The notes under the pieces were generated by a model, which worked only from the letters and a program-made list of their open reading frames with translations, was not told the origin of the DNA and searched no databases. This document shows, in pieces, positions 1 through 59,496 of a stretch of DNA of 59,496 nucleotides. Position 1 is the first letter of the stretch, and each line of letters opens with the position of its first letter. Both the position numbers and the translations under genes were made by a program. This stretch comes from an uncultured Prevotella sp. (GTDB taxonomy: Bacteria > Bacteroidota > Bacteroidia > Bacteroidales > Bacteroidaceae), in assembly GCA_944320255.1 (NCBI GenBank), contig CALUGU010000005.1, positions 1-59,496 on the forward strand, written 5' to 3'.

Positions 1-78
1 AGGCATGAGCACAGGCCGTCCGGCATTATGAATGTTGTAATTCAGGCTGTTGGTGTTGTTTATGGTTCCTGCAAGGTG

Positions 79-312
79 TCACATCTTCCCGAACGTTGCA
101 CTGAACGAAGTGCCGTTTACTGTTGTTCTGATGTCTCTTTCCATTTTGTTTCTGTCATTGTCGCTTCTGTCTACACTGCTGTCGGCACTGCCGTCGCCGA
201 CAAGTCTGCTGCTTGTACCGCCCTGTACTGGGTCGTCTTCCGAGCAGGCGGCGAAGCCGCTGGCCGCAAACAGCAGGAGTATTGCAAACGATAGTCTTAC
301 AACCAGTTTCAT
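79..312 (-). CDS. small putative lipoprotein, possibly interrupted by an in-frame TGA
   Basis: The 77-residue product starts with a signal sequence ending in a lipobox-like GFAAC around residue 23, followed by a polar Ser/Asp-rich linker, so a lipoprotein is likely. The start lies 15 bases beyond the stop of the alpha/beta hydrolase gene on the same strand, so the two are probably co-transcribed. The stop is a TGA at 79-81. Beyond it the same frame stays open for 26 more codons to the window edge (HLAGTINNTN... to the last codon PVLMP), with protein-like composition. The true protein may therefore be longer, with the TGA a disabling mutation or a sequencing error. I do not recognise the family. 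The segment NGTSFSATF before the stop is weakly like cyclophilin-like Bacteroidetes lipoproteins. Confidence 0.45.
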   Translation of the reverse strand: MKLVVRLSFAILLLFAASGFAACSEDDPVQGGTSSRLVGDGSADSSVDRSDNDRNKMERDIRTTVNGTSFSATFGKM

Positions 313-327
313 AACTGCGCAACGGCC

Positions 328-1386
328 TTACTTCAGAAACTCCCTGTAAAACGCCTCGATGTCGTCAAACGGTATTTTCTCCAGATTGTCATAAAGGTCT
401 GTGTGGCTTGCGCCGGGCACAATGAGCAGCTTCTTGTTGTCGCCCGTCAGCCGCTTGAAGGTATCCTCGCCCATATAGCGCGAGTGGGCCTTCTCGCCGT
501 GCACCACCATTACGGCGTTGCGTATCTCGCCGCTGTAAGCCAGTATGGGCATATTGAGGAACGAGAGCGCCGAAGTCTTGTTCCAGCCTTCGTTTGAGTT
601 CAATGAGCGTTTGTGGTAGCCGCGCTTTGTCTTGTAATAGGCGTGGTAGTCCTTCACGAACTGTGGGGCGTCGGCCGGCACCGGGTCAACCACGCCTCCG
701 GCGCGCGCGTAAGAGCCGCTGCGATAGTCCTCCGTGCGCTGCGCGTTGAGCTGTCGGCGCATTTCGTAACGGGCGTCGGCGTTGTCGTTGGCGTCGAAAT
801 AGCCTTTGGCAATGTTGCGGCTGATGTCGTACATCGTCGATGCCACAGTTGCCTTGACGCGCGGGTCGTTGGCCGCGGCGTTGATGGCGAGGCCTCCGAA
901 GCCGCAGATGCCGAGTATTCCAATGCGCTCAGGGTCAACATCTTGGCGCGTAGAAAGGTAGTCTACGGCAGCCGAGAAGTCCTCGGTGTTGATGTCGGGC
1001 GAGGCCACATAGCGCGGCGAGCCTCCGCTTTCGCCGGTGAACGAGGGGTCGAAGGCCAGCGTGAGGAAGCCCCGTTCGGCCAGCGTCTGCGCATAAAGGC
1101 CCGAAGCCTGCTCCTTCACCGCCCCGAACGGGCCGCTCACGGCGATGGCGGGCAGCTGCCCGTTGGCGTCTTTCGGTGTGTAAAGGTCTGCGGCGAGCGT
1201 CACGCCGTAGCGGTTGTGGAACGTCACTTTCACGTGGTTCACTTTGTCGCTTTCAGGGAAAGTCTTGTCCCATTCCTGCGTCAGGTTAAGTTTTTCGTCT
1301 GTCATGTCTGTAGAGTTTGAAGTTTGTGCAACCGCCGTCGTTGCCGTGGCAAGCAGCGCGGCTGCGATGATTGTTTTTATTTTCAT
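328..1386 (-). CDS. secreted alpha/beta hydrolase with Cys nucleophile elbow
   Basis: The 352-residue protein has a signal peptide (residues 1-20, cleaved near AVAQ) and an alpha/beta hydrolase fold of the YcjY/dienelactone-hydrolase-like group, so it should act in the periplasm. The nucleophile elbow is GICGFGG with Cys161 where most relatives have Ser, as known for dienelactone hydrolase. The candidate catalytic His is in GASHTDLYD near residue 328. The ends FHNRYGVTLAADLYTP and SGPFGAVKEQASG are typical of the bacterial esterase/peptidase-like members. Substrate unknown. The promoter is marked by a TATCTTTG box at 1454-1461 (minus strand). The small lipoprotein frame follows 15 bases downstream. 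Confidence 0.8.
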   Translation of the reverse strand: MKIKTIIAAALLATATTAVAQTSNSTDMTDEKLNLTQEWDKTFPESDKVNHVKVTFHNRYGVTLAADLYTPKDANGQLPAIAVSGPFGAVKEQASGLYAQTLAERGFLTLAFDPSFTGESGGSPRYVASPDINTEDFSAAVDYLSTRQDVDPERIGILGICGFGGLAINAAANDPRVKATVASTMYDISRNIAKGYFDANDNADARYEMRRQLNAQRTEDYRSGSYARAGGVVDPVPADAPQFVKDYHAYYKTKRGYHKRSLNSNEGWNKTSALSFLNMPILAYSGEIRNAVMVVHGEKAHSRYMGEDTFKRLTGDNKKLLIVPGASHTDLYDNLEKIPFDDIEAFYREFLK

Positions 1387-1453
1387 AATCTCGTTTTTAT
1401 CTGTCAGTTATTATAAAATATGTCGGTAAATGATGCTCCCGTTTTATCTGACG

Positions 1454-1461
1454 CAAAGATA
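1454..1461 (-). promoter_or_regulatory. -7 box of the alpha/beta hydrolase promoter
   Basis: On the minus strand the sequence reads TATCTTTG, matching the Bacteroidetes TAnnTTTG element, 68 bases upstream of the start codon. No convincing -33 TTG is visible. Confidence 0.5.
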
Positions 1462-1630
1462 ACCCCATATTTTAAGAATGAATGTAGACGGTTAGGGGTT
1501 AAAACAACCACTTTTACTGATTTTATTTCAGCCGTTTGACAGTGCAGCAAATGATAGGTAAAGGCGTTGCTGACGGCTTATTGTGGAGCAGTCTGCAACA
1601 CCTTTGTAAGTATCTGATAATCAATGGAGT

Positions 1631-1716
1631 TGCAAAAGGCCATCTTTTACAAGCTAAAAGATGGCCTTTCAGGCTGCAAAATATGGCCTTTTAGAATGCA
1701 AAAGACCGTCGATTGG
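1631..1716. repeat. family A repeat array, copy 1
   Basis: This array lies in the 441-base divergent gap between the hydrolase and sugE. It holds four degenerate units of the GCAAAAGRCNGT type in alternating orientation (TGCAAAAGGCCATCTTTTAC, AAAAGATGGCCTTTC, ATATGGCCTTTTAGAATGC, GCAAAAGACCGTC). The internal AAAGGCCATCTTTT / AAAAGATGGCCTTT pair forms a hairpin. The same unit recurs in at least eight other gaps of this window. Apart from this and the two promoters, the gap shows no gene. Confidence 0.75.
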
Positions 1717-1781
1717 AAAACGCGCGGCGGCGTTGGCATAGATTTTCGCTGCTTGTCGGGCGTTATTTTACGCTTTTGCAT

Positions 1782-1789
1782 TATCTTTG
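1782..1789 (+). promoter_or_regulatory. -7 box of sugE promoter
   Basis: TATCTTTG matches the Bacteroidetes -7 consensus and ends 38 bases before the sugE start. No -33 TTG at the right spacing. Confidence 0.55.
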
Positions 1790-1827
1790 CACCGTTCTTT
1801 CAACCCTCATTTTATATTCGTTAAGCA

Positions 1828-2151
1828 ATGAACTGGATAATACTTATCGTGGCGGGGCTGTTCGAGACGGGTTTCGCCGCGTGCCTCGGCAAGATGAAGG
1901 AGACGGCCGGCGCGGAGCATTGGGCGTGGTGCGCGGGCTTCATAGTGTGTTTGCTGCTAAGCATGGTGCTGCTTGCCAAGGCCGTGCATAGCATCCCCAT
2001 TGGCACGGCCTACCCCGTATGGACGGGCATAGGGGCGGTGGGAACAGTCGTGGTAGGCATCATATTCTTCAAAGAACCGGCTACGTTCTGGCGCCTGTTC
2101 TTCATCACTACGCTTATCGCCTCTATCGTAGGACTGAAGATGTCACACTGA
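1828..2151 (+). CDS. sugE: SMR-family exporter, SugE/Gdx type
   Basis: The 107-residue protein is the usual length for small multidrug resistance transporters and has four hydrophobic helices. The invariant membrane Glu is at position 13 (LFETGF). The AYPVWTGIGAVGT stretch in helix 3 and the end GLKMSH are characteristic of the SugE/Gdx (guanidinium exporter) branch rather than EmrE. Members of this branch exchange guanidinium or small quaternary ammonium ions for protons as antiparallel dimers. It stands alone, convergent with the DUF362 gene, and a strong hairpin separates them. I see no guanidine riboswitch upstream: the leader of about 30 bases is too short. Confidence 0.88.
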   Translation: MNWIILIVAGLFETGFAACLGKMKETAGAEHWAWCAGFIVCLLLSMVLLAKAVHSIPIGTAYPVWTGIGAVGTVVVGIIFFKEPATFWRLFFITTLIASIVGLKMSH

Positions 2152-2167
2152 ATTAAGTTAAAAGTGA

Positions 2168-2226
2168 AAAACGAAAAGTGAAAAATCCATTACTTCTTAG
2201 CCAATGAATTTTTCACTTTTCGTTTT
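2168..2226. terminator. bidirectional terminator hairpin (family E)
   Basis: A perfect 19-bp inverted repeat (2168-2186 and 2208-2226; arm AAAACGAAAAGTGAAAAAT) sits between convergent sugE and the DUF362 gene. Both sides end in T-rich runs, so it can stop transcription both ways. Confidence 0.7.
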
Positions 2227-2245
2227 TATCTTTTATCTTTCCGCT

Positions 2246-3346
2246 TTATTGCTGTATAAAAGGCTTCAGCCCCTTGACGGCCTCGGCGGCGGTGATGCGG
2301 CGTCCGCCGTTGTCAAGGTCAATGAGTATGTAGCGGTCGTTGCCCATGCCAAGCTCCTTCATGTATGACAGCTGGCGCAGGCCGTGGCGCGTCTCGATGC
2401 GCTCCACGATGTCGTGGTGCTCGGCTTCTGTCATGGCGTAGATGAGGTCGATGCAGGCTTGGTCGAGCGCGAGGATGTCGGTTGACGAGAGTATGCCCAC
2501 GTTCGGCGTAACCACGGGCGCGGCGTTGACGCCCTCACAGTCGCACGACACCGACATGTTGCGCATCACGTTGACGTAGGTGATGTGGCGGCCGAAGTGG
2601 TCGATTACGGCTTTTGTCGATTCCGTCATGCGCTCCATAAACTCCTCTTTGGCAATGTCCCACTGGTTGTCTTGGTTTGGCGTTGTGTGAATCCACGCCT
2701 TTCCGATGCGCCCGTCGGCGCAGCCTATGCCGATGTTCTTGTTGCTTCCGCCGAAGCCTCCCTGTGAATGGCCCTTGAAGTGGGTGAGCACCACGAGCGA
2801 CTGGTAGTCCTTCAGGTGGCTGCCTACGGACATCTTCGTGAACCATTTGCCGCCGACGACGGGCAGCGTGGTGGTGTCTTCCTCGTCGATTATGTCCACG
2901 GGGCAGAACGTCCAGCCGTTCACCTTGAGCGTGTTGCGGTGCTGTTCGGTGGTGTAGCGGTCGCCCTTGTAGTAAGTGTTCGTCTCAATGATGCTGGCTT
3001 TGGGCAAGTCTTTCTGCATCAGAGCCTTCACCCATGCCGCCGGAATGATGTTCGGGCCGTTTTGCTCGCCCGTGTGCAGCTTTACGCCTGTGCGCCCGGT
3101 GATGTTGGCGTTCACCTGTTCGTAAGCCTTGATTAATCCTTCAGGTGTGAGATTGCGCGTGAAGTAGACAATCGACTCGTTGCCCGTGCGCTGTTCGTAA
3201 GGCACGTATTTGTTGCCGTCGGCGCCCGGAACGGGCTTCTGCTGTGCTTGGCCGGCATTGTTCCCCTGCGCCATTCCGCAGCTTGGAAACATCCCGCAGC
3301 CGATGAATGCCACCAGCATGGGTTTTACAAAATCCTTGATTTTCAT
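2246..3346 (-). CDS. DUF362 protein, exported, without ferredoxin domain
   Basis: The 366-residue protein has an N-terminal hydrophobic segment with Cys17 and Cys23 after small residues (FIGC, FPSC), which suggests a lipoprotein or other exported protein. The body matches DUF362: LTHFKGHSQGGFGGSNKNIG and the later acidic site around SSTDILALDQACID. It is a paralogue of the protein at 30487-31635, sharing the HFKGH and LALDQAC motifs, but it lacks the two CxxCxxC iron-sulfur motifs found there. The function of DUF362 is not established. A TAATTTTG box at 3436-3443 (minus strand) probably belongs to its promoter, 90 bases upstream of the start. Confidence 0.8.
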   Translation of the reverse strand: MKIKDFVKPMLVAFIGCGMFPSCGMAQGNNAGQAQQKPVPGADGNKYVPYEQRTGNESIVYFTRNLTPEGLIKAYEQVNANITGRTGVKLHTGEQNGPNIIPAAWVKALMQKDLPKASIIETNTYYKGDRYTTEQHRNTLKVNGWTFCPVDIIDEEDTTTLPVVGGKWFTKMSVGSHLKDYQSLVVLTHFKGHSQGGFGGSNKNIGIGCADGRIGKAWIHTTPNQDNQWDIAKEEFMERMTESTKAVIDHFGRHITYVNVMRNMSVSCDCEGVNAAPVVTPNVGILSSTDILALDQACIDLIYAMTEAEHHDIVERIETRHGLRQLSYMKELGMGNDRYILIDLDNGGRRITAAEAVKGLKPFIQQ

Positions 3347-3435
3347 GTCAATATTGTTTTTTAGTTAGTTTACACAAGAGCGCGCGCCCGCCTAAAACGT
3401 TTTTCCTTTGCGCGTAAGCGCGGCATTCCATATTG

Positions 3436-3443
3436 CAAAATTA
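3436..3443 (-). promoter_or_regulatory. -7 box upstream of DUF362 gene
   Basis: Minus strand TAATTTTG, 90 bases before the DUF362 start codon; -33 element not clear. Confidence 0.4.
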
Positions 3444-3567
3444 GGCTGTTTACTTGAAACTTCGTGTAAACTTTTTGCCGTTTAAACTACCAATATTACT
3501 GATTTTAAGGACTAAGAAGTTTTGCGGTTATGTCAGCCGGACGATAGAAATGTTATTTTCCGTATTT

Positions 3568-4419
3568 TTAGAACAGCGTCAGGGAGTAAAGGTAAATCAC
3601 TGCTGCGGGCATCGCCATCAGTGACGAGTCAAAGCGGTCGAGCATTCCGCCGTGGCCTGGCAGTATGTTGCCGCTGTCCTTTATGCCGAGGGTGCGCTTG
3701 AAAAGGGACTCAACGAGGTCGCCCCATGTGCCGAACACTACGACAACAAGCCCTAAGCCCATCCATTGCACGACAGTAAGCCCTGTCTCTGAGTTAAGCC
3801 CCGCCTCATAGCTCCCGATGAAGTAAGCCGCTATGAGCACAATTACGGCGCCGCCGATAGAGCCTTCCCAGCTCTTGCCCGGCGATATTCTGGGAAACAG
3901 CTTGTGCTTGCCGAGCAGCGAACCGGTGCAGTAGGCTCCCGTGTCGTTGGCCCAAAGGAAGATGAAAACGCAGAGGGGGATGAGGTAGTTGAAGGCTATG
4001 CCGCCGTTTTCCGTGGCGTTGAAGGCCAGCACGTTGATTGTGGAGAAGGGCAGGGCGATGTACATCTGTCCGAGCATTGTGTAAGCCCAGTCGTTGATGG
4101 CGTTCTCCGTCTTGGCGTAAAGCTCGCTGATGAAGAGGTAGACGAGCGTCAGCAGGTAGGGGATGAACACTGCGCCCGTGGGCACTACGCCGCTGCAAAA
4201 TCCGCCGACGGCCAGGAAGAAGTAGACTCCCGCCACGGTGCTGATGAGCGGGTTTACCTGTACGCCCTTCACATTGTTCACCAGTCCGCAGTATTCCCAG
4301 ATGGTAAGTCCTGTCACCAATGCGAAAAGGAATTCCATCGCAATGGGTTTCATAAAGCATACCACTATTGCCGCCACGAAAAATACGCCCGTGATGCTTC
4401 TTACAATGAGGTTTTTCAT
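3568..4419 (-). CDS. cdsA: phosphatidate cytidylyltransferase
   Basis: CdsA makes CDP-diacylglycerol from phosphatidic acid and CTP at the inner membrane, the precursor of all phospholipids. The 283-residue protein has about eight hydrophobic helices. Its C-terminal family signature runs from GDLVESLFKR to PGHGGMLDRFDS, with the conserved acidic residues and the LDR. The segment SPGKSWEGSIGG before it is also typical. It lies downstream of ftsH on the same strand, the usual Bacteroidetes order rsfS-ftsH-cdsA. The 130-base gap to ftsH carries a 36-bp near-perfect hairpin, so cdsA may be partly uncoupled from ftsH. Confidence 0.93.
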   Translation of the reverse strand: MKNLIVRSITGVFFVAAIVVCFMKPIAMEFLFALVTGLTIWEYCGLVNNVKGVQVNPLISTVAGVYFFLAVGGFCSGVVPTGAVFIPYLLTLVYLFISELYAKTENAINDWAYTMLGQMYIALPFSTINVLAFNATENGGIAFNYLIPLCVFIFLWANDTGAYCTGSLLGKHKLFPRISPGKSWEGSIGGAVIVLIAAYFIGSYEAGLNSETGLTVVQWMGLGLVVVVFGTWGDLVESLFKRTLGIKDSGNILPGHGGMLDRFDSSLMAMPAAVIYLYSLTLF

Positions 4420-4448
4420 ATCGTTAGGTATTGTTGTTTTTTTGTGAA

Positions 4449-4554
4449 GTTAAAGAATTTAGAGAAGTTACAGAAGTTAAAGCCATGACCTTTTATATAT
4501 TGAGGTGTAGAAACATTCGGCTCTAACTTCTGTAACTTCTCTAAACTCTTTAAC
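4449..4554. repeat. 36-bp inverted repeat between ftsH and cdsA (family E)
   Basis: The arms 4449-4484 and 4519-4554 match at 34 of 36 positions; the left arm starts GTTAAAGAATTTAGAG. The right arm contains the ftsH stop codon. On the minus strand this would act as a terminator or processing hairpin after ftsH. The arms are built of degenerate GAAGTTA units. Confidence 0.75.
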
Positions 4555-6571
4555 TTTTTTCGTCTGTCTTTTCATCGCCGGTACTTACTCCGGCAGTGGT
4601 TTTTCCGCCGTCGTCTTCGGCCTTGTCTTCTTCGTTGCCTGTTTCAGGGGCTTTGCCGTTTTCGCTTTCCATTATTTCTTCCGAACGGCTCACCCAAGGA
4701 CGCTTGCCAAAGATTTTCTCCACGTCTTCGGCGAATATCACCTCGCGCTCAAGCAGCAGCTCCGCCAGCTTGTTGTGCCCCTCCTTGTGCTTGTTAAGCA
4801 AGTCCTTGGCGCGCTGGTATTGCTCGTTTATCATGTTGAGCACTTCGTCGTCCATGATTTTCGCCGTTGTTTCGGAGTACGGCTTTTGGAAGTTGTATTC
4901 GTTGTTGTTATAATAGCAGATGTTTGGCAGCTTGTCGCTCATTCCAGCGTAAGCTATCATCCCGTAGGCGCTCTTTGTTACGCGCTCAAGGTCGTTCATC
5001 GCGCCGGTTGATATGTGACCGGTGAACAGCTCCTCGGCGGCGCGCCCTCCGAGTGTGGCGCACATCTCGTCGAGCATTTCCTCCTTCGTCGTTATCTGCC
5101 GTTCCTCAGGCATGTACCATGCCGCGCCCAACGCCCGTCCGCGTGGCACTATCGACACTTTGACTAACGGGTTGGCGTGTTCAAGGAACCATGATATGGT
5201 GGCGTGCCCGGCCTCGTGAAGTGCTATAGTGCGGCGTTCGCCTTCAGTCATTACTTTAGTCTTCTTCTCCAGTCCGCCGATTATTCGGTCTACGGCGTCG
5301 AGGAAGTCTTGTTTGCCCACGTGCGTTTTGTCGTGGCGGGCGGCTATCAGCGCAGCCTCGTTGCACACGTTGGCGATGTCGGCCCCGGAGAAGCCTGGAG
5401 TCTGACGTGCAAGCATGTCCACGTCCACCGTCGGGTCTATCTTCACGGGCTTCAAGTGCACCTTGAATATTTCCTTGCGCTCGTTCAGGTCGGGCAGGTC
5501 TACGTTTATCTGTCGGTCGAAACGTCCTGCGCGCAGCAACGCCGAGTCAAGCATGTCGGCGCGGTTGGTGGCGGCGAGGATTATCACACCGCTGTTCGTG
5601 CCGAAGCCGTCCATTTCGGTAAGCAGGGCGTTTAGCGTGTTTTCACGCTCGTCGTTGCCTCCCATCGCTGGATTTTTGCTGCGTGCGCGGCCTACGGCGT
5701 CGATTTCGTCAATGAAGATGATGCACGGCGACTTTTCCTTGGCTTGGCGGAACAGGTCGCGCACACGGCTTGCGCCGACGCCGACGAACATCTCTACGAA
5801 GTCAGAACCGCTCATCGAGAAGAACGGCACGCCGGCTTCGCCCGCTACGGCCTTGGCGAGCAGCGTCTTACCCGTCCCCGGAGGCCCTACGAGCAACGCT
5901 CCCTTTGGAATTTTTCCACCAAGGTCGGTATATTTTTTCGGGTTTTTCAGGAACTCAACGATTTCTTGCACTTCCTGTTTGGCACCGGCTTGTCCGGCCA
6001 CGTCTTTGAACGTGATGTTGATGTCAGCGCCTTTCTCATACATTTTCGCTTTGCTCTTGCCTACGTTGAACACGCCGCCGGCACCGCTGCCTCCGCCTCC
6101 GCTCATGCGCCTCCAAAGGTACATCCAGAGGAAAAAGAGCAGCAATATCGGGCCGAAGCTGAGCAATATGTTGAACAAGTCGTTGCCGCGCTTATTCTCA
6201 TAACTCAACTGTCCGTTGAACTTTCCTGTCTTTTTTTCAGCCTCGACGAAGGTTTCTATCTTGTCAACGCTGCCAAATTCAGTGGTGACATACGGCTTTG
6301 TGCCCGTGTTTTTCGCCCCTTGCTTGAATACGTCGCGGATGTTTTGCGGGTTGACGTACATCTTCAGGGTGCTTTCATCCTTGTTGATGACAATCTTTGA
6401 GGCGTATCCCTTGGCCACGAAGGTCTTAAATTCGTCGTAAGTAACCTTCTTGCTTGCGCTTCCGCGGGCGTCGCCGCCGAAAAGATACATCGCCACGAGG
6501 CCGAAAAGCACAAGCATATAAATCCAGTTCATGCTGAACTTTGGCCTCTTGTCGTTCTTATTTTGTTCCAT
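4550..6571 (-). CDS. ftsH: ATP-dependent zinc metalloprotease FtsH
   Basis: FtsH degrades misfolded and regulatory membrane proteins. The 673-residue product has two N-terminal transmembrane segments (about 14-31 and 133-153) around a periplasmic domain. The AAA+ module follows, with Walker A GPPGTGKT at 229-236, Walker B IIFIDEID near 284-291 and the second region of homology [18 protein letters not shown]. The peptidase zinc site is HEAGH at 452-456, with the third acidic ligand around GAMNDLERV. The C-terminal 40 residues are an acidic Lys/Glu/Asp tail. It starts 41 bases after rsfS and is probably co-transcribed with it. Confidence 0.96.
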
Positions 6572-6612
6572 GATAAAGTTTCGTTATGTAAGAAATCCGA
6601 TGTTTGCCTGCG

Positions 6613-6972
6613 TCAGTCAACATCGGGAACGTGTGTGAGCTTGGCGTCTTCCCAAAGGTTTTCCAGGTTGTAATATTCCCTCGCTTCCGGCAGGAAGATG
6701 TGCACCATCACGTCGGTGTAGTCCATCGCGACCCAGTACGCATGGCTGAGCCCTACGACGTGGACGGGCTTCTCGCCTGCGTTTATCCTCGCCGTCTCTT
6801 CCACAGAGTCGGTTATGGCTTCCACTTGTGAAGGCGAATTGCCTTGACATATTATGAAGTAACGGCAAATCGAGCCTTCAATGCCGCTAAGGTCGGCGAT
6901 TGTTATGTTTGAACCTTTTTTTTCTTGAATGCCTTTGGTTATTGTTTCTACCAGTTTTTTTACCTGTTCCAT
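6613..6972 (-). CDS. rsfS: ribosome silencing factor RsfS
   Basis: RsfS (Iojap/YbeB family) binds uL14 on the 50S subunit and blocks subunit joining in starvation. The length, 119 residues, is normal. The family motifs are present: DLSGIEGSICRYFIICQGNS, with the downstream VEAITDSVEE, and the segment HVVGLSHAYWVAMDYTDVMV, in which the usual W.l.Dyg.vvvHiF becomes WVAMDYTDVMVHIF. First gene of the rsfS-ftsH unit, with its own promoter at 7070-7098. Confidence 0.92.
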   Translation of the reverse strand: MEQVKKLVETITKGIQEKKGSNITIADLSGIEGSICRYFIICQGNSPSQVEAITDSVEETARINAGEKPVHVVGLSHAYWVAMDYTDVMVHIFLPEAREYYNLENLWEDAKLTHVPDVD

Positions 6973-7069
6973 TAAGTAAATTAAGTGTTGATGATGCTAA
7001 AGAATGGTGGCGTAAGCGGTTGAAAACCATACGTCTCAGCCTTTCCCGCCCACCGTGTAATTTTCTATG

Positions 7070-7098
7070 CAAAGGTACATTGATTTATTGTAAAACAA
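7070..7098 (-). promoter_or_regulatory. rsfS promoter (-33 TTG, -7 TACCTTTG)
   Basis: On the minus strand TTG (7096-7098) is followed after 18 bases by TACCTTTG (7070-7077), the Bacteroidetes housekeeping promoter. It is about 100 bases upstream of rsfS and divergent from the tRNA promoter. Confidence 0.7.
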
Positions 7099-7149
7099 TG
7101 ACAAAACCATATTATTTTGATTTTTTTTAGAAAAAAGTCAGTGAAAATG

Positions 7150-7179
7150 TTGTCGTTATAAAAAAAATGCGTACCTTTG
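7150..7179 (+). promoter_or_regulatory. tRNA-Gln promoter (-33 TTG, -7 TACCTTTG)
   Basis: TTG at 7150-7152, 19-base spacer, TACCTTTG at 7172-7179. Transcription would start about 25 bases before the mature tRNA. Confidence 0.75.
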
Positions 7180-7210
7180 CAAACGCAAAACGATAAGGGT
7201 TGCGACACAT

Positions 7211-7281
7211 TGGGATATGGTGTAATGGTAACACTACAGATTCTGGTCCTGTCATTCCTGGTTCGAATCCGGGTATCCCAA
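7211..7281 (+). tRNA. tRNA-Gln (anticodon CTG)
   Basis: A complete cloverleaf can be drawn: acceptor TGGGATA / TATCCCA, D arm GTGT...ACAC with AATGGTA loop, anticodon loop TTCTGGT giving CTG (reads CAG, Gln), and T arm CCTGG TTCGAAT CCGGG. One A-C mismatch closes the anticodon stem next to the loop. The discriminator base is A and CCA is not encoded. An intrinsic terminator follows at 7290. Confidence 0.93.
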
Positions 7282-7289
7282 CACCGATA

Positions 7290-7318
7290 AGGCGTCAACA
7301 TTAGGTTGGCGCCTTTTT
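7290..7318 (+). terminator. intrinsic terminator of tRNA-Gln
   Basis: The stem AGGCGTCAAC / GTTGGCGCCT (7290-7299 and 7305-7314, one G-T pair) with a 5-base loop is followed by a T run. Confidence 0.85.
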
Positions 7319-7410
7319 CGTTTGCCGTCGTTCGCGGTGCCGATGCCGTCTTGCGGGCGTGTCTTACACCGCTTGTTGCAGGACAATCGAATGTCGTTTG
7401 TTTTTCCGCA

Positions 7411-7542
7411 TTTCATCTGTCATCTGTCAGTTTCTTGCGTATTTAGCTGACTGTTAGTGTCTTACGTTCTGACAGATGATTGTTTTCACCTTCAGCTTCT
7501 TTCATTTTCATCTTCTGTTGTGACAGATGCTGACAGATGAAA
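7411..7542. repeat. TGACAGATG inverted repeat cluster
   Basis: Two overlapping CATCTGTCA words (7414-7422, 7421-7429) face three TGACAGATG words (7470-7478, 7521-7529, 7531-7539). The outer arms 7411-7430 and 7521-7542 are complementary apart from a 3-base insertion. This belongs to the same class of long simple-word hairpins as the other family E repeats. It is the main content of the 450-base gap between tRNA-Gln and the TPR gene, together with the short palindrome at 7691. Confidence 0.6.
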
Positions 7543-7690
7543 AGAGCAAATGTCAGCATTCAACACGCTGATATTCAGTCACATACACTTAATAATGACA
7601 AAGTGAAAGATAAAATGAGAGTGTTTTTCATTTTCATTTTATTGATGCCTTGTGCGCTTTGTTAGTTTGCAAGAAGTGTCGAATTGAGAC

Positions 7691-7731
7691 GCCAAAGGCC
7701 GTATGTTGCATTGCAAAACACGGCCTTTGGC
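7691..7731. repeat. family A palindrome, copy 2
   Basis: GCCAAAGGCCGT (7691-7702) and ACGGCCTTTGGC (7720-7731) are a perfect 12-bp inverted repeat around a TTGCATTGCAAA core. It lies 40 bases beyond the stop of the TPR gene and could serve as its terminator. Confidence 0.6.
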
Positions 7732-7770
7732 TGATTAAGACATCATGTTCCGCCATGCGGCGGAAATGTG

Positions 7771-8436
7771 TTATTTGCACTTGGCGTACCATTCGAGCAG
7801 CAGACCGCGCGGAACTCCGTGGCTTACGGCCTTGTCAAGGGCGGCCTTGGCTTCGTTCCTGCGGTTGAGGCTTATCAGTATTTCCACTTTCGACACGGTG
7901 TAATCCTTGTTGGCGGGTTCGCGTTTCAGGGCTTCGTCGAAGTCGAACAGTGCCGTGTCGAACAGTTTCATGTCTTTTTCGAGTTCGCCCCTCGCTGCGT
8001 AAACCACGCTGCTGTCAGGGTGCATTTCCACGAGGTTGTTCATTTCGTCGAGGGCTTCGGCTTGGCGTCCGAGCCTGATGTACGTGTATGCCAGCCCCAA
8101 TCGGGCCTCCATGTTGCGTGGCGACATGCTCAAGAAGCGCTCATAGTCGTTCCTGGCAAGTTCGTAACGGCGCAGGTTGTTGTTGGCGTAAGCCCTGTAA
8201 AAGAGAGCTGAAAGGTTGTTCTTGTCTTTGTCCAAGACTTCGCCGCATACGTCGGCGGCGTCGCTCCATTCCAGCAGTTGCAGGCATACGGCTGCCTTGC
8301 AGAGTTGCAGGTTGAGCGAGTCGGGGTGGGCGGCAATCTCCTTGTTGACGACAGCCAGCGAGTCACGCCATTGCTTCATTGTCTGCGCGCTTGCCGTCGT
8401 GGCGGCCATGGCGAGCAGCAGCAGTAATTTCCTCAT
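7771..8436 (-). CDS. exported TPR-repeat protein
   Basis: A start at 8436 gives a 221-residue protein that begins with a signal peptide (MRKLLLLLAMAATTASAQ). The frame is open for 27 more codons upstream, but that part is polar and runs through an intergenic inverted repeat, so I rejected it. The rest is helical tetratricopeptide repeats, recognisable by the A..L..A....P spacing: KNNLSALFYRAYANNNLRRY, NMEARLGLAYTYIRLGRQAE and SSVVYAARGELEKDMKLFD. These usually hold protein partners in the periplasm. No catalytic motif is seen. It lies downstream of the DUF349 gene on the same strand, but a hairpin separates them. Confidence 0.7.
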   Translation of the reverse strand: MRKLLLLLAMAATTASAQTMKQWRDSLAVVNKEIAAHPDSLNLQLCKAAVCLQLLEWSDAADVCGEVLDKDKNNLSALFYRAYANNNLRRYELARNDYERFLSMSPRNMEARLGLAYTYIRLGRQAEALDEMNNLVEMHPDSSVVYAARGELEKDMKLFDTALFDFDEALKREPANKDYTVSKVEILISLNRRNEAKAALDKAVSHGVPRGLLLEWYAKCK

Positions 8437-8462
8437 GGCTTGCAGTTTACTGTAATAAACGA

Positions 8463-8540
8463 GCCAAGGGCTAAGGCGGGGCTTCTGTTCCGTTTGCGGC
8501 GTGTCCGCCGTCGGCATATCCCTTCTCCTTAGCCCTTGGC
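8463..8540. terminator. 14-bp inverted repeat between DUF349 and TPR genes
   Basis: GCCAAGGGCTAAGG (8463-8476) and CCTTAGCCCTTGGC (8527-8540) are perfectly complementary with a 50-base loop. It follows the DUF349 stop by 11 bases on the minus strand, where it could form a terminator or processing hairpin. Confidence 0.5.
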
Positions 8541-8551
8541 TTTGGTGTTGA

Positions 8552-10444
8552 TTAGTTGTTTTCGGCGTCGATGGCCTTTATCTTTTCACGCACAAGGTTC
8601 ATTTCGTCTTTCAGTTTCTGCACCTTGCGGTTCATCTCGTCGATGAGCGAGTTGCCCTTCTTGCTCGACGCGCTCAGGAAGCCGATGTTGTTCTCGTAAG
8701 TCTGTATCTCCTGTTTCAGCCCCTCGTAGCGTCTCATCAGGCGCGAGCGTTCGTTGTCGAGGGCGTTGCCGCCTTTCTCCGCCACGTTCTTGATGTTGCT
8801 CTTGAACTTGTCTAAGCGGCGGCGCGCCGTGGTGACGTTGAGTTCCTTGTAGAGCTTGTCAAGTATGTCGTGGTATTCCTTATATACGGAGTCTTTCTCC
8901 TTGAAGGGCACGTGCCCTACGGCGTTGAACTGTTCCACCAGCTCGCGCACCTTTTCCTGTATGTCGTCGGCGGCATCCTCGGCCAAGGCCTTCAGCTGCG
9001 CTATGATGTCGCGCTTCTTCTCAAGGTTGGCGCGTTCCTCGTTGCGCGTGCCGGCGTTTGCGCTGTTGCGTGCGTCGAAGAAGTGGTTGCAGGCGCCGAG
9101 GAAGTCAGCCCACAGCTTGTCGCCTAATTTCTTCGGCACCATGCCTATGGTCTTCCATTCCTTTTGCAGGGCTATGAGCTTCTCGCTCGTCGCCTTCCAG
9201 TCCGTGCTGTCTTTCAGGGCCATAGCCTGTTCTACGAGTGCCTTTTTCTTCTCCGCGTTTTCAGAGAACTGCTGTTTCAGGGCCTTGAAGTATTCGGCTT
9301 TCTTGCTGAAGAAGTCGTCGCAGGCGGCGCGGAAACGCTCGAATATCTTGACGTTCATCTTCTGCGGTGCGAAGCCTATCGTCTTCCATTCAGCCTGGAT
9401 GGCGATTATTTCCTTTGTCTTCTTGTCCCATTCCGAGGCGTTCTTTATCTCGCTTCCGGCTATTTCCTCGACCTTTTCGCAGAGAGCCGTTTTCTTTGTC
9501 AGGTTCTCTTCCTCCTTGCCGCGCAGTTCCTCGAAGTGCTGTTGGTGGCGTTTGTTCACCACGGTAGAGGCGGCCTTGAAGCGCGCCCATATCTCCTCGC
9601 GCAGCTCTTTGGCCACGGGGCCTGTCTCGCGGTATTCCTGGTGCAGCTCTTGCAGCTGGTGGAACGCGCTTATCACGTCGCTCTCCTCGGCCAGCTTCTC
9701 GGCGGCTTCGCAGAGTCGCGTCTTTATTTCGAGGTTCTTCTTGAAGTCGTATTCACGCGCTTCGCTGTTCAGCTTCAGCAGGTCGTAGAACTGCTCTACG
9801 TACAGCTGGTAGTTGCGCCACAGCTCGTTGGCCTTTTCGGCTGGCACGAGCTTGATGTCTTTCCATTCCTGTTGCAGCTTCTTGAACTCCTGATATGACT
9901 TGTTCGCCTCTTCAGGCGAAGTCACCATGGCCTTTATCTTTTCTATTATGTCGAGTTTCTTCTTGAGGTTTTCCTGTTTTTCCTTTTCTTGTTCCAAGAA
10001 GATTTTCGCGCGTTTCTCCTTAATGACGCTCATCTCGGCCTTGAATTCTTCCTCGTCGGCGTCGGGCTGCACCTTGTAAGCGTCGGGGTCGCCGCCGCCT
10101 TCTATGTATGCTTTCATGTCCGCCTCCCTTTCTGCGAAGTGCAGTTTATAGAAGGCGGTCTTGAGGATTTCCATTTCGTCTTTTTGCGGGTTCTCGTCGC
10201 TGTGGGCGATTTCCTTCAGGCGCTCAATGACCTCTTTCTTGCTCTTGTACACCTTCTTTTGTTCGGGTGCGTCGGCTTCAGTTTGTGCAGAAGGTGCTTC
10301 TTCCGTGCCAACTGTTGTTGTTTCTTGTGTTTCGTTGGCGACGTCAGTGTTGCCGCCGTTCCGGTCGCTGTTGTCAGCCGGTGCGACATTCAGCAGTTCT
10401 TCTGTCTTTTCTTGACCGAGAGTGTTTTCTTGAGAGTCCATCAT
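8552..10444 (-). CDS. DUF349 coiled-coil repeat protein
   Basis: I place the start at 10444 (MMDSQEN), giving about 630 residues; an upstream start at 10504 is possible but adds a basic, unrelated N-terminus. After an acidic, low-complexity N-terminus of about 110 residues come four to five DUF349 repeats. Each is a helical unit with the W..Ig..p....lw.rF....d.FF pattern, for example EWKTIGFAPQKMNVKIFERF and EWKTIGMVPKKLGDKLWADF. The C-terminus is coiled coil. DUF349 proteins are common in Bacteroidetes; their biochemical role is not established. The promoter at 10587-10618 leaves a leader of about 135 bases. Confidence 0.82.
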   Translation of the reverse strand: MMDSQENTLGQEKTEELLNVAPADNSDRNGGNTDVANETQETTTVGTEEAPSAQTEADAPEQKKVYKSKKEVIERLKEIAHSDENPQKDEMEILKTAFYKLHFAEREADMKAYIEGGGDPDAYKVQPDADEEEFKAEMSVIKEKRAKIFLEQEKEKQENLKKKLDIIEKIKAMVTSPEEANKSYQEFKKLQQEWKDIKLVPAEKANELWRNYQLYVEQFYDLLKLNSEAREYDFKKNLEIKTRLCEAAEKLAEESDVISAFHQLQELHQEYRETGPVAKELREEIWARFKAASTVVNKRHQQHFEELRGKEEENLTKKTALCEKVEEIAGSEIKNASEWDKKTKEIIAIQAEWKTIGFAPQKMNVKIFERFRAACDDFFSKKAEYFKALKQQFSENAEKKKALVEQAMALKDSTDWKATSEKLIALQKEWKTIGMVPKKLGDKLWADFLGACNHFFDARNSANAGTRNEERANLEKKRDIIAQLKALAEDAADDIQEKVRELVEQFNAVGHVPFKEKDSVYKEYHDILDKLYKELNVTTARRRLDKFKSNIKNVAEKGGNALDNERSRLMRRYEGLKQEIQTYENNIGFLSASSKKGNSLIDEMNRKVQKLKDEMNLVREKIKAIDAENN

Positions 10445-10586
10445 ATAATCTGTTTTAGTTTGCAAGCCTCCAGACATGGCCCGGCGTTCCTTGGCGCGTC
10501 TCACTTTGCCTGTTGTGCTTGCGCCTTTTGGCCGCGCTTGTCTGCTTGTGCCTTGTCTGCTTGTTGACTAATATGTTATAGGTGTG

Positions 10587-10618
10587 CAAACTTAATTAAA
10601 ATTATCGTAAATCGGCAA
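10587..10618 (-). promoter_or_regulatory. promoter of DUF349 gene
   Basis: Minus strand TTG (10616-10618), 21-base spacer, TAAGTTTG (10587-10594). Confidence 0.65.
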
Positions 10619-10648
10619 ATAATTTTCAAAAAAGTGGTTATTTCCTTA

Positions 10649-11575
10649 CTAAATGAGCCGTTTGTGGCGGAAAATCCACCATGATATGCCTGAAATCAGG
10701 GCCGACACCACTATCGCGATGAGGAAGCCGAACCTGTTGGTTTCCATGCCGTTAATCAGGTTCATTCCGAAGATGCTCGCTATCAGGGTGGGGAACATCA
10801 GGATTATCGACACCGAGGTGAGCGTACGCATCACGGTGTTCATGTTGTTGTTGATGATGCTTGAGTACGTGTCCATCGTCGATTCGAGGATGTCCGAGTA
10901 TATGTTTGTTGTCTCGCGCGCCTGGCTCATCTCGATGTTCACGTCCTCGATGAGGTCGGCGTCAAGCTCGTCCACCTGCAACTTGAACTTCAGCTTGGCC
11001 AGGAGGTTCTCGTTGCCGCGGATTGACGTGATGAAGTAAGTAAGCGAATCTTGCAGGCGCGACAGGCCGATGAGCGACTCGTTGTTCACCTCGCGGTCGA
11101 GGTTGCGCTTGGCTTTCTCGATGAGGTTGTTGATTTGCTTCAGCCGTTTCAGGTACCACACGGCCGACGAGAGGAACAGGCGGAATATCATGTCAACGTA
11201 GTCGGTGAAGCCTTCGCCGCGCTTCTGCTGGTAGCTTACGAAGTCTATCATCATGTTCGTCTCGTGGTAGCACACCGTTATCGTGACGTCGCGCTTGTGG
11301 ATGATGCCCAGCGGCACGGTGGTGTAAGGCGTGCGCGAGCGTATCTCCTTGACGAAGGGGATGCGCAGGATTATCAGCATCCAGCCGTCGTCGTACTCGT
11401 AACGGGCGCGCTCGTCGTTGTCGCTGATGTCTGAAAGGAAATAGTCGGGTATCTTAAATTCTTCTTCGAGAAGACGCTGGTCGTCTTCCGTAGGACAAGT
11501 CACTTGTATCCAGCAGTTCGGTTTCCACTGGCCGATCTGCTTCAGACCCTTGTTGGTGTTCCAGTATGTTCTCAT
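10649..11575 (-). CDS. corA: CorA-family magnesium/divalent cation transporter
   Basis: CorA forms a pentameric Mg2+ channel in the inner membrane. The 308-residue product has the long cytoplasmic alpha/beta and helical N-terminal part. The two C-terminal transmembrane helices carry the family signature GMN (FGMNLINGME) at the end of helix 1. A basic C-terminus (RHKRLI) follows helix 2. The usual Mg-selectivity loop after GMN is NGME here. It stands alone with its own promoter and a structured leader of about 125 bases (hairpins around GAGAAGGCACGGCTCTC and GGGCGGTCTTCCCACC). I do not recognise that leader as a known Mg sensor. Confidence 0.88.
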   Translation of the reverse strand: MRTYWNTNKGLKQIGQWKPNCWIQVTCPTEDDQRLLEEEFKIPDYFLSDISDNDERARYEYDDGWMLIILRIPFVKEIRSRTPYTTVPLGIIHKRDVTITVCYHETNMMIDFVSYQQKRGEGFTDYVDMIFRLFLSSAVWYLKRLKQINNLIEKAKRNLDREVNNESLIGLSRLQDSLTYFITSIRGNENLLAKLKFKLQVDELDADLIEDVNIEMSQARETTNIYSDILESTMDTYSSIINNNMNTVMRTLTSVSIILMFPTLIASIFGMNLINGMETNRFGFLIAIVVSALISGISWWIFRHKRLI

Positions 11576-11705
11576 TTGCTAATCCTCCGAAAATGTTACG
11601 CTTGGTGGGAAGACCGCCCATGAGAGCCGTGCCTTCTCACTTTACAAGTTCATCTTTTCCGCGTGATAATCGTCCATATAAATGTTGAATTTCTGTTTTG
11701 CGCTG

Positions 11706-11736
11706 CAAAATTAGCGCAAAAAATGGAAAAATGCAA
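11706..11736 (-). promoter_or_regulatory. corA promoter
   Basis: Minus strand TTG (11734-11736), 20-base spacer, TAATTTTG (11706-11713). Confidence 0.65.
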
Positions 11737-11856
11737 AATAAAAATGGAAAAATCGCCCGCCACGGCTTGCTGTTAATAATAAACCTGATTGGCCTAATGG
11801 GACTTATAGGGGATTGCCGGCTTGGTGGTTATTTGCTCAAAGGTTGTAGTCTGCCG

Positions 11857-12801
11857 TCACCTCGGCCTGTTGAAGAGCGGCTTTCCGCTGAACCACAGCG
11901 GCGCCTTGGCCCGGTCCATGACCCACGCCACGGCTAAGCTGCCCGCTATCGTGAACGCCACTGACGCTGCCGTGTAGAGCAACGCCGTAGGGTCGAAGGC
12001 GAACATTGTGACAAAACGTTTCGTGATAATCGTGAACATTGGCGAAAACAGCAGTATCGCAAGCGTGTTCTCGCCGATGAAGTGCGTGGCGGCCTTCACC
12101 TTGCCGCCAAGCAGCGGATAGGCGGCGAGGGCCAAGCTCACGGCGAGCCACGTCATCGCGGCGCCTTGCAGTGTGGAACGGTCGAGCCCGCCGGGCGACA
12201 CGGCGGCCATCACCGCCAGCGGCACGGCGGCCAGCAGGGTGGGGCTGAAGGCCTGCGTCAGCTTCATGCCGCTCATCCTGACGGCGGCCCCGGCCATGAA
12301 ATACATCGCGTTGGCCATCTGCACCACGCCCGCCAGCGCGTCGGCGGCGTAGAACGCCACGCCCGTCAGGCACAGCGTGGCAGCCGCGCCGAGGCGCGGG
12401 CGCAGGCGGCTCACGGCGTAATAAATAAGGTAACAGACGATGAGCGTGTGCAAATACCAGTAAGGGCCGAGGGGATGCAGCAGCAGTTTGTCGAAGAACA
12501 CCGTCGCCGTAAGCCCGTCGATGTGCTCACGTATGGGCAGGAGCGACGCCATGTAGACGTACCCCGCCTCCATGACGGCATACGGCACGAACAGCCATTT
12601 GATTTGTTTCGCCAGCTTGCCGAAGCCTTTGCCCATGTTGGCAAGATAGCCCGAAATCACCAAAAAGGCGGGCATGTGGAACGTATAGACCACCTGTTTG
12701 GCGTAAGGATACTTGTCGCCGACGTAGACCAAATGGAAGATTATCATCAGCACGATGAACACGCACTTCAGGTAGTCAATCTCTCTTACACGGTTTTGCA
12801 T
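11857..12801 (-). CDS. integral membrane acyltransferase (acyltransferase 3 family)
   Basis: The 314-residue protein starts with the typical REIDYLKCVFIVLMIIFHL, carrying the catalytic-type His in the first helix, and continues with some ten hydrophobic helices. Other family marks are TFHMPAFLVISGYL and LGPYWYLHTLIVCY. Family members O-acylate (usually acetylate) cell-surface sugars. The target here is unknown and no glycan gene is adjacent. A TACTTTTG box lies 26 bases upstream on the minus strand (12828-12835). Confidence 0.85.
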   Translation of the reverse strand: MQNRVREIDYLKCVFIVLMIIFHLVYVGDKYPYAKQVVYTFHMPAFLVISGYLANMGKGFGKLAKQIKWLFVPYAVMEAGYVYMASLLPIREHIDGLTATVFFDKLLLHPLGPYWYLHTLIVCYLIYYAVSRLRPRLGAAATLCLTGVAFYAADALAGVVQMANAMYFMAGAAVRMSGMKLTQAFSPTLLAAVPLAVMAAVSPGGLDRSTLQGAAMTWLAVSLALAAYPLLGGKVKAATHFIGENTLAILLFSPMFTIITKRFVTMFAFDPTALLYTAASVAFTIAGSLAVAWVMDRAKAPLWFSGKPLFNRPR

Positions 12802-12827
12802 TTCGCTTTTACGGTTGTTTACTTTTG

Positions 12828-12835
12828 CAAAAGTA
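12828..12835 (-). promoter_or_regulatory. -7 box of the acyltransferase promoter
   Basis: Minus strand TACTTTTG, 26 bases upstream of the start; no clear -33. Confidence 0.45.
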
Positions 12836-12960
12836 ATGATATTGCACCCCTTATGCCGCTTTATGCTTGTGTTTTTATTATATTTAACGTTTCACGGCAT
12901 TATGTTTGAGCCGTTGAAACCTTCCGTTTGGACGGCTTTTTGTCACGGCTTCATAACCCG

Positions 12961-13095
12961 CTGGCAATCAACGGCTTGCCATACGCTTTGCAAGATGCGG
13001 CAAATCGCATTTCAATTTACGGCAAACCGCAACGCAAAAGGCCGTCTTTCGCAATGCGAAAAACGGCCTTTTGCAAAACAGCTTGTTAACCGCTG
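12961..13095. repeat. family A repeat array, copy 3
   Basis: The array starts next to GCTGGCAATCAACGGC. It runs through units such as CAAGATGCGGCAAATCGC, TTTACGGCAAACCGC, GCAAAAGGCCGTCTTTCGC and AAAACGGCCTTTTGC, and ends at CAGCTTGTTAACCGCTG. GCAAAAGGCCGTCTTTCGC and GCGAAAAACGGCCTTTTGC are inverted copies. It sits between the acyltransferase start and the cotH stop and fills most of that 301-base gap. Confidence 0.75.
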
Positions 13096-13102
13096 TCTTT
13101 TG

Positions 13103-14584
13103 TTACTTGCCTTTGCCTTTTCCTATTGATTTCCTGCCGTTGCGTATTATCACCCCTTTGTATACTCCGGCGTCGGTTACGGGCGTGCCGTCTATGGCGT
13201 AAGCCTTGTCCGCTTGGACGTCCTTGCCGGCGTCGATGCCGGCTATTCCGGTTTCCACGCCAAGCGTTTCAGACACGCTTTGGAAGTTTCTTGCGTACCA
13301 GTCTTTCACGTAAGCCAGTTCTTCATTGATGTCTTCGGTCAGCGGCACGGGGTTGCCGTTCCATTTTTCGTACTCCCTTTGCCATGCGCCCGACTTCGTG
13401 AAAGCCTCGCCGTAGTCGTCGAGTCGCTTGCACACGCTTTCCACCGAGAGCAGCGTCTTGCCCAACTGGCTCCATTGTTCCTTTATGCCGTCCATGAAGT
13501 TGTCGGCGTTGCTTGTCGTCAATGTGTTGAACAGCTTTGACCTCCAGATGAGTTCCACGTCCGTGGGATGGTCGTAATATTCGCCGTTCCATTCGCCTCC
13601 GAACGACGTGTCCATATCCCACGGCGTTATGAGGAAGCGGACGCCCTTGTTGATGTTCACCGTGCTGAGGAACGTGTTCTTCATAATGCAGTCCCGGTAG
13701 TTAGTGGCGAATATCAACATAGCGTAGGCCGTGAGGTTTTCGGGATACAGGTGGTCTTTGTAATTCTGCTTGAAATAGCTCTCCGAGGTTTGGAAAAAGT
13801 CGATGAAGTCCATCAGCGGCTGCCACGACTCGGCGCAGGGGTAGTCGTCGGGATGTTGCAGTTCCCAGCCGTTCCACGTCTCCCCGTCCACCGGGGTCGT
13901 CTTGTCGTACCCCAACAGCTGCGTTGCGTCCGTCCAGCTGTCGCCCTTGTAGAGCACTCCTTTTATCGTCACGCCGCCGTCGTCTTCCTCGTCGGCCTTC
14001 TTCAGGCCGAGCAGTTTGCGGTTGATTTTGTCCGTCATGCAGTACAGCCCGTGGTAGTCGCCGTTGATGAAAAGCTCCACGAACACGCCGAGAGTGCCGT
14101 TGCGGTTGCCGTAGTCGGTGTCGTAAGGCGTCCGGTTGAGTTCGTTCCAGATGTCGAAACACAGGCGGTTGCGCATGCGTATGCGGTCGATGGCCATTGC
14201 GTCGAGTATCCAGCTGTCGTCTTCTCGTATGCCGAATATGTTTACGTCCACCTTCTCCCCGCTCTCGTCGGTGGGCTTGATGGCGAACGACTTTTTGTCA
14301 TAAGCCAGCGAGGACGTGCCGCGGTATTTCACTCGGCATCCCGTCTTGAAGCGTTCCTGTCCGTTAGTCCTCGCCTTTTTGTCGAATATTTCTATCGTGC
14401 CCGTTATCTCTTCTTCCTTCGTCACGGCGTCGATGTCGGTCGTGAGGTTCACTAACGGCAGCGAGTTCTCGTCGGCTGCGGCCGTCATCCGTTCGTAGTC
14501 GCTCCCCTCTTGGGCGTTCGCCGCCGTCGTCACGGTTAACGCCAAGGCGGCCAATAAGGCGTAAGTCAGTTTTCTCATTCTCAT
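13103..14584 (-). CDS. secreted CotH-kinase-family protein
   Basis: A start at 14584 gives 493 residues with a signal peptide (MRMRKLTYALL...ANAQ). Alternative starts at 14596 and 14608 only lengthen the n-region. CotH signatures are clear: VKYRGTSSLAYDKKSFAIK, then DDSWILDAMAIDRIRMRN, then VFVELFINGDYHGLYCMTDK (the family's G.Y.l.E.i motif with Lys), and TPWDMDTSFGGEW near residue 320 with the conserved D.D. In eukaryotes and Bacillus, CotH-type proteins are atypical secreted protein kinases. The Bacteroidetes forms are uncharacterised. The C-terminus (VYKGVIIRNGRKSI) looks like the short tail common on secreted Prevotella proteins. Confidence 0.85.
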   Translation of the reverse strand: MRMRKLTYALLAALALTVTTAANAQEGSDYERMTAAADENSLPLVNLTTDIDAVTKEEEITGTIEIFDKKARTNGQERFKTGCRVKYRGTSSLAYDKKSFAIKPTDESGEKVDVNIFGIREDDSWILDAMAIDRIRMRNRLCFDIWNELNRTPYDTDYGNRNGTLGVFVELFINGDYHGLYCMTDKINRKLLGLKKADEEDDGGVTIKGVLYKGDSWTDATQLLGYDKTTPVDGETWNGWELQHPDDYPCAESWQPLMDFIDFFQTSESYFKQNYKDHLYPENLTAYAMLIFATNYRDCIMKNTFLSTVNINKGVRFLITPWDMDTSFGGEWNGEYYDHPTDVELIWRSKLFNTLTTSNADNFMDGIKEQWSQLGKTLLSVESVCKRLDDYGEAFTKSGAWQREYEKWNGNPVPLTEDINEELAYVKDWYARNFQSVSETLGVETGIAGIDAGKDVQADKAYAIDGTPVTDAGVYKGVIIRNGRKSIGKGKGK

Positions 14585-14615
14585 CGTTTTAGTCATATAT
14601 GTTTGCAATCTTATG

Positions 14616-14648
14616 AAAAAGGCGGAATGTCAGCAGCGACATTCCGCC
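14616..14648 (-). terminator. pepD-side terminator before cotH
   Basis: A perfect 11-bp stem, GGCGGAATGTC (14621-14631) with GACATTCCGCC (14638-14648), has a 6-base loop. On the minus strand it is followed by TTTTT. It lies between pepD (stop 14706) and cotH, so it terminates pepD transcription. Confidence 0.85.
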
Positions 14649-14705
14649 TCATGTTGATGGCCCTAAATGTGTGCATCGGCCTTTTCTTGTTATACTTTCG
14701 TAGTC

Positions 14706-16163
14706 TTACTTTTCAGGTATCTCCTCAAGGGTCTTTGTCAGCAACGCCCAGAACTTGCTCGTCGAGGGCCAGTGGGCACGTTCGCTCGGAGTGTGGGGGG
14801 AGAGCAGCGTCGGGCCGAACGAGCAGATGTCAAGACCCGGATACTTTGAAAGTATGATGCTGCACTCAAGGCCTGCGTGCACCACTTGCACCTTAGGCTC
14901 GTTGCCGAACAGGTCGTTGTATATCTTGCGCATGCGCTTTATCAGCTCGCTGTCTGTGTTCGGATCCCATCCGCCGTAAGCTCCGCTGAACTCGACCTTC
15001 ATCCCGGCCATGCTGAAACAGCTTTCGAGCGACGTGGCCAGTTCGTCTTTCTTTGTCTCGCTTGAGCTGCGGGCGAGGATTTTCACAGCCGCCTTGCCGC
15101 CCTCGATGTCAACGATGGCGAGGTTCGACGACGTTTCAACGATGTTGGGTATCGACGGGATGTAGCGCCACACGCCGTTGTGCGCAGCGTAGATGGCGTC
15201 AACGAGGTTGTCTTGGATTTCCTGCGGCACTACCTTCGACGGCAGTTCCACTTCCTCTACGATAACCTCTATTTCGTCTTCGATGCCCTTGTATTCGTCG
15301 TTGAACGTCTCGCGGTAGTCGGCTACCAGCTCTTTCAGGTCGTCAACGTTCTCCTTCGGCAGTGTCAGCACGGCCTCGGCTTCGCGCGGGATGGCGTTGC
15401 GCATGTTGCCTCCGTGCCATGAAGCGAGCTGCGCGTCGTCGTCGGCGATGGCCTCGCGGATGATGCGGACGAGCATCTTGTTGGCGTTTCCGCGTCCCAC
15501 TCCGATTTCAAGTCCGGAGTGTCCGCCCTTGAGTCCCTTGATGGTTACGCGCACGGCGGCGTCCTCCTTGTCGCTGTCGGCCTCTTGGTAGTCCATCGTA
15601 GCCGTGATGTCTACGCCGCCCGCGCTGCCTATGATGAGTTCGCCCTCCTCCTCGGTGTCGAGGTTGAGCAGTATCTCACCTTCCAGTTCGCCCGCCGGCA
15701 GGTCGTTCGCACCGTACATTCCGGTCTCCTCGTCGGCGGTGATCAACGCCTCTACGGGGCCGTGCTTCAGGTCTTTCGCCTCCATTACGGCCATTATCGC
15801 AGCCACTCCGAGGCCGTCGTCCGCGCCGAGGGTGGTGCCCTTCGCCTTCACCCAGTCGCCGTCGATGTAGATCTCTATGGGGTCGGTCTCAAAGTTGTGC
15901 GTGCTGTCTTTCTCCTTCTGCGGCACCATGTCCATGTGCGCTTGCAGTATGGTTGTCTTGCGGTTCTCCATTCCTGGCGTGGCGGGTTTGCGCATGACGA
16001 TGTTCCCGGCCTCGTCTTGGAAGGCCTCCACGCCGATGTTCTTGGCGAAGTCGAGCAGGAACTGCTGCACTTTCTCGCGGTGTCCCGACGGACGTGGAAC
16101 TTGTGTCAGCGCGTAGAAGTTGCGCCAGATGCATTCAGGTTTCAGGTTTTTGATTTCACTCAT
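14706..16163 (-). CDS. pepD: aminoacyl-histidine dipeptidase (M20 family)
   Basis: PepD is a cytosolic di-zinc dipeptidase that cleaves Xaa-His dipeptides such as carnosine, with some wider action. At 485 residues it has the normal length. The M20 zinc ligands are visible: AHMDM (His76, Asp78), GADDGLG (Asp115) and ADEETG (Glu145/Glu146). The lid domain is marked by KGGHSGLEIGVGRGNANK, with the dimer His. The C-terminal HAGLECSI supplies the last His. Single gene; an AT-rich hairpin lies upstream of its start and an intrinsic terminator follows its stop. Confidence 0.93.
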   Translation of the reverse strand: MSEIKNLKPECIWRNFYALTQVPRPSGHREKVQQFLLDFAKNIGVEAFQDEAGNIVMRKPATPGMENRKTTILQAHMDMVPQKEKDSTHNFETDPIEIYIDGDWVKAKGTTLGADDGLGVAAIMAVMEAKDLKHGPVEALITADEETGMYGANDLPAGELEGEILLNLDTEEEGELIIGSAGGVDITATMDYQEADSDKEDAAVRVTIKGLKGGHSGLEIGVGRGNANKMLVRIIREAIADDDAQLASWHGGNMRNAIPREAEAVLTLPKENVDDLKELVADYRETFNDEYKGIEDEIEVIVEEVELPSKVVPQEIQDNLVDAIYAAHNGVWRYIPSIPNIVETSSNLAIVDIEGGKAAVKILARSSSETKKDELATSLESCFSMAGMKVEFSGAYGGWDPNTDSELIKRMRKIYNDLFGNEPKVQVVHAGLECSIILSKYPGLDICSFGPTLLSPHTPSERAHWPSTSKFWALLTKTLEEIPEK

Positions 16164-16198
16164 AGCATTTAATTTTTTAATTAAAGGTTATTTTTTAG

Positions 16199-16303
16199 TT
16201 AAGAATTAAGAGTTAAGAATTAAGAAGAACACCTTTCTTGGCAGTTTTTCTTTTAGTGCGGCGAGGCATATTTTCTTAATTTTTAATTTTTAATTCTTAA
16301 TTA
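16199..16303. repeat. AT-rich inverted repeat of AATTAAG units (family E)
   Basis: The left arm 16199-16227 (AAGAATTAAGAGTTAAGAA...) and the imperfect right arm 16272-16303 (TTCTTAATTTTTAATTTTTA...) lie between the UPF0104 stop and the pepD start. The right arm overlaps the UPF0104 stop codon. The arms use the same words as the repeats at 35259 and 37637. Confidence 0.6.
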
Positions 16304-17285
16304 TTTTCCTCGTGAACGCCAGCGCGGCCCAGCTGTAAATGCCGAGGGCGATGACGAGCAACGTTTGCACCGAGTGGACGATTAGCACGAAGTAAAGCGC
16401 GCTGTTGTCGGCCACGCCGTAGAGTATGAGCATCGTCTTCACGGCGAAATGCCACGGCCCGGCCCCGTTGGGGGTCGGCACTATGACGGCTATGCTGCCT
16501 ACCACGAACGTCACCAAGGCGCAGTCGAAGCCTAAGCCGGCGGTGAAGTCGAAGCAGAAGAACGTCAGGTAGTAGTGCAGGAAGTAGCACACCCAGATGC
16601 CGACGGTGTAAAAGATGAACAGGGGGATGTTCTTCACGCTCTTGAGCGACATCACCCCTTGCCATATACCGCCGAAAGTGGCCTTTACCTTATTATATAT
16701 TGACAGCTTCTTCAGCAGTATGTGCAGCAGGAACACCACGGCCACTGCGCACGCCGCGGTGACGATGTAGCCCGTGGCGGAGAACTTGCCGAGGATGGAG
16801 TCAACGCTCGTGCCCGTGCGGCTGAAGAACGTCGAGAACACCCTCATTTGCATCAGCAGCGTCAGCACGCACACAACGGCCATCAGCAGCATGTCTATGG
16901 CGCGCTCCGTCACCACCGTTCCGAGGGCTTTCGAGAAAGAAACGCCGTCGTATCTCTTGAGCACCCCGCAGCGTGTGAACTCCCCGATGCGTGGCACTAC
17001 GAGGCTTGCCGCGTAAGAGAGGAATATCGAATGCACGGCGGTCGCCGTCCTCGCGTGCTCGCCTATAGGCTCAAGCGTTTGCCGCCAACGCCATCCGCGG
17101 AACATCTGCGCCAGTATGCCGAAGGGGAAGGAGAGGAGCATCCACGTCCAGTCCATCCCGTGCAGCAGGATGTCGTCAACGCTCTTGAAGTCGAAGTCGC
17201 GGTACATCCAATAAAGGATTGCGCCTCCGAAGGTTATCGGAAGCAGTATCTTGACCACGTTGTTGACGAATGTCCTTGTTTTCAC
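16290..17285 (-). CDS. UPF0104 / lysylphosphatidylglycerol-synthase-TM-domain protein
   Basis: The protein is about 331 residues with eight or so hydrophobic helices and the family pattern GWRWRQTL, YAASLVVPRIGEFTRCGVL and VPTPNGAGPWHF. This is the flippase-like half of MprF, here without a synthase domain. Such stand-alone proteins (YbhN type) are thought to move lipids across the inner membrane. I chose a GTG start at 17285 (GTG AAA ACA AGG), because a TAAGTTTG promoter box lies 22 bases upstream. The much longer open frame to 17810 is polar, low-complexity and reads through a family A repeat array, so it is not protein. Confidence 0.8.
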   Translation of the reverse strand: MKTRTFVNNVVKILLPITFGGAILYWMYRDFDFKSVDDILLHGMDWTWMLLSFPFGILAQMFRGWRWRQTLEPIGEHARTATAVHSIFLSYAASLVVPRIGEFTRCGVLKRYDGVSFSKALGTVVTERAIDMLLMAVVCVLTLLMQMRVFSTFFSRTGTSVDSILGKFSATGYIVTAACAVAVVFLLHILLKKLSIYNKVKATFGGIWQGVMSLKSVKNIPLFIFYTVGIWVCYFLHYYLTFFCFDFTAGLGFDCALVTFVVGSIAVIVPTPNGAGPWHFAVKTMLILYGVADNSALYFVLIVHSVQTLLVIALGIYSWAALAFTRKIIKN

Positions 17286-17306
17286 TCTTGGTAAATGTAT
17301 TCCGTG

Positions 17307-17314
17307 CAAACTTA
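17307..17314 (-). promoter_or_regulatory. -7 box that fixes the UPF0104 start
   Basis: Minus strand TAAGTTTG. Transcription would begin within about 15 bases of the GTG at 17285, so the longer upstream frame cannot be in this transcript. Confidence 0.6.
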
Positions 17315-17520
17315 CAACAAAATTTTGAAACGGCGTTATCCAATTAGGTATTTTTAACCCAAATCGGTCTTCATGCCGCCTGGCTGGTTTACGCTTTGGC
17401 GTGAAGTCCTTTTGGCGTGAAGTCCTGACGGCGGTCGCCCGGCGGTTTTCAAGGCCGCCTGTCAGCGTCAGGCTCCTGTTCGCTCCATGCTTTTGCCACG
17501 CCCCGTTTTGCCCGCCGTGC

Positions 17521-17632
17521 AACCCGTTGATAATCAGCGGCTTTCCAATTTGCCGTCTTTTGGCTTGTAAAAGATGGCTTTTCGGCGTGCCGTTTGCCGT
17601 CTTTTGCGTGGCCGTTTGCCGTGTCTTGCAAT
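17521..17632. repeat. family A repeat array, copy 4
   Basis: The array begins at CCCGTTGATAATCAGCGGC and continues with TTTGCCGTCTTTTGGC, TGTAAAAGATGGCTTTTC, TTTGCCGTCTTTTGCGTGG and CCGTTTGCCGTGTCTTGC. The last units are 22 bases apart. It lies in the 546-base divergent gap between the UPF0104 gene and ppk. Confidence 0.75.
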
Positions 17633-17707
17633 CACGTCGGCGGCCTTTGTAATAATATTTTATTGTTATTTTAACATATTCTACACCGCAATGTAGGATA
17701 ATAACGC

Positions 17708-17715
17708 TAACTTTG
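17708..17715 (+). promoter_or_regulatory. -7 box of the ppk promoter
   Basis: TAACTTTG, 116 bases before the ppk start codon; the -33 region is weak. Confidence 0.55.
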
Positions 17716-17722
17716 CAACAGA

Positions 17723-17802
17723 GGCGGGTGCCCGCCGGCGCAAGTCCGGGCCGCTGTCCGCGAGGCGTTCGCCGGCGGAGGGCAGGGCGTGCGGCGCGCC
17801 GC
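17723..17802 (+). other. GC-rich, strongly structured ppk leader
   Basis: The transcribed leader between the -7 box and ppk is far richer in GC than its surroundings. It contains GGCGGG/CCCGCC (17723-17736), CGCCGGCG copies that can pair with each other, and the palindrome GCGGCGCGCCGC (17791-17802). No known riboswitch is recognised. Confidence 0.4.
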
Positions 17803-17831
17803 CGTGACATAATTCAGAATAAGCAGACACT

Positions 17832-19934
17832 ATGGCCGTTAAGATTATCAACAAGAAAAAGAAAGAGAGCCGCTACGTTGAGCGCGACGTCAGCTGGATG
17901 TACTTCAACCACCGCATATTGCAGGAGGCCCGCAAGACGGACATCCCGCTGCTTGAGCGGCTGTCGTTCCTCGGCATTTACTCTAACAACCTTGACGAGT
18001 TCTTCCGCGTGCGCATGGCTTCGCTCAACCGCCTGTTGGAGTCTGACAACAAGGAAGTGCGCAAGCAGCACGACAACATACGCAAGACCATCAAGACGAT
18101 AAACCGCCTGAACACGCAGTTCAGCCAGGAGTACACCGTCGCCATAGACGAAGTGTTCAAGGCGTTGGAGGAGCATAACATCCGCCTTATCGACAACACG
18201 CAGCTCAACGACGAGCAGGCCGCATTCCTGAAAGCCTACTACCACGACCGCCTCAACGGCTACACCAACCCCGTGTGGTTCTCCGAGATTGACGAGATAG
18301 GCCAGCTTGAGGACAACCGCATCTACCTCTTGGTGAAGAAGACCGAGCAATCCGACGGCCTGCGGCTGCCCAAGAGCAGCCTGGCGATAATCAAGGTGCC
18401 CGACAGGGAGCACGGGCGGTTCGTCAAGGTGCCGTCGTCTGACGGATGCGACAACATCATGTACCTCGACGACGTTGTGCGCTACTGCCTCCCGTTGATA
18501 TTCATCGGCTTCAAGCCGAGCACGTTCGAGGCCTACTCCTTCAAGTTCACGAAGGACGCCGAGATGGAGATGGACAACGATTTCGACTACGGCGTGCTGC
18601 AAAAAATAGCCAAGGGCGTGAGCAGCAGGCGGCACGGCGACCCCGTGCGCCTTATCTACGACAAGCAGATGCCTAAGGATATGAGGAAGAAGTTGATGTC
18701 GAAAATCGACGTCAGCAAGCTCGACGCCTCGCTCGCCAGCAGCCGTTACCAGAACCACAAGGACCTGATGGGCTTCCCTGACTGCGGCCACGACGAGCTG
18801 AAGTTCCCCAAGTGGCGGCCGATATTGAAGCAGGAGTTCCTCTCGCAGGAGAGCATCCTCGACCGGATACGCCGCAAGGACTTGTTCATCCACGTGCCTT
18901 ACCACTCGTTCGACGGCTACATCCGCGTGCTGCGCGAGGCCGCCCTGAAGCCTGAAGTGAAGTCTATCAAGACCACGCTGTACCGTCTGGCGAAAGACTC
19001 CAAGGTCGTTAAGGCCTTGATTTGCGCCGCACGCAACGGCAAGAAGGTGACGGCCGTGGTGGAACTGCTGGCCCGCTTCGACGAAGAGAGCAACATAAAG
19101 TGGAGCAAGCGGATGCAAGAGGAAGGCATCAACGTGATTTTCGGCGTAGAGGGACTTAAGATCCACTCGAAGCTGTTGTACATAGAGTCGAAGCAGGGCG
19201 ACATCGCCTGCGTGGGCACGGGCAACTTCCACGAGGGCAACGCCAAGACTTACACCGACTACCTGATGATGACCGCCAGGAAGAACATCGTGCAGGAGGT
19301 GCGCAAGGTGTTCGACTTCATCGACCGCCCGTTCTCACAGGTGCGCTTCAAGGAGCTGATGGTGTCGCCCAACTCGATGAAGAACCGCGTCATCGCGCTC
19401 ATCAACAACGAGATGAAGAACGCCCGCGCGGGTCGCGAGGCGTGGATTAAGATGAAGATAAACCACATCACGGAGCTTGACGTCGTGAACAAACTCTACG
19501 CCGCCTCGCAGGCCGGCGTGAAGATAGGCATCGTGCTCCGGGGCAACTGCTCGCTCGTGACGGGCGTGCCCGGCGTGAGCGACAACATCAAGGCCGTGGG
19601 CATAATAGACCGCTACTTAGAGCATTCGCGCATACTGATATTCTGCAACGGCGGCGCGCCCAAGTACTTCATAGGCAGCGCGGACTGGATGCCGCGCAAT
19701 CTGCTCAACCGCATCGAGGTGATGGCTCCCGTCTACGACGAGGACATGAGGCGCGACCTTATGCGCACTGTTGACTACGGACTGCGCGACACCACCAACG
19801 GACGCATAGTTGACGGCACGGGGATGAACACGATACAGCCCGTCGAGGGCGACCGCCCTTTCCGCTCGCAAGAGGAGCTGCACAACGCTTACGAGGCCGA
19901 GGCGAAAACCGTAAGCGCCGCCGGCAACGATTGA
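17832..19934 (+). CDS. ppk1: polyphosphate kinase 1
   Basis: PPK1 reversibly polymerises the gamma phosphate of ATP into polyphosphate at the membrane. The 700-residue product has all four PPK1 domains. The N-terminal helical domain contains RDVSWMYFNHRIL and YSNNLDEFFRVRM. The head domain follows. The two phospholipase-D-like domains carry the phosphorylated histidine, His445 in GLKIHSKLLY, and the second active-site histidine, His598 in LEHSRILIF. Other conserved pieces are SIKTTLYRLA, TGNFHEGNA and GSADWMPRNL. Downstream on the same strand is a Ppx/GppA phosphatase, the enzyme that degrades polyphosphate, but 454 bases of repeats separate them. Confidence 0.96.
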   Translation: MAVKIINKKKKESRYVERDVSWMYFNHRILQEARKTDIPLLERLSFLGIYSNNLDEFFRVRMASLNRLLESDNKEVRKQHDNIRKTIKTINRLNTQFSQEYTVAIDEVFKALEEHNIRLIDNTQLNDEQAAFLKAYYHDRLNGYTNPVWFSEIDEIGQLEDNRIYLLVKKTEQSDGLRLPKSSLAIIKVPDREHGRFVKVPSSDGCDNIMYLDDVVRYCLPLIFIGFKPSTFEAYSFKFTKDAEMEMDNDFDYGVLQKIAKGVSSRRHGDPVRLIYDKQMPKDMRKKLMSKIDVSKLDASLASSRYQNHKDLMGFPDCGHDELKFPKWRPILKQEFLSQESILDRIRRKDLFIHVPYHSFDGYIRVLREAALKPEVKSIKTTLYRLAKDSKVVKALICAARNGKKVTAVVELLARFDEESNIKWSKRMQEEGINVIFGVEGLKIHSKLLYIESKQGDIACVGTGNFHEGNAKTYTDYLMMTARKNIVQEVRKVFDFIDRPFSQVRFKELMVSPNSMKNRVIALINNEMKNARAGREAWIKMKINHITELDVVNKLYAASQAGVKIGIVLRGNCSLVTGVPGVSDNIKAVGIIDRYLEHSRILIFCNGGAPKYFIGSADWMPRNLLNRIEVMAPVYDEDMRRDLMRTVDYGLRDTTNGRIVDGTGMNTIQPVEGDRPFRSQEELHNAYEAEAKTVSAAGND

Positions 19935-19940
19935 CGCCGC

Positions 19941-20063
19941 CGCCGTTTGCCGTCTCTTGCAGTGCAAAAGACCGTCTTTCGCATTGCAAGAGACGGCAAA
20001 TCGCAGCGCAAAAGGCCGTGTTCTGCAATGCCGTTCGTAACGTGCTGATTATCAATTAAGTAA
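19941..20063. repeat. family A repeat array, copy 5
   Basis: The array immediately follows the ppk stop. Units include TTTGCCGTCTCTTGC, GCAAAAGACCGTCTTTCGC, GCAAGAGACGGCAAATCGC and GCAAAAGGCCGTGTTCTGC, and it ends at GTAACGTGCTGATTATCAA. The opposite-facing GCCGTCTCTTGC / GCAAGAGACGGC pair gives a strong hairpin that may terminate ppk. Confidence 0.75.
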
Positions 20064-20191
20064 CAATTTGTAAGCAACTGATGAAATATCAACGCCCGGA
20101 AAGCGTTGTTTAAATATATTACAAACATCGGGGGAACAAGCAAAAGAGAGTAAAGAAGACGTAAAAGGCGAAAGTAAACAGCAAAAAACAG

Positions 20192-20314
20192 CCTTTGTAG
20201 GGACATAATTCATTATGTCCGCACGCCTTGAAAAGGCGTATTTCAAGCGGCAGACATTGCTATGATACGTTTCTACGAAACGTTCGGACATAATAAATTA
20301 CGTCCCTGCAAAGG
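20192..20314. mobile_element. family B element, copy 1 (123 bp, MITE-like)
   Basis: The terminal inverted repeats 20192-20225 and 20281-20314 match at 30 of 34 positions (CCTTTGTAGGGACATAATT...). Each arm is itself a palindrome around GGACATAAT/ATTATGTCC. Two further hairpins lie inside: ACGCC...GGCGT and ACGTTTCTACGAAACGT (20268-20284). A second copy with the same layout is at 31896-32017. The element encodes nothing. It sits between ppk and ppx. Confidence 0.75.
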
Positions 20315-20388
20315 TAGTCCACGCCGCTTTGACATTCTGCTACTTACTCCTTCACTCCTTACTCCTTCCCTCCTAAAACCTAAAAACT

Positions 20389-21273
20389 ATGAGATTAGCT
20401 GCAATAGACATTGGTTCAAACGGAGCGCGACTGCTCATCAAGAACTTCAGGACAGCCCAGGACGGCAGCCAACAGATTTCGCGCGTGATGTATATGCGCG
20501 TGCCCTTGCGCTTAGGGTCAGACGTTTTCACGCTCGGCAAGATTTCAAAGGAGCGCATGGTGATGATGAAGCACATGCTGAAAGCCTTCCGACAGCTGAT
20601 GAAGCTCAACGCCGTTGACGACTACAGAGCCTGCGCCACGTCGGCCATGCGCGACGCCGGGAACGGCAGGAAGGTGCTCAAGAAGCTGCGTGAGGACACC
20701 GGCATAGACATCGAGATAATCAACGGCCGCGAGGAAGCGCGCCTCCTCTGCAACAACATCGTTGAGAACATCGGCAGCGTGGAGGGCAACTACGCCTACA
20801 TCGACGTGGGCGGAGGCAGCACGGAGATTTCGTTGCTGCGCGACGGGGTGCTCACCCACAGCCAGTCTTACAACGTAGGCACGCTGCGCATGCTTGGCGG
20901 CATGGTGGCGAAAGAGACCGTCGAGAATATGAAGGCCGACCTGTGCCGCTTCGCCAAGGACTTGCCCGGCGTGCGCATGATAGGCTCCGGCGGCAACATC
21001 AACAAGCTCTTCAAGCTCTGCAACTCTGACAAGGCGGCGCGCACGGTGCCCGTAAGCGAGATAAAAGCCGTCTACGACAAGCTCAAGGCGTTAAGCGTTG
21101 AGGAGCGAATAGAGCAATACGGCCTGAAGGCCGACCGCGCCGACGTCATCATCCCGGCGTCGGAGGTGTTCATGCTCGTGGCCGAAGCCTTGCGGTGTGA
21201 CAGCATCCAGGTGCCCAACATCAGCCTTGCCGACAGCATAATCGACGGACTTTACAGGACTAAGTATGAGTAA
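20389..21273 (+). CDS. Ppx/GppA-family phosphatase, short form
   Basis: The 294-residue protein has the ASKHA-type fold of exopolyphosphatase/guanosine pentaphosphatase. The first phosphate loop is MRLAAIDIGSNGARLLI and the second DVGGGSTEISLL; the catalytic Glu region is ATSAMRDAGNGR. It ends after the two N-terminal domains and lacks the C-terminal HD-like and extra domains of E. coli Ppx (about 510 residues). It follows ppk, which supports a polyphosphate role, but pppGpp hydrolysis cannot be excluded. A pyrimidine-rich ACTCCTT tract directly precedes the start. Confidence 0.85.
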   Translation: MRLAAIDIGSNGARLLIKNFRTAQDGSQQISRVMYMRVPLRLGSDVFTLGKISKERMVMMKHMLKAFRQLMKLNAVDDYRACATSAMRDAGNGRKVLKKLREDTGIDIEIINGREEARLLCNNIVENIGSVEGNYAYIDVGGGSTEISLLRDGVLTHSQSYNVGTLRMLGGMVAKETVENMKADLCRFAKDLPGVRMIGSGGNINKLFKLCNSDKAARTVPVSEIKAVYDKLKALSVEERIEQYGLKADRADVIIPASEVFMLVAEALRCDSIQVPNISLADSIIDGLYRTKYE

Positions 21274-21280
21274 CACCCTG

Positions 21281-21423
21281 ATTGAGAATGTAAAATTAAG
21301 AATTGAAAATTATGATTTGCTTTGTTGGTTTATGCCGTGTCATGCGGCCGCTGTAACGTTTCTTGCCAACAACAAACATCTAAGGTAATCATAATTTTCA
21401 ATTATCAATTCTACATTTTCAAT
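21281..21423. repeat. 37-bp inverted repeat after ppx (family E)
   Basis: The arms 21281-21317 (ATTGAGAATGTAAAATTAAG...) and 21387-21423 pair with only a few mismatches. It starts 7 bases after the ppx stop and shares its words with the perfect hairpin at 29712. Confidence 0.7.
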
Positions 21424-21425
21424 TT

Positions 21426-21475
21426 GCTGAATGCGCCATAATGTCGGTCTCAACCGACATTATGGCGCATTCAGC
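21426..21475. promoter_or_regulatory. perfect 23-bp inverted repeat upstream of hsp20
   Basis: The arms 21426-21448 and 21453-21475 are perfectly complementary around the 4-base loop CTCA (GCTGAATGCGCCATAATG...). The right arm ends 7 bases before the -7 box of hsp20, so it covers the expected -33 region. It could be the ppx terminator on the + strand, an operator for hsp20, or both. It is not the CIRCE element. Confidence 0.6.
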
Positions 21476-21482
21476 GTTGTGG

Positions 21483-21490
21483 TACGTTTG
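21483..21490 (+). promoter_or_regulatory. -7 box of the hsp20 promoter
   Basis: TACGTTTG, 87 bases before the start. There is no TTG at -33; that position is occupied by the inverted repeat, which suggests regulated or activator-dependent transcription. Confidence 0.5.
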
Positions 21491-21576
21491 TTGCATTATC
21501 TCAAGTGAAGGCCGCGGGGAACGCCCGGAGCCGCAAACAAAACGAAATTAAACAACATATTAAAGAATAGGAGATA

Positions 21577-22008
21577 ATGATTATGACACCAGCTAATCGT
21601 AAAAACTCATGGTTACCCGACGTATTCAACGACTTTTTTGATACCGACTTCATGCCCCGCACCAACGCTACCGCACCGGCGATAAATGTAAAGGAGAGCG
21701 AAGTTGACTATGAAGTGGAGCTGGCTGCGCCCGGAATGACGAAGGAAGACTTCAACGTTCACCTCAACCAGGACGGCGACCTGACAATCAAGATGGAAAA
21801 GAAAGCCGAGAACAAGGAGGAGGACAAGAAGGCCCACTACCTGCGCCGAGAGTTCGCTTACTCAAAGTTCGAGCAGACATTGATACTTCCCGACGACGTA
21901 GACAAGAACAACATATCAGCCCGTGTGGCCGACGGCGTGCTCACTGTTACCCTGCCCAAGATAAGGAAAGAGGAGCGCAACGTTGTCAGGCAGATAACGG
22001 TAGGGTGA
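21577..22008 (+). CDS. Hsp20 / alpha-crystallin small heat-shock protein
   Basis: The 143-residue chaperone binds unfolding proteins without ATP. The alpha-crystallin domain spans about 33-130: INVKESEVDYEVELAAPGM, then LRREFAYSKFEQTLILPDDV, then ISARVADGVLTVTLPK, with the A..dGVL.v..PK signature. A short C-terminal tail follows, with the usual I-x-I/V motif only weakly present. The sequence GGAGATA ends just before the ATG at 21577; a start at 21583 is also possible. A perfect 23-bp palindrome lies in the promoter region. Confidence 0.92.
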   Translation: MIMTPANRKNSWLPDVFNDFFDTDFMPRTNATAPAINVKESEVDYEVELAAPGMTKEDFNVHLNQDGDLTIKMEKKAENKEEDKKAHYLRREFAYSKFEQTLILPDDVDKNNISARVADGVLTVTLPKIRKEERNVVRQITVG

Positions 22009-22020
22009 TATTTTCTTAGT

Positions 22021-22131
22021 AGTAAAGGAGTAAAAGTAGTAAAGGAGTTAAGACATTAGCCAACGTTGCTGTATTTATTATTAGCAACAAGGCATTTGTC
22101 TTAACTCCTTTACTCCTTTTACTCCTTTACT
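22021..22131. terminator. 35-bp inverted repeat between hsp20 and tlpA-like gene (family E)
   Basis: The arms 22021-22055 (AGTAAAGGAGTAAAAGTAG...) and 22097-22131 match at 34 of 35 positions. It separates convergent genes and is built from AGTAAAGG words. A bidirectional terminator is likely. Confidence 0.7.
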
Positions 22132-22147
22132 CCTTACTTCTTAAAAA

Positions 22148-23227
22148 CTAAAAACCATACACCTCTTTGAGCTTCGCGCCGAGGTCGCCGCCACGCAAAT
22201 CAGTGGCGACAATCTTGCCTTCGCCGTCGAGCAGGATGTTTGCCGGTATGGCGTTGATGCCGTAGACGGCGACGGCGGCCGACTGCCAAGCCTTCAGGTC
22301 GCTGATGTTCGGCCACTCCAAGCCTATCTGTTTGATTGCGGCTTTCCACGCTTCGCCGTCCTTGTCGAACGATACGCCTACCACCTCGAAGCCCTTTGCG
22401 TGGTATTTCTTATAGTTCGCCACCACGTTGGGCATCTCCTGGCGGCACGGGCCGCACCAGCTCGCCCAGAAGTCAACCAACACATAATTCCCTTTTCCGC
22501 ACCACTCGCTCAGCTTGCGGGGCTTTCCCTCGGTGTCGTTCATCGTCAGGTCGGTGAACATCTTGCCGGGCATACGCTTCTCCAAGGCCGTGAGCTGCGC
22601 CTTCACGCGCGCCATTGCGGGGTGGTTGTAGTAAGGAGCCGTTTCAGGAAGAAGCTCCTTCAGCTCGTCGTAGTCGAGCATATAATAAAGCTGTGAGAGG
22701 TAGAAGGCAGGAATGAGGTTGTCCTTGTTTGCCTTCACAATGTCCAACTGCTTTGCTATTGCCTCGTTTTGCAGCCGCTCGGCCACGGCCTCTATTTCTT
22801 TCAGCTTGGCCTTTCCGGCATCCGTAGCGTCAGCTGCTGCGGCGCGATAATCCTTTGTCGCCTCGTTGAGGCTGTCCGTAAATACGGACAGTTCGTTGTC
22901 GTAAGCGTACATCTTCTTGTTCAATTCCGAACCGTTAAAGGTCTTGTCAACGGTGTTAAGATCAACGGGCGTACCGTCGTTGAACACCGGCAGGTAATAA
23001 TTACCCGTTATTATGAGCATTATTTCGTCCTTCGGCAGCGTGCCGTCGAGCGTGAATTTGCCGTCAGTAACGGTTGCGCTGTCAACAGGCTGGCGTGCGT
23101 TCATCACTCCGAGATACACCGTTTTTACGTCGGCGGGCACGCTGCCCGTAATCTTGTAAGCCGTGTCCTGCGCCTTCACCGGCAGCAAACCGAGGGCGAG
23201 GGCGGCGATGGTTAAAGTCTTTTTCAT
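22148..23227 (-). CDS. exported thioredoxin-like protein (DUF4369 + TlpA/ResA domain)
   Basis: The 359 residues begin with a signal peptide (to about residue 20). A beta-rich DUF4369-like N-terminal domain (20-110) is followed by a helical linker. A thioredoxin/AhpC-TSA domain follows from about residue 220, with the redox motif WCGPC (Cys258, Cys261) inside FWASWCGPCRQEMPN. Such proteins reduce disulfides in the periplasm, for example in cytochrome c maturation or stress response, and are abundant in Bacteroidetes. A TAACTTTG box lies 33 bases upstream on the minus strand (23260-23267). Confidence 0.88.
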   Translation of the reverse strand: MKKTLTIAALALGLLPVKAQDTAYKITGSVPADVKTVYLGVMNARQPVDSATVTDGKFTLDGTLPKDEIMLIITGNYYLPVFNDGTPVDLNTVDKTFNGSELNKKMYAYDNELSVFTDSLNEATKDYRAAAADATDAGKAKLKEIEAVAERLQNEAIAKQLDIVKANKDNLIPAFYLSQLYYMLDYDELKELLPETAPYYNHPAMARVKAQLTALEKRMPGKMFTDLTMNDTEGKPRKLSEWCGKGNYVLVDFWASWCGPCRQEMPNVVANYKKYHAKGFEVVGVSFDKDGEAWKAAIKQIGLEWPNISDLKAWQSAAVAVYGINAIPANILLDGEGKIVATDLRGGDLGAKLKEVYGF

Positions 23228-23259
23228 CGTTTATTGCGTTTTGATTAGATACTTAAATG

Positions 23260-23267
23260 CAAAGTTA
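23260..23267 (-). promoter_or_regulatory. -7 box of the TlpA-like gene promoter
   Basis: Minus strand TAACTTTG, 33 bases from the start codon. Confidence 0.5.
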
Positions 23268-23349
23268 TCACTTAACGCCGACAAGGCAAACAAAAGCCGA
23301 TAAAATCTCCACTTGTTGACGTTTTTTATCCAAACCGAAATTGAGTGAA

Positions 23350-23475
23350 ATGCGAAAGGCCGCAAACGGCGTCGCGATTGACGGTCTTTTGGCGTGCGAT
23401 TTGCCGTCTTTTACAAGCCAAAAGACGGCAAATTGGATGGCTATTGGTAACTTTTTGACAGTCAACAAGTTACAA
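23350..23475. repeat. family A repeat array, copy 6
   Basis: Units GCGAAAGGCCGC, GACGGTCTTTTGGCG, TTTGCCGTCTTTTAC and GCCAAAAGACGGCAAATTGG end at GGTAACTTTTTGACAGTCAAC. It lies in the divergent 359-base gap between the thioredoxin-like gene and the queuosine transporter. Confidence 0.75.
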
Positions 23476-23526
23476 CAGAACATAAAATTTGCCTTCACAA
23501 GCAGTGCGAAATACGGGAAAATGCAG

Positions 23527-23534
23527 TAATTTTG
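23527..23534 (+). promoter_or_regulatory. -7 box of the queuosine operon promoter
   Basis: TAATTTTG. The transcript would start near 23540, about 12 bases before the riboswitch stem. Confidence 0.55.
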
Positions 23535-23551
23535 CAGTCGGAATATATTTA

Positions 23552-23583
23552 CAGAGTGCTTGGTAAACCTCTTTAAAAACAAG
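23552..23583 (+). ncRNA. preQ1-I riboswitch
   Basis: The leader fits the class I preQ1 aptamer: P1 AGAG (23553-23556) with CUCU (23569-23572), a 12-base loop UGCUUGGUAAAC, an A-rich tail UUAAAAA, and the pseudoknot P2 CUUG (23559-23562) with CAAG (23580-23583). The Bacillus subtilis aptamer, from memory, has the same 12-base loop length (UUCUAGCUACAC) and P2 UAG/CUA, so P2 here shows a compensatory change. The C before P1' (23568) is the expected ligand-pairing base. The 3' strand of P2 ends 3 bases before the ATG at 23587. Ligand binding would therefore hide the start region, giving translational control of the preQ1/queuosine transporter. Confidence 0.8.
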
Positions 23584-23586
23584 AAA

Positions 23587-24276
23587 ATGGAACAACGTAA
23601 GCAACAAGTCAGTGTGCTGTTCATGCTTTTCAGCATACTGTTTTGCGTTTGCCTGATAACGGCGAACGTGCTGGAAACAAAGCAAATCTCCTTCGGGGCT
23701 GTCAACATCACGGGCGGACTGCTCGTCTTCCCCGTGTCTTACATCATCAACGACTGCGTGTGCGAGGTGTGGGGTTTCCGCAAGGCAAGGCTCCTGATAT
23801 GGGTAGGCTTCGCCATGAACCTTATCTTTGTCACCTTCGGAGCATTGGCCGACGCCATCCCCGGCGCGCCTTACTGGCACAACGACGAGGGCTTCCACGC
23901 CGTGTTCGGCCTCGCCCCGCGCATTGCCGCGGCGTCGTTCGTTGCCTTCCTGGTAGGCTCGTTCATCAACGCCTACGTGATGAGCCGTATGAAAATATCG
24001 TCTCACGGTAAGCATTTCTCCGTGCGCGCCGTTGTGAGCACGCTCTTCGGCGAGACCGCCGACTCGCTCGTGTTCTTCCCGTTGGCGTTGTCCGGCGTGG
24101 TGCCCGCCGGCGAGATGGTGTCGCTGATAATATCACAGGTGGTGCTCAAGACGCTCTACGAAATCATCGTCCTGCCCCTGACGGTGCGCGTTGTGCGCAA
24201 GACAAAGCAGCACGAGGGCGAGGATGTGTATGACGAAGGCATCAGTTACAACGTACTTAAGATATTTAACTTATAG
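23587..24276 (+). CDS. yhhQ: queuosine precursor transporter (YhhQ/VUT family)
   Basis: The 229-residue membrane protein has six hydrophobic helices and the family motifs ANVLETKQISFG, GGLLVFPVSYIINDCVCEVWG and FGETADSLVFFPLA. The family imports preQ0, preQ1 or queuine for tRNA modification. The start at 23587 is fixed by the preQ1-I riboswitch just upstream: an earlier TTG in frame at 23560 would lie inside the aptamer. The next gene, queF, makes preQ1, so the two form one queuosine unit and both are likely under the riboswitch. Confidence 0.92.
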   Translation: MEQRKQQVSVLFMLFSILFCVCLITANVLETKQISFGAVNITGGLLVFPVSYIINDCVCEVWGFRKARLLIWVGFAMNLIFVTFGALADAIPGAPYWHNDEGFHAVFGLAPRIAAASFVAFLVGSFINAYVMSRMKISSHGKHFSVRAVVSTLFGETADSLVFFPLALSGVVPAGEMVSLIISQVVLKTLYEIIVLPLTVRVVRKTKQHEGEDVYDEGISYNVLKIFNL

Positions 24277-24307
24277 CCTCTCCCAGCCTCCCCATAAGGG
24301 GAGGGGC
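24277..24307. repeat. family C palindrome, copy 1
   Basis: CCTCTCCCAGCCTCCCC, ATAA, GGGGAGGGGC: a CTCCC/GGGAG hairpin just after the transporter stop. An inverted relative lies at 24406-24438, inside queF. Confidence 0.65.
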
Positions 24308-24359
24308 AATGTTAGCTTTGTAGTTTAAAATAAAATAAAACAAAAATAGTACTTTAAAT

Positions 24360-24875
24360 ATGGCAGACAGCATATCAGGAAACATACCGCAATGTGCCAA
24401 CCAATCACTCCCCCACGGGGGGAGCAGGGAGGGGACTTCTCTTAATGCGCTTGGAAAGACCACCCAATACCGCATGGACTACGCCCCCGACGTGCTCGAA
24501 ACGTTCGTCAACAAGCACCAGGAAAACGACTACTGGGTGCGCTTCAACTGCCCGGAGTTCACGTCCCTGTGCCCGATTACAGGCCAACCCGACTTCGCCG
24601 AGATACGCATCAGCTACATCCCCGACATCAAGATGGTGGAAAGCAAGAGCCTGAAGCTCTACCTTTTCAGTTTCCGCAACCACGGCGACTTCCACGAGGA
24701 CTGCGTTAACATCATAATGAAAGACCTCATCCGCCTTATGGACCCTAAATACATAGAGGTGACGGGACTGTTCACGCCCCGCGGCGGAATAAGCATCTAC
24801 CCCTACGCCAACTACGGACGACCCGGCACGAAGTATGAACGCCTGGCCGAAGAAAGGTTTGCAAGGCACGAGTAA
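24360..24875 (+). CDS. queF: preQ0 reductase QueF, with a repeat-derived N-terminal insertion
   Basis: QueF reduces 7-cyano-7-deazaguanine (preQ0) to preQ1 with NADPH, the step before insertion into tRNA. The 171 residues are the short (homodimer) form. The catalytic site is [13 protein letters not shown], with Cys71 and Asp78, followed by [17 protein letters not shown] (NADPH motif) and FHEDCVN. Relatives begin close to the LGKTTQY segment. Here about 15 residues ([15 protein letters not shown]) and then residues 16-27 ([12 protein letters not shown]), encoded by a family C palindrome, come first. The N-terminus is thus extended, or a start nearer residue 30 is used; no ATG is available there. 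Confidence 0.92.
24406..24438. repeat. family C palindrome inside queF, copy 2
   Basis: CACTCCCCCACGGGGGGAGC followed by AGGGAGGGGACTT is the inverted counterpart of the repeat at 24277-24307. It is translated in frame as about residues 16-26 of QueF. The queF start codon lies between the two copies. Confidence 0.65.
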
Positions 24876-24887
24876 GATAGCAGGCGA

Positions 24888-25243
24888 GCAGACAAGTGAC
24901 GAGCAGACAAGCCGTCAGAAACACCAAACACCCACCCCAACCCTCCCGAAGGGAGGGGGCTTAATATGCTTTTGAAGATATGCACGATCATAAGTTGATG
25001 ATTAAAAACATAATAAGCAAAGTCCGTTCAGCTATGAACGGACGGGTGACAGGCGTCCGTTTGCATATCGTTTTAAGTCTCACCTTATTTATATTAGCAC
25101 TCCCTGCATTATCCAAAAACTCCAACTCTGCTATTCAAAGCCCCTCCCTTGAGGAGGGTGTTGGGGTGGGTGTCATCTCCAAACCATCCAACGACACTGT
25201 TCAGAGCAGCCTTGTCTGCTCGTCTGCTTGTAACTTGTCTGCT
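24888..25243. repeat. nested inverted repeat pair around the patatin gene start (families D and C)
   Basis: The left side holds D words (GAGCAGACAAG twice, 24888-24921) then a C palindrome (24929-24960, CACCCACCCCAACCCTCCC...). The right side mirrors it: a C palindrome (25140-25172, ending GTTGGGGTGGGTG) then D words in reverse (CTTGTCTGCTCGTCTGC, 25211-25243). The start codon at 24980 lies in the loop. The whole right side is translated, as residues about 54-66 and 76-89 of the phospholipase. Confidence 0.7.
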
Positions 25244-27514
25244 AAAAAAAAGGTAGCTCTCGTCCTCAGCGGAGGCGGCGCCAAGGGTATGGCTCATATT
25301 GGAGTGTTGCGCGTTTTGGAGCGTGCCGGCATACCTGTGGACATCATCACGGGCACGTCGATGGGCGCGCTGATAGGCGGGTTGTACTCAATCGGCTACG
25401 ACGCGGAGACCTTGGACTCGCTCGTCAGCGTGCAAGACTGGAACGTCTTGCTGTCAGACCGCGTTGACGTGAGCAGCCAAAGCCTCGCCGAACGCGAGCT
25501 TCAGAACACTTACATACTGTCGCGTCCGCTGACGATAGCCAAGAAAGGGCGCAACGCTTCAGGCGGACTGATAAGCGGCAGCAACCTCTCGCGCCTCTTT
25601 ACACGGCTTACCGTGGGTTGGCATGACTCCATCGACTTCGCCTCGCTGCCCATTCCGTTCGCCTGCGTGGCCACGAACATCGTTGATAACACGGAGTATG
25701 ACTTCCACGGAGGCTATCTCGCCACGGCCATGAGGGCAAGCATGGCCATACCGGGGGTGTTCACTCCGGTGCGTTTAAAGCAGACAAGCAGACATGATAC
25801 AAGCAGACAAGCAGCCGAGGTATTGGCAAACAAGGAAAAAGAAAAGGGAATACAAGATAACAAGGTAACTTCACTTGTTGACTTGTCTGCTGTTGACTCG
25901 TCTGCTGTCAGTGAGCTTGTGCTCGTTGACGGCGGCCTGCGCAACAACTATCCGGCCGACGTTGCCAGGCGGATGGGCGCCGACGTGATAATAGGAGTGT
26001 CCGTACAGAGCGACCCGCGGACTGCCGACGAGCTGAAAAGCGGCCCTGACATACTGTTGCAAATCGTCGATTTGAACTGCAAGAACAAGTTTGAGGAGAA
26101 CTGGGCGATGACCGACATCCCGATAAAGGTAGACGTAAAGGGATACTCGTCGGCAAGTTTCAGCCGCGCGGCCATAGACACCCTCATAGCGCGCGGCGAG
26201 CAGGCGGCCATGAAACAGTGGCCTAAGCTGATGGAGCTGAAGCGCAAACTGGGTCTGGACGGCGTTGACGCGCGGCGACGTTTGCGGCGAACCGTGCCGT
26301 CGAGCGAGGCTTTGCTGTTCAAGATTGACTCCGTATGCTTCGACCGCATAGCCGAAGCCGACAGCCGCTACATCGTCTCGAAGTACGGCCTTGAGCGGGG
26401 AGACACGGTGTCGGCGAAGCGCATCGAGGAGGCGTTGACGGCCTTGGGCACAGTGTTTTTGTACACCAACGTGGGCTACAATGTCAACAAGTGCGGCGAC
26501 GGATACCTGCTGAGGATAACCGCCGAGGCGCGTAAGACCACGAGGATAAACCTCGGCGTGCGCTTCGACACCGAGGAGATGGTGGCCTTGCAGGCCAACA
26601 TGTCGCACCGGTTAGGCACGAGGACGCCCGTGGTGCTTGAGTTCACGGGCCGCCTGGGCAAGCGCATGATGGCCCGCGTAGACGCTTCCATTGTGCCGTT
26701 GCATTACGGCAAGATAGGCCTTTCGTATGTGTTCCGCCACGACGACATCAACATTTACGAGGACGGCAAGCGCGGTTACAACTTCACTTACAACCAACAC
26801 TCCGTGAATTTGCAGGCCTTGAGCTTCAACATTCGCAACTTCTCGTGCGACGTCAACGTGCGCGCCGACTTCTATGACTTCCACGACATACTTATTGGCC
26901 AGTCGGCGGCGGTGCAGAAACTCACCGACGTACACCTTTACAGCTACGCCTTCAACCTGAACTACGACTCTGAAGACCGCTGGTTTTTCACCACCCGCGG
27001 CGCAAGGTTCAAGGCCGGTTTCAGCTATAACACCGACAACTTCATCGGTTGGAACGGCCACGCCGGCATCAGCGTGCTCAACTTTTTGTGGCGCATGTCG
27101 TTCTCGATGAACAGCCGTTTCACCCTGCAACCCATGCTCTACGGGCGCATGCTGTCGGGCGGCGACGCACCTTTAATCATGCGCAACGCCGTGGGCGGGA
27201 TGTTCCACGGCCTTTACCTTGAGCACCAGATGCCCTTCGCCGGCATAGGCCACATAGAGTTCACCGAAGACGCGCTGCTCGCCCTCCAGCTGAAAGCCAG
27301 TCAGCGCATGGGCGACAACAACTATCTTATGGCGTCGCTGTCGCTCGGCCAGCGCGGCGACAAGCTCCGCGGCCTGTTCGACCGCGGCCCGATGTTCGGC
27401 TGCGAGGCGGCTTATTATTATGACAGCATGTTCGGTCCGATAGGCGCGTCGCTTGGATATTCAGGCCATACGGAACGTCCTTACTTCTACATCAACCTCG
27501 GTTTCCACTTCTAA
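24980..27514 (+). CDS. patatin-like phospholipase with Omp85-type C-terminal barrel
   Basis: The 844-residue protein has a signal peptide-like segment (about 27-45). The patatin domain starts near residue 93: GGGAKG at 98-103, GTSMG with nucleophile Ser127, and VDGGLRNNYP with the catalytic Asp near 317. A POTRA-like domain follows (about 435-520), then a beta-rich surface-antigen barrel ending FYINLGFHF with terminal Phe. This is the PlpD-like layout: a lipase passenger on its own outer-membrane barrel. Odd features: repeat sequence is translated between signal and patatin domain (about 54-89). About 45 extra residues (267-311) encoded by a GCAGACAAG palindrome sit between TPVRL and VLVDGG, directly beside the active-site Asp. 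Confidence 0.88.
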   Translation: MHDHKLMIKNIISKVRSAMNGRVTGVRLHIVLSLTLFILALPALSKNSNSAIQSPSLEEGVGVGVISKPSNDTVQSSLVCSSACNLSAKKKVALVLSGGGAKGMAHIGVLRVLERAGIPVDIITGTSMGALIGGLYSIGYDAETLDSLVSVQDWNVLLSDRVDVSSQSLAERELQNTYILSRPLTIAKKGRNASGGLISGSNLSRLFTRLTVGWHDSIDFASLPIPFACVATNIVDNTEYDFHGGYLATAMRASMAIPGVFTPVRLKQTSRHDTSRQAAEVLANKEKEKGIQDNKVTSLVDLSAVDSSAVSELVLVDGGLRNNYPADVARRMGADVIIGVSVQSDPRTADELKSGPDILLQIVDLNCKNKFEENWAMTDIPIKVDVKGYSSASFSRAAIDTLIARGEQAAMKQWPKLMELKRKLGLDGVDARRRLRRTVPSSEALLFKIDSVCFDRIAEADSRYIVSKYGLERGDTVSAKRIEEALTALGTVFLYTNVGYNVNKCGDGYLLRITAEARKTTRINLGVRFDTEEMVALQANMSHRLGTRTPVVLEFTGRLGKRMMARVDASIVPLHYGKIGLSYVFRHDDINIYEDGKRGYNFTYNQHSVNLQALSFNIRNFSCDVNVRADFYDFHDILIGQSAAVQKLTDVHLYSYAFNLNYDSEDRWFFTTRGARFKAGFSYNTDNFIGWNGHAGISVLNFLWRMSFSMNSRFTLQPMLYGRMLSGGDAPLIMRNAVGGMFHGLYLEHQMPFAGIGHIEFTEDALLALQLKASQRMGDNNYLMASLSLGQRGDKLRGLFDRGPMFGCEAAYYYDSMFGPIGASLGYSGHTERPYFYINLGFHF
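25778..25911. repeat. family D palindrome inserted in frame in the patatin gene
   Basis: The left arm AAGCAGACAAGCAGACATGA and a further CAAGCAGACAAGCAG face the right arm CTTGTTGACTTGTCTGCTG and CTCGTCTGCT. It closely resembles the intergenic repeat at 44764-44891. The reading frame runs straight through and adds about 45 residues in a place where relatives have only a short turn. Confidence 0.75.
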
Positions 27515-27572
27515 GAAACGCAGGAAGCCTTTACGTTTCAATCTGTAACCACCGCAACGTAAACCAACCCGT

Positions 27573-27668
27573 ATTGCCGTTTGCCGTCAAACGACTTGCG
27601 AAAAGCCGTCTCTTGCATCGTAAAAAGCCGTCTTTTGCGCTGTAAGAGACGGCCTTTTGCAAAGCGTC
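27573..27668. repeat. family A repeat array, copy 7
   Basis: Units TTTGCCGTCAAACGAC, GCGAAAAGCCGTCTCTTGC, GTAAAAAGCCGTCTTTTGC and GTAAGAGACGGCCTTTTGC. It occupies the gap between the phospholipase and the carboxyltransferase gene. Confidence 0.75.
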
Positions 27669-27849
27669 TTGCGCAACGCCATGTTTCAGAACGGTTGCTT
27701 ACAAATCGTAACCGGCCGTAAAGCCCCTGTTTGCGAGGTAGGCGTTACAAAACGATGCACGGCGAGGCGTATTTTAGTTAAAAATCATTTTATTCGGCAA
27801 AAGCCACGTTATTTTTCCCGTATAAAATTTTTCTATTCGGAAAAATTCC

Positions 27850-27857
27850 TATTTTTG
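27850..27857 (+). promoter_or_regulatory. -7 box of the carboxyltransferase promoter
   Basis: TATTTTTG, 63 bases before the start at 27921. The leader has a small CACGCCCT / AGGGTGACGTG hairpin. Confidence 0.45.
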
Positions 27858-27920
27858 CAACCAAGTTCTGAAACACATACACGCCCTGCGAGGGTGACGT
27901 GCAACCAAAAAAATCTAATT

Positions 27921-29702
27921 ATGAAAAAGAAAATCCAGTTTAGCTTAGTCTATCGTGACATGTGGCAGTCTTCAGGTAAGTTCCAGCCGCTCAAAGACCA
28001 GCTTGAGCGCGTAGCCCCGGCAATCATCGACATGGGCTGTTTCTCGCGCGTAGAGACCAACGGCGGAGCCTTCGAGCAGGTGAACCTGCTTGCCGGCGAG
28101 AACCCCAACGACGCCGTGCGCGCCTTCTGCAAGCCGTTCAACGAGGTGGGCATAAAGACCCACATGCTCGACCGCGGCCTCAACGCCCTGCGCATGTACC
28201 CCGTGCCTGACGACGTGAGAAGGCTGATGTACAAGGTTAAGCACGCCCAGGGAGTTGACATCCCGCGCATATTCTGCGGTCTTAACGACGTGCGCAACAT
28301 AATACCCAGCATCAAGTGGGCCAACGAGGCGGGCATGACGCCCCAGGCTACGCTCTGCATCACGACGTCGCCGATACACACCGTGGAGTATTACAGCGAC
28401 ATTGCCGACCAGCTGATAGCCGCCGGCGCCGGGGAGATTTGCCTCAAGGACATGGCCGGAATAGGCCAGCCCGCCATGCTCGGCAAGCTGACCAAGGCGA
28501 TAAAGACAAAACATCCCGACGTGATAATACAGTATCACGGCCATTCAGGGCCGGGCCTTTCAATGGCGTCAATACTCGAAGTGTGCGAGAACGGAGGCGA
28601 CGTCATCGACACGGCGATAGAACCTCTGTCGTGGGGAAAGGTGCACCCGGACATCATCTCGGTGCAAAGCATGCTGAAGAACGAGGGCTTCGAGGTGGCC
28701 GAAATCAACATGAACGCCTATATGCAGGCGCGCACCCTCACGCAGGAGTTCATCGACGACTGGCTCGGATACTTCATCAACCCTGGCAACAAGCTGATGA
28801 GTTCGCTCCTGCTTGGCTGCGGACTGCCCGGCGGAATGATGGGAAGCATGATGGCGGACTTGGCCGGCGTGCACCGCTCCATCAACTCGATACTCAAGAG
28901 CAAGGGCAAACCCGAATACTCAACGGACGACATGCTCGTCAAGCTCTTTGACGAGGTGGCTTACGTATGGCCGCGCGTGGGCTATCCACCTTTGGTTACG
29001 CCGTTCTCGCAATACGTCAAGAACATCGCCCTCTTGAACCTCCTCACCATGGCGCAGGGCAAGGGCCGCTTCGTGATGATGGACGACTCGATGTGGGGAA
29101 TGATACTCGGCAAGAGTGGAAAGATACCCGGAGAGATAGACCCTGAAATCGTCGAGCTGGCCAAGTCGCAAGGTCGCGAGTTCACCGACGCCGACCCGCA
29201 CACGCTGATTCCCGACGCCCTCGACGACTTCCGCAAGGAGATGGACGAGCACGGATGGGAATACGGGCAGGACGACGAGGAGCTTTTCGAGCTTGCAATG
29301 CACCCGGAGCAGTATCGCGACTATAAGAGCGGGGCGGCGAAAAAGCGTTTCCTGGCCGACCTCCAGAAAGCGAAGGACGCCAAACTCGGCGCCACGCTCA
29401 CCCCGGAAGAGCTTGCGGCGTTCAAGCATGCGAAGGCGGACGCCATCGTTTCGCCCTGCAAGGGCCAGGTGTTCTTCGACTTCGAGGGTGGCAGCGAGGG
29501 CACTCCCTGCCTCGAACCGTACATCGGCCAGCACTACAAGGAGGGCGAGACGTTCTGCCACATACACACTCCGTGGGGCGAGTTCGAGCCTATACCCGCC
29601 GCGCTCGGCGGCAAGTTGGTAGAGATTGCGGCAAAGCAAGGCTCTAAAGTCAACCGCGGCGACGTGATAGCTTACATCGAACGAGACTGGATTAACGCTT
29701 AA
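27921..29702 (+). CDS. oxaloacetate decarboxylase alpha / pyruvate carboxylase subunit B-like, biotin lysine missing
   Basis: With the start at 27921 (MKKKIQF) the product is 593 residues. The open frame 88 codons upstream crosses repeats and the promoter and was not used. The N-terminal TIM barrel is a carboxyltransferase: YRDMWQS in place of the usual RDAHQS, CLKDMAG with the carbamylated Lys, and YHGHSGPG with metal His residues. A conserved PYC/OADA domain follows. The last 85 residues have the biotinyl-domain shape (VSPCKGQV ... GGKLVEIAAKQGSKVNRGDVIAYI), but where biotin proteins have EAMKME this one reads HTPWGEFE. It cannot be biotinylated there, so a separate biotin carrier would be needed, or biotin is not used. 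Confidence 0.88.
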   Translation: MKKKIQFSLVYRDMWQSSGKFQPLKDQLERVAPAIIDMGCFSRVETNGGAFEQVNLLAGENPNDAVRAFCKPFNEVGIKTHMLDRGLNALRMYPVPDDVRRLMYKVKHAQGVDIPRIFCGLNDVRNIIPSIKWANEAGMTPQATLCITTSPIHTVEYYSDIADQLIAAGAGEICLKDMAGIGQPAMLGKLTKAIKTKHPDVIIQYHGHSGPGLSMASILEVCENGGDVIDTAIEPLSWGKVHPDIISVQSMLKNEGFEVAEINMNAYMQARTLTQEFIDDWLGYFINPGNKLMSSLLLGCGLPGGMMGSMMADLAGVHRSINSILKSKGKPEYSTDDMLVKLFDEVAYVWPRVGYPPLVTPFSQYVKNIALLNLLTMAQGKGRFVMMDDSMWGMILGKSGKIPGEIDPEIVELAKSQGREFTDADPHTLIPDALDDFRKEMDEHGWEYGQDDEELFELAMHPEQYRDYKSGAAKKRFLADLQKAKDAKLGATLTPEELAAFKHAKADAIVSPCKGQVFFDFEGGSEGTPCLEPYIGQHYKEGETFCHIHTPWGEFEPIPAALGGKLVEIAAKQGSKVNRGDVIAYIERDWINA

Positions 29703-29711
29703 ATTAATTTG

Positions 29712-29820
29712 ATTGAAAATTGAGAATGGAGAATTGAAAATTATGATTACTCTTTCTGTTGAAATCCGTCAATAGCATAAGGTACTCATAATTTTCAATT
29801 CTCCATTCTCAATTTTCAAT
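29712..29820. repeat. perfect 35-bp inverted repeat (family E)
   Basis: The arms 29712-29746 (ATTGAAAATTGAGAATGGAG...) and 29786-29820 are perfectly complementary with a 39-base loop. It follows the carboxyltransferase stop by 9 bases and ends 17 bases before the HD gene, so it separates two same-strand genes. Confidence 0.85.
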
Positions 29821-29837
29821 TCAAAAAGACAAGAAAA

Positions 29838-30374
29838 ATGGACTATAACATTATCATCCAAAAGTATTACAAAGACAACCCCGAACTCCTCTCCATACTC
29901 TTGAAGCACAGCGAGGCCGTGGCCCGCAAGGCGTTGGCCATCGCCGACGCCCATCCGGAGCTGTGTCTTGACAAGCAGTTCATCCTTGAGGCGGCCATGG
30001 TTCACGACATCGGCATCGTCAAGACCGACGTTCCTGACATCAAATGTTTCGGCACTGAGCCGTACATACGCCACGGAGTGCTCGGCGCGGAGATGATGCG
30101 CGCCGAGGGATACGCGCGCCACGCCCGCGTCTGCGAACGCCACACGGGGGCCGGACTGTCGCTGCGTGAGATAGAAGAGCAGCGTCTTCCGCTGCCGCAC
30201 ACAGACCTCTTGCCGGAGACTTTGGAAGAAAAGGTGATATGTTATGCCGACAAGTTCTTCTCAAAAACAAAGCTCGACCGTGAGAAAACGCTTGGGCAGG
30301 CCGAGCGCAGCGTGGCCAAGCACGGAGAGGAAGGCCTGCGGAGATTTAAGGAAATGGAAAGACTCTTCGGGTAA
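29838..30374 (+). CDS. HD-domain phosphohydrolase
   Basis: The 178-residue protein has the HD superfamily metal site: His24 in LLKHSEAVARKAL, His56-Asp57 in EAAMVHDIGI, further His in YIRHGVLGAEMM and CERHTGAGLS, and an Asp in ICYADKFFSK. The layout fits the HDIG group of small stand-alone hydrolases acting on nucleotides or related phosphoesters. The actual substrate cannot be told. It may be read through from the carboxyltransferase gene if the hairpin between them does not terminate fully. Confidence 0.82.
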   Translation: MDYNIIIQKYYKDNPELLSILLKHSEAVARKALAIADAHPELCLDKQFILEAAMVHDIGIVKTDVPDIKCFGTEPYIRHGVLGAEMMRAEGYARHARVCERHTGAGLSLREIEEQRLPLPHTDLLPETLEEKVICYADKFFSKTKLDREKTLGQAERSVAKHGEEGLRRFKEMERLFG

Positions 30375-30482
30375 AGGTAAAAAGGTGAAAAAGTAAAAAG
30401 GTAAAACACATTATGGTGTTACTCATCTATGATACCGTCTGGAATGTGTTTTACCTTTTTACTTTTTCACCTTTTTACCTTT
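30373..30482. terminator. perfect 40-bp inverted repeat between convergent genes (family E)
   Basis: The arms 30373-30412 (AAAGGTAAAAAGGTGAAAAA...) and 30443-30482 are perfectly complementary with a 30-base loop. It begins at the HD gene stop and ends 5 bases before the stop of the opposing DUF362 gene. It is built from GGTAAAAA words and is likely a terminator for both genes. Confidence 0.85.
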
Positions 30483-30486
30483 AAAT

Positions 30487-31635
30487 TCACTTCACCCGGA
30501 CAATCTCGTACCGTCTGCTGCCAAGCCCTATCTTCTCGGCGTGGGCGAGGCACGACTTATATTCGGTGTTCGGGTTTACGTTGTCGAAGTGGTCGTGGTG
30601 GTCGCAGAAGCCGGGGCGGGCCATCTCTTCGGTGAGCTGTGTGCCCGGCAGGGGCGTCTGTTTGAGGCAGGCGTCAACGCAAGCCTGGTCGAGCGCGAGC
30701 GGGTCGAACGACGCGAACATGCCCACGTCGGGGATTATCGCCACGTCGTTGCCCGAATGGCAGTCGCACGTGGGCGACACGTCGCACACCACGGAGACGT
30801 GGAAGTTGGGCCGTCCGTCAACCACCGCCTTGGTGTATTCAGCCATTCGGCAGTTCAATTCCTTTACGGCGGCGTCGTTGCGGAAGCTGATGGCGTCAAA
30901 GTTGCAAGCTCCCACGCAGCGTCCGCAGCCCACGCAGTTCTCGGTTATTATCGACATCTTCTTCCGTTCGGCGTCGAAAGCCAGTCCGTCGTTGGCGCAT
31001 TCGGCCAGGCAACGGCGGCATCCGCGGCACTTTTCGGCGTCGATGCGCGGCTTGCCGTTGCAGTGCTGGTCTTTCTTTCCTGCCCTTGAGCCGCACCCCA
31101 TGCCGATGTTCTTAATCGTTCCGCCGAAGCCAGCCATCTCGTGTCCCTTGAAGTGAGTCAGCGAAATGAACACGTCGGCATCCATCACGGCGCGTCCTAT
31201 CTTAGCCTCCTTCACATATTCGCCCCCGGCTACTGGCACGGCGATGTCGTCGGTGCCCTTCAGTCCATCGCCGATGATTACGGGGCAGCCCACGGTCAGC
31301 GGCGTGAAGCCGTTTTCCCAGGCGCAATAAAGGTGCTCGATGGCGTTCTTGCGGCTGCCGGGATACAGCGTGTTGCAGTCCGTCAGGAACGGTTTGCCGC
31401 CGCGTTCCTTAACCATGTCAACCACGGCGCGCGCATAATTGGGCCGCAGGAAGCTCATGTTGCCAAGTTCGCCGAAGTGCATCTTGATAGCCACAAACTT
31501 CCCCTCAAAGTCTATTTTGTCTATTCCGGCCGCCTTGATTAGGCGTTTCAGCTTGTCCGTGCGTCCCTCGTCGGGGCGGCAGCGGAAGTCGGTGAAGAAC
31601 ACCTGTGATGTTCCTTGTTCAGTGTTTCCGTTCAT
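30487..31635 (-). CDS. DUF362 protein with two 4Fe-4S motifs
   Basis: The start at 31635 (MNGNTEQG) gives 382 residues. The frame continues 39 codons upstream, but its promoter box (31713-31720) makes the shorter start more likely. DUF362 core: SLTHFKGHEMAGFGGTIKNIG and ASFDPLALDQACVDAC. In the middle are two ferredoxin-like clusters, CRGCRRCLAEC and CVGCGRCVGAC, so it should carry two 4Fe-4S centres. No signal peptide, so it is cytosolic. It is paralogous to the exported protein at 2246-3346. The DUF362 role is unknown; an electron-transfer link is inferred. Confidence 0.85.
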   Translation of the reverse strand: MNGNTEQGTSQVFFTDFRCRPDEGRTDKLKRLIKAAGIDKIDFEGKFVAIKMHFGELGNMSFLRPNYARAVVDMVKERGGKPFLTDCNTLYPGSRKNAIEHLYCAWENGFTPLTVGCPVIIGDGLKGTDDIAVPVAGGEYVKEAKIGRAVMDADVFISLTHFKGHEMAGFGGTIKNIGMGCGSRAGKKDQHCNGKPRIDAEKCRGCRRCLAECANDGLAFDAERKKMSIITENCVGCGRCVGACNFDAISFRNDAAVKELNCRMAEYTKAVVDGRPNFHVSVVCDVSPTCDCHSGNDVAIIPDVGMFASFDPLALDQACVDACLKQTPLPGTQLTEEMARPGFCDHHDHFDNVNPNTEYKSCLAHAEKIGLGSRRYEIVRVK

Positions 31636-31712
31636 AATGTATGGTATGATATTGTTTTCTTGTAGGTTTGATGATGCCTTTATGATTTTTTGCAGCAGAT
31701 GTTTTATCATGG

Positions 31713-31742
31713 CAAAGTTACTAAAAATCACGTATAAGGCAA
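31713..31742 (-). promoter_or_regulatory. promoter of DUF362/4Fe-4S gene
   Basis: Minus strand TTG (31740-31742), 19-base spacer, TAACTTTG (31713-31720). Confidence 0.65.
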
Positions 31743-31827
31743 AGGGAAACATAATGTTTTTGATTAAACGTTTGAGCCGTTCGTGCCCTTTGCCGTGGCG
31801 GGGCGTTGCCGGGCGTTTTGCAAGTCA

Positions 31828-31852
31828 GGTTCATCCGCAATTTGTTTGGATG
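31828..31852. repeat. family F palindrome, copy 1
   Basis: GGTTCATCCGCAATTTGTTT followed by GGATGA. On the minus strand it reads CATCCAAACAAATTGCGGAT, then GAACC. Related copies are at 32059-32083 and 55212-55235. Confidence 0.55.
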
Positions 31853-31895
31853 AGAAGAAAATAAAAAATAAATATAAAAACAATGCGAAACGCCG

Positions 31896-32017
31896 CCCTT
31901 ATAGGGACATAATTTATTATGTCCGCACGCCACGAAGGGGCGTATAAATGTTTGAATGTCAGCGGAATACGTTTCTGGCGAAACGTGCGGGCATAATAAA
32001 TTATGCCCCTACAAGGG
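31896..32017. mobile_element. family B element, copy 2 (122 bp, MITE-like)
   Basis: The terminal inverted repeats 31896-31929 and 31984-32017 match at 31 of 34 positions. The internal ACGCC...GGCGT and ACGTTTCTGGCGAAACGT hairpins are shared with the copy at 20192-20314. It lies in the 774-base divergent gap upstream of lptD, with family F and A repeats. Confidence 0.75.
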
Positions 32018-32058
32018 GTGTGTTCAGCTTGCGTTTAATTTCAAAAACAAAGTTATGC

Positions 32059-32083
32059 CATCCAACAGATTTTCGGATGAACC
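32059..32083. repeat. family F palindrome, copy 2
   Basis: CATCCAACAGATTTTCGGAT followed by GAACC, directly next to the family A array. Confidence 0.5.
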
Positions 32084-32088
32084 GCAAG

Positions 32089-32194
32089 TCACGGCTTTTC
32101 GCCTTGCAATTTGCCGTCTTTTGGCGTGTAATTTGCCGTCTTTTGCAAGGTGGTTTACGGCAAATTGGCAAGGCGTTGACAGTCAGGCGGTTAC
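32089..32194. repeat. family A repeat array, copy 8
   Basis: Contains TTTGCCGTCTTTTGGCGTG and TTTGCCGTCTTTTGCAAGG exactly 22 bases apart, then TTTACGGCAAATTGGC, ending at GTTGACAGTCAGGCGGTTAC. It is followed by a GC-rich stretch (32200-32330) with no gene. Confidence 0.75.
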
Positions 32195-32387
32195 AGACAC
32201 GCCTCAGGCGCGCCCCGAAACGCCGTCGTTGAGCCTCACGTCAGCCCTTGCGCCTCGCCCCGGTCGTGGCGCATGGCGGCGTGTTGGGGCGCAGGAGGGA
32301 TGAGGAGCGGCGGCGCCGGGCGGCGGCGGAAAAAGTTAAATAATCAAGAAAAAGGAGAATTTGGCACGCTATTAGGTTTTATTTCCG

Positions 32388-32395
32388 TAAATTTG
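32388..32395 (+). promoter_or_regulatory. -7 box of the lptD promoter
   Basis: TAAATTTG, 14 bases before the lptD start codon, so the leader is very short. A TTG at 32361-32363 is 24 bases upstream, a little far. Confidence 0.5.
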
Positions 32396-32409
32396 CACCC
32401 TGCATTGCG

Positions 32410-35256
32410 ATGAGAACAAAGACTGTGATATTCATTCTGTTGTCGGCTTTCATGTTCATGATGGCAGAACCTTCCATGCCTTTTTTCGGGCGAAACCATG
32501 CCGGCGACGGGTCAGTGGACTCGGCGGCGGTGGCTCGTGGCGCGCAGCCTGACTCGCTTTCGGCCGCCGATACGGCGGTTGTTGACTCGGCTGCGGCGTC
32601 GGCGGAGCCTGACACTACCAAGATGGACTCGCTCACCCTGGCCATATACAAGCACAACAAGCAGGTGGACGACTCGATACGCCTCGACAGCATGAACCGC
32701 AAGAAGTCGAACAGCCTCGACGCGCCGGTGGAGTTTTCGTCGGAAGACTCGCTCGTTTACGACGCCGCCTCACGCCGTGCCTGGCTTTACGGCAACTCCA
32801 ATGTGAAGTACCAGAACATGGATCTCAAGAGCGACCGCATACAGATGAGCCTCGACAGCAGCCTCGTGCACGCCACGGGAACGGCCGACACTACGGGCGA
32901 AGTGGAAGGAAAGCCCGTGTTCACGATGGGGCAGGACACTTACGAGAGCGACACGATGGCGTTCAACTTCAAGTCGAAAAAGGGCTTCATCAACAGCGTT
33001 TACACGGCCCAGCAGGACGGCTTCCTCTCAAGCGAGCAGTCGAAGCGCGACTCAAGCGGCGTGCTCTACCTGCAACATGGCCGCTACACCACGTGCGACC
33101 AGGAGCACCCCGACTTCTACATAGCCCTCTCGCGCGCCAAGGTGCGCCCCGGCAAGGACGTCGTTTTCGGCCCGGCCTACTTAGTGGTGGCCGACGTGCC
33201 CCTGCCCTTGGCCATCCCTTACGGCTTCTTCCCGTTCACGAAGAGCTATTCGAGCGGCTTCATCATGCCGAGCTACGGCGACGAGAGCTCGCGCGGCTTC
33301 TACCTGCGCGACGGCGGTTATTACTTCGCCGTGAGCGACAAGTGGGACTTGAAGCTCCTCGGCGAGATTTACACCAAAGGCTCGTGGGGAGTCTCCGTGG
33401 CGTCGAATTACCGCAAACGCTACCGTTACAGCGGCAGCTTCTTCTTCAGTTACCAGAACACCAAGAACGGCGACAAGGGCATGCCGGACTACACCGAACA
33501 GACGAGCTTCAAGCTGCAATGGAGCCACAGGCAGGACTCCAAGGCCAACCCGTTCACTTCTTTGTCGGCAAGCGTCAACTTCGCCTCGACGGCTTACGAG
33601 CGCAACAACCTCAACAGCATGTACAACCCGCAAAGCTACACCCAGAGCCTGCGCACGTCGAGCGTGAGCTGGAGCAGCACGTTCTCAAGCCTCGGACTGA
33701 CGCTCAGCGGTACGGCGAACCTCAGCCAGAACATGATTGACTCCACCATCAACCTCACCTTGCCCGACCTGAACATCTCGGTGAGCCGTTTCTACCCCTT
33801 CAAGCGCAAGCACATGGCCGGCAAGGAGCGTTGGTATGAGAAGATTTCGATGAGCTACACGGGACAGCTGCGCAACTCGATAGACACGAAGGAAGACCAG
33901 CTGTTCAAGTCGAACCTCATCAAGGATTGGCGCAACGGCTTCCAGCACAACATCCCGATACAGGCCAACTTCACCTTATTTAATTATATAAACATCAACC
34001 CGTCGTTCAATTTCACTGACAGGATGTACACCAACAAGGTGATGCAATCGTGGGACGAAGGCGCCCAGGTGGCGCACCCCGACACGGTGTACGGCTTTTA
34101 CAACGTCTACGACTGGCATCTCAGCCTCGGCGCCTCGACCAAACTTTACGGCTTCTGGGTGCCTAACAAAAAGATATTCGGCGACAAGATACAGGCTATC
34201 CGCCACGTCATAACGCCCTCGGTTACGTTCAGTTACGCCCCCGACAACGGTTCGCGATACTACGAAACCTACCAAAAGACCAACCCCGACGGCAGCGTAG
34301 AGCTGGTGGAATATTCGCCGTTCGCCAACAGCTTGTTCGGCGTGCCGTCGCGTGGGAAGACTGGAAGCATAACCTTCGACGTCAGCAACAACATCGAGAT
34401 GAAGATAAAGTCTGACAAAGACTCCACCGGATTTAAGAAGATAAGCATCATCGACGAGCTTGGTTTCAATATGGGCTACAACATGGCAGACAAGCAACGC
34501 CCTTGGAGCGACCTCTCCGTGAGGCTCCGCTTGAAGTGGTGGAAGAACTATACGTTCAATATGAACGCCGTGTTCGCCACCTACGCCTACGAGCTTGACG
34601 AGAACGGCACGCCCTATGTAGGCACGCACACCGAGTACAGCCGCGGCCGTTTCGGTCGTTTCCAGGGTATGTCGCAGAACATATCGTTCACCCTTACGCC
34701 GGAGAAGATAAAGAAATGGTTTGGCGGAGGCGATGACGAGGACGATGAAGAAGAGGAAGACGACGACCTCGACAACACCGACATTGAGACCAACGTTGAC
34801 GACGACCTTGTGCGCGGACTGCACGGGGCGCGCGATGAAGGCGCAGGAAAGGCGGAGACCGACGAGGACGGATATATGAAGTTCTCGATGCCTTGGTCGC
34901 TGACGTTCGGCTACGGCATCTCGATGAGGGAGAACCAAGACCCGGACAAGTTCAACAAGAAGACCATGCGCTATCCGTACAAGTTCACGCAGACGCTCAA
35001 CTTCAGCGGCAACATACGCATAAGCGACGGCTGGAACATAAGTTTCTCGTCGGGTTACGACTTCGAGAACCACGACATTTCAATGACAACGGCCTCGCTC
35101 CAGCGCGACCTTCACTGCTTCAATATGAGCTGCTCCGTAGTGCTTGCCCCTTATACGTCATACAACTTCTCGTTCCGCTGCAACGCCGCGACGCTCACCG
35201 ACGCCCTGAAATACGACAAGCGCAGCGGTTTCAGCAACGCAGTGCAGTGGTATTAG
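32410..35256 (+). CDS. lptD: putative LPS-assembly protein LptD (Bacteroidetes type)
   Basis: LptD is the outer-membrane barrel that inserts LPS into the outer leaflet. The 948-residue protein has an N-terminal signal segment and an Ala/Asp/Ser-rich linker. An OstA/LptA-like beta-jellyroll follows (about 110-260; YDAASRRAWLYGNSNVKYQN, then DSSGVLYLQHGRYTTCDQEH). A long barrel region follows, with alternating aromatic strands and IPYGFFPFTKSYSSGFIMP. It is about 160 residues longer than E. coli LptD, as usual in Bacteroidetes. A highly acidic segment (GGGDDEDDEEEEDDDLDN, about residues 772-790) interrupts the C-terminal barrel, probably as a large loop. Own promoter just upstream. Confidence 0.85.
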   Translation: MRTKTVIFILLSAFMFMMAEPSMPFFGRNHAGDGSVDSAAVARGAQPDSLSAADTAVVDSAAASAEPDTTKMDSLTLAIYKHNKQVDDSIRLDSMNRKKSNSLDAPVEFSSEDSLVYDAASRRAWLYGNSNVKYQNMDLKSDRIQMSLDSSLVHATGTADTTGEVEGKPVFTMGQDTYESDTMAFNFKSKKGFINSVYTAQQDGFLSSEQSKRDSSGVLYLQHGRYTTCDQEHPDFYIALSRAKVRPGKDVVFGPAYLVVADVPLPLAIPYGFFPFTKSYSSGFIMPSYGDESSRGFYLRDGGYYFAVSDKWDLKLLGEIYTKGSWGVSVASNYRKRYRYSGSFFFSYQNTKNGDKGMPDYTEQTSFKLQWSHRQDSKANPFTSLSASVNFASTAYERNNLNSMYNPQSYTQSLRTSSVSWSSTFSSLGLTLSGTANLSQNMIDSTINLTLPDLNISVSRFYPFKRKHMAGKERWYEKISMSYTGQLRNSIDTKEDQLFKSNLIKDWRNGFQHNIPIQANFTLFNYININPSFNFTDRMYTNKVMQSWDEGAQVAHPDTVYGFYNVYDWHLSLGASTKLYGFWVPNKKIFGDKIQAIRHVITPSVTFSYAPDNGSRYYETYQKTNPDGSVELVEYSPFANSLFGVPSRGKTGSITFDVSNNIEMKIKSDKDSTGFKKISIIDELGFNMGYNMADKQRPWSDLSVRLRLKWWKNYTFNMNAVFATYAYELDENGTPYVGTHTEYSRGRFGRFQGMSQNISFTLTPEKIKKWFGGGDDEDDEEEEDDDLDNTDIETNVDDDLVRGLHGARDEGAGKAETDEDGYMKFSMPWSLTFGYGISMRENQDPDKFNKKTMRYPYKFTQTLNFSGNIRISDGWNISFSSGYDFENHDISMTTASLQRDLHCFNMSCSVVLAPYTSYNFSFRCNAATLTDALKYDKRSGFSNAVQWY

Positions 35257-35258
35257 GA

Positions 35259-35338
35259 AATTAAGAATTAAGAGTTAAGAATTAAGAAAATATGCCACGT
35301 TGGTAATTTTCTTAATTCTTAACTCTTAATTCTTAATT
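35259..35338. terminator. perfect 33-bp inverted repeat between lptD and the antiporter gene (family E)
   Basis: The arms 35259-35291 (AATTAAGAATTAAGAGTTAA...) and 35306-35338 are perfectly complementary with a 14-base loop. It separates convergent genes; a bidirectional terminator is likely. Confidence 0.85.
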
Positions 35339-35355
35339 CAACAACCTCTTAATTC

Positions 35356-37605
35356 TTAATTATTTTCGTTGAACCTTTCGAGGTCTTCCTCCTCGCCTAC
35401 AATCCAGATGATGTCGTCTTTCTCCAGCTTCCGTGACGGATCTACGAGCGAGAGGTTCTCCTTGCCTTCCTCAAGGCCCACCACCATGCAGTTGAACTTG
35501 TCCCTTATGCCGCTCTCTTTCATAGTTTTCCCGGCGAAAGTGCCGTCTGCGCTGATTACCACTTGCCGCAGTTTCATCTCACGTTTCTCAATGTCGGGGT
35601 CCTTGGCCATTATCTCACGGCCTGCCGCCGAGCTTAAGGCTGTCAGCTGTTCGTCGCTGCCGATGGCCTGGATGCGGTCGTTGGGGTATATAGTCGTGTT
35701 CCCGTTAGGGATGTTTATGCGTTGCGTGCCGCGTAAGATGCTGCTTACGTGCACCCCGAACTTGTTTCTCAATTCAAGCTCGCGCAACGTCTTGCCCGCC
35801 CAGAGCGAGTCTTCGGGCACGTCGATTTCGGCAATGTGGATGTCGCGGTCAAGCAATTTGCCCTCGTAAAGGGGGCGTTTGCGCCCCATAACCTGGGCTG
35901 CAATATCCCTCGAACGCAAGTTCTGCATGAATATCCGTTCCATTTTTATGCTGCGCCTTTTGAGCGAACGCGATATAACCATTAGCGCGACGGCCGCCAA
36001 GGCGATGCTTATCATCAGCGCGTTGGTGAACCGCGTCAGGTAGTTGCAGATGTAGAAGACGAACGCCGACGCAACTACGAGCCTCACGAGGATGGTGAAT
36101 ATGAGCGGCAACTTGTTGTACGGGTTGTCGTTCCACAACGCCTTGAACTCCTCGCTGTGGTTTTTCTTCATGACGATGGCGCGCAGGAAGGGGGATATGA
36201 GCAGCAGCGTGGCAATGCCGCACACGGCGTTGGCCCACCAGTGGGGCAGCAGATGACGGATGAAAGGCAGGAAGAAGGTGAGCATAAGGAACACAGTTGC
36301 GCCTGAAAGGATAGAGTAGACAACGGTGATGCGCGTCATTTGCATTAGCAGGCTTTTCCATTTGCGTTCCGGATGGGCGGGGCGGTGGCTTAAGGTGATG
36401 TTGTTCAGCGTGGCTATCCACTTCTTTGGCAGGTGGCGTTCGAGCGTTGCGTAACACGGCGTGGCGGCCTTTATCATATAAGGAGTGAGGAACGTGGTGA
36501 TTACCGAGACGGCAACGACCACCGGATAAAGGAACTCGCCTATGACGCCGAGCGACAGGCCGAGCGACGCTATGATGAAAGAGAACTCGCCGATTTGCGC
36601 CATCGAGAAGCCGCACTGCATCGCCGACTTGAGCGACTGGCCGCTGATGAGGAAACTAAGCGTGCCGAACAGGGCTTGCCCTAAGATTATTGTAAGCACG
36701 AGCAGGCAGATGGGCAGGGCGTAATCTACGAGCACTTGAGGATCTACAAGCATACCTACGGAGACGAAGAAGACTGCTCCGAAAAGGTTTTTCACCGGTT
36801 CTACGAGCTTTATTATGCGGTCGGCCTCGATTGTTTCGGCCAATATCGACCCCATGACAAACGCCCCGAAGGCGCTGCTGAAGCCCACTTCGGTTGACAG
36901 CACGGCCATCGCGCAGCACAGGCCGAGCGCGACGATGAGCAGCGTCTCGTTGTTGATCAGCTTGCGCATCGACCTCAACATCCACGGAATTAGGAATATG
37001 CCGACGACAAACCACAGTATCAGGAAGAAGGCTATCTTGAGCACGCTGCCGAGCATCTGGCCGCCGTCGGGGTCGCTGCCGTTGGCTATGGCAGAGAGCA
37101 TCACCATCAAGACGATGGCGAGGATGTCCTCAAGTATGAGCACGCTCATCACCTGACCGGCGAAGCGTTGCTGCCTGAGGCCGAGGTCGTCGAAGGCCTT
37201 GTAGATGATCGTCGTGGAACTCATGGCCAGCATTCCGCCGAGGAATATGCTGTCCATGCGGCTCCAGCCGAAGGCGTGCCCAGTCACAATGCCGAGCACC
37301 ATCATGCAGAACACCGTGGAGCACGTGGCTATTACCGGCGACACGCCCATCTTCATAATCTTCTTGAACGAGAAATCAAGACCTAAAGAGAACAAGAGGA
37401 ACATCACTCCGATGTTTCCCCACGTGCCGATGTCGCCGTTGTCGGCCACCGACATCGTGTAAGGCATGTGCGGACTGACTAAAAATCCGGCCACGACGTA
37501 GCCCAGCACGAGCGGCTGTTTCAGCTTCTTGAACACAATGGTGACAATCCCGGCCACGACGAGTATCAGCGCAAGGTCTTTTACGAGATAGGGGAGTTCG
37601 CTCAT
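35356..37605 (-). CDS. Kef-type monovalent cation/proton antiporter with TrkA-C domains
   Basis: The 749-residue inner-membrane protein starts directly with a CPA2 exchanger domain (about 13 helices, residues 1-390; LKQPLVLGYVVAGFLVSPH and AFGAFVMGSILAET are typical). A second hydrophobic region (about 425-560) follows. Two C-terminal RCK-C/TrkA-C-like domains come last (about 600-670, EIDVPEDSLWAGKTLRELEL, and 675-745, ISADGTFAGKTMKESGIRD). No TrkA-N nucleotide-binding domain is present. It should exchange K+ or Na+ for protons and sense a ligand through the TrkA-C parts. Confidence 0.85.
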   Translation of the reverse strand: MSELPYLVKDLALILVVAGIVTIVFKKLKQPLVLGYVVAGFLVSPHMPYTMSVADNGDIGTWGNIGVMFLLFSLGLDFSFKKIMKMGVSPVIATCSTVFCMMVLGIVTGHAFGWSRMDSIFLGGMLAMSSTTIIYKAFDDLGLRQQRFAGQVMSVLILEDILAIVLMVMLSAIANGSDPDGGQMLGSVLKIAFFLILWFVVGIFLIPWMLRSMRKLINNETLLIVALGLCCAMAVLSTEVGFSSAFGAFVMGSILAETIEADRIIKLVEPVKNLFGAVFFVSVGMLVDPQVLVDYALPICLLVLTIILGQALFGTLSFLISGQSLKSAMQCGFSMAQIGEFSFIIASLGLSLGVIGEFLYPVVVAVSVITTFLTPYMIKAATPCYATLERHLPKKWIATLNNITLSHRPAHPERKWKSLLMQMTRITVVYSILSGATVFLMLTFFLPFIRHLLPHWWANAVCGIATLLLISPFLRAIVMKKNHSEEFKALWNDNPYNKLPLIFTILVRLVVASAFVFYICNYLTRFTNALMISIALAAVALMVISRSLKRRSIKMERIFMQNLRSRDIAAQVMGRKRPLYEGKLLDRDIHIAEIDVPEDSLWAGKTLRELELRNKFGVHVSSILRGTQRINIPNGNTTIYPNDRIQAIGSDEQLTALSSAAGREIMAKDPDIEKREMKLRQVVISADGTFAGKTMKESGIRDKFNCMVVGLEEGKENLSLVDPSRKLEKDDIIWIVGEEEDLERFNENN

Positions 37606-37636
37606 ATTGTTGTATCTGTTATGTGATAAAACTAAA

Positions 37637-37717
37637 AATTAAGAGTTAAGGAATAAGAAAAATACTTACACCATTGTGCCGGCAAGATATATTTTTCTTA
37701 TTCCTTAACCCTTAATC
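37637..37717. repeat. 28-bp inverted repeat between pepT and antiporter gene (family E)
   Basis: The arms 37637-37664 (AATTAAGAGTTAAGGAATAA...) and 37690-37717 pair with two mismatches. Same AATTAAG words as at 16199 and 35259. It lies after the pepT stop on the minus strand. Confidence 0.7.
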
Positions 37718-37735
37718 CTTAATTATTTATATGTC

Positions 37736-38959
37736 TTAGTCGTTGTATTCAGCCGTTATCTTGCAGATGTTGATGATTACGTCAACCGCCTTCTGCATCA
37801 CCTGCACCGACACGAACTCATACGGCCCGTGGAAGTTCACCCCGCCAGCGAAGATGTTGGGGCAGGGCAGACCCTTGAAGGAAAGCTGCGCCCCGTCAGT
37901 TCCGCCGCGTATCGGCTCCACCTTCGGCGGCACGCCGCTGTCCTGCATGGCCTTCAGCACGATGTCGATGACGTGCATGTTAGGGTCGATTTTCTCCTTC
38001 ATGTTGTAGTACTGGTCTTTCACTTCGGCCTCAACGGTGCCTTCGCCGTACTTCTCGTTCATCTTAGCCGCGCACTCCTTGATGAACGCCTTGCGCTCCT
38101 CGAAGCGGTCGCGGTCGTGGTCGCGTATGATGTAAGACAGCTTCGCGTTCTCGATGTTGGCCTCGATGCCCAGCAGGTGGTAGAAGCCCTCGTAGCCTTC
38201 GGTCGTCTCCGGCGTCTCGTCGGCGGGCAGCATCGAGGCGAACTCGGCCGCCAGGCGGTTGGCGTTGACCATCTTGCCCTTGGCGTATCCGGGGTGTACG
38301 CTCACGCCCTTTATCGTGACTTTGGCCGAGGCGGCGTTGAAGTTCTCGAACTCAAGGTCGCCCAAGTCGCCGCCGTCCATTGTGTAGGCCCACTCGCAGC
38401 CGAACTTCTCAACGTCGAAGTGGTGTGCGCCCATGCCAATCTCCTCGTCCGGGTTGAAGCCCATGCGTATGTCGCCGTGCTTCACCTCGTCGTGATCCCT
38501 GAGCCAGCACATCGCCTGCACTATCTCGGCTATGCCCGCCTTGTCGTCGGCCCCCAGCAGAGTGTGCCCGTCGGTGACTATGATGTCCTCGCCCTTGTGC
38601 GCAAGAAGTTCGGGGAATTTCCTTGTCGATGACACGATGCCCGGCGACAATTCAATGTCGCCGCCGTCGTAGTTCTCGATGAGGCGCGGCTTCACCCCGG
38701 CCCCGCTGCAGTCAGGCGACGTGTCGTAATGGCTGATGAAGCCGATGGTGGGCACCTTCTTCTTCATGTTCGATTTCAGCGTGGCGTAGACGTATCCCAT
38801 GTCGTCCATCTCCACGTCGTCGAAGCCTTCGTCCTTAAGCTCGTCGCGCAAGTACTTCGCGAAGACGAGCTGTTTCGCCGTGCTCGGCACGGAGTCGCTG
38901 TCTTCAGCCGACTGCGTGTCAAAGCTGACATACTTTAAGAATCTCTCTATTATGTCCAT
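37736..38959 (-). CDS. pepT: peptidase T (tripeptide aminopeptidase)
   Basis: PepT is a cytosolic M20 di-zinc enzyme that removes the N-terminal residue of tripeptides. At 407 residues it has the normal length. Zinc site: HYDTSPD (His77, Asp79), GADDKAG (Asp138) and NPDEEIGMG (Glu172/Glu173). The lid domain has [24 protein letters not shown]. The C-terminal [20 protein letters not shown] is the family fingerprint. Promoter box TATCTTTG on the minus strand at 39077-39084, about 120 bases upstream. Confidence 0.95.
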
Positions 38960-39076
38960 TGTAAGTGTGTTTTGTTATGTTTTGTCTGTTGTTTTTCAAG
39001 ATTAAACTTATGCAGGCACGTCGCAAACAAGCGCGGCGCAGGTTGCTTGCGCATCACGTCGCGCGCGATTACTTCT

Positions 39077-39084
39077 TGCAAAGA
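39077..39084 (-). promoter_or_regulatory. -7 box of the pepT promoter
   Basis: Minus strand TATCTTTG, 118 bases upstream of pepT. Confidence 0.45.
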
Positions 39085-39251
39085 TAGTATATTTATTTCA
39101 AATAAGCGGCAGTTCAAAATAAATTATCATCATATTATTAGTTCAACGAGGCTTTTGGTAAGTTCATTGCCAATCAAACCTTGACCCGGTTTAAACCCTA
39201 TGTGAGGCAATCCAAGCACCACCCTGTTCCCATTGTGTTCCGGGCGGCGTT

Positions 39252-39340
39252 TCAATTCACGGCTTTTCGTGTTACGATTTGCCGTCTTTTACAGCGTAAT
39301 TCACGGCCTTTTACAGCGTAATTCACGGCCTTTTGCAAAA
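39252..39340. repeat. family A repeat array, copy 9 (clear 22-bp tandem)
   Basis: TTTGCCGTCTTTT is followed by two identical 22-base units (ACAGCGTAATTCACGGCCTT plus TT) and then GC. This is the cleanest example of the 22-base period. It lies 55 bases before the recombinase gene. The rest of the 435-base gap holds only the pepT promoter. Confidence 0.8.
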
Positions 39341-39394
39341 CGGGGAAACACGGGAAAAGAAACAAAAACTTAAAACTCTAACAATCAGGAAGTT

Positions 39395-40612
39395 ATGGCG
39401 TCAGTAAAGACAATGTTCAGGCAGTCAACGGTTGAGGGAAAGGAAGGCACACTTTATTTCCGTGTCATCCATAAGAGGGTGGCGAGGACTGTCTTTACCG
39501 ACTGCCATGTTTTCCGTGACGAGTGGGACGACGTAAGTTCATCTATCATTATTGCAGGGGCGAAGGAGAGGAAGGCTTACCTTGAACTGACCGTCTCAAA
39601 GCTGAAGTCGGGCATGGAGAGGCTTGTAAAAATCATAGCCGAAAAGGAGGCTTTAAGGGTTAAGTTCACGGCCGACGATGTTGTCACGGAATACAGGAAA
39701 CAGCCTGAAATCATGACATTCTCCACCTTCATACGCTCGATGGCTGAAAAGAAGACGGCTGCAAAGAGGTACGGCACCGCCAAGACTTACCGTGACGCAT
39801 TGGCCAGCTTCTCCAATTTCAGGAACGGCGAGGACGTCCCTTTCGACGCTCTCGACAGGGAGACAATTTGCCAATATGAAGCGTGGATGAAGGACAAGGG
39901 GCTGAAACAGAACACCTCGTCGTGCTACCTCAGGACGTTGAAGACGCTGTATCTGAAGGCCGTGGATATGGGGTTGACAGAAGACAAGGATGTTTTCAGC
40001 CGAGTGTTCACGGGCTTTGCTACCACAGCCAAGCGCGCCATAACCATTGAAGCGATAAGGAAAATACGAAATTTAAAACTAAAGGACGGTTCCGCCCTCG
40101 CCTTCGCCCGTGACATGTTCATGCTCAGCTTTTACCTGCAAGGCATCTCGTTCGTTGACATGGCCTACCTGAAAAAGGCCGACATAAGGAACGGACTGCT
40201 GCAATACTCACGCAAGAAGACCAGCCAGACAATCACAATAAGCTGGGAAAGGGAGATGCAGGAAATAGTGGACGCTTATTCAAACCTGGCGAAAGACACG
40301 CCTTACCTGCTGCCAATAATAAGGAAACAGGACGGGACGGAGCGCGAGCAATATGAAAAGGCGGAGCATAACGTGAACCGGAACCTGAAGAAAATCGGTG
40401 TGATGGCGGGTCTGCACATCCCCCTGACGACATACGTCAGCCGCCATTCGTGGGCTTCAATCATGCGAGACATGGGCAACGACATCTCCGTAATCAGCCG
40501 CGGACTGGGGCACGAGGACATCAAGACGACGCAAATCTACCTCTCGGCCATCGACAACTCCACCGTGATGAAGGCCAACAAGAGGCTCATCGGCAGGATA
40601 ACGAAGCATTGA
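39395..40612 (+). CDS. tyrosine recombinase, IntDOT-like, at the head of the polysaccharide locus
   Basis: The 405-residue protein has an arm-binding N-terminal domain, a SAM-like core-binding domain (about 105-205) and a catalytic domain. The catalytic set is only partly standard. The first Arg position (usually GLR) reads GIS (LQGISFVDMAYLKK), as known for IntDOT, where Ser replaces Arg I. The later residues are present: SRHSW, LGHEDIKTTQIYL with His and the nucleophilic Tyr. In Bacteroides, similar recombinases sit at the start of capsule loci beside invertible promoters, which fits the repeats just downstream. No classic promoter box is seen upstream. Confidence 0.88.
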   Translation: MASVKTMFRQSTVEGKEGTLYFRVIHKRVARTVFTDCHVFRDEWDDVSSSIIIAGAKERKAYLELTVSKLKSGMERLVKIIAEKEALRVKFTADDVVTEYRKQPEIMTFSTFIRSMAEKKTAAKRYGTAKTYRDALASFSNFRNGEDVPFDALDRETICQYEAWMKDKGLKQNTSSCYLRTLKTLYLKAVDMGLTEDKDVFSRVFTGFATTAKRAITIEAIRKIRNLKLKDGSALAFARDMFMLSFYLQGISFVDMAYLKKADIRNGLLQYSRKKTSQTITISWEREMQEIVDAYSNLAKDTPYLLPIIRKQDGTEREQYEKAEHNVNRNLKKIGVMAGLHIPLTTYVSRHSWASIMRDMGNDISVISRGLGHEDIKTTQIYLSAIDNSTVMKANKRLIGRITKH

Positions 40613-40624
40613 AACTGAGGGGGA

Positions 40625-40734
40625 AAATGTTTGACTAAAGTGGCAGTTTCATAAGTATGAAGCGGTGACTTTGCCGTAATGCGCTTTAAATCAAAACGTT
40701 AGCTTTTCCGAGACGGGCGATTAGTCAAACATTT
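40625..40734. promoter_or_regulatory. 14-bp inverted repeat downstream of the recombinase (possible recombination sites)
   Basis: AAATGTTTGACTAA (40625-40638) and TTAGTCAAACATTT (40721-40734) are perfect inverted copies 82 bases apart. A third, degenerate direct copy, TTAGTCCAACAATGCGG, starts at 40741. The sequence between has no recognisable promoter box. Such sites could bind the adjacent recombinase. Confidence 0.5.
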
Positions 40735-40856
40735 CGCGTTTTAGTCCAACAATGCGGACAAATTTTTATCAAAAAAGTCACGGCAAAACGCTTGAAATCC
40801 GCTGTTTTTCGTATCTTTGCACACGAGTGGAGGTTTTATACTTATAAAGCGGTGAC
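40651..40856 (+). repeat. 20-bp imperfect direct repeat flanking the locus promoter
   Basis: CATAAGTATGAAGCGGTGAC (40650-40669) and TATACTTATAAAGCGGTGAC (40837-40856) agree at 16 of 20 positions. AAGCGGTGAC is identical, and the first parts are reverse complements (ATAAGTAT / ATACTTAT). They bracket the promoter box at 40812. Confidence 0.45.
40792..40819 (+). promoter_or_regulatory. promoter of the polysaccharide operon
   Basis: TATCTTTG at 40812-40819, with a TTG at 40792-40794 (17-base spacer, slightly short). It leaves a leader of about 300 bases before the NusG-like gene. The leader contains an AACGGC...GCCGTTA hairpin region (40964-41010) but no start-like frame. Confidence 0.55.
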
Positions 40857-41132
40857 AAATCCCCACCCTGAAAGAGACTTAATTGATAAAGGAATGCAAT
40901 AATCTTGTGGTATGGATAATGTAATGATGGAGCGTAAAACGTTCCGTGTTTCTTGCCACATAACAACGGCCGGCCGTCGCTGCTGAGTTTCGTCCGGGAC
41001 GCCGCCGTTACACCTGAAAGATAATGCAAGCGGAAGCAATGAAAGACAGTTGCAAGACGCAGATTCTTATCTTGAAAAGGTACTTGGGAACTTTCATGCG
41101 ATTGTCATGAGAGGAATTTGAAGAACGCACTT

Positions 41133-42629
41133 ATGAGTACTGACAAGCTCAACCGGGTTGACTATCATTGGTTCCTTATTCGCACCCAGCCGCACCAGGA
41201 AAGGTTGTTGACTGACTTGCTCGCCAAATACCGGCAGACATCGAAGAACATACTTGAGGTTTACTGTCCTTCACTGTCAGGCGCAAGCATACGCAGGGAG
41301 GGCGATGCCAGGCCGGTGGCGTTGTTCGCAGGGATTGTTTTCGTACTCTCCACACTGCAAGCCATCACTGACTTTCTGGAACAACGTTTTCCCAAAGGCG
41401 TCCTGCTTTACGATTACAGCAAGAAGACAAAGACGCAAAAGGCGCCGGTATTGACCATTCCAGAGAAAGAAATGCGGATGTTCAAGGACTTCAACGAGAA
41501 TTATTCCGACCAGATGATAATCCTTGAACGCCCTTATTCAGATTATGCCTTCAACCCCAAAACAAACGAACCGAACGACATTGTTAAGGTGATAGACGGT
41601 CCGTTGGCAGGAAAGGAAGGCTACATGACAAAGTTCAGGCGCGACAAACGGCTGGTGTTCCATCTGGGTGGCTCCGGTAAAAACGGAGGCATGGCCGTGT
41701 CAATCCCCAACATCTGGAATTTCCATGTCGTCAGGGTTCATAACGCCGAGGGCGACAAGCAGACATTGGGGACGGTCAAGGAAAGAGCCGTTGACTTATT
41801 GATAGGCTTAATGCAAAGCTGCGGCTATGGCGAACGGACGCTCCAGACGCTTTATGAATTTGTCGATGAACTGACGTTCAAGCCCTCGTTGGTTGATTTC
41901 TGCAAAAGCCTGTATGACAAAGGACACGTGGAGCTTAGTCGGAAGATGTCCGAACTTGACACTAAGAATGCAGAATTAATCCTCAACCTAATCCGTTACG
42001 AGAAAGACAATCCGGGATATGTAAAGTCGAACTGGAACAAGCTGGTAATCCGTCCGTTCCTCACTCCCACTTCGGGCGTTGAAATGAAAGAAAGACAAGA
42101 CGAAGTACAGTTACAGCACAAGTCATTTGCCGAGATGATAAGAAAAGTCAATATTACCGAAGACGTGTATTATCCGAGCAAGGGAGAAGGAGAAACGGTT
42201 ACGACGACATATTACGCCCACATAGGCGTAAGGCAAGATGAAACCGGTGACGGCTTCACCGTTTTTGCAAACTGGGATTATTTCTTGGATGAATACTTTA
42301 TGACTGGCGGAAAGGCGAACGAAAAGTTAGTGAAGGGGGCAAGGCAAGTTGTTCACAATGAAAAAGAAAAGCTAATCGAGTCGTTCCTCAACTACTCCCC
42401 GACATTATACAAAGTGCTGACGGACGAAAAGTCAAGCGTGAAAGCGGTAAGGGACTTCAATATTGGCGGAGAAAGGTTGAACGTAATGGCTGTCATCAGC
42501 ACGTCAAACGTCAATGAGGCCAAGGATGAACTAATCAACACCTGCGTCAACATCAGCAAGGAAATAAACACCACGACACACCTTGCAGTCTGGAGAAGGT
42601 ACTTGAGGACTGTGTGGCTGCATATATAA
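41133..42629 (+). CDS. NusG/UpxY-like transcription antiterminator with large extra C-terminal region
   Basis: With the ATG at 41133 the product is 498 residues. Residues 11-130 form a NusG-N-like domain (YHWFLIRTQPHQERLLTDLL and ALFAGIVFVLSTLQAITDFL). A KOW-like motif follows at about 150-178 (VKVIDGPLAGKEGYMTKF). Bacteroides UpxY proteins, which promote elongation of their own capsule operon, have this place in the locus and are about 170-190 residues. Here about 290 further residues follow that I cannot assign. They are mixed helix/strand, contain no signal or membrane segment, and end YLRTVWLHI. A TTG start at 41118 is possible but less likely. The long leader upstream is the expected site of action. 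Confidence 0.75.
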   Translation: MSTDKLNRVDYHWFLIRTQPHQERLLTDLLAKYRQTSKNILEVYCPSLSGASIRREGDARPVALFAGIVFVLSTLQAITDFLEQRFPKGVLLYDYSKKTKTQKAPVLTIPEKEMRMFKDFNENYSDQMIILERPYSDYAFNPKTNEPNDIVKVIDGPLAGKEGYMTKFRRDKRLVFHLGGSGKNGGMAVSIPNIWNFHVVRVHNAEGDKQTLGTVKERAVDLLIGLMQSCGYGERTLQTLYEFVDELTFKPSLVDFCKSLYDKGHVELSRKMSELDTKNAELILNLIRYEKDNPGYVKSNWNKLVIRPFLTPTSGVEMKERQDEVQLQHKSFAEMIRKVNITEDVYYPSKGEGETVTTTYYAHIGVRQDETGDGFTVFANWDYFLDEYFMTGGKANEKLVKGARQVVHNEKEKLIESFLNYSPTLYKVLTDEKSSVKAVRDFNIGGERLNVMAVISTSNVNEAKDELINTCVNISKEINTTTHLAVWRRYLRTVWLHI

Positions 42630-42803
42630 AAAGGTGAGAAAAGTAGGATAATGTACCATCTTTTTGTCGGGATAACCTTCACGGATATTTTTTAGAATAT
42701 AAACGGCTTTTACACAAGCGTATATTCTTGGATTTGCTCGCACCGGAAACAAGCAACACTCGGAAAAATAAATCTGAAAACATCAAAAGTCAATAATGTT
42801 CCA

Positions 42804-43607
42804 ATGATGCAAGCTGAAGAAGCCGGTTTCATTTCATATTCCCGTTCGTTCGTCTTAAAAATGCAGGACGAGGGAAGGTATGACGCCGCAAACAAGCTGA
42901 ACATGTATCTAAGGAAGTTCGTCACCTTTCTTGACAAGAACGAAATACCATTCAAGGATTTCGACTCGCTTTTGATACGGAATTACAACACTTGGCTTGA
43001 GAACCAGAAGCTCGGACGCAACTCAATTTCGCTATATATCCGCAACCTGAAACGGATGTACCAATTAGCCGTTGCTGATGGAGTAACCTGCGAAAACTAT
43101 CCATTTGAAGGTATTGACGTAAGTTACCGCGTGAAGAAAGAGAAAAACAGGCTCACACCGAAGGAAGTTATACAGTTGCGCTATATGGACGTAAGCAACC
43201 TTCACCTCTCCGTCATCTTCGCCCGTGACCTCTTCCTTTTCGCTGTATTTACAAATGGCATGACCGGCAGTGATTTGTTTTATCTCACCAAAGACAACAT
43301 CAAAGGAGACCGCCTGACTTACACATCCAAAGCAACAGGAAAGAAAGAAACCGTAATCTGGAACTCCTACTTGCAGGAAATCGTAGACAAATATTCCCGC
43401 CCCGACACCCCCTACCTCTTCCCTGTCATCACATCCAAAGACCCGAAGAAACAATGGAGACAACACGACGCGGCCATCCACAATATCAACCGCAACCTGA
43501 AAAAGGTCGGCCAAATGCTCGGATTTTCATTCCCCTTGACTTTGACTGTCGCCCATCATACTTGGAAGAGCATGAATAAAGGGCTGAATGTCGTGGATTT
43601 ATTGTAA
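42804..43607 (+). CDS. truncated tyrosine-recombinase-like protein lacking the catalytic Tyr
   Basis: The 267 residues align with the Bacteroidetes recombinase at 39395-40612 over the SAM-like domain (residues 5-100; KLNMYLRKFVTFLDKNEIPF) and the first part of the catalytic domain (LTPKEVIQLRYMD, then ARDLFLFAVFTNGMTGSDLF). The Arg I position is Thr (GMT), and the RHSW motif is HHTW (TVAHHTWKSM). The protein stops at NVVDLL before the LGH...TTxxYL segment, so the nucleophile is absent. It should not cut DNA. It may be a decayed gene, or a DNA-binding protein kept as a regulator. The frame is otherwise intact and the gene lies 15 bases before the sugar kinase gene, in the operon. Confidence 0.75.
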   Translation: MMQAEEAGFISYSRSFVLKMQDEGRYDAANKLNMYLRKFVTFLDKNEIPFKDFDSLLIRNYNTWLENQKLGRNSISLYIRNLKRMYQLAVADGVTCENYPFEGIDVSYRVKKEKNRLTPKEVIQLRYMDVSNLHLSVIFARDLFLFAVFTNGMTGSDLFYLTKDNIKGDRLTYTSKATGKKETVIWNSYLQEIVDKYSRPDTPYLFPVITSKDPKKQWRQHDAAIHNINRNLKKVGQMLGFSFPLTLTVAHHTWKSMNKGLNVVDLL

Positions 43608-43622
43608 AAAACATACGCAGAA

Positions 43623-44762
43623 ATGAACTACGAATATCACATATTCGCTCCTTACCGTGTTTGTCCTTTAGGAGCGCACATTGACCACCAGCACGGCATC
43701 GTCACGGGGTTCGCCATAGACAAGGGCGTAGACTTATGGTTTACCCCAAATGAAGACGGACACGTGCATCTTGAGTCACGGACTTTTGACGGCACTGTGG
43801 ATTTTGACGTCACACAAGCGTCGCAGATAAAAGAAAAATATTGGGGCGACTATGCCCGTGGTGCAAAATACGCATTGAAGAAAAGGTTTGTATTGAAAAG
43901 GGGAATAAACGGCGTGATACAAGGTTCCTTGCCTGTCGGGGGATTATCATCCAGCGCGGCCGTGCTTGTGGCATACGTCATGGCTTTCGCAAAGGCAAAC
44001 GACATAGAGCTTGCACCGATGGAAACGGTCAAGATTGCGTCAGAAGCAGAAAGGGAATACATCGGCCTTAACAATGGAATACTTGACCAGTCGTGCATCG
44101 TGCTTGGGAAAAAGGAAGGCCTGATGTTCTTGGATTGTGACAACGATGAGTACCGCGTTATAAAACGCAACCCTGAAATGCCGGATTTCGAGATAGGCAT
44201 ATTCTTTTCAGGCCTTACCCGCAGCCTTGTAAACAGCGATTACAACTTGCGCGTTTATGAATGCAAGACGGCTGCTTGGAATATGCTTGCTTATACGGAC
44301 CAGCCGTTGAAACCGTTTGACAAGACATTCCTACGGGACATACCTAAATCGACGTTTGAGAAAACACGCATAGCCATGCCGCAGAGGTTTGCCCGCAGGG
44401 CTGAACATTTCTATTCTGAATACAGGAGGGTTCGCCAAGGGGTAACGGCATGGGAAAGCGGAAACCTGAAACTTTTCGGCAAGTTGTGTTTCGAGAGTTG
44501 TGAAAGCAGCATCCACAATTACGAATGCGGTTCCCCGGAACTTATTTCAATCTATGAGATAATGCGTTCGCTTCCGGGCGTTTACGGCGGCCGTTTTTCA
44601 GGAGCCGGTTTCAAAGGTGCTTGCGTCGCCATCATAGACCCAAGCCGTAAAGAAGAGATAGAAAAAGAACTTACCAAGCGTTACCTTGCGGAATTTCCCG
44701 AATATGAAAAGACTTTCCAGGTGTATTTCGTAAAACCCGACGACGGGGCAAGGTTCGTATAA
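43623..44762 (+). CDS. GHMP sugar-1-kinase, galacturonokinase/galactokinase-like
   Basis: The 379-residue protein is a GHMP kinase. The substrate-binding N-terminus is APYRVCPLGAHIDHQHG, the ATP loop PVGGLSSSAAV (about 104-114), and the acidic GILDQS near 155; the C-terminal GRFSGAGFKGACVA is motif 3. The N-terminal motif differs from galactokinase (APGRVNLIGEHTDY). It is very close to that of plant galacturonokinase (SPYRICPLGAHIDHQ, from memory). It would phosphorylate a free sugar such as galacturonate or galactose at C1. The nucleotidyltransferase next door would then form the nucleotide sugar. Confidence 0.82.
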   Translation: MNYEYHIFAPYRVCPLGAHIDHQHGIVTGFAIDKGVDLWFTPNEDGHVHLESRTFDGTVDFDVTQASQIKEKYWGDYARGAKYALKKRFVLKRGINGVIQGSLPVGGLSSSAAVLVAYVMAFAKANDIELAPMETVKIASEAEREYIGLNNGILDQSCIVLGKKEGLMFLDCDNDEYRVIKRNPEMPDFEIGIFFSGLTRSLVNSDYNLRVYECKTAAWNMLAYTDQPLKPFDKTFLRDIPKSTFEKTRIAMPQRFARRAEHFYSEYRRVRQGVTAWESGNLKLFGKLCFESCESSIHNYECGSPELISIYEIMRSLPGVYGGRFSGAGFKGACVAIIDPSRKEEIEKELTKRYLAEFPEYEKTFQVYFVKPDDGARFV

Positions 44763-44763
44763 T

Positions 44764-44891
44764 ATCAGACAAGTGACAAGCAGACAAGCAGACAAGCAGT
44801 CAGTAACAAGCAGACAAGTTAACAGCAAACAAGGCAAATTTCCTTGTCTGCTCGTCACTGTGAACTTGTCTGCTAAAAAATGAACTTGTCA
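44764..44891. repeat. family D palindrome between kinase and nucleotidyltransferase genes
   Basis: The left arm has CAGACAAGTGACAAGCAGAC and further GCAGACAAG words; the right arm has CTTGTCTGCTCGTCAC and ACTTGTCTGCT. It is the same repeat as the one inserted in the patatin gene at 25778-25911. Confidence 0.75.
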
Positions 44892-44907
44892 ACTATAATA
44901 AAAACAA

Positions 44908-45645
44908 ATGAAGACAATCGTAATAGCTGCGGGGTACGCCACAAGGCTTTATCCGCTGACAAAGAATTTTCCGAAACCATTGTTGCAGATTGGCAACAAC
45001 ACCATCCTCGGCCGTATGCTCGACGACATCGACACGATACCGGAGATTGACGGCCACATAATCGTAACAAACCACAAGTTCGCCGGCATATTTGAAGATT
45101 GGAAAAACAAGACCCATTACACAAAACCGATAACAATAATAGACGACGGGACGGAAACAAACGAAACACGACTCGGAGCAGTGAAAGACCTGTTGCTGGC
45201 GATTGAAAAGTGCGATGTTGACGACGACATCCTTGTTGTCGCGGCTGACAACATCCTCGATTTCTCATTCAATGGTTTCGTGGATTTCTTCAAGGAGAAA
45301 GGCACGTCCGTAATCATGTGCCATTACGAACCTGAATTGAAGAAGTTGCAACGTACAGGCGTCATCGCCGTTGACGAGAACATGAAAGTCCTTGAGATGC
45401 AGGAGAAGCCCGAACATCCCGTATCAAACTGGGCCGTGCCGCCCTTCTACATTTACCGTAAAGCTGACTTGCCATTGATAAAGGACTGCCTGAACCACGG
45501 TTGTGGTTTCGACGCTCCAGGAAACCTTGCCCATTACCTATGCGAAGTAACAAACATCCACGCCTATAAAATGCCCGGCAAGCGTTTTGACATAGGCAGT
45601 CTTGACTGCTATGAGGAAGCAAAACGGATGTTCGCACGGTTGTGA
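44908..45645 (+). CDS. sugar-phosphate nucleotidyltransferase
   Basis: The 245-residue protein has the NTP-transferase fold. The nucleotide-binding start is IAAGYATRLYPLTKNFPKPL, a variant of the GxGTRL...PK signature, followed by VVAADNILDFSF with the metal Asp, and EMQEKPEHPVSNW. It is a minimal RmlA-like domain without a hexapeptide extension. With the GHMP kinase directly upstream it forms a two-step salvage route from free sugar to NDP-sugar, comparable to the fused Fkp enzyme of Bacteroides for fucose. The sugar and nucleotide cannot be fixed from sequence. Confidence 0.82.
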   Translation: MKTIVIAAGYATRLYPLTKNFPKPLLQIGNNTILGRMLDDIDTIPEIDGHIIVTNHKFAGIFEDWKNKTHYTKPITIIDDGTETNETRLGAVKDLLLAIEKCDVDDDILVVAADNILDFSFNGFVDFFKEKGTSVIMCHYEPELKKLQRTGVIAVDENMKVLEMQEKPEHPVSNWAVPPFYIYRKADLPLIKDCLNHGCGFDAPGNLAHYLCEVTNIHAYKMPGKRFDIGSLDCYEEAKRMFARL

Positions 45646-45695
45646 CAAAGCCGCTTAGCGTTCCACAAATATCCACATCCCCTAAATTTTTCAAA

Positions 45696-47237
45696 ATGAC
45701 GTCGGAAAACAATAAACGCATAGCCAAGAACACGTTGCTGCTGTATCTCCGGATGTTGTTCACTATGGTCATCGGACTTTACACCAGCCGTGTAGTCCTC
45801 AACACGCTTGGTGTAACCGATTACGGTATTTACAACGTCGTAGGCGGCGTCATCGCAATGCTTGGCTTCCTAACAAGTTCAATGGCGGCAGCGTCATCCC
45901 GCTTTATAACCTACGACCTTGGTAAGGGCGACATGACGTTGATGAAGCGGACGTTTGGCAACATAAAGTCAATACATCTCATCCTTGCGGGCGTAATCCT
46001 GTTGTTCGGCGAAACCGTTGGCCTTTGGTTTGTGCTGAACAAAATGCAGATACCGGCAGACAGGATGACAGCAGCCTTGTGGGTTTATCAGTTTTCGGTT
46101 TTGACATCGATGTTGAGCGTTGTCAGCGTGCCATACAACGCCGCCATCATAGCCCACGAGCAGATGAAAGCTTTTGCATATATTGGAATAGTTGACGCAG
46201 TGCTGAAACTCGGAATCGCATTCTTTTTATTGATGACGCCTTACGACAAGTTGATTGTTTATGCCATATTATTTTTCTTCGTACAAGTTTTCATTAGAAT
46301 TATCTACGGATTTTATTGCACTAAGCACTTTGAAGAAACAAAAACAAAATACTCATTTGATAAAAAAACGTTCAAAGAGATTTTCAGTTTTGCAACTTGG
46401 ACGATGAATGGCTGCTTAGCCGGGGTTGGGGCAACGCAAGGCGTGAACATACTGCTAAACCTCTTTTTCGGGCCTACAGTAAATGCCGCTCGCGGCATTG
46501 CCGTAGAAGTGCAAGCTGGAGTTCAAAGTTTCTGTTACAAATTTCAAATGGCTCTAAATCCACAACTTACAAAATGTTACGCCCAAAATGACTTGCCTGC
46601 AATGCACAGTCTTTTGAAAATCAGTTCAAGGTTTTCATTTTATCTGCTATTGTTCTTATCTTTACCTATAATATTTGAAGCTCCGCTAATACTAAAATGG
46701 TGGTTAGGCACAGTGCCTGAACATACTGTAAACTTTTTGCGACTAATCCTTTGTCTTACGTTGTTATTGGCTTTGTCCAACCCTTTGGTCGTCTCCGTAC
46801 ATTCAACCGGGCACATAAAACGTTTCCAAATAATAGAAGGGAGTGTGTTGCTTTGCATCCTACCCATTGATTATCTTATTTTAAAGTTATTCGATGTCGC
46901 CCCGGAGATTGTTTTCTGCGTGCATATTTTTATAGAGGTTTGCGCCCAATACGCCCGTATGCGTATCGTGTTGCCAATGATAAAGATGCAAATTAGTGAT
47001 TATCTGAAAGATGTAATATCACCAATATTAAAAGTTTTGCTGATTTCACCGATACCGTCAATAGTGCTTTATCTTTTTATGGAACAATCCGTAAGCACTT
47101 TTTGGGTTATTTGCACAATTTCCTTGCTTAGCGTAATATTCGCTTCTTATTTTATAGGATGTAATAATAAAGAAAAGGCTTTTTTGAAAAACAAGCTGTC
47201 GTTGACACTACAGAGATTTACTAATAAAATAAATTAG
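45696..47237 (+). CDS. wzx: Wzx-type polysaccharide flippase
   Basis: The 513-residue protein (start MTSENNKR; a start at 45642 would overlap the previous gene) has about 12-14 transmembrane helices of the MOP superfamily. Typical pieces are LRMLFTMVIGLYTSRVVLNT, GVTDYGIYNVVGGVIAML and SRFITYDLGKGD. It should flip undecaprenyl-linked repeat units across the inner membrane for polymerisation. The last two thirds are noticeably AT-rich, where the composition of the locus changes. Confidence 0.88.
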   Translation: MTSENNKRIAKNTLLLYLRMLFTMVIGLYTSRVVLNTLGVTDYGIYNVVGGVIAMLGFLTSSMAAASSRFITYDLGKGDMTLMKRTFGNIKSIHLILAGVILLFGETVGLWFVLNKMQIPADRMTAALWVYQFSVLTSMLSVVSVPYNAAIIAHEQMKAFAYIGIVDAVLKLGIAFFLLMTPYDKLIVYAILFFFVQVFIRIIYGFYCTKHFEETKTKYSFDKKTFKEIFSFATWTMNGCLAGVGATQGVNILLNLFFGPTVNAARGIAVEVQAGVQSFCYKFQMALNPQLTKCYAQNDLPAMHSLLKISSRFSFYLLLFLSLPIIFEAPLILKWWLGTVPEHTVNFLRLILCLTLLLALSNPLVVSVHSTGHIKRFQIIEGSVLLCILPIDYLILKLFDVAPEIVFCVHIFIEVCAQYARMRIVLPMIKMQISDYLKDVISPILKVLLISPIPSIVLYLFMEQSVSTFWVICTISLLSVIFASYFIGCNNKEKAFLKNKLSLTLQRFTNKIN

Positions 47238-47256
47238 AGAAGCACCGTTTTATATA

Positions 47257-48522
47257 ATGAACCAAATTAGCATAAACCGATACGGGCGGCTGACATACCA
47301 TAATTTCACATACTTTTATCTTTGTGTTTGTGTAATTTTCGGAATATATCTTTACGAGACAAATATTCCTTTCATAAAATACGTTGACGAAGCGTTGGCG
47401 TATGGTTTATTCTTTTACTACATCGCAAACAGTCGCTATAAATCAAGGGAATTTAAGTTTTTCTGTTTTATCGTCGCATTTTATATTATTTATTCTTTAT
47501 GCGTCGGGATAACTAATATCCAGGCAATTTTAATGGACGTAATAATCCAAACCAAGCCTTTCATTGTTTTTTATTGTGCTACCACATTAAACTTACAACT
47601 GTCGGGCAAAGGCAAACTTTACACAAAGCGTATAGTATTGGTTTTGTCTTTACTTACAATAGCCTTGACTGCGGCGGACTACAATTTCGTTATGAATGAC
47701 TTGTTTGGGCATCCCTCCCGGTATGGCACTTTCTTCACCGTGGCCGGTTTCATTTATTATTATTGTTCCGACCGTTCCAGAAAAGCCGTAAGAAACACTG
47801 TCATATTATGGGCTTGTATGCTGGCCTGCATGAAAATAAAGTCGGTAGGATTTTTCGTCATTGCATTTTTCTTGACAGCCAATATTAAGAACATGATGAA
47901 ATCATTAAGGCTGAATTTCAAGACGTTTATTTTCATCCTTTTGGGTGTAGCCCTGATGATGACATTCGCATGGGATAGGTTCCAGAATTTTTACATTGAA
48001 AACGGCATAGGTGCGGATACAGTGGAAGAGATGTATGCCCGCCCCGCACTGTATTACACGGCTTGGGAGATAATAAAAGATTACTTTCCCTTTGGCAGCG
48101 GTTTCGCGACATTTGCAAGTTATGCTTCAGGAGTTTATTATTCAAGGCTTTATTATGACTATGGCATTTCCGACGTCTGGGGGTTGCGCCCCGACGGGTT
48201 CAACTTTGTAAGCGACACATATTTCCCCACCTTGGCACAATTTGGAATTGTTGGAGTTTGCCTGTTTGCATGGTTCATGCTAAGGAGAGGTAAAAGCTAT
48301 TGGAGACTTTATAAGAATAACGGCGACACAAAGCAAATGATGCTGATGAAATTCCTCATCCTGATATATTTCATAATCGAGTCAACATCGGACAGCACGC
48401 TTATTCAAAACCGCGGCGTCGTAATGATGCTTGTGCTGGCCTTATATCAGAATGAGAGCATCCGTAAAAGCATTTTACCTGTAAGAAATTTAAATACTGC
48501 AATACATGGGAAAACATATTAA
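47257..48522 (+). CDS. Wzy-like polysaccharide polymerase
   Basis: The 421 residues have about ten hydrophobic helices and a longer loop around residues 245-330 (FYIENGIGADTVEEMYARPA, then SGFATFASYASG), the pattern of O-antigen/capsule polymerases and ligases. Sequence similarity within this family is always low, so the call rests on topology and on position right after wzx. AT-rich. It overlaps the next gene by 17 bases. Confidence 0.72.
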   Translation: MNQISINRYGRLTYHNFTYFYLCVCVIFGIYLYETNIPFIKYVDEALAYGLFFYYIANSRYKSREFKFFCFIVAFYIIYSLCVGITNIQAILMDVIIQTKPFIVFYCATTLNLQLSGKGKLYTKRIVLVLSLLTIALTAADYNFVMNDLFGHPSRYGTFFTVAGFIYYYCSDRSRKAVRNTVILWACMLACMKIKSVGFFVIAFFLTANIKNMMKSLRLNFKTFIFILLGVALMMTFAWDRFQNFYIENGIGADTVEEMYARPALYYTAWEIIKDYFPFGSGFATFASYASGVYYSRLYYDYGISDVWGLRPDGFNFVSDTYFPTLAQFGIVGVCLFAWFMLRRGKSYWRLYKNNGDTKQMMLMKFLILIYFIIESTSDSTLIQNRGVVMMLVLALYQNESIRKSILPVRNLNTAIHGKTY

Positions 48523-49450
48523 AGCGGTAAGGCCCTATAAATTCAAGAACGGAATGCAATTCTTAAACGGGGCGTTCGAGAGCTGGCGCGATAGCGGTGG
48601 AGATTGGAAAAACCACTGTTGGCAACCTCGCCCGTTGCATTATTTCTTCCACAGGTACGCCGTTCCCTTCCGTTTCAGGCAAAGTCGTGAGGAGGCAAGG
48701 CTGATGTTTGTGTCTTCATCGATATTGAAGTTCACCACATACGCCGATTATGTCCGTTACGAGGTCGTTCCGATGATATGGGACTGCTGGCCGTATCTGT
48801 TTGACAAAGTTGCGGAGTTTTTGGAAAAGAACCATGTACGGACGGCCATCTTCACATCGTCAATGACGGCAGAGCTGATGCGCAAGCGTTTCCCTGAAAT
48901 GAACATATTGAGCGTTCCTGAGGGCATAGGCATCAGTCCTTATTCGGAAGGCAAACCATTAAGGGAAAGAAGTATTGATTTGGTTGAGTTTGGGCGAAGC
49001 AACAGCAAGGTGCTAAGCAAAGGTTTCTCTGGTAAGAATATTGTGCATAAATACAGCAAAAACGGAGAATGGGTTTTCCCGACGAACAAAGAATTGTATG
49101 AAGGCTTAGCAGACTCTAAAGTGTCATTGACGTTTCCGCGCTGTGACACGCATCCCGAAACGGCTGGCAACATCGAGACACTTACCCAGCGGTATTGGGA
49201 ATGTATGTTGAGCCGTGTGGTCATGGTAGGCCGCGCCCCTTTTGAGTTGGTGAACCTCATAGGTTACAATCCAGTTGTGGAAGTGGAAGGCCGCAGCGCG
49301 GAAGACATCGTGTTAGACGTTGTAAGGCATCCCGATGCCTACCAAGACATTGTAGACCGAAACAGGGACGCCGCCTTGAAATATTCCGGATGGAACAACC
49401 GTATGAAAACGATTATGGACTTTCTTAAAAACTGTGGCTATGAAATATAA
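48506..49450 (+). CDS. probable glycosyltransferase
   Basis: The 314-residue soluble protein has no signal. The second half resembles GT-B glycosyltransferases: VSLTFPRCDTHPETAGNIET, then LTQRYWECMLSRVVMVGRAP, ending with a helical stretch that contains KYSGWNNRMKTI. This matches the donor-site half with an E.. segment. The N-terminal half is unassigned. It overlaps the polymerase gene by 17 bases and the mutase gene by 11, so it is part of the operon. Confidence 0.65.
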   Translation: MGKHIKAVRPYKFKNGMQFLNGAFESWRDSGGDWKNHCWQPRPLHYFFHRYAVPFRFRQSREEARLMFVSSSILKFTTYADYVRYEVVPMIWDCWPYLFDKVAEFLEKNHVRTAIFTSSMTAELMRKRFPEMNILSVPEGIGISPYSEGKPLRERSIDLVEFGRSNSKVLSKGFSGKNIVHKYSKNGEWVFPTNKELYEGLADSKVSLTFPRCDTHPETAGNIETLTQRYWECMLSRVVMVGRAPFELVNLIGYNPVVEVEGRSAEDIVLDVVRHPDAYQDIVDRNRDAALKYSGWNNRMKTIMDFLKNCGYEI

Positions 49451-50585
49451 AGATTATGATTATCTCATTGTCGGCTCCGGGCTTTTCGGGGCTACATTCG
49501 CACACTTTGCAAAGAAGTTGGGTAAAAAGAGCCTTGTCATCGACAAGCGTCCACATCTCGGTGGAAATATTTATTGTGAAAATGTAGAAGGCATAAACAT
49601 CCATAAGTATGGGGCGCATATCTTCCACACGTCAAACAAACAGGTTTGGGACTTTGTGAACTCAATCGTTGAATTCAACCGTTACACAAATTCACCGGTA
49701 GCTAATTATAAAGGAAAACTTTATAACCTGCCGTTCAATATGAACACGTTTTATCAGATGTGGGGCGTTGTAACACCAGAAGAAGCACAGGCCAAAATTG
49801 ATGAACAACGAAAGGAAGCTGTAGCCAAGATGCAGGCTGATGGTATAGTTGAACCGCGCAACCTTGAGGAACAGGCAAAGATACTTATCGGCAACGACAT
49901 TTACGAATGCCTGATAAAGGGGTACACAGAGAAGCAATGGGGACGTAAATGTACAGAATTACCAGCTTTCATAATCAAGCGACTGCCAGTCCGTCTTGTG
50001 TTTGACAATAACTATTTCAATGACAAATACCAAGGCATCCCCGTTGGTGGTTATAACAAGCTGACGGAAGGTCTGCTTGACGGTATTGAAGTAAAGACCA
50101 ATGCAGACTTTTTTGCCGACAGGGGGTATTGGGAAAATCTTGCTGATAAGATAGTTTTCACTGGCAAGATAGACGAATTTTATGATTACCGTTTCGGCAA
50201 GCTCAACTACCGCACGGTGCGTTTTGAGCAGGAGACGTTCGACAAGCCGAATTACCAAGGTAACGCCGTGGTGAACTATACAGAGCGTGAAGTTCCTTAC
50301 ACCCGCATCATAGAACATAAACATTTTGAGATGTTCGGCCAGGCCGTTTATGATTGCAAAAAGACTGTAATATCAAAAGAATACTCAATGGAGTGGCGTG
50401 ACGGAATGGAGCCTTATTATCCCGTGAACGACGAGGCTAACACCGCTCTTTACACCAAGTATAAGGCACTTGCCGACGCTGAGACAAACGTAATCTTCGG
50501 CGGGCGTTTGGCTGAATACAAGTATTATGACATGGCACCGATTATAGAACAGGTATTTAACCGCTTTAAAACTTTAGCCGTATGA
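49440..50585 (+). CDS. glf: UDP-galactopyranose mutase
   Basis: Glf interconverts UDP-galactopyranose and UDP-galactofuranose with reduced FAD. The 381-residue product has the FAD-binding start YLIVGSGLFGATFAHFAKKL, then RPHLGGNIY and GAHIFHTSNKQVWDF (active-site His), YTEKQWG, RLPVRLVFDNNYFNDKYQGI (with the phosphate-binding Arg) and a C-terminal GRLAEYKYYDM. The ATG at 49440 overlaps the previous gene; an in-frame GTG two codons earlier is less likely. Galactofuranose is absent from mammals, so it is a distinctive part of the glycan. The GT2 gene that follows looks like a galactofuranosyltransferase. Confidence 0.96.
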   Translation: MKYKDYDYLIVGSGLFGATFAHFAKKLGKKSLVIDKRPHLGGNIYCENVEGINIHKYGAHIFHTSNKQVWDFVNSIVEFNRYTNSPVANYKGKLYNLPFNMNTFYQMWGVVTPEEAQAKIDEQRKEAVAKMQADGIVEPRNLEEQAKILIGNDIYECLIKGYTEKQWGRKCTELPAFIIKRLPVRLVFDNNYFNDKYQGIPVGGYNKLTEGLLDGIEVKTNADFFADRGYWENLADKIVFTGKIDEFYDYRFGKLNYRTVRFEQETFDKPNYQGNAVVNYTEREVPYTRIIEHKHFEMFGQAVYDCKKTVISKEYSMEWRDGMEPYYPVNDEANTALYTKYKALADAETNVIFGGRLAEYKYYDMAPIIEQVFNRFKTLAV

Positions 50586-51505
50586 AACAGATTGCAGTGA
50601 TTGTTGTTACATTCAACAGGAAAGAACTTTTAAAAAAATGTCTCAACGCCTTATTTTCGCAAGAATATAAACCTGCGGCGATTTATATCATCGACAATAA
50701 CAGCAGTGATGGCACTCACCAGACGCTGCAAAAAGAAGGTTTTTTAAAAAACGAAACAATACAAATTCATTACATAAACACTGGTAAAAACCTTGGAGGG
50801 GCGGGCGGTTTCAGCCTTGGGGTGAAAACTGCGCACGAAACATGCTTATATGATGCTTACGTGCTGATGGATGATGACGGCTGTCCCGACAAAAATGAAA
50901 TCAAAAATCTTGTTCCGCATTTGGGAAAGTATGACTATATCAACGCTTTAGTTGTAGACATAGACGATGAAACGAAGTTGTCGTTTAGTTGGAATAAAGA
51001 AACAGGAAGAGACAGGGCGAAGGCATCTTTGTTGCAAAATGAAGATGGAGTGGTGTTGAATTATGCTTCACCGTTTAATGGGACGATGGTGAGCAAACGA
51101 CTGGTAGACAAAATAGGATACCCGAAAGCGGAAATGTTTATACATGGTGATGAAACAGAATATCTTAATAGAAGTAAAAAAAATGGTTTCATTCCTATAT
51201 CTGTTATAAATGCGATTCATCGTCATCCAGGAAATAATGCGGTTACATTGTATTGTGATATTATGGGATTGAAGATACCATACGTACTAAAAAACAATCC
51301 GTTGTTGGTATATTGTAGGCATAGAAACCAAATATATAATATATCAGGCTTAAAAAATATAGTGAAGATTATTTTAACAGATATTGTTTGTTTGTATTAT
51401 TACAATAAAGATTCAAAGTCTCTTGCTAAAGCTCTATTATCAGGAGTTTGGGCAGGAATAAGAGGTGATTTCACAGGACATTTAAAATATTTGAATGATA
51501 ATTAG
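50582..51505 (+). CDS. GT2 glycosyltransferase, galactofuranosyltransferase-like
   Basis: The 307-residue GT-A protein starts VIVVTFNRKELLKKCLNALF, has IIDNNSSDGT, the segment GKNLGGAGGFSLG (about 71-83) and the metal site MDDDGCPD. The NLGGAGGF pattern and MDDD site are those of GlfT-like galactofuranosyltransferases. It starts 4 bases before the end of glf, so enzyme and donor-maker are translationally coupled. AT-rich, especially in the last 100 codons. Confidence 0.82.
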   Translation: MKQIAVIVVTFNRKELLKKCLNALFSQEYKPAAIYIIDNNSSDGTHQTLQKEGFLKNETIQIHYINTGKNLGGAGGFSLGVKTAHETCLYDAYVLMDDDGCPDKNEIKNLVPHLGKYDYINALVVDIDDETKLSFSWNKETGRDRAKASLLQNEDGVVLNYASPFNGTMVSKRLVDKIGYPKAEMFIHGDETEYLNRSKKNGFIPISVINAIHRHPGNNAVTLYCDIMGLKIPYVLKNNPLLVYCRHRNQIYNISGLKNIVKIILTDIVCLYYYNKDSKSLAKALLSGVWAGIRGDFTGHLKYLNDN

Positions 51506-51511
51506 GATTCT

Positions 51512-52624
51512 ATGAAAATTTTAATTGGTGGTGATTTTGCCACAACTTCAAGAGGCGAAAAAGCCGTGAAGGAAAAAAAAGCATTCTCAAATGAGATTGT
51601 AAATTTGATAAAGGATGCGGATATATCTATATTGAATTTAGAGGCTCCTGTCGCAGATTTATCTGACAATAAAATAAATAAAGTCGGCCCTCACTTGCGA
51701 ACCACGAAAGACACCGTAAGCTATTTAAAGGAATGCGGCATTGATATTGTAACATTGGCTAACAATCATTTTTATGATTACGGCTCTACAGGTGTAGTGA
51801 AAACAATCGATAGCTTGATTGCCAATAAAATAGATTATGTAGGCGGAGGACGGAGTAAAGAAGAGTACCGCAGAATTCTATATAAAGAGTGTGAAGGGAA
51901 AACGATTGCCATATTGAACTATTGCGAATCGGAATTCTCGGTAAACGATGGCATTGGGTCTAACCCGTTGAATCCTATAAACGCATATTATGATATTCGT
52001 GCAACCAAAGGAAAGGCGGATTTTATTCTTGTAATAATACACGGTGGCGTTGAGGGTTACAATTTTCCTACTCCTCGGATGCAAATGCTGTATCGATATT
52101 TTGTTGATTTAGGTGCTGACGTTGTAGTTAATGGGCATCAGCATTGCCATAGTGGGTATGAAAAATACAATGGAGGATTGATTTTTTATGGATTGGGAAA
52201 TTTGTTCTTTGACAAAGGGGGTACAAAAGACGAAGGATGGAATGTGGGCTTCATCTTAGAATTGTGTATAGAACCATCTAATAGCTGTACTTTTAAAATT
52301 CATCCATATAGCCAATGCCTTGCTTCCAATGCCAGCGTGTGTCTTTTGGACAAATCTTCGGAAAAAGATTTCTTTGTGGAAATGGAACGTTTGAATCATA
52401 TTATCGCTGACGTAGAGAAAATAAAATCTTCATTTGATACCTATTGTTCATTGCAAAAACGAAATCAAATGGCATGGTTTACTCCTTATGCTAATAGGTA
52501 TCTGTTGGCTCTCTATAGACGGAAACTGTTACCATCTTTTTTGTATGGCAATAAAAGACTGCAAATATTGAATATGCTTCGTTGTGAATCACATAGGGAG
52601 GTAAGTTTGAATTGTCTGAAATAA
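51512..52624 (+). CDS. CapA-family metallophosphatase-like protein
   Basis: The 370-residue protein matches CapA/PgsA (poly-gamma-glutamate synthesis): ILIGGDFATTSRG at the start, SILNLEAPVADLSDN, TLANNHFYDYG, VIIHGGVEGYNFPTPRMQ and VVNGHQHCHSGYEKY. Together these give the calcineurin-like metal ligands (Asp, Asn-His, His, His). There is no signal peptide. In capsule loci its role is unclear. It may hydrolyse a phosphodiester or handle an amide or peptide decoration, in line with the aminotransferase and ATP-grasp genes that follow. AT-rich. Confidence 0.82.
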   Translation: MKILIGGDFATTSRGEKAVKEKKAFSNEIVNLIKDADISILNLEAPVADLSDNKINKVGPHLRTTKDTVSYLKECGIDIVTLANNHFYDYGSTGVVKTIDSLIANKIDYVGGGRSKEEYRRILYKECEGKTIAILNYCESEFSVNDGIGSNPLNPINAYYDIRATKGKADFILVIIHGGVEGYNFPTPRMQMLYRYFVDLGADVVVNGHQHCHSGYEKYNGGLIFYGLGNLFFDKGGTKDEGWNVGFILELCIEPSNSCTFKIHPYSQCLASNASVCLLDKSSEKDFFVEMERLNHIIADVEKIKSSFDTYCSLQKRNQMAWFTPYANRYLLALYRRKLLPSFLYGNKRLQILNMLRCESHREVSLNCLK

Positions 52625-52717
52625 AAACGGAAACATGGACATCATTCAAAACTGTAACCACTGCGGTGGAATTTAAAATAATTCACCAATGGGCTGATAA
52701 CGTAAATTTATGATACA

Positions 52718-53881
52718 ATGCAAGAACTATCAAGAATTTCACGGCTGATAAAGCCGTCGTTGACGCGAAAGCTGTTCAACATGGCTAAGGGGTATAACAA
52801 CGTGATAGACTTTACGCTGGGCGACCCCGACGTGCCTACTCCGCTGCCCGTGAAAGAGGCCGGATGCAGGGCGATAATGGAGGGAAAAACGAGGTATTCT
52901 CAAAATGCGGGGCTGTTGGAATTGCGCGAAGCCATATCGCGGCGTTATGCGGATAAGGAGCGGCTTCATTACAAAGCGGATGGTGAAATTATAGTCACCG
53001 TTGGAGCGATGGAAGGGCTTTATCTTGCACTTTTGGCAATACTGAACGACGGCGACGAGGTGATAATACCCGCCCCGTATTACGTGAACTACAAGCAGAT
53101 GGTGGAACTCTGCCACGGCGTACCCGTAATCGTAGGCGGAGACGGCGCAGACAAATTGAGGTGCGATGTAAAGACAATAGCTGAAGCTGTTACAAGCAGG
53201 ACAAAAGCTATAATCCTTAACACCCCGTGTAACCCCACGGGACGTGTAATCCCCAAAGAAGACATCGTGCAGATAGCCGAAACGGCGAAGGCGAACGACC
53301 TCATCGTCATAACCGACGAGGTGTACAAGTGCCTTACGTATGGCGGGGGGCTGCAAGTGGAAAGCATCGCTGCTCTGCCGGGGATGAAGGATCGCACGAT
53401 TATGGTGAACAGCCTGTCGAAAGAATTTTGCATGACGGGTTGGCGCGTGGGTTACGTGCTTGCACCTGAAAATATAATTTCCGTCATGACGAAGTTCCAG
53501 GAGAATATCGCCGCCTGCGCTCCGTTGCCGTCACAATATGCGGCAATCGAGGCGTTCCGCCCTGGGACGGATTATTCATCCGAGATGTCCTCCGTGTTCA
53601 GGAGGCGGCGCGATGTGTTGATGGAAGAACTTGAACGGACGGACAAGGTAACGTGTGATGTTCCGGAGGCAACGTTTTACGCTATGGTAGACATCAGCCG
53701 TACAGGTATGAGGTCGGAAGAGTTTGCTTACGCTCTGCTGAAATCCGTACAGGTTGCGGTAGTTCCAGGTATAACTTACGGTGATATGTGCGACGGTTAT
53801 GTGCGTCTGGCGTTTACCGTTGATGAGAACAAAATAAGGGAAGGTGTGCGAAGGTTGATAAAGTTTGTGGAAGGATTGTAA
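52718..53881 (+). CDS. PLP-dependent aminotransferase, class I/II
   Basis: The 387-residue fold type I aminotransferase has TLGDPDVPTPLP, a PCNPTGRVIP loop, TDEVYKCLTYGG and the PLP lysine near 235 in NSLSKEFCMTGWRVGY. A C-terminal Arg in YVRLAFTVDE should bind the substrate carboxylate. It resembles aspartate/aromatic aminotransferases of amino-acid metabolism rather than the sugar (DegT) aminotransferases normally found in such loci. Its base composition is less AT-rich than that of both neighbours. Its partner is probably the ATP-grasp gene one base downstream. Confidence 0.88.
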   Translation: MQELSRISRLIKPSLTRKLFNMAKGYNNVIDFTLGDPDVPTPLPVKEAGCRAIMEGKTRYSQNAGLLELREAISRRYADKERLHYKADGEIIVTVGAMEGLYLALLAILNDGDEVIIPAPYYVNYKQMVELCHGVPVIVGGDGADKLRCDVKTIAEAVTSRTKAIILNTPCNPTGRVIPKEDIVQIAETAKANDLIVITDEVYKCLTYGGGLQVESIAALPGMKDRTIMVNSLSKEFCMTGWRVGYVLAPENIISVMTKFQENIAACAPLPSQYAAIEAFRPGTDYSSEMSSVFRRRRDVLMEELERTDKVTCDVPEATFYAMVDISRTGMRSEEFAYALLKSVQVAVVPGITYGDMCDGYVRLAFTVDENKIREGVRRLIKFVEGL

Positions 53882-53882
53882 A

Positions 53883-54788
53883 ATGAACAGGTTGGTTAAA
53901 GCATTTAGAGACCCTTTTTGGGCGTTGGGCGTAATTCTGCGCAAAGTTTCTCCTTTGATAAAGAGCGATGAGAGTTATTTAAAGATAGAGTATTTCTTGG
54001 GACGGAAACGTTTGTTGCATTTGGATAATCCAGTACGGTTCAATGAGAAGCTGCAATGGCTGAAGCTGCATTGCAAGCGAGACGAATATACAAAGCTCGT
54101 AGACAAGTATGAAGTGAAAAAGATAGTGGCTTCAAAAATAGGAGAAGAATATATTATTCCCACATTAGGCGTATGGGACAGTTTTGACGATATAGATTTC
54201 AGTAAATTGCCAAGCCAATTTGTCTTGAAATGCACCCATGACTCCGGCGGGCTTGTTATTTGCACGGACAAATCAAGTTTCGATATAGGCAAGGCGAGGA
54301 GGAAAATAAACAAGAGCCTGAAGCGCAGGTACTTTTACGAACATAGGGAATATCCGTATAAGGACGTAAAGCCGCGGATAATAGCGGAGAAATATATGGC
54401 GGACGAGAGCGGATGGCAACTTAAAGACTATAAGGTGTTCTGCTTCAACGGCGAACCTAAGTTCATTGAGGTTGATTATGACCGTTATATCGGCCATAAG
54501 CTGAATGTTTATGACTTGGACTGGAATTTTGTAGACTTCTATATGACTTCGCCGAACGATAAGAATGTCAATATAGAGAGGCCGAAAAGATTAGACGAGA
54601 TGATCGATCTCGCACGGACGTTGTCAAAAGACGACATTTTCGTCCGCGTGGACTTTTATTCAATTAATGACAGGCTGTATTTCGGAGAACTGACCTACCA
54701 CCCTGGTTGTGGGATGATAGATTTCCACCCTGACGAATATGACTACAAGTTGGGTGAAATGTTGAAATTGCCAACAAATGCTGATTAA
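53883..54788 (+). CDS. TupA-like ATP-grasp protein
   Basis: The 301-residue protein (ATG at 53883, one base after the aminotransferase stop) matches the TupA-like ATP-grasp family: NPVRFNEKLQWLKLH, LVDKYEVKKIVASKIGEEY, FVLKCTHDSGGLVIC, IIAEKYMADE, DYKVFCFNGEPKF, FVRVDFYSINDRLYFGELTY. These enzymes form amide or ester bonds with ATP and occur in polysaccharide loci, where attachment of amino acids or other acyl groups to glycans is proposed. Together with CapA and the aminotransferase it suggests an amino-acid-like decoration. Confidence 0.85.
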   Translation: MNRLVKAFRDPFWALGVILRKVSPLIKSDESYLKIEYFLGRKRLLHLDNPVRFNEKLQWLKLHCKRDEYTKLVDKYEVKKIVASKIGEEYIIPTLGVWDSFDDIDFSKLPSQFVLKCTHDSGGLVICTDKSSFDIGKARRKINKSLKRRYFYEHREYPYKDVKPRIIAEKYMADESGWQLKDYKVFCFNGEPKFIEVDYDRYIGHKLNVYDLDWNFVDFYMTSPNDKNVNIERPKRLDEMIDLARTLSKDDIFVRVDFYSINDRLYFGELTYHPGCGMIDFHPDEYDYKLGEMLKLPTNAD

Positions 54789-54837
54789 TATTGAAGTGTT
54801 AAGTCGGCGATTTTAATATGTGGCTTATTGCAGTTCA

Positions 54838-54905
54838 AAAGACCGTTAATCATACGATGAAAGGTTGCCTTTCACACGCTAAAATGCCGCAAATGACAAA
54901 AGCCT
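54838..54905. repeat. degenerate family A repeat, copy 10
   Basis: CAGTTCAAAAGACCGTTAAT, GAAAGGTTGCCTTTC and GCAAATGACAAAAGCC resemble decayed family A units. It is the only trace of this family inside the polysaccharide locus. Confidence 0.35.
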
Positions 54906-54982
54906 TGGTCGATGTCGCATTTTTAAAGGTTTATCATCTTTATTTTATCTTTCATCCGAAAATGATTTTCATATTAAGATTA

Positions 54983-55167
54983 TAATGTCACAATGTCACA
55001 ATGCGTCGTAAGGTATTGAGAGCCAGTGTGTTGCAGAGTGATATTATGTGTGATGCTCCTGTTGCCAACCGTCACTTGTGACAATGTGAAGGTGCAATAA
55101 GCGTAATGTCACGGTTTAAACTATTGACAGTCAGCGACGTGCGTGTGAATGTGACATTGTGATATTA
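54983..55167. repeat. TGTCACA inverted repeat cluster
   Basis: TAATGTCACAATGTCACA (54983-55000) and TGTGACATTGTGATATTA (55150-55167) pair with one mismatch over 18 bases. The palindrome GTCACTTGTGAC (55071-55082) and further TGTCAC/GTGACA words lie between. It occupies the 587-base gap between the ATP-grasp gene and the first GT4 gene; no gene is seen in that gap. Confidence 0.6.
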
Positions 55168-55211
55168 AATCCAAATAACATTTGGATGTTTACATAGGTT
55201 GTTCGCAAGCC

Positions 55212-55235
55212 CATCCAACCAAACTGCGGATGAAC
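55212..55235. repeat. family F palindrome, copy 3
   Basis: CATCCAACCAAACTGCGGAT followed by GAAC, the same element as at 31828 and 32059. Confidence 0.5.
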
Positions 55236-55375
55236 AATAAATGTCGCAGCCATACATTTTTTTTGCACGAATAAGCGGCCGTTGGTTGCATTTATTTGCA
55301 CATATTGGTGGAGATATAATAAATATGCTTTGTATGGAAAGCATATTTTGAAGAGTAATATTAAACAAGGATAAG

Positions 55376-56434
55376 ATGAAGGCAATAGCGGTATTTGTAA
55401 AAAATCTTACTAGCGGCGGCGCGGAGAAACAGAGTGTACTGTTGGCTAAGGCTTTGGCTGGTGAGTGTGATGTACATTACGTTATTTTCAATGGGATGAA
55501 AGTCCATCAAAAATATATGGACATGTTGAAAATAGATAATCGCATACGGGTATGCTCTTTTACAGGAGGGCATATCGGCAGGTTTAAAGCCTTGGTTGAC
55601 TATATAAAAAGCAATGATATAAAAGCGATATTCTCATATCTTACGGCGGCGGATTTTTATGCTTGTATGGCTGGTAGAATAGTCGGAGCTGACGTCTATA
55701 CGGGGCTGAGAAATGCAGAATTGCCTTTTATGAAACTCGTAGCCGACAGGATATTGACCAATCATTTTGCTAAAATGGCAATATCAAACAGCTTTTCAGG
55801 TAAAAGGAATTTCGTGTCAAAAGGATTTAGGAAAGATAAAGTCGTGGTAATACCTAATTGTTTTGAAAACATATCTCCATACATTGTAAAAAAACAAAAT
55901 GATGTTTTGAGGATTATTACGGTAGGACGTTTCGTTCCGCAAAAAGATTATGAAACGGCTATACGGACTATCGCCAAATTAAAGGAAATGTCGAAAAAGC
56001 GGTTTTCTTTTGAAATCGTAGGTTACGGAGAACAGGAAGAGCAAATACGAAAATGGCTGAAGGAATATAAAATAGAAGATTGCACGTCAATACACATTAA
56101 TCCGAATAATATTCAAGAATTGCTTGACAATGCAGATGTTTACTTGTCAACATCGTTGTTTGAAGGTACGAGTAATTCTGTCATGGAGGCGATGAACGCA
56201 GATTTACCTATCGTGGCGACAAATGTCGGTGATAATTGTGAATTAGTGGAAGACGGGAAAAATGGATTTTTATGTGATGTGAAAGATGTGGCTTCACTGG
56301 CAAGTAAACTTTGTATGCTGCTGAATGATGATAATTTAAGATGTGAGTTTGGTAAAAGGAGTAAGGAAATATTGTCTGAAAACTATTCAATGAATGTGTT
56401 TAAAAGCAGATATTTGAAATTTCTTAACGAATAA
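55376..56434 (+). CDS. GT4-family glycosyltransferase
   Basis: The 352-residue GT-B enzyme opens with VKNLTSGGAEKQSVLLAKAL, an acceptor-side glycine loop. Its donor half has ITVGRFVPQKDYETAIRTIA, then LSTSLFEGTSNSVMEAMNAD with the E-x7-E motif (FEGTSNSVMEA), and a helical C-terminus. It would add one sugar to the repeat unit on the cytoplasmic face. It is strongly AT-rich and separated from the operon by a 587-base repeat-rich gap, so it may have its own promoter, though none is clear. Confidence 0.88.
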   Translation: MKAIAVFVKNLTSGGAEKQSVLLAKALAGECDVHYVIFNGMKVHQKYMDMLKIDNRIRVCSFTGGHIGRFKALVDYIKSNDIKAIFSYLTAADFYACMAGRIVGADVYTGLRNAELPFMKLVADRILTNHFAKMAISNSFSGKRNFVSKGFRKDKVVVIPNCFENISPYIVKKQNDVLRIITVGRFVPQKDYETAIRTIAKLKEMSKKRFSFEIVGYGEQEEQIRKWLKEYKIEDCTSIHINPNNIQELLDNADVYLSTSLFEGTSNSVMEAMNADLPIVATNVGDNCELVEDGKNGFLCDVKDVASLASKLCMLLNDDNLRCEFGKRSKEILSENYSMNVFKSRYLKFLNE

Positions 56435-56448
56435 ACCCAATATAAACC

Positions 56449-56559
56449 TTATACTTTATTCTTTCTGCGTATAATCAGCCATAATGCAGATATGAAAGAA
56501 ATGGTTATTATTCCTGCGTATTGCAACGTTTCTTTATTTATTATGAAGGCTTTCCTCAT
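56449..56559 (-). CDS. possible 36-residue single-span membrane protein
   Basis: A short frame opposite to the operon, in the 309-base gap between the two GT4 genes, starts ATG at 56559 (MRKAFIINKETLQYAG). It has one hydrophobic segment of about 18 residues flanked by a basic tail (IIRRKNKV). It ends 15 bases from the stop of the upstream GT4 gene. There is no recognisable promoter or family. It may be chance, but the charge and hydrophobicity pattern is that of real small membrane proteins. Confidence 0.25.
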   Translation of the reverse strand: MRKAFIINKETLQYAGIITISFISALWLIIRRKNKV

Positions 56560-56743
56560 TTGTTATATCTATTTTTATCCAATAAAAAGATGGTGATTGT
56601 ATAAAAAGCAATTTTCTGCCGTACAAATGTATTGCTAATATTCTCAAAATCCAAGATTTATATAAATATTTTGGATTTGATTCAGAAAGAATGTAATAAA
56701 TCCGAAAAAACAAAACTAGAACTTTTACAACCTTATAAGTTTT

Positions 56744-57835
56744 ATGAAAATAGTTGTTACCGGCACTCGTGGCATTCCTAATATCATGGGTGGCGTTGAG
56801 ACCCATTGTGAGGAGCTGTTTCCGAGAATTGTGAAAAGAGGTTTCGACGTTACTGTGATACGCAGGACTGATTACGTCAAGGACGACCTGAAGGTGTGGA
56901 AAGGTGTGAAGTTAGTCAACATCGACAGCCCGAAGAAAAAGTCTTTTGAAGCCATCATCCATACTTTCAGGGCCATTAACGAGGCGAAACGACTTAGGGC
57001 AGACATCCTGCATATCCATGCAATAGGCCCGGCGTTGCTTGTTCCTTATGCCAAGATGTTAGGGATGAAGGTCGTCTTTACTCATCATGGGCCTGATTAT
57101 GACCGCGACAAGTGGGGATTTGCAGCAAAGACGATGCTGAAACTTGGTGAACGTATGGGCTGTATGTTTGCGGACGAAGTGATAGTAATATCCGACGTGA
57201 TACGAAATCTTATAAAACGAAAATATAATAGGGTAAGCCACGTCCACCTTATTTACAACGGAGTGTCACAACCTGAGATGTGTGATTATCCAGAATATTT
57301 CAATGAACTGGGTATAGACAAAGGCAAATATATTCTTGGGATGTGTCGCTTTGTTCCTGAAAAGAACCTTCATCATCTCATTGATGCCTACGTTAAGGTA
57401 AAAGAGCAAAATCCAAATACTGACATAAAACTTGTGTTGGCTGGAGATACTGATTTTGAAGACGATTATTCACGCAACCTTAAAGAAATGGCAAGGAAGA
57501 ATGGCGTTGTATTGACAGGCTTTATCAAAGGACGGAAGTTGCATTCACTGTTGACGAACTGTCTCTGTTATTGCCTGCCATCGAGCCACGAAGGATTGCC
57601 CATAGCACTGCTTGAAGCCATGAGTTACGGCGTAAAAGTCATAGTGAGCGACATTCCAGCCAACCTCGAAGTGGGGTTAGACAAGAGTGATTATTTTCAT
57701 GTCGGAGATGTTGACGCACTTGCGGATAAACTTACAATGGTGATGGAACGGCCGTTGGAACACGTCGAATATGACATGAGAAAATATGATTGGGAGAAGA
57801 TTGCCGACCAGGTCTCGGACGTTTACAACTGTTAA
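56744..57835 (+). CDS. GT4-family glycosyltransferase (GTRGIP...GGVE type)
   Basis: The 363-residue GT-B enzyme begins MKIVVTGTRGIPNIMGGVET, the start of the DUF1972/rhamnosyltransferase-like branch. It then has HHGPDYDRDKWGF and the donor-side motif LPSSHEGLPIALLEAMSYG (E-x7-E). It is less AT-rich than the GT4 gene before it. It is the last recognisable glycan gene before the right-hand recombinase. Confidence 0.9.
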   Translation: MKIVVTGTRGIPNIMGGVETHCEELFPRIVKRGFDVTVIRRTDYVKDDLKVWKGVKLVNIDSPKKKSFEAIIHTFRAINEAKRLRADILHIHAIGPALLVPYAKMLGMKVVFTHHGPDYDRDKWGFAAKTMLKLGERMGCMFADEVIVISDVIRNLIKRKYNRVSHVHLIYNGVSQPEMCDYPEYFNELGIDKGKYILGMCRFVPEKNLHHLIDAYVKVKEQNPNTDIKLVLAGDTDFEDDYSRNLKEMARKNGVVLTGFIKGRKLHSLLTNCLCYCLPSSHEGLPIALLEAMSYGVKVIVSDIPANLEVGLDKSDYFHVGDVDALADKLTMVMERPLEHVEYDMRKYDWEKIADQVSDVYNC

Positions 57836-58391
57836 ACTATTAAAGAAACTCTCCAATTTTTCGTTTTGTGATATAAACTTCTAAATTTGACGTATTATAT
57901 TCAAATAAAAGTCTGTTCTGTCCTTTGCGCTGTAACGTCAAGACAAATCGGAAACGTGTTCTGGATGCTTGAGGATATGGAATAATCAGTGTTGGTGCAA
58001 ATGCCGACAGTTACGGTAAGACGATTGTACTTGCTTTTGTCATAAATTAAGTGCGGAATGCTGGAAGTGAAAATCTGGCAGTCTTGTATGGATTGAAGTC
58101 CTTAAATATCATAGCGATTTGATGCAAAATAAATAAAAAGTGTCAACTACCTGAATTCAGGTAATTGGCACTTAATTTTATTCGTGACCCCGTTGGGAAC
58201 ATTAAACATAGAAACGCATGAAAATTATTGAAAATGAATAGAATTATAAATTGCTGATATACAATGATTTGCAAAGAGTGATTTTTTGTGTGATTTTTCT
58301 GGATTTTGTTTATTTTTAAAAAAGACGGGGAATTTGACGGGGAATTTCTGCGACTATCCCATCTATATTTTGTCGGCTAAATTAATAGCGT
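57836..58391. other. intergenic region without a gene
   Basis: I see no frame with gene-like features here. It contains the hairpin at 58138-58173 and, at its end, the promoter of the third recombinase. GACCCCGTTGGGAAC at 58186-58200 is not part of a tRNA. Confidence 0.5.
58138..58180 (+). terminator. hairpin around a TACCTGAATTCAGGTA palindrome
   Basis: The stem AAGTG.CAA.TACCTGA / TCAGGTA.TTG.CACTT (58138-58173) is followed by TAATTTTAT. It could be the terminator of the polysaccharide operon, about 300 bases after the last gene. Confidence 0.6.
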
Positions 58392-58399
58392 TACCTTTG
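58370..58399 (+). promoter_or_regulatory. promoter of the third recombinase gene
   Basis: TTG at 58370-58372, 19-base spacer, TACCTTTG at 58392-58399, 22 bases before the ATG. Confidence 0.7.
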
Positions 58400-58421
58400 C
58401 AGAATCTAAAAAAACACTTAT

Positions 58422-59496
58422 ATGGCAACGATATATTTAAAGCTTTCAAAACGGGTTCAGCCAGAAACCAAAATGAGCGAAATCATCATTAGGCTCCGCA
58501 ACGGCAATGATTACGACATTCTGGCAAAATCAGGGTTTTATATCACCGCAGACAATTTCAAGAACGGTGAATTAATAGTCAACAGGCGTAAAGTCGGGAA
58601 TGACGTTGAATATCATGAGGCTGTAGAAGCAAAGCTTGGAGAACTTAAAAAGCATATCTTAAACAGCTTAAACGTGAAGGACAAGAAACAAATAACAAAG
58701 GAATGGTTGGCTGACTTGATAGACAGGTTTGTTCACCCCGAAAAGTATAAGAGCATTGAAGATAAAGAGCATGACAAGTCTTTCTCCGAATTGTTCGACG
58801 AGTTCCTTAAGGCCAAGGAGTTCAGCGATGACAGGGAAAGAGGCATGCAGGTGTTGAAGCGAGACGTTTGGCGTTTCACCAAGTTCCAGCAGACCATGGG
58901 TAAGCGCAAGGATTTTACTTTCAACGTAAACGAGGTGACCAAGGACGACATAGAAGATTTCCGCGACTATCTGAAAAATGAGAAGGCACTCTCGGAAAGA
59001 TACCCGAAACAGTATGCCAAGATGATAAAGGAACAGCCCAACGGTATAAGAAGGGGACGTTTGGACATAGAGGTACGTGGCAACAATACTATAATAACCC
59101 TGATGAAAAAACTAAGGAGCTTCTTCTCATGGTGCTATGATGAAGGCAAGACCAAGAATAGGCCCTTTGACGGTGTTAAGATAGGTGTAGAGAGATACGG
59201 TACGCCCTATTATTTATCATCGGATGAGCGCGATTATTTAACCCAAGTCCCCATGCCTACTAAACACCTGATGACCCAGCGTGACATATTCATATTCCAG
59301 TGCTTTGTTGGATGCCGTGTCGGCGATTTAATGAAACTGTCAACAGGAAACATTACTGATGGTGTGTTGGTATATACGCCACATAAGACAAAAGACGAAG
59401 AGAATGCTGCACAAGCACGAGTTCCACTACGTACATTGGCCGCGGAGTTGATTAAGAAATACAAAGGTGTTGATAAACAGGGACGTTTGTTCCCTT
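58422..59496 (+). CDS. tyrosine recombinase, truncated by the window end
   Basis: The frame is open from ATG 58422 to the edge (358 codons). It starts MATIYLKLSKRVQPETKMSE and has an arm-binding domain, then a SAM-like core-binding domain (about 120-260; FSELFDEFLKAKEF), then the catalytic domain with the first Arg in place (FVGCRVGDLMKLSTGNI). The remaining catalytic residues lie beyond the window. Unlike the recombinase at 39395 it keeps Arg I, so it belongs to another branch. It may be the integrase of a neighbouring mobile element, or of the next polysaccharide locus. Confidence 0.85.
   Translation, partial: MATIYLKLSKRVQPETKMSEIIIRLRNGNDYDILAKSGFYITADNFKNGELIVNRRKVGNDVEYHEAVEAKLGELKKHILNSLNVKDKKQITKEWLADLIDRFVHPEKYKSIEDKEHDKSFSELFDEFLKAKEFSDDRERGMQVLKRDVWRFTKFQQTMGKRKDFTFNVNEVTKDDIEDFRDYLKNEKALSERYPKQYAKMIKEQPNGIRRGRLDIEVRGNNTIITLMKKLRSFFSWCYDEGKTKNRPFDGVKIGVERYGTPYYLSSDERDYLTQVPMPTKHLMTQRDIFIFQCFVGCRVGDLMKLSTGNITDGVLVYTPHKTKDEENAAQARVPLRTLAAELIKKYKGVDKQGRLFP

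What the first reader, a model, noticed from the sequence alone, without database searches (positions are those of the whole stretch)
25778..25911. A dispersed palindromic repeat is translated inside the active-site region of a patatin phospholipase
Seen: a GCAGACAAG inverted repeat, almost the same as an intergenic one at 44764-44891, lies in frame and adds about 45 residues between TPVRL and the catalytic VDGG. Relatives have only a short turn there. Nothing in the frame is broken. This resembles the Rickettsia palindromic elements known to insert in genes, but in a Bacteroidetes genome.
Basis: partly seen in the sequence, partly recalled or inferred. Interest (0 to 1): 0.72.

Follow-up and report, generated by a model that had tools for sequence, protein, structure and literature searches.

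The report
Palindromic DNA repeats inside Prevotella proteins
In a group of Prevotella relatives, dispersed hairpin-forming DNA repeats sit in frame inside loops of normal enzymes, and sister species carry unrelated hairpin repeats at the same spot, behaviour known best from Rickettsia.

Summary
Confirmed, and wider than reported. The patatin gene (24980-27514) carries an in-frame GCAGACAAG palindrome adding 44 residues just before the VDGG motif. The repeat is dispersed: 88 overlapping places match a 17-mer of it (up to 1 mismatch) in the genome, 1 for the reversed control. Of 77 patatin loci with an ORF, 65 have an 18-residue turn there and 6 are longer. The longer ones are the window's own copy and four sister species (one counted twice); G106 was found later. 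Three sisters carry an unrelated AT-rich palindrome at this site, though flanking sequence groups them with the window gene. A histidine-kinase loop shows the same: GCAGACAAG in two species, CCCCTCCC in the window's genome. An aldo/keto reductase has the palindrome in four species but not in a close relative. Another protein has 14 extra residues that a 95% identical orthologue lacks. Closest known are Rickettsia palindromic elements (RPEs), also in frame and also with different groups at one locus. This works like RPEs but is not filed as one: variable ends, one-arm copies, another phylum. The insert is probably neutral loop filling.

The parts
24980..27514 (+). Patatin-like phospholipase with C-terminal OMP85-type barrel, 844 aa (PlpD-like)
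   Evidence: Pfam PF01734 E 3.1e-30 (residues 94-329) and PF19143 E 3.1e-9; best solved relative PlpD 5fqu E 1.8e-45
25775..25921 (+). Insert region between TPVR and LVDGG, 147 nt, 132 nt more than in L065
   Evidence: PlpD chain residues 181 and 185 align to window residues 266 and 314
25779..25812 (+). 5' arm of the in-gene palindrome (GCAGACAAG words)
25882..25906 (-). 3' arm of the in-gene palindrome (CTTGTCTGC words)
24879..24912 (+). GCAGACAAG word array upstream of the patatin start codon
25211..25243 (-). Array of the opposite direction in frame in the patatin N-terminal part (SLVCSSACNLSA); together with 24879-24912 it could form the arms of a large imperfect palindrome
25358..25360 (+). 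Codon of Ser127 in GTSMG, invariant in 27 of 27 aligned rows (nucleophile by recalled family knowledge)
25928..25930 (+). Codon of Asp317 in VDGG, invariant in 27 of 27 aligned rows (catalytic aspartate by recalled family knowledge)
44763..44880 (.). Intergenic GCAGACAAG palindrome; the same spacer holds 73 nt of the same family in G062 and 298 nt in G060 (a short degenerate GCAGACAAG-type hairpin plus sequence like the 22-nt-module family)
10537..10561 (-). Further GCAGACAAG array
34486..34494 (+). Single GCAGACAAG word
29703..29837 (.). Spacer with an AATTGAGAATGGAG palindrome, the family that occupies the patatin site in three sister species

Best explanation
The feature is a coding palindromic repeat. 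This Prevotella lineage carries several families of dispersed repeats built of arrays of 7-9 nt words, often as two converging arms that can form a long hairpin. Proposed mechanism: (1) short word arrays are copied to new places (a lineage-specific in-frame insert is shown; how it is copied is unknown). (2) Arms are made and kept complementary by template switching at the replication fork, which writes one arm as the reverse complement of the other (inferred; consistent with compensatory changes). (3) Selection removes copies that break the frame or the protein core, so those seen in genes lie in loops, linkers and tails (position shown for several, selection inferred). (4) A loop that has proved tolerant is used again, so unrelated families occupy the same site in sister species (difference shown, route inferred). 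The patatin loop most likely has no function of its own.
For: Dispersal: 88 places (some overlapping) with at most 1 mismatch to GCAGACAAGCAGACAAG in 2.75 Mb, 1 for the reversed pattern. Limited spread: the two-arm pattern is in 7 of 299 genomes of the genus, three of them with a single match. In-frame copies elsewhere: aldo/keto reductase between its Fe-S cysteine motifs in G000, G004, G062 and G061, not in G060, G063 or the other relatives scored; linkers of a methyltransferase/B12 protein; a protein with 14 extra residues in G000, absent in 10 of 10 relatives aligned; a HisKA_3 kinase; an epimerase in G004, orthologues not compared. Same site, other family: patatin inserts form two groups, DNA z 3.8-5.9 and 14.0-16.8 within, -1.4 to 2.0 between, while the flank tree joins the window gene with the other group (100/99). 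Kinase: GCAGACAAG in G004 and G106, CCCCTCCC in G000, arms no better than shuffles in G061. Spacer at 29703-29837: one family in window, L061 and L063, another palindrome in L064. Arms: of 133 clusters, 89 have two arms in converging order, 0 diverging. Compensation: 5 of 50 pairs changed on both sides in three sequences of that spacer, 3 of 500 shuffles as high, 0 in each slid control. Template switching as maker and keeper of hairpins: PMC8794818 (abstract and start of introduction).
Against: No transcript or peptide data: translation is inferred from the open frame. The genic copies were found by looking for open frames through the repeat, so their open frame is by construction and copies that break genes would have been missed; the informative part is that conserved protein continues on both sides and that relatives lack the stretch. 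Four of the six patatin inserts are exactly 147 nt though they belong to two unrelated groups, which plain replacement does not predict. Insert dN/dS among L061-L063 is about 0.34-0.59, above their flanks (0.08-0.09) but under 1. The number of family switches in patatin is uncertain: p-AU 0.055 for the AT-rich type as one clade. Some copies are weakly palindromic: patatin in G062 (13 of 200 shuffles as high), kinase in G060 (16 of 200), polyferredoxin linkers in G000 (8 of 200) and G062 (3 of 200). The low-confidence fold stretch covers VDGG as well, so the model does not show the loop lying clear of the active site.
Confidence: 0.7

Rival explanations
1. A true mobile palindromic element of the MITE or REP/RAYT kind, moved by a transposase acting in trans, which sometimes lands in frame in genes.
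For: Many dispersed copies of one family, limited distribution, an insertion found in one lineage only. Rickettsia palindromic elements are called transposable in PMC6649704 (passage).
Against: No fixed ends or length: clusters run from 24 to 400 nt and 42 of 133 have one arm only, a number that is somewhat too high because arms more than 90 nt apart were counted as separate clusters. No Y1 transposase (PF01797) match in G106 and G063, which carry the repeat; other transposase families were not tested. No target-site duplication was visible at the one near-empty site compared.
Confidence: 0.2
2. The loop is selected for a protein function, for example a linker of set length, and the repeat is only its raw material.
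For: Same 147-nt length in window, L061, L062 and L064; an insert in four of the five nearest relatives (L061-L065) and in G106; insert dN/dS below 1.
Against: Unrelated sequences at the site, other lengths in L063 (192) and G106 (108), no insert in L065; pLDDT below 50; unrelated proteins carry the same repeat.
Confidence: 0.12
3. The insert is not present in the working protein: it is bypassed by the ribosome or otherwise removed, as for hairpin elements in some mitochondrial genes.
For: Long hairpins inside conserved genes; palindromic elements left untranslated by translational bypassing are cited for a yeast mitochondrion in PMC6649704 (passage).
Against: In the six patatin inserts the coding frame has 0 stops and the other forward frames 1 to 10; bypassing would not need an open frame. 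For the other genes an open frame was part of how they were found.
Confidence: 0.05
4. Assembly artefact: repeats joined wrongly in metagenome-assembled genomes.
For: The window genome is in 146 contigs and the sister records are MAGs.
Against: Inserts at the same sites in separate assemblies, and the two genes upstream and the one downstream of patatin are the same in L061-L064 (the third gene upstream was not found in L061).
Confidence: 0.03

Closest known systems
Rickettsia palindromic elements (RPE) and Wolbachia palindromic elements
   Same: Dispersed palindromes of about 100-150 bp that lie in ORFs without breaking the frame, at solvent-exposed sites, with orthologues holding different groups at one locus (PMC3767692, passages and section 12; PMC10969869, passages).
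   Different: Other phylum; arms here are arrays of 7-9 nt words of variable number, with some one-arm copies; the two families at the patatin site share no detectable sequence. The Rickettsia paper leaves open whether its groups are one diverged insert. Coding RPEs are said to lose repeat identity with time (PMC6649704, passage).
REP sequences (repetitive extragenic palindromes)
   Same: Short dispersed palindromes in many copies.
   Different: REPs are described as usually extragenic and 14-40 nt in E. coli (PMC12306157, passages); here copies are longer and some are coding.
BrickBuilt MITEs of Porphyromonas gingivalis
   Same: Dispersed repeats in another Bacteroidales bacterium; the cited title speaks of a minisatellite inside a MITE.
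   Different: Reported as strictly intergenic (PMC10969869, passage); the original paper was not read.
Coding palindromes in mitochondrial genes of Nematomorpha
   Same: Palindromes within translated genes, with template switching suggested as a possible mechanism (PMC6649704, abstract and passages).
   Different: There both arms encode conserved protein and are perfect; here the repeat adds extra, unconserved residues and is dispersed over the genome.
Palindromic amphipathic repeat coding sequences of Mollicutes and others (PMC2996958)
   Same: Palindromic repeats within coding sequence (title and start of abstract in listings only).
   Different: Described there as intragenic tandem repeats; not compared in sequence, paper not read.

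Membership tests
Rickettsia palindromic elements | Dispersed palindromic repeat in many copies, about 100-150 bp | tested here: met
   length is more variable here
Rickettsia palindromic elements | Copies inside protein genes, in frame | tested here: met
Rickettsia palindromic elements | Located at surface-exposed sites of the protein | tested here: inconclusive
   Low-confidence stretch in the model and inter-domain linkers; exposure not measured
Rickettsia palindromic elements | Sequence similarity to an RPE family | not tested
   No RPE sequences were compared; Rfam at gathering threshold lists only a tRNA in the window
Rickettsia palindromic elements | Occurs in Rickettsia or Wolbachia | tested here: not met
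   The relatives found are Prevotella and other Bacteroidales records
MITE | Fixed terminal inverted repeats | tested here: not met
   Variable ends and lengths; up to 42 of 133 clusters with one arm
MITE | Target-site duplication | tested here: inconclusive
   None visible at the one near-empty site compared; the pair is too far apart for certainty
REP sequence | Extragenic position | tested here: not met
   Coding copies in several genes
REP sequence | Y1 (RAYT-type) transposase in the genome | tested here: inconclusive
   PF01797 in G000 (2), G004, G060, G061 and G062 (1 each), none in G106 and G063, which have the repeat

The most novel reading that the evidence does not exclude
A multi-family palindrome system rewrites sequence in place: at fixed, tolerant positions (protein loops and intergenic spacers) hairpin arms are repeatedly overwritten from a genome-wide stock of short words by template switching, so the same loop of a conserved enzyme changes to an unrelated sequence between sister species while its reading frame, and at times its exact length, is kept. 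This would be a standing mutational source of new disordered loops in a bacterium that is not an eroding intracellular parasite.
Probability: 0.3. Interest if true: 0.82.

Novelty: new variant of a known kind. Interest (0 to 1): 0.65.

Why it matters
In-frame coding palindromes are best documented for Rickettsia and Wolbachia, intracellular bacteria in which weak selection is an easy explanation. The same behaviour in Prevotella would remove that as the only explanation, and it offers several sister species in which gain, loss and family exchange at one site can be traced. It has a practical side: loops made of such repeats can mislead homology searches (here the HisKA_3 profile match ends where the insert begins) and should not be read as functional domains. 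That this is unreported in Bacteroidota rests on searches of an open-access library only.

Tried and rejected
Mobilisation by a REP-type Y1 transposase: presence does not follow the repeat. Viral carrier: 22 viral contigs hold one exact two-arm match each and no clusters. Known RNA family: Rfam lists only a tRNA in the window. Homology between the two types of patatin insert: a likeness of their middle parts that I saw by eye did not stand up, DNA z -1.4 to 2.0, protein z -1.5 to 1.0. Polyferredoxin linker as a second clear family swap: weakened, since G006 has a plain linker of the same 81 nt and the arms in G000 and G062 are only somewhat better than shuffles. Spacer at 44763 as a clean family swap: dropped, since G060's 298 nt include a short degenerate hairpin of the GCAGACAAG type. 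ORFs through repeats at L007, L010, L016, L024, L113, L119, L120, L127 and L137 were taken by eye as probable antisense, spacer or run-on ORFs and not counted as genes; no homology test was made for them. The proteins at L001 and L004 have no Pfam match. Of Ogata's papers, the 2002 one was not held and the 2000 one was not looked up; both are known here through others. First scripts that found nothing by wrong patterns: and five of the six aldo/keto rows, redone.

Full report
What is there. The ORF 24980-27514 (844 aa) is a patatin-like phospholipase with an OMP85-type barrel (PF01734 and PF19143); its best solved relative is PlpD. Between PVR and LVDGG it carries 25775-25921, with GCAGACAAG words on the 5' side and CTTGTCTGC words on the 3' side. 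The window holds 15 exact GCAGACAAG, 0.37 expected. A second array is in frame near the N-terminus (25211-25243) and matches in reverse an array upstream of the start codon at 24879-24912.

Relatives at the site. Of 82 loci (L031-L112), 77 gave an ORF: 65 have an 18-residue span, 6 are longer, 6 lack the searched motif. Some loci are one genome fetched twice and some shorter ORFs are probably paralogues. The longer ones are the window itself (L031), L061 with its duplicate L032, L062, L063 and L064; L156 from G106 was found later. L065, about as far from the window gene as L064 (74.0 and 75.5% identity in the flanks), has no insert. Insert lengths including five flanking codons: 147 nt in window, L061, L062 and L064; 192 in L063; 108 in L156; 15 in L065.

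Two unrelated palindromes at one site. The inserts of window, L064 and L156 resemble one another (DNA z 3.8-5.9), as do those of L061, L062 and L063 (z 14.0-16.8); between the groups z runs from -1.4 to 2.0, the highest being L156 with L063, reached by 10 of 300 shuffles. Likeness within the first group may partly reflect shared words and not descent. The second group is an AATTGAGAATGGAG palindrome; (one mismatch) an 18-mer of it is found in 5 of 11 genomes (G000, G004, G060, G061 and G010), and in G000 and G060 the reversed control pattern gave more matches than the pattern itself, since that AT-rich word is not specific. Flank trees put the window gene in one clade with L061-L063 (100/99), with L062 as weakly supported sister (94/91 and 87/96); a single origin of the second type is not firmly rejected (p-AU 0.055). 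In all six inserts the coding frame has no stop, the other forward frames 1 to 10.

How palindromic the coding copies are. Arm scores against 200 codon shuffles: 0 of 200 as high for patatin in G000, G004, G060, G061 and G106, 13 in G062; kinase 0 in G000, G004 and G106, 16 in G060, 193 in G061; epimerase G004 0; polyferredoxin 0 in G106, 3 in G062, 8 in G000, 44 in G006; aldo/keto reductase 0 in G000, G004 and G062, 2 in G061, 199 in the insert-free G060.

Other genes. Aldo/keto reductase: the span between its Fe-S motifs is 110 residues in G000, 96 in G004, G062 and G061, and 73-80 in the other 12 proteins scored, G060 among them. Methyltransferase/B12 protein: two linkers with GCAGACAAG words plus other repeat words that differ between species; arrays of one direction only in G000. 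Protein at L004: 14 extra residues with GCAGACAAGCAGACAAG in G000, absent in 10 of 10 relatives aligned, among them G060 at 95% and G004 at 89% identity. Histidine kinase: the span from ELHDG to SHELMP is 174 residues in G106 and 107 in G004 (GCAGACAAG), 77 in G000 (CCCCTCCC), 76 in G060, 54 in G061; G063 and G006 were not caught by the motif. The HisKA_3 match, a little under its curated cut-off, stops at profile position 24 of 68 where the array begins. Further in-frame arrays: the tail of a mechanosensitive channel and the protein at L001 in G000, an epimerase in G004, a polyferredoxin and a ThiD-ThiE junction in G106. These were found by asking for open frames through the repeat, so broken genes would have been missed.

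The repeat as DNA. Among 133 clusters of at least three words in the stretches taken from G000 (66), G106 (41) and G004 (26), 89 have two arms in converging order, none diverging, 42 one arm, 2 mixed; arms over 90 nt apart count as separate clusters. The stretches were chosen by matches to the repeat and are no random sample. Of 25 inverted repeats listed I measured 19: in 10 of 11 word-array palindromes, the coding one included, the 5' arm is 0.67-0.79 purine (the eleventh 0.56), in the other 8 it is 0.43-0.59. In the spacer at 29703-29837, window, L061 and L063 share a hairpin with 5 of 50 pairs changed on both sides (3 of 500 shuffles as high, none in slid controls, three sequences only), while L064 has a different palindrome in a spacer of the same 135 nt. 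In the spacer at 44763-44880, G062 has the same family, and G060 has 298 nt with a short degenerate hairpin of this type and other repeat sequence. The two-arm pattern occurs in 7 of 299 genomes of the genus, 4 of them with 7 or more matches; also in G060 and G063, not in G061.

Protein consequences. AlphaFold (27-row alignment) gives mean pLDDT 69.6. Blocks of residues 91-150 are at 86-91, 151-260 at 49-83, and 267-322 is under 50, VDGG included. dN/dS: flanks 0.08-0.11 among the four closest, inserts of L061-L063 about 0.34-0.59, so the insert evolves more freely but perhaps not without constraint.

Interpretation. Shown: dispersal, in-frame position, limited spread, an insertion in one lineage only, family difference at the same site, converging arms, compensatory changes in one spacer. 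Inferred: translation, template switching, neutrality. Close precedent: in Rickettsia japonica, genes hold different RPE groups at one locus, and the authors leave open hotspots or divergence (PMC3767692, section 12). A review describes in-frame MITE fusions as not unusual and RPEs as an extreme case (PMC10969869, passages). Template switching can create and keep hairpins (PMC8794818, abstract and start of introduction). I found no report for Bacteroidota in searches, which cover open-access papers only. I rate it a new variant of a known kind.

Noticed in passing
window 30372-30483, 29712-29820, 4447-4556, 22018-22134, 2155-2239, 35259-35338, 37630-37724, 16196-16303: Several further palindromes made of short AT-rich purine words, each with a purine-rich 5' arm; possibly bidirectional terminators.
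   Followed up: partly
window 1632-1709, 7691-7731, 13034-13074, 19938-20035, 23353-23433, 27591-27667, 32085-32183, 39253-39329: A palindrome family with about 22-nt modules (GCAAAAGGCCGTCTTTTGC); in L163 a copy is in frame in the methyltransferase linker.
   Followed up: partly
window 29703-29837 and 25775-25921; L064 7602-7736: Spacer and insert lengths stay equal (135 and 147 nt) between species although the palindromes inside are unrelated; chance or length-preserving rewriting.
   Followed up: partly
L061, patatin N-terminus, from about 3200: A unit of the repeat recurs in tandem in frame (CLSARDSSAAKKSLV) behind the signal peptide.
   Followed up: no
L208 680-2218: In G106 ThiD and ThiE are read as one ORF through a GCAGACAAG palindrome at their junction; whether this is a real fusion was not tested.
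   Followed up: no
window about 24930-24962 and 25140-25175; L138 polyferredoxin linker; L240 kinase loop: A CCCACCCCAACCCTCCC / GGGAGGGG palindrome family, partly coding.
   Followed up: partly
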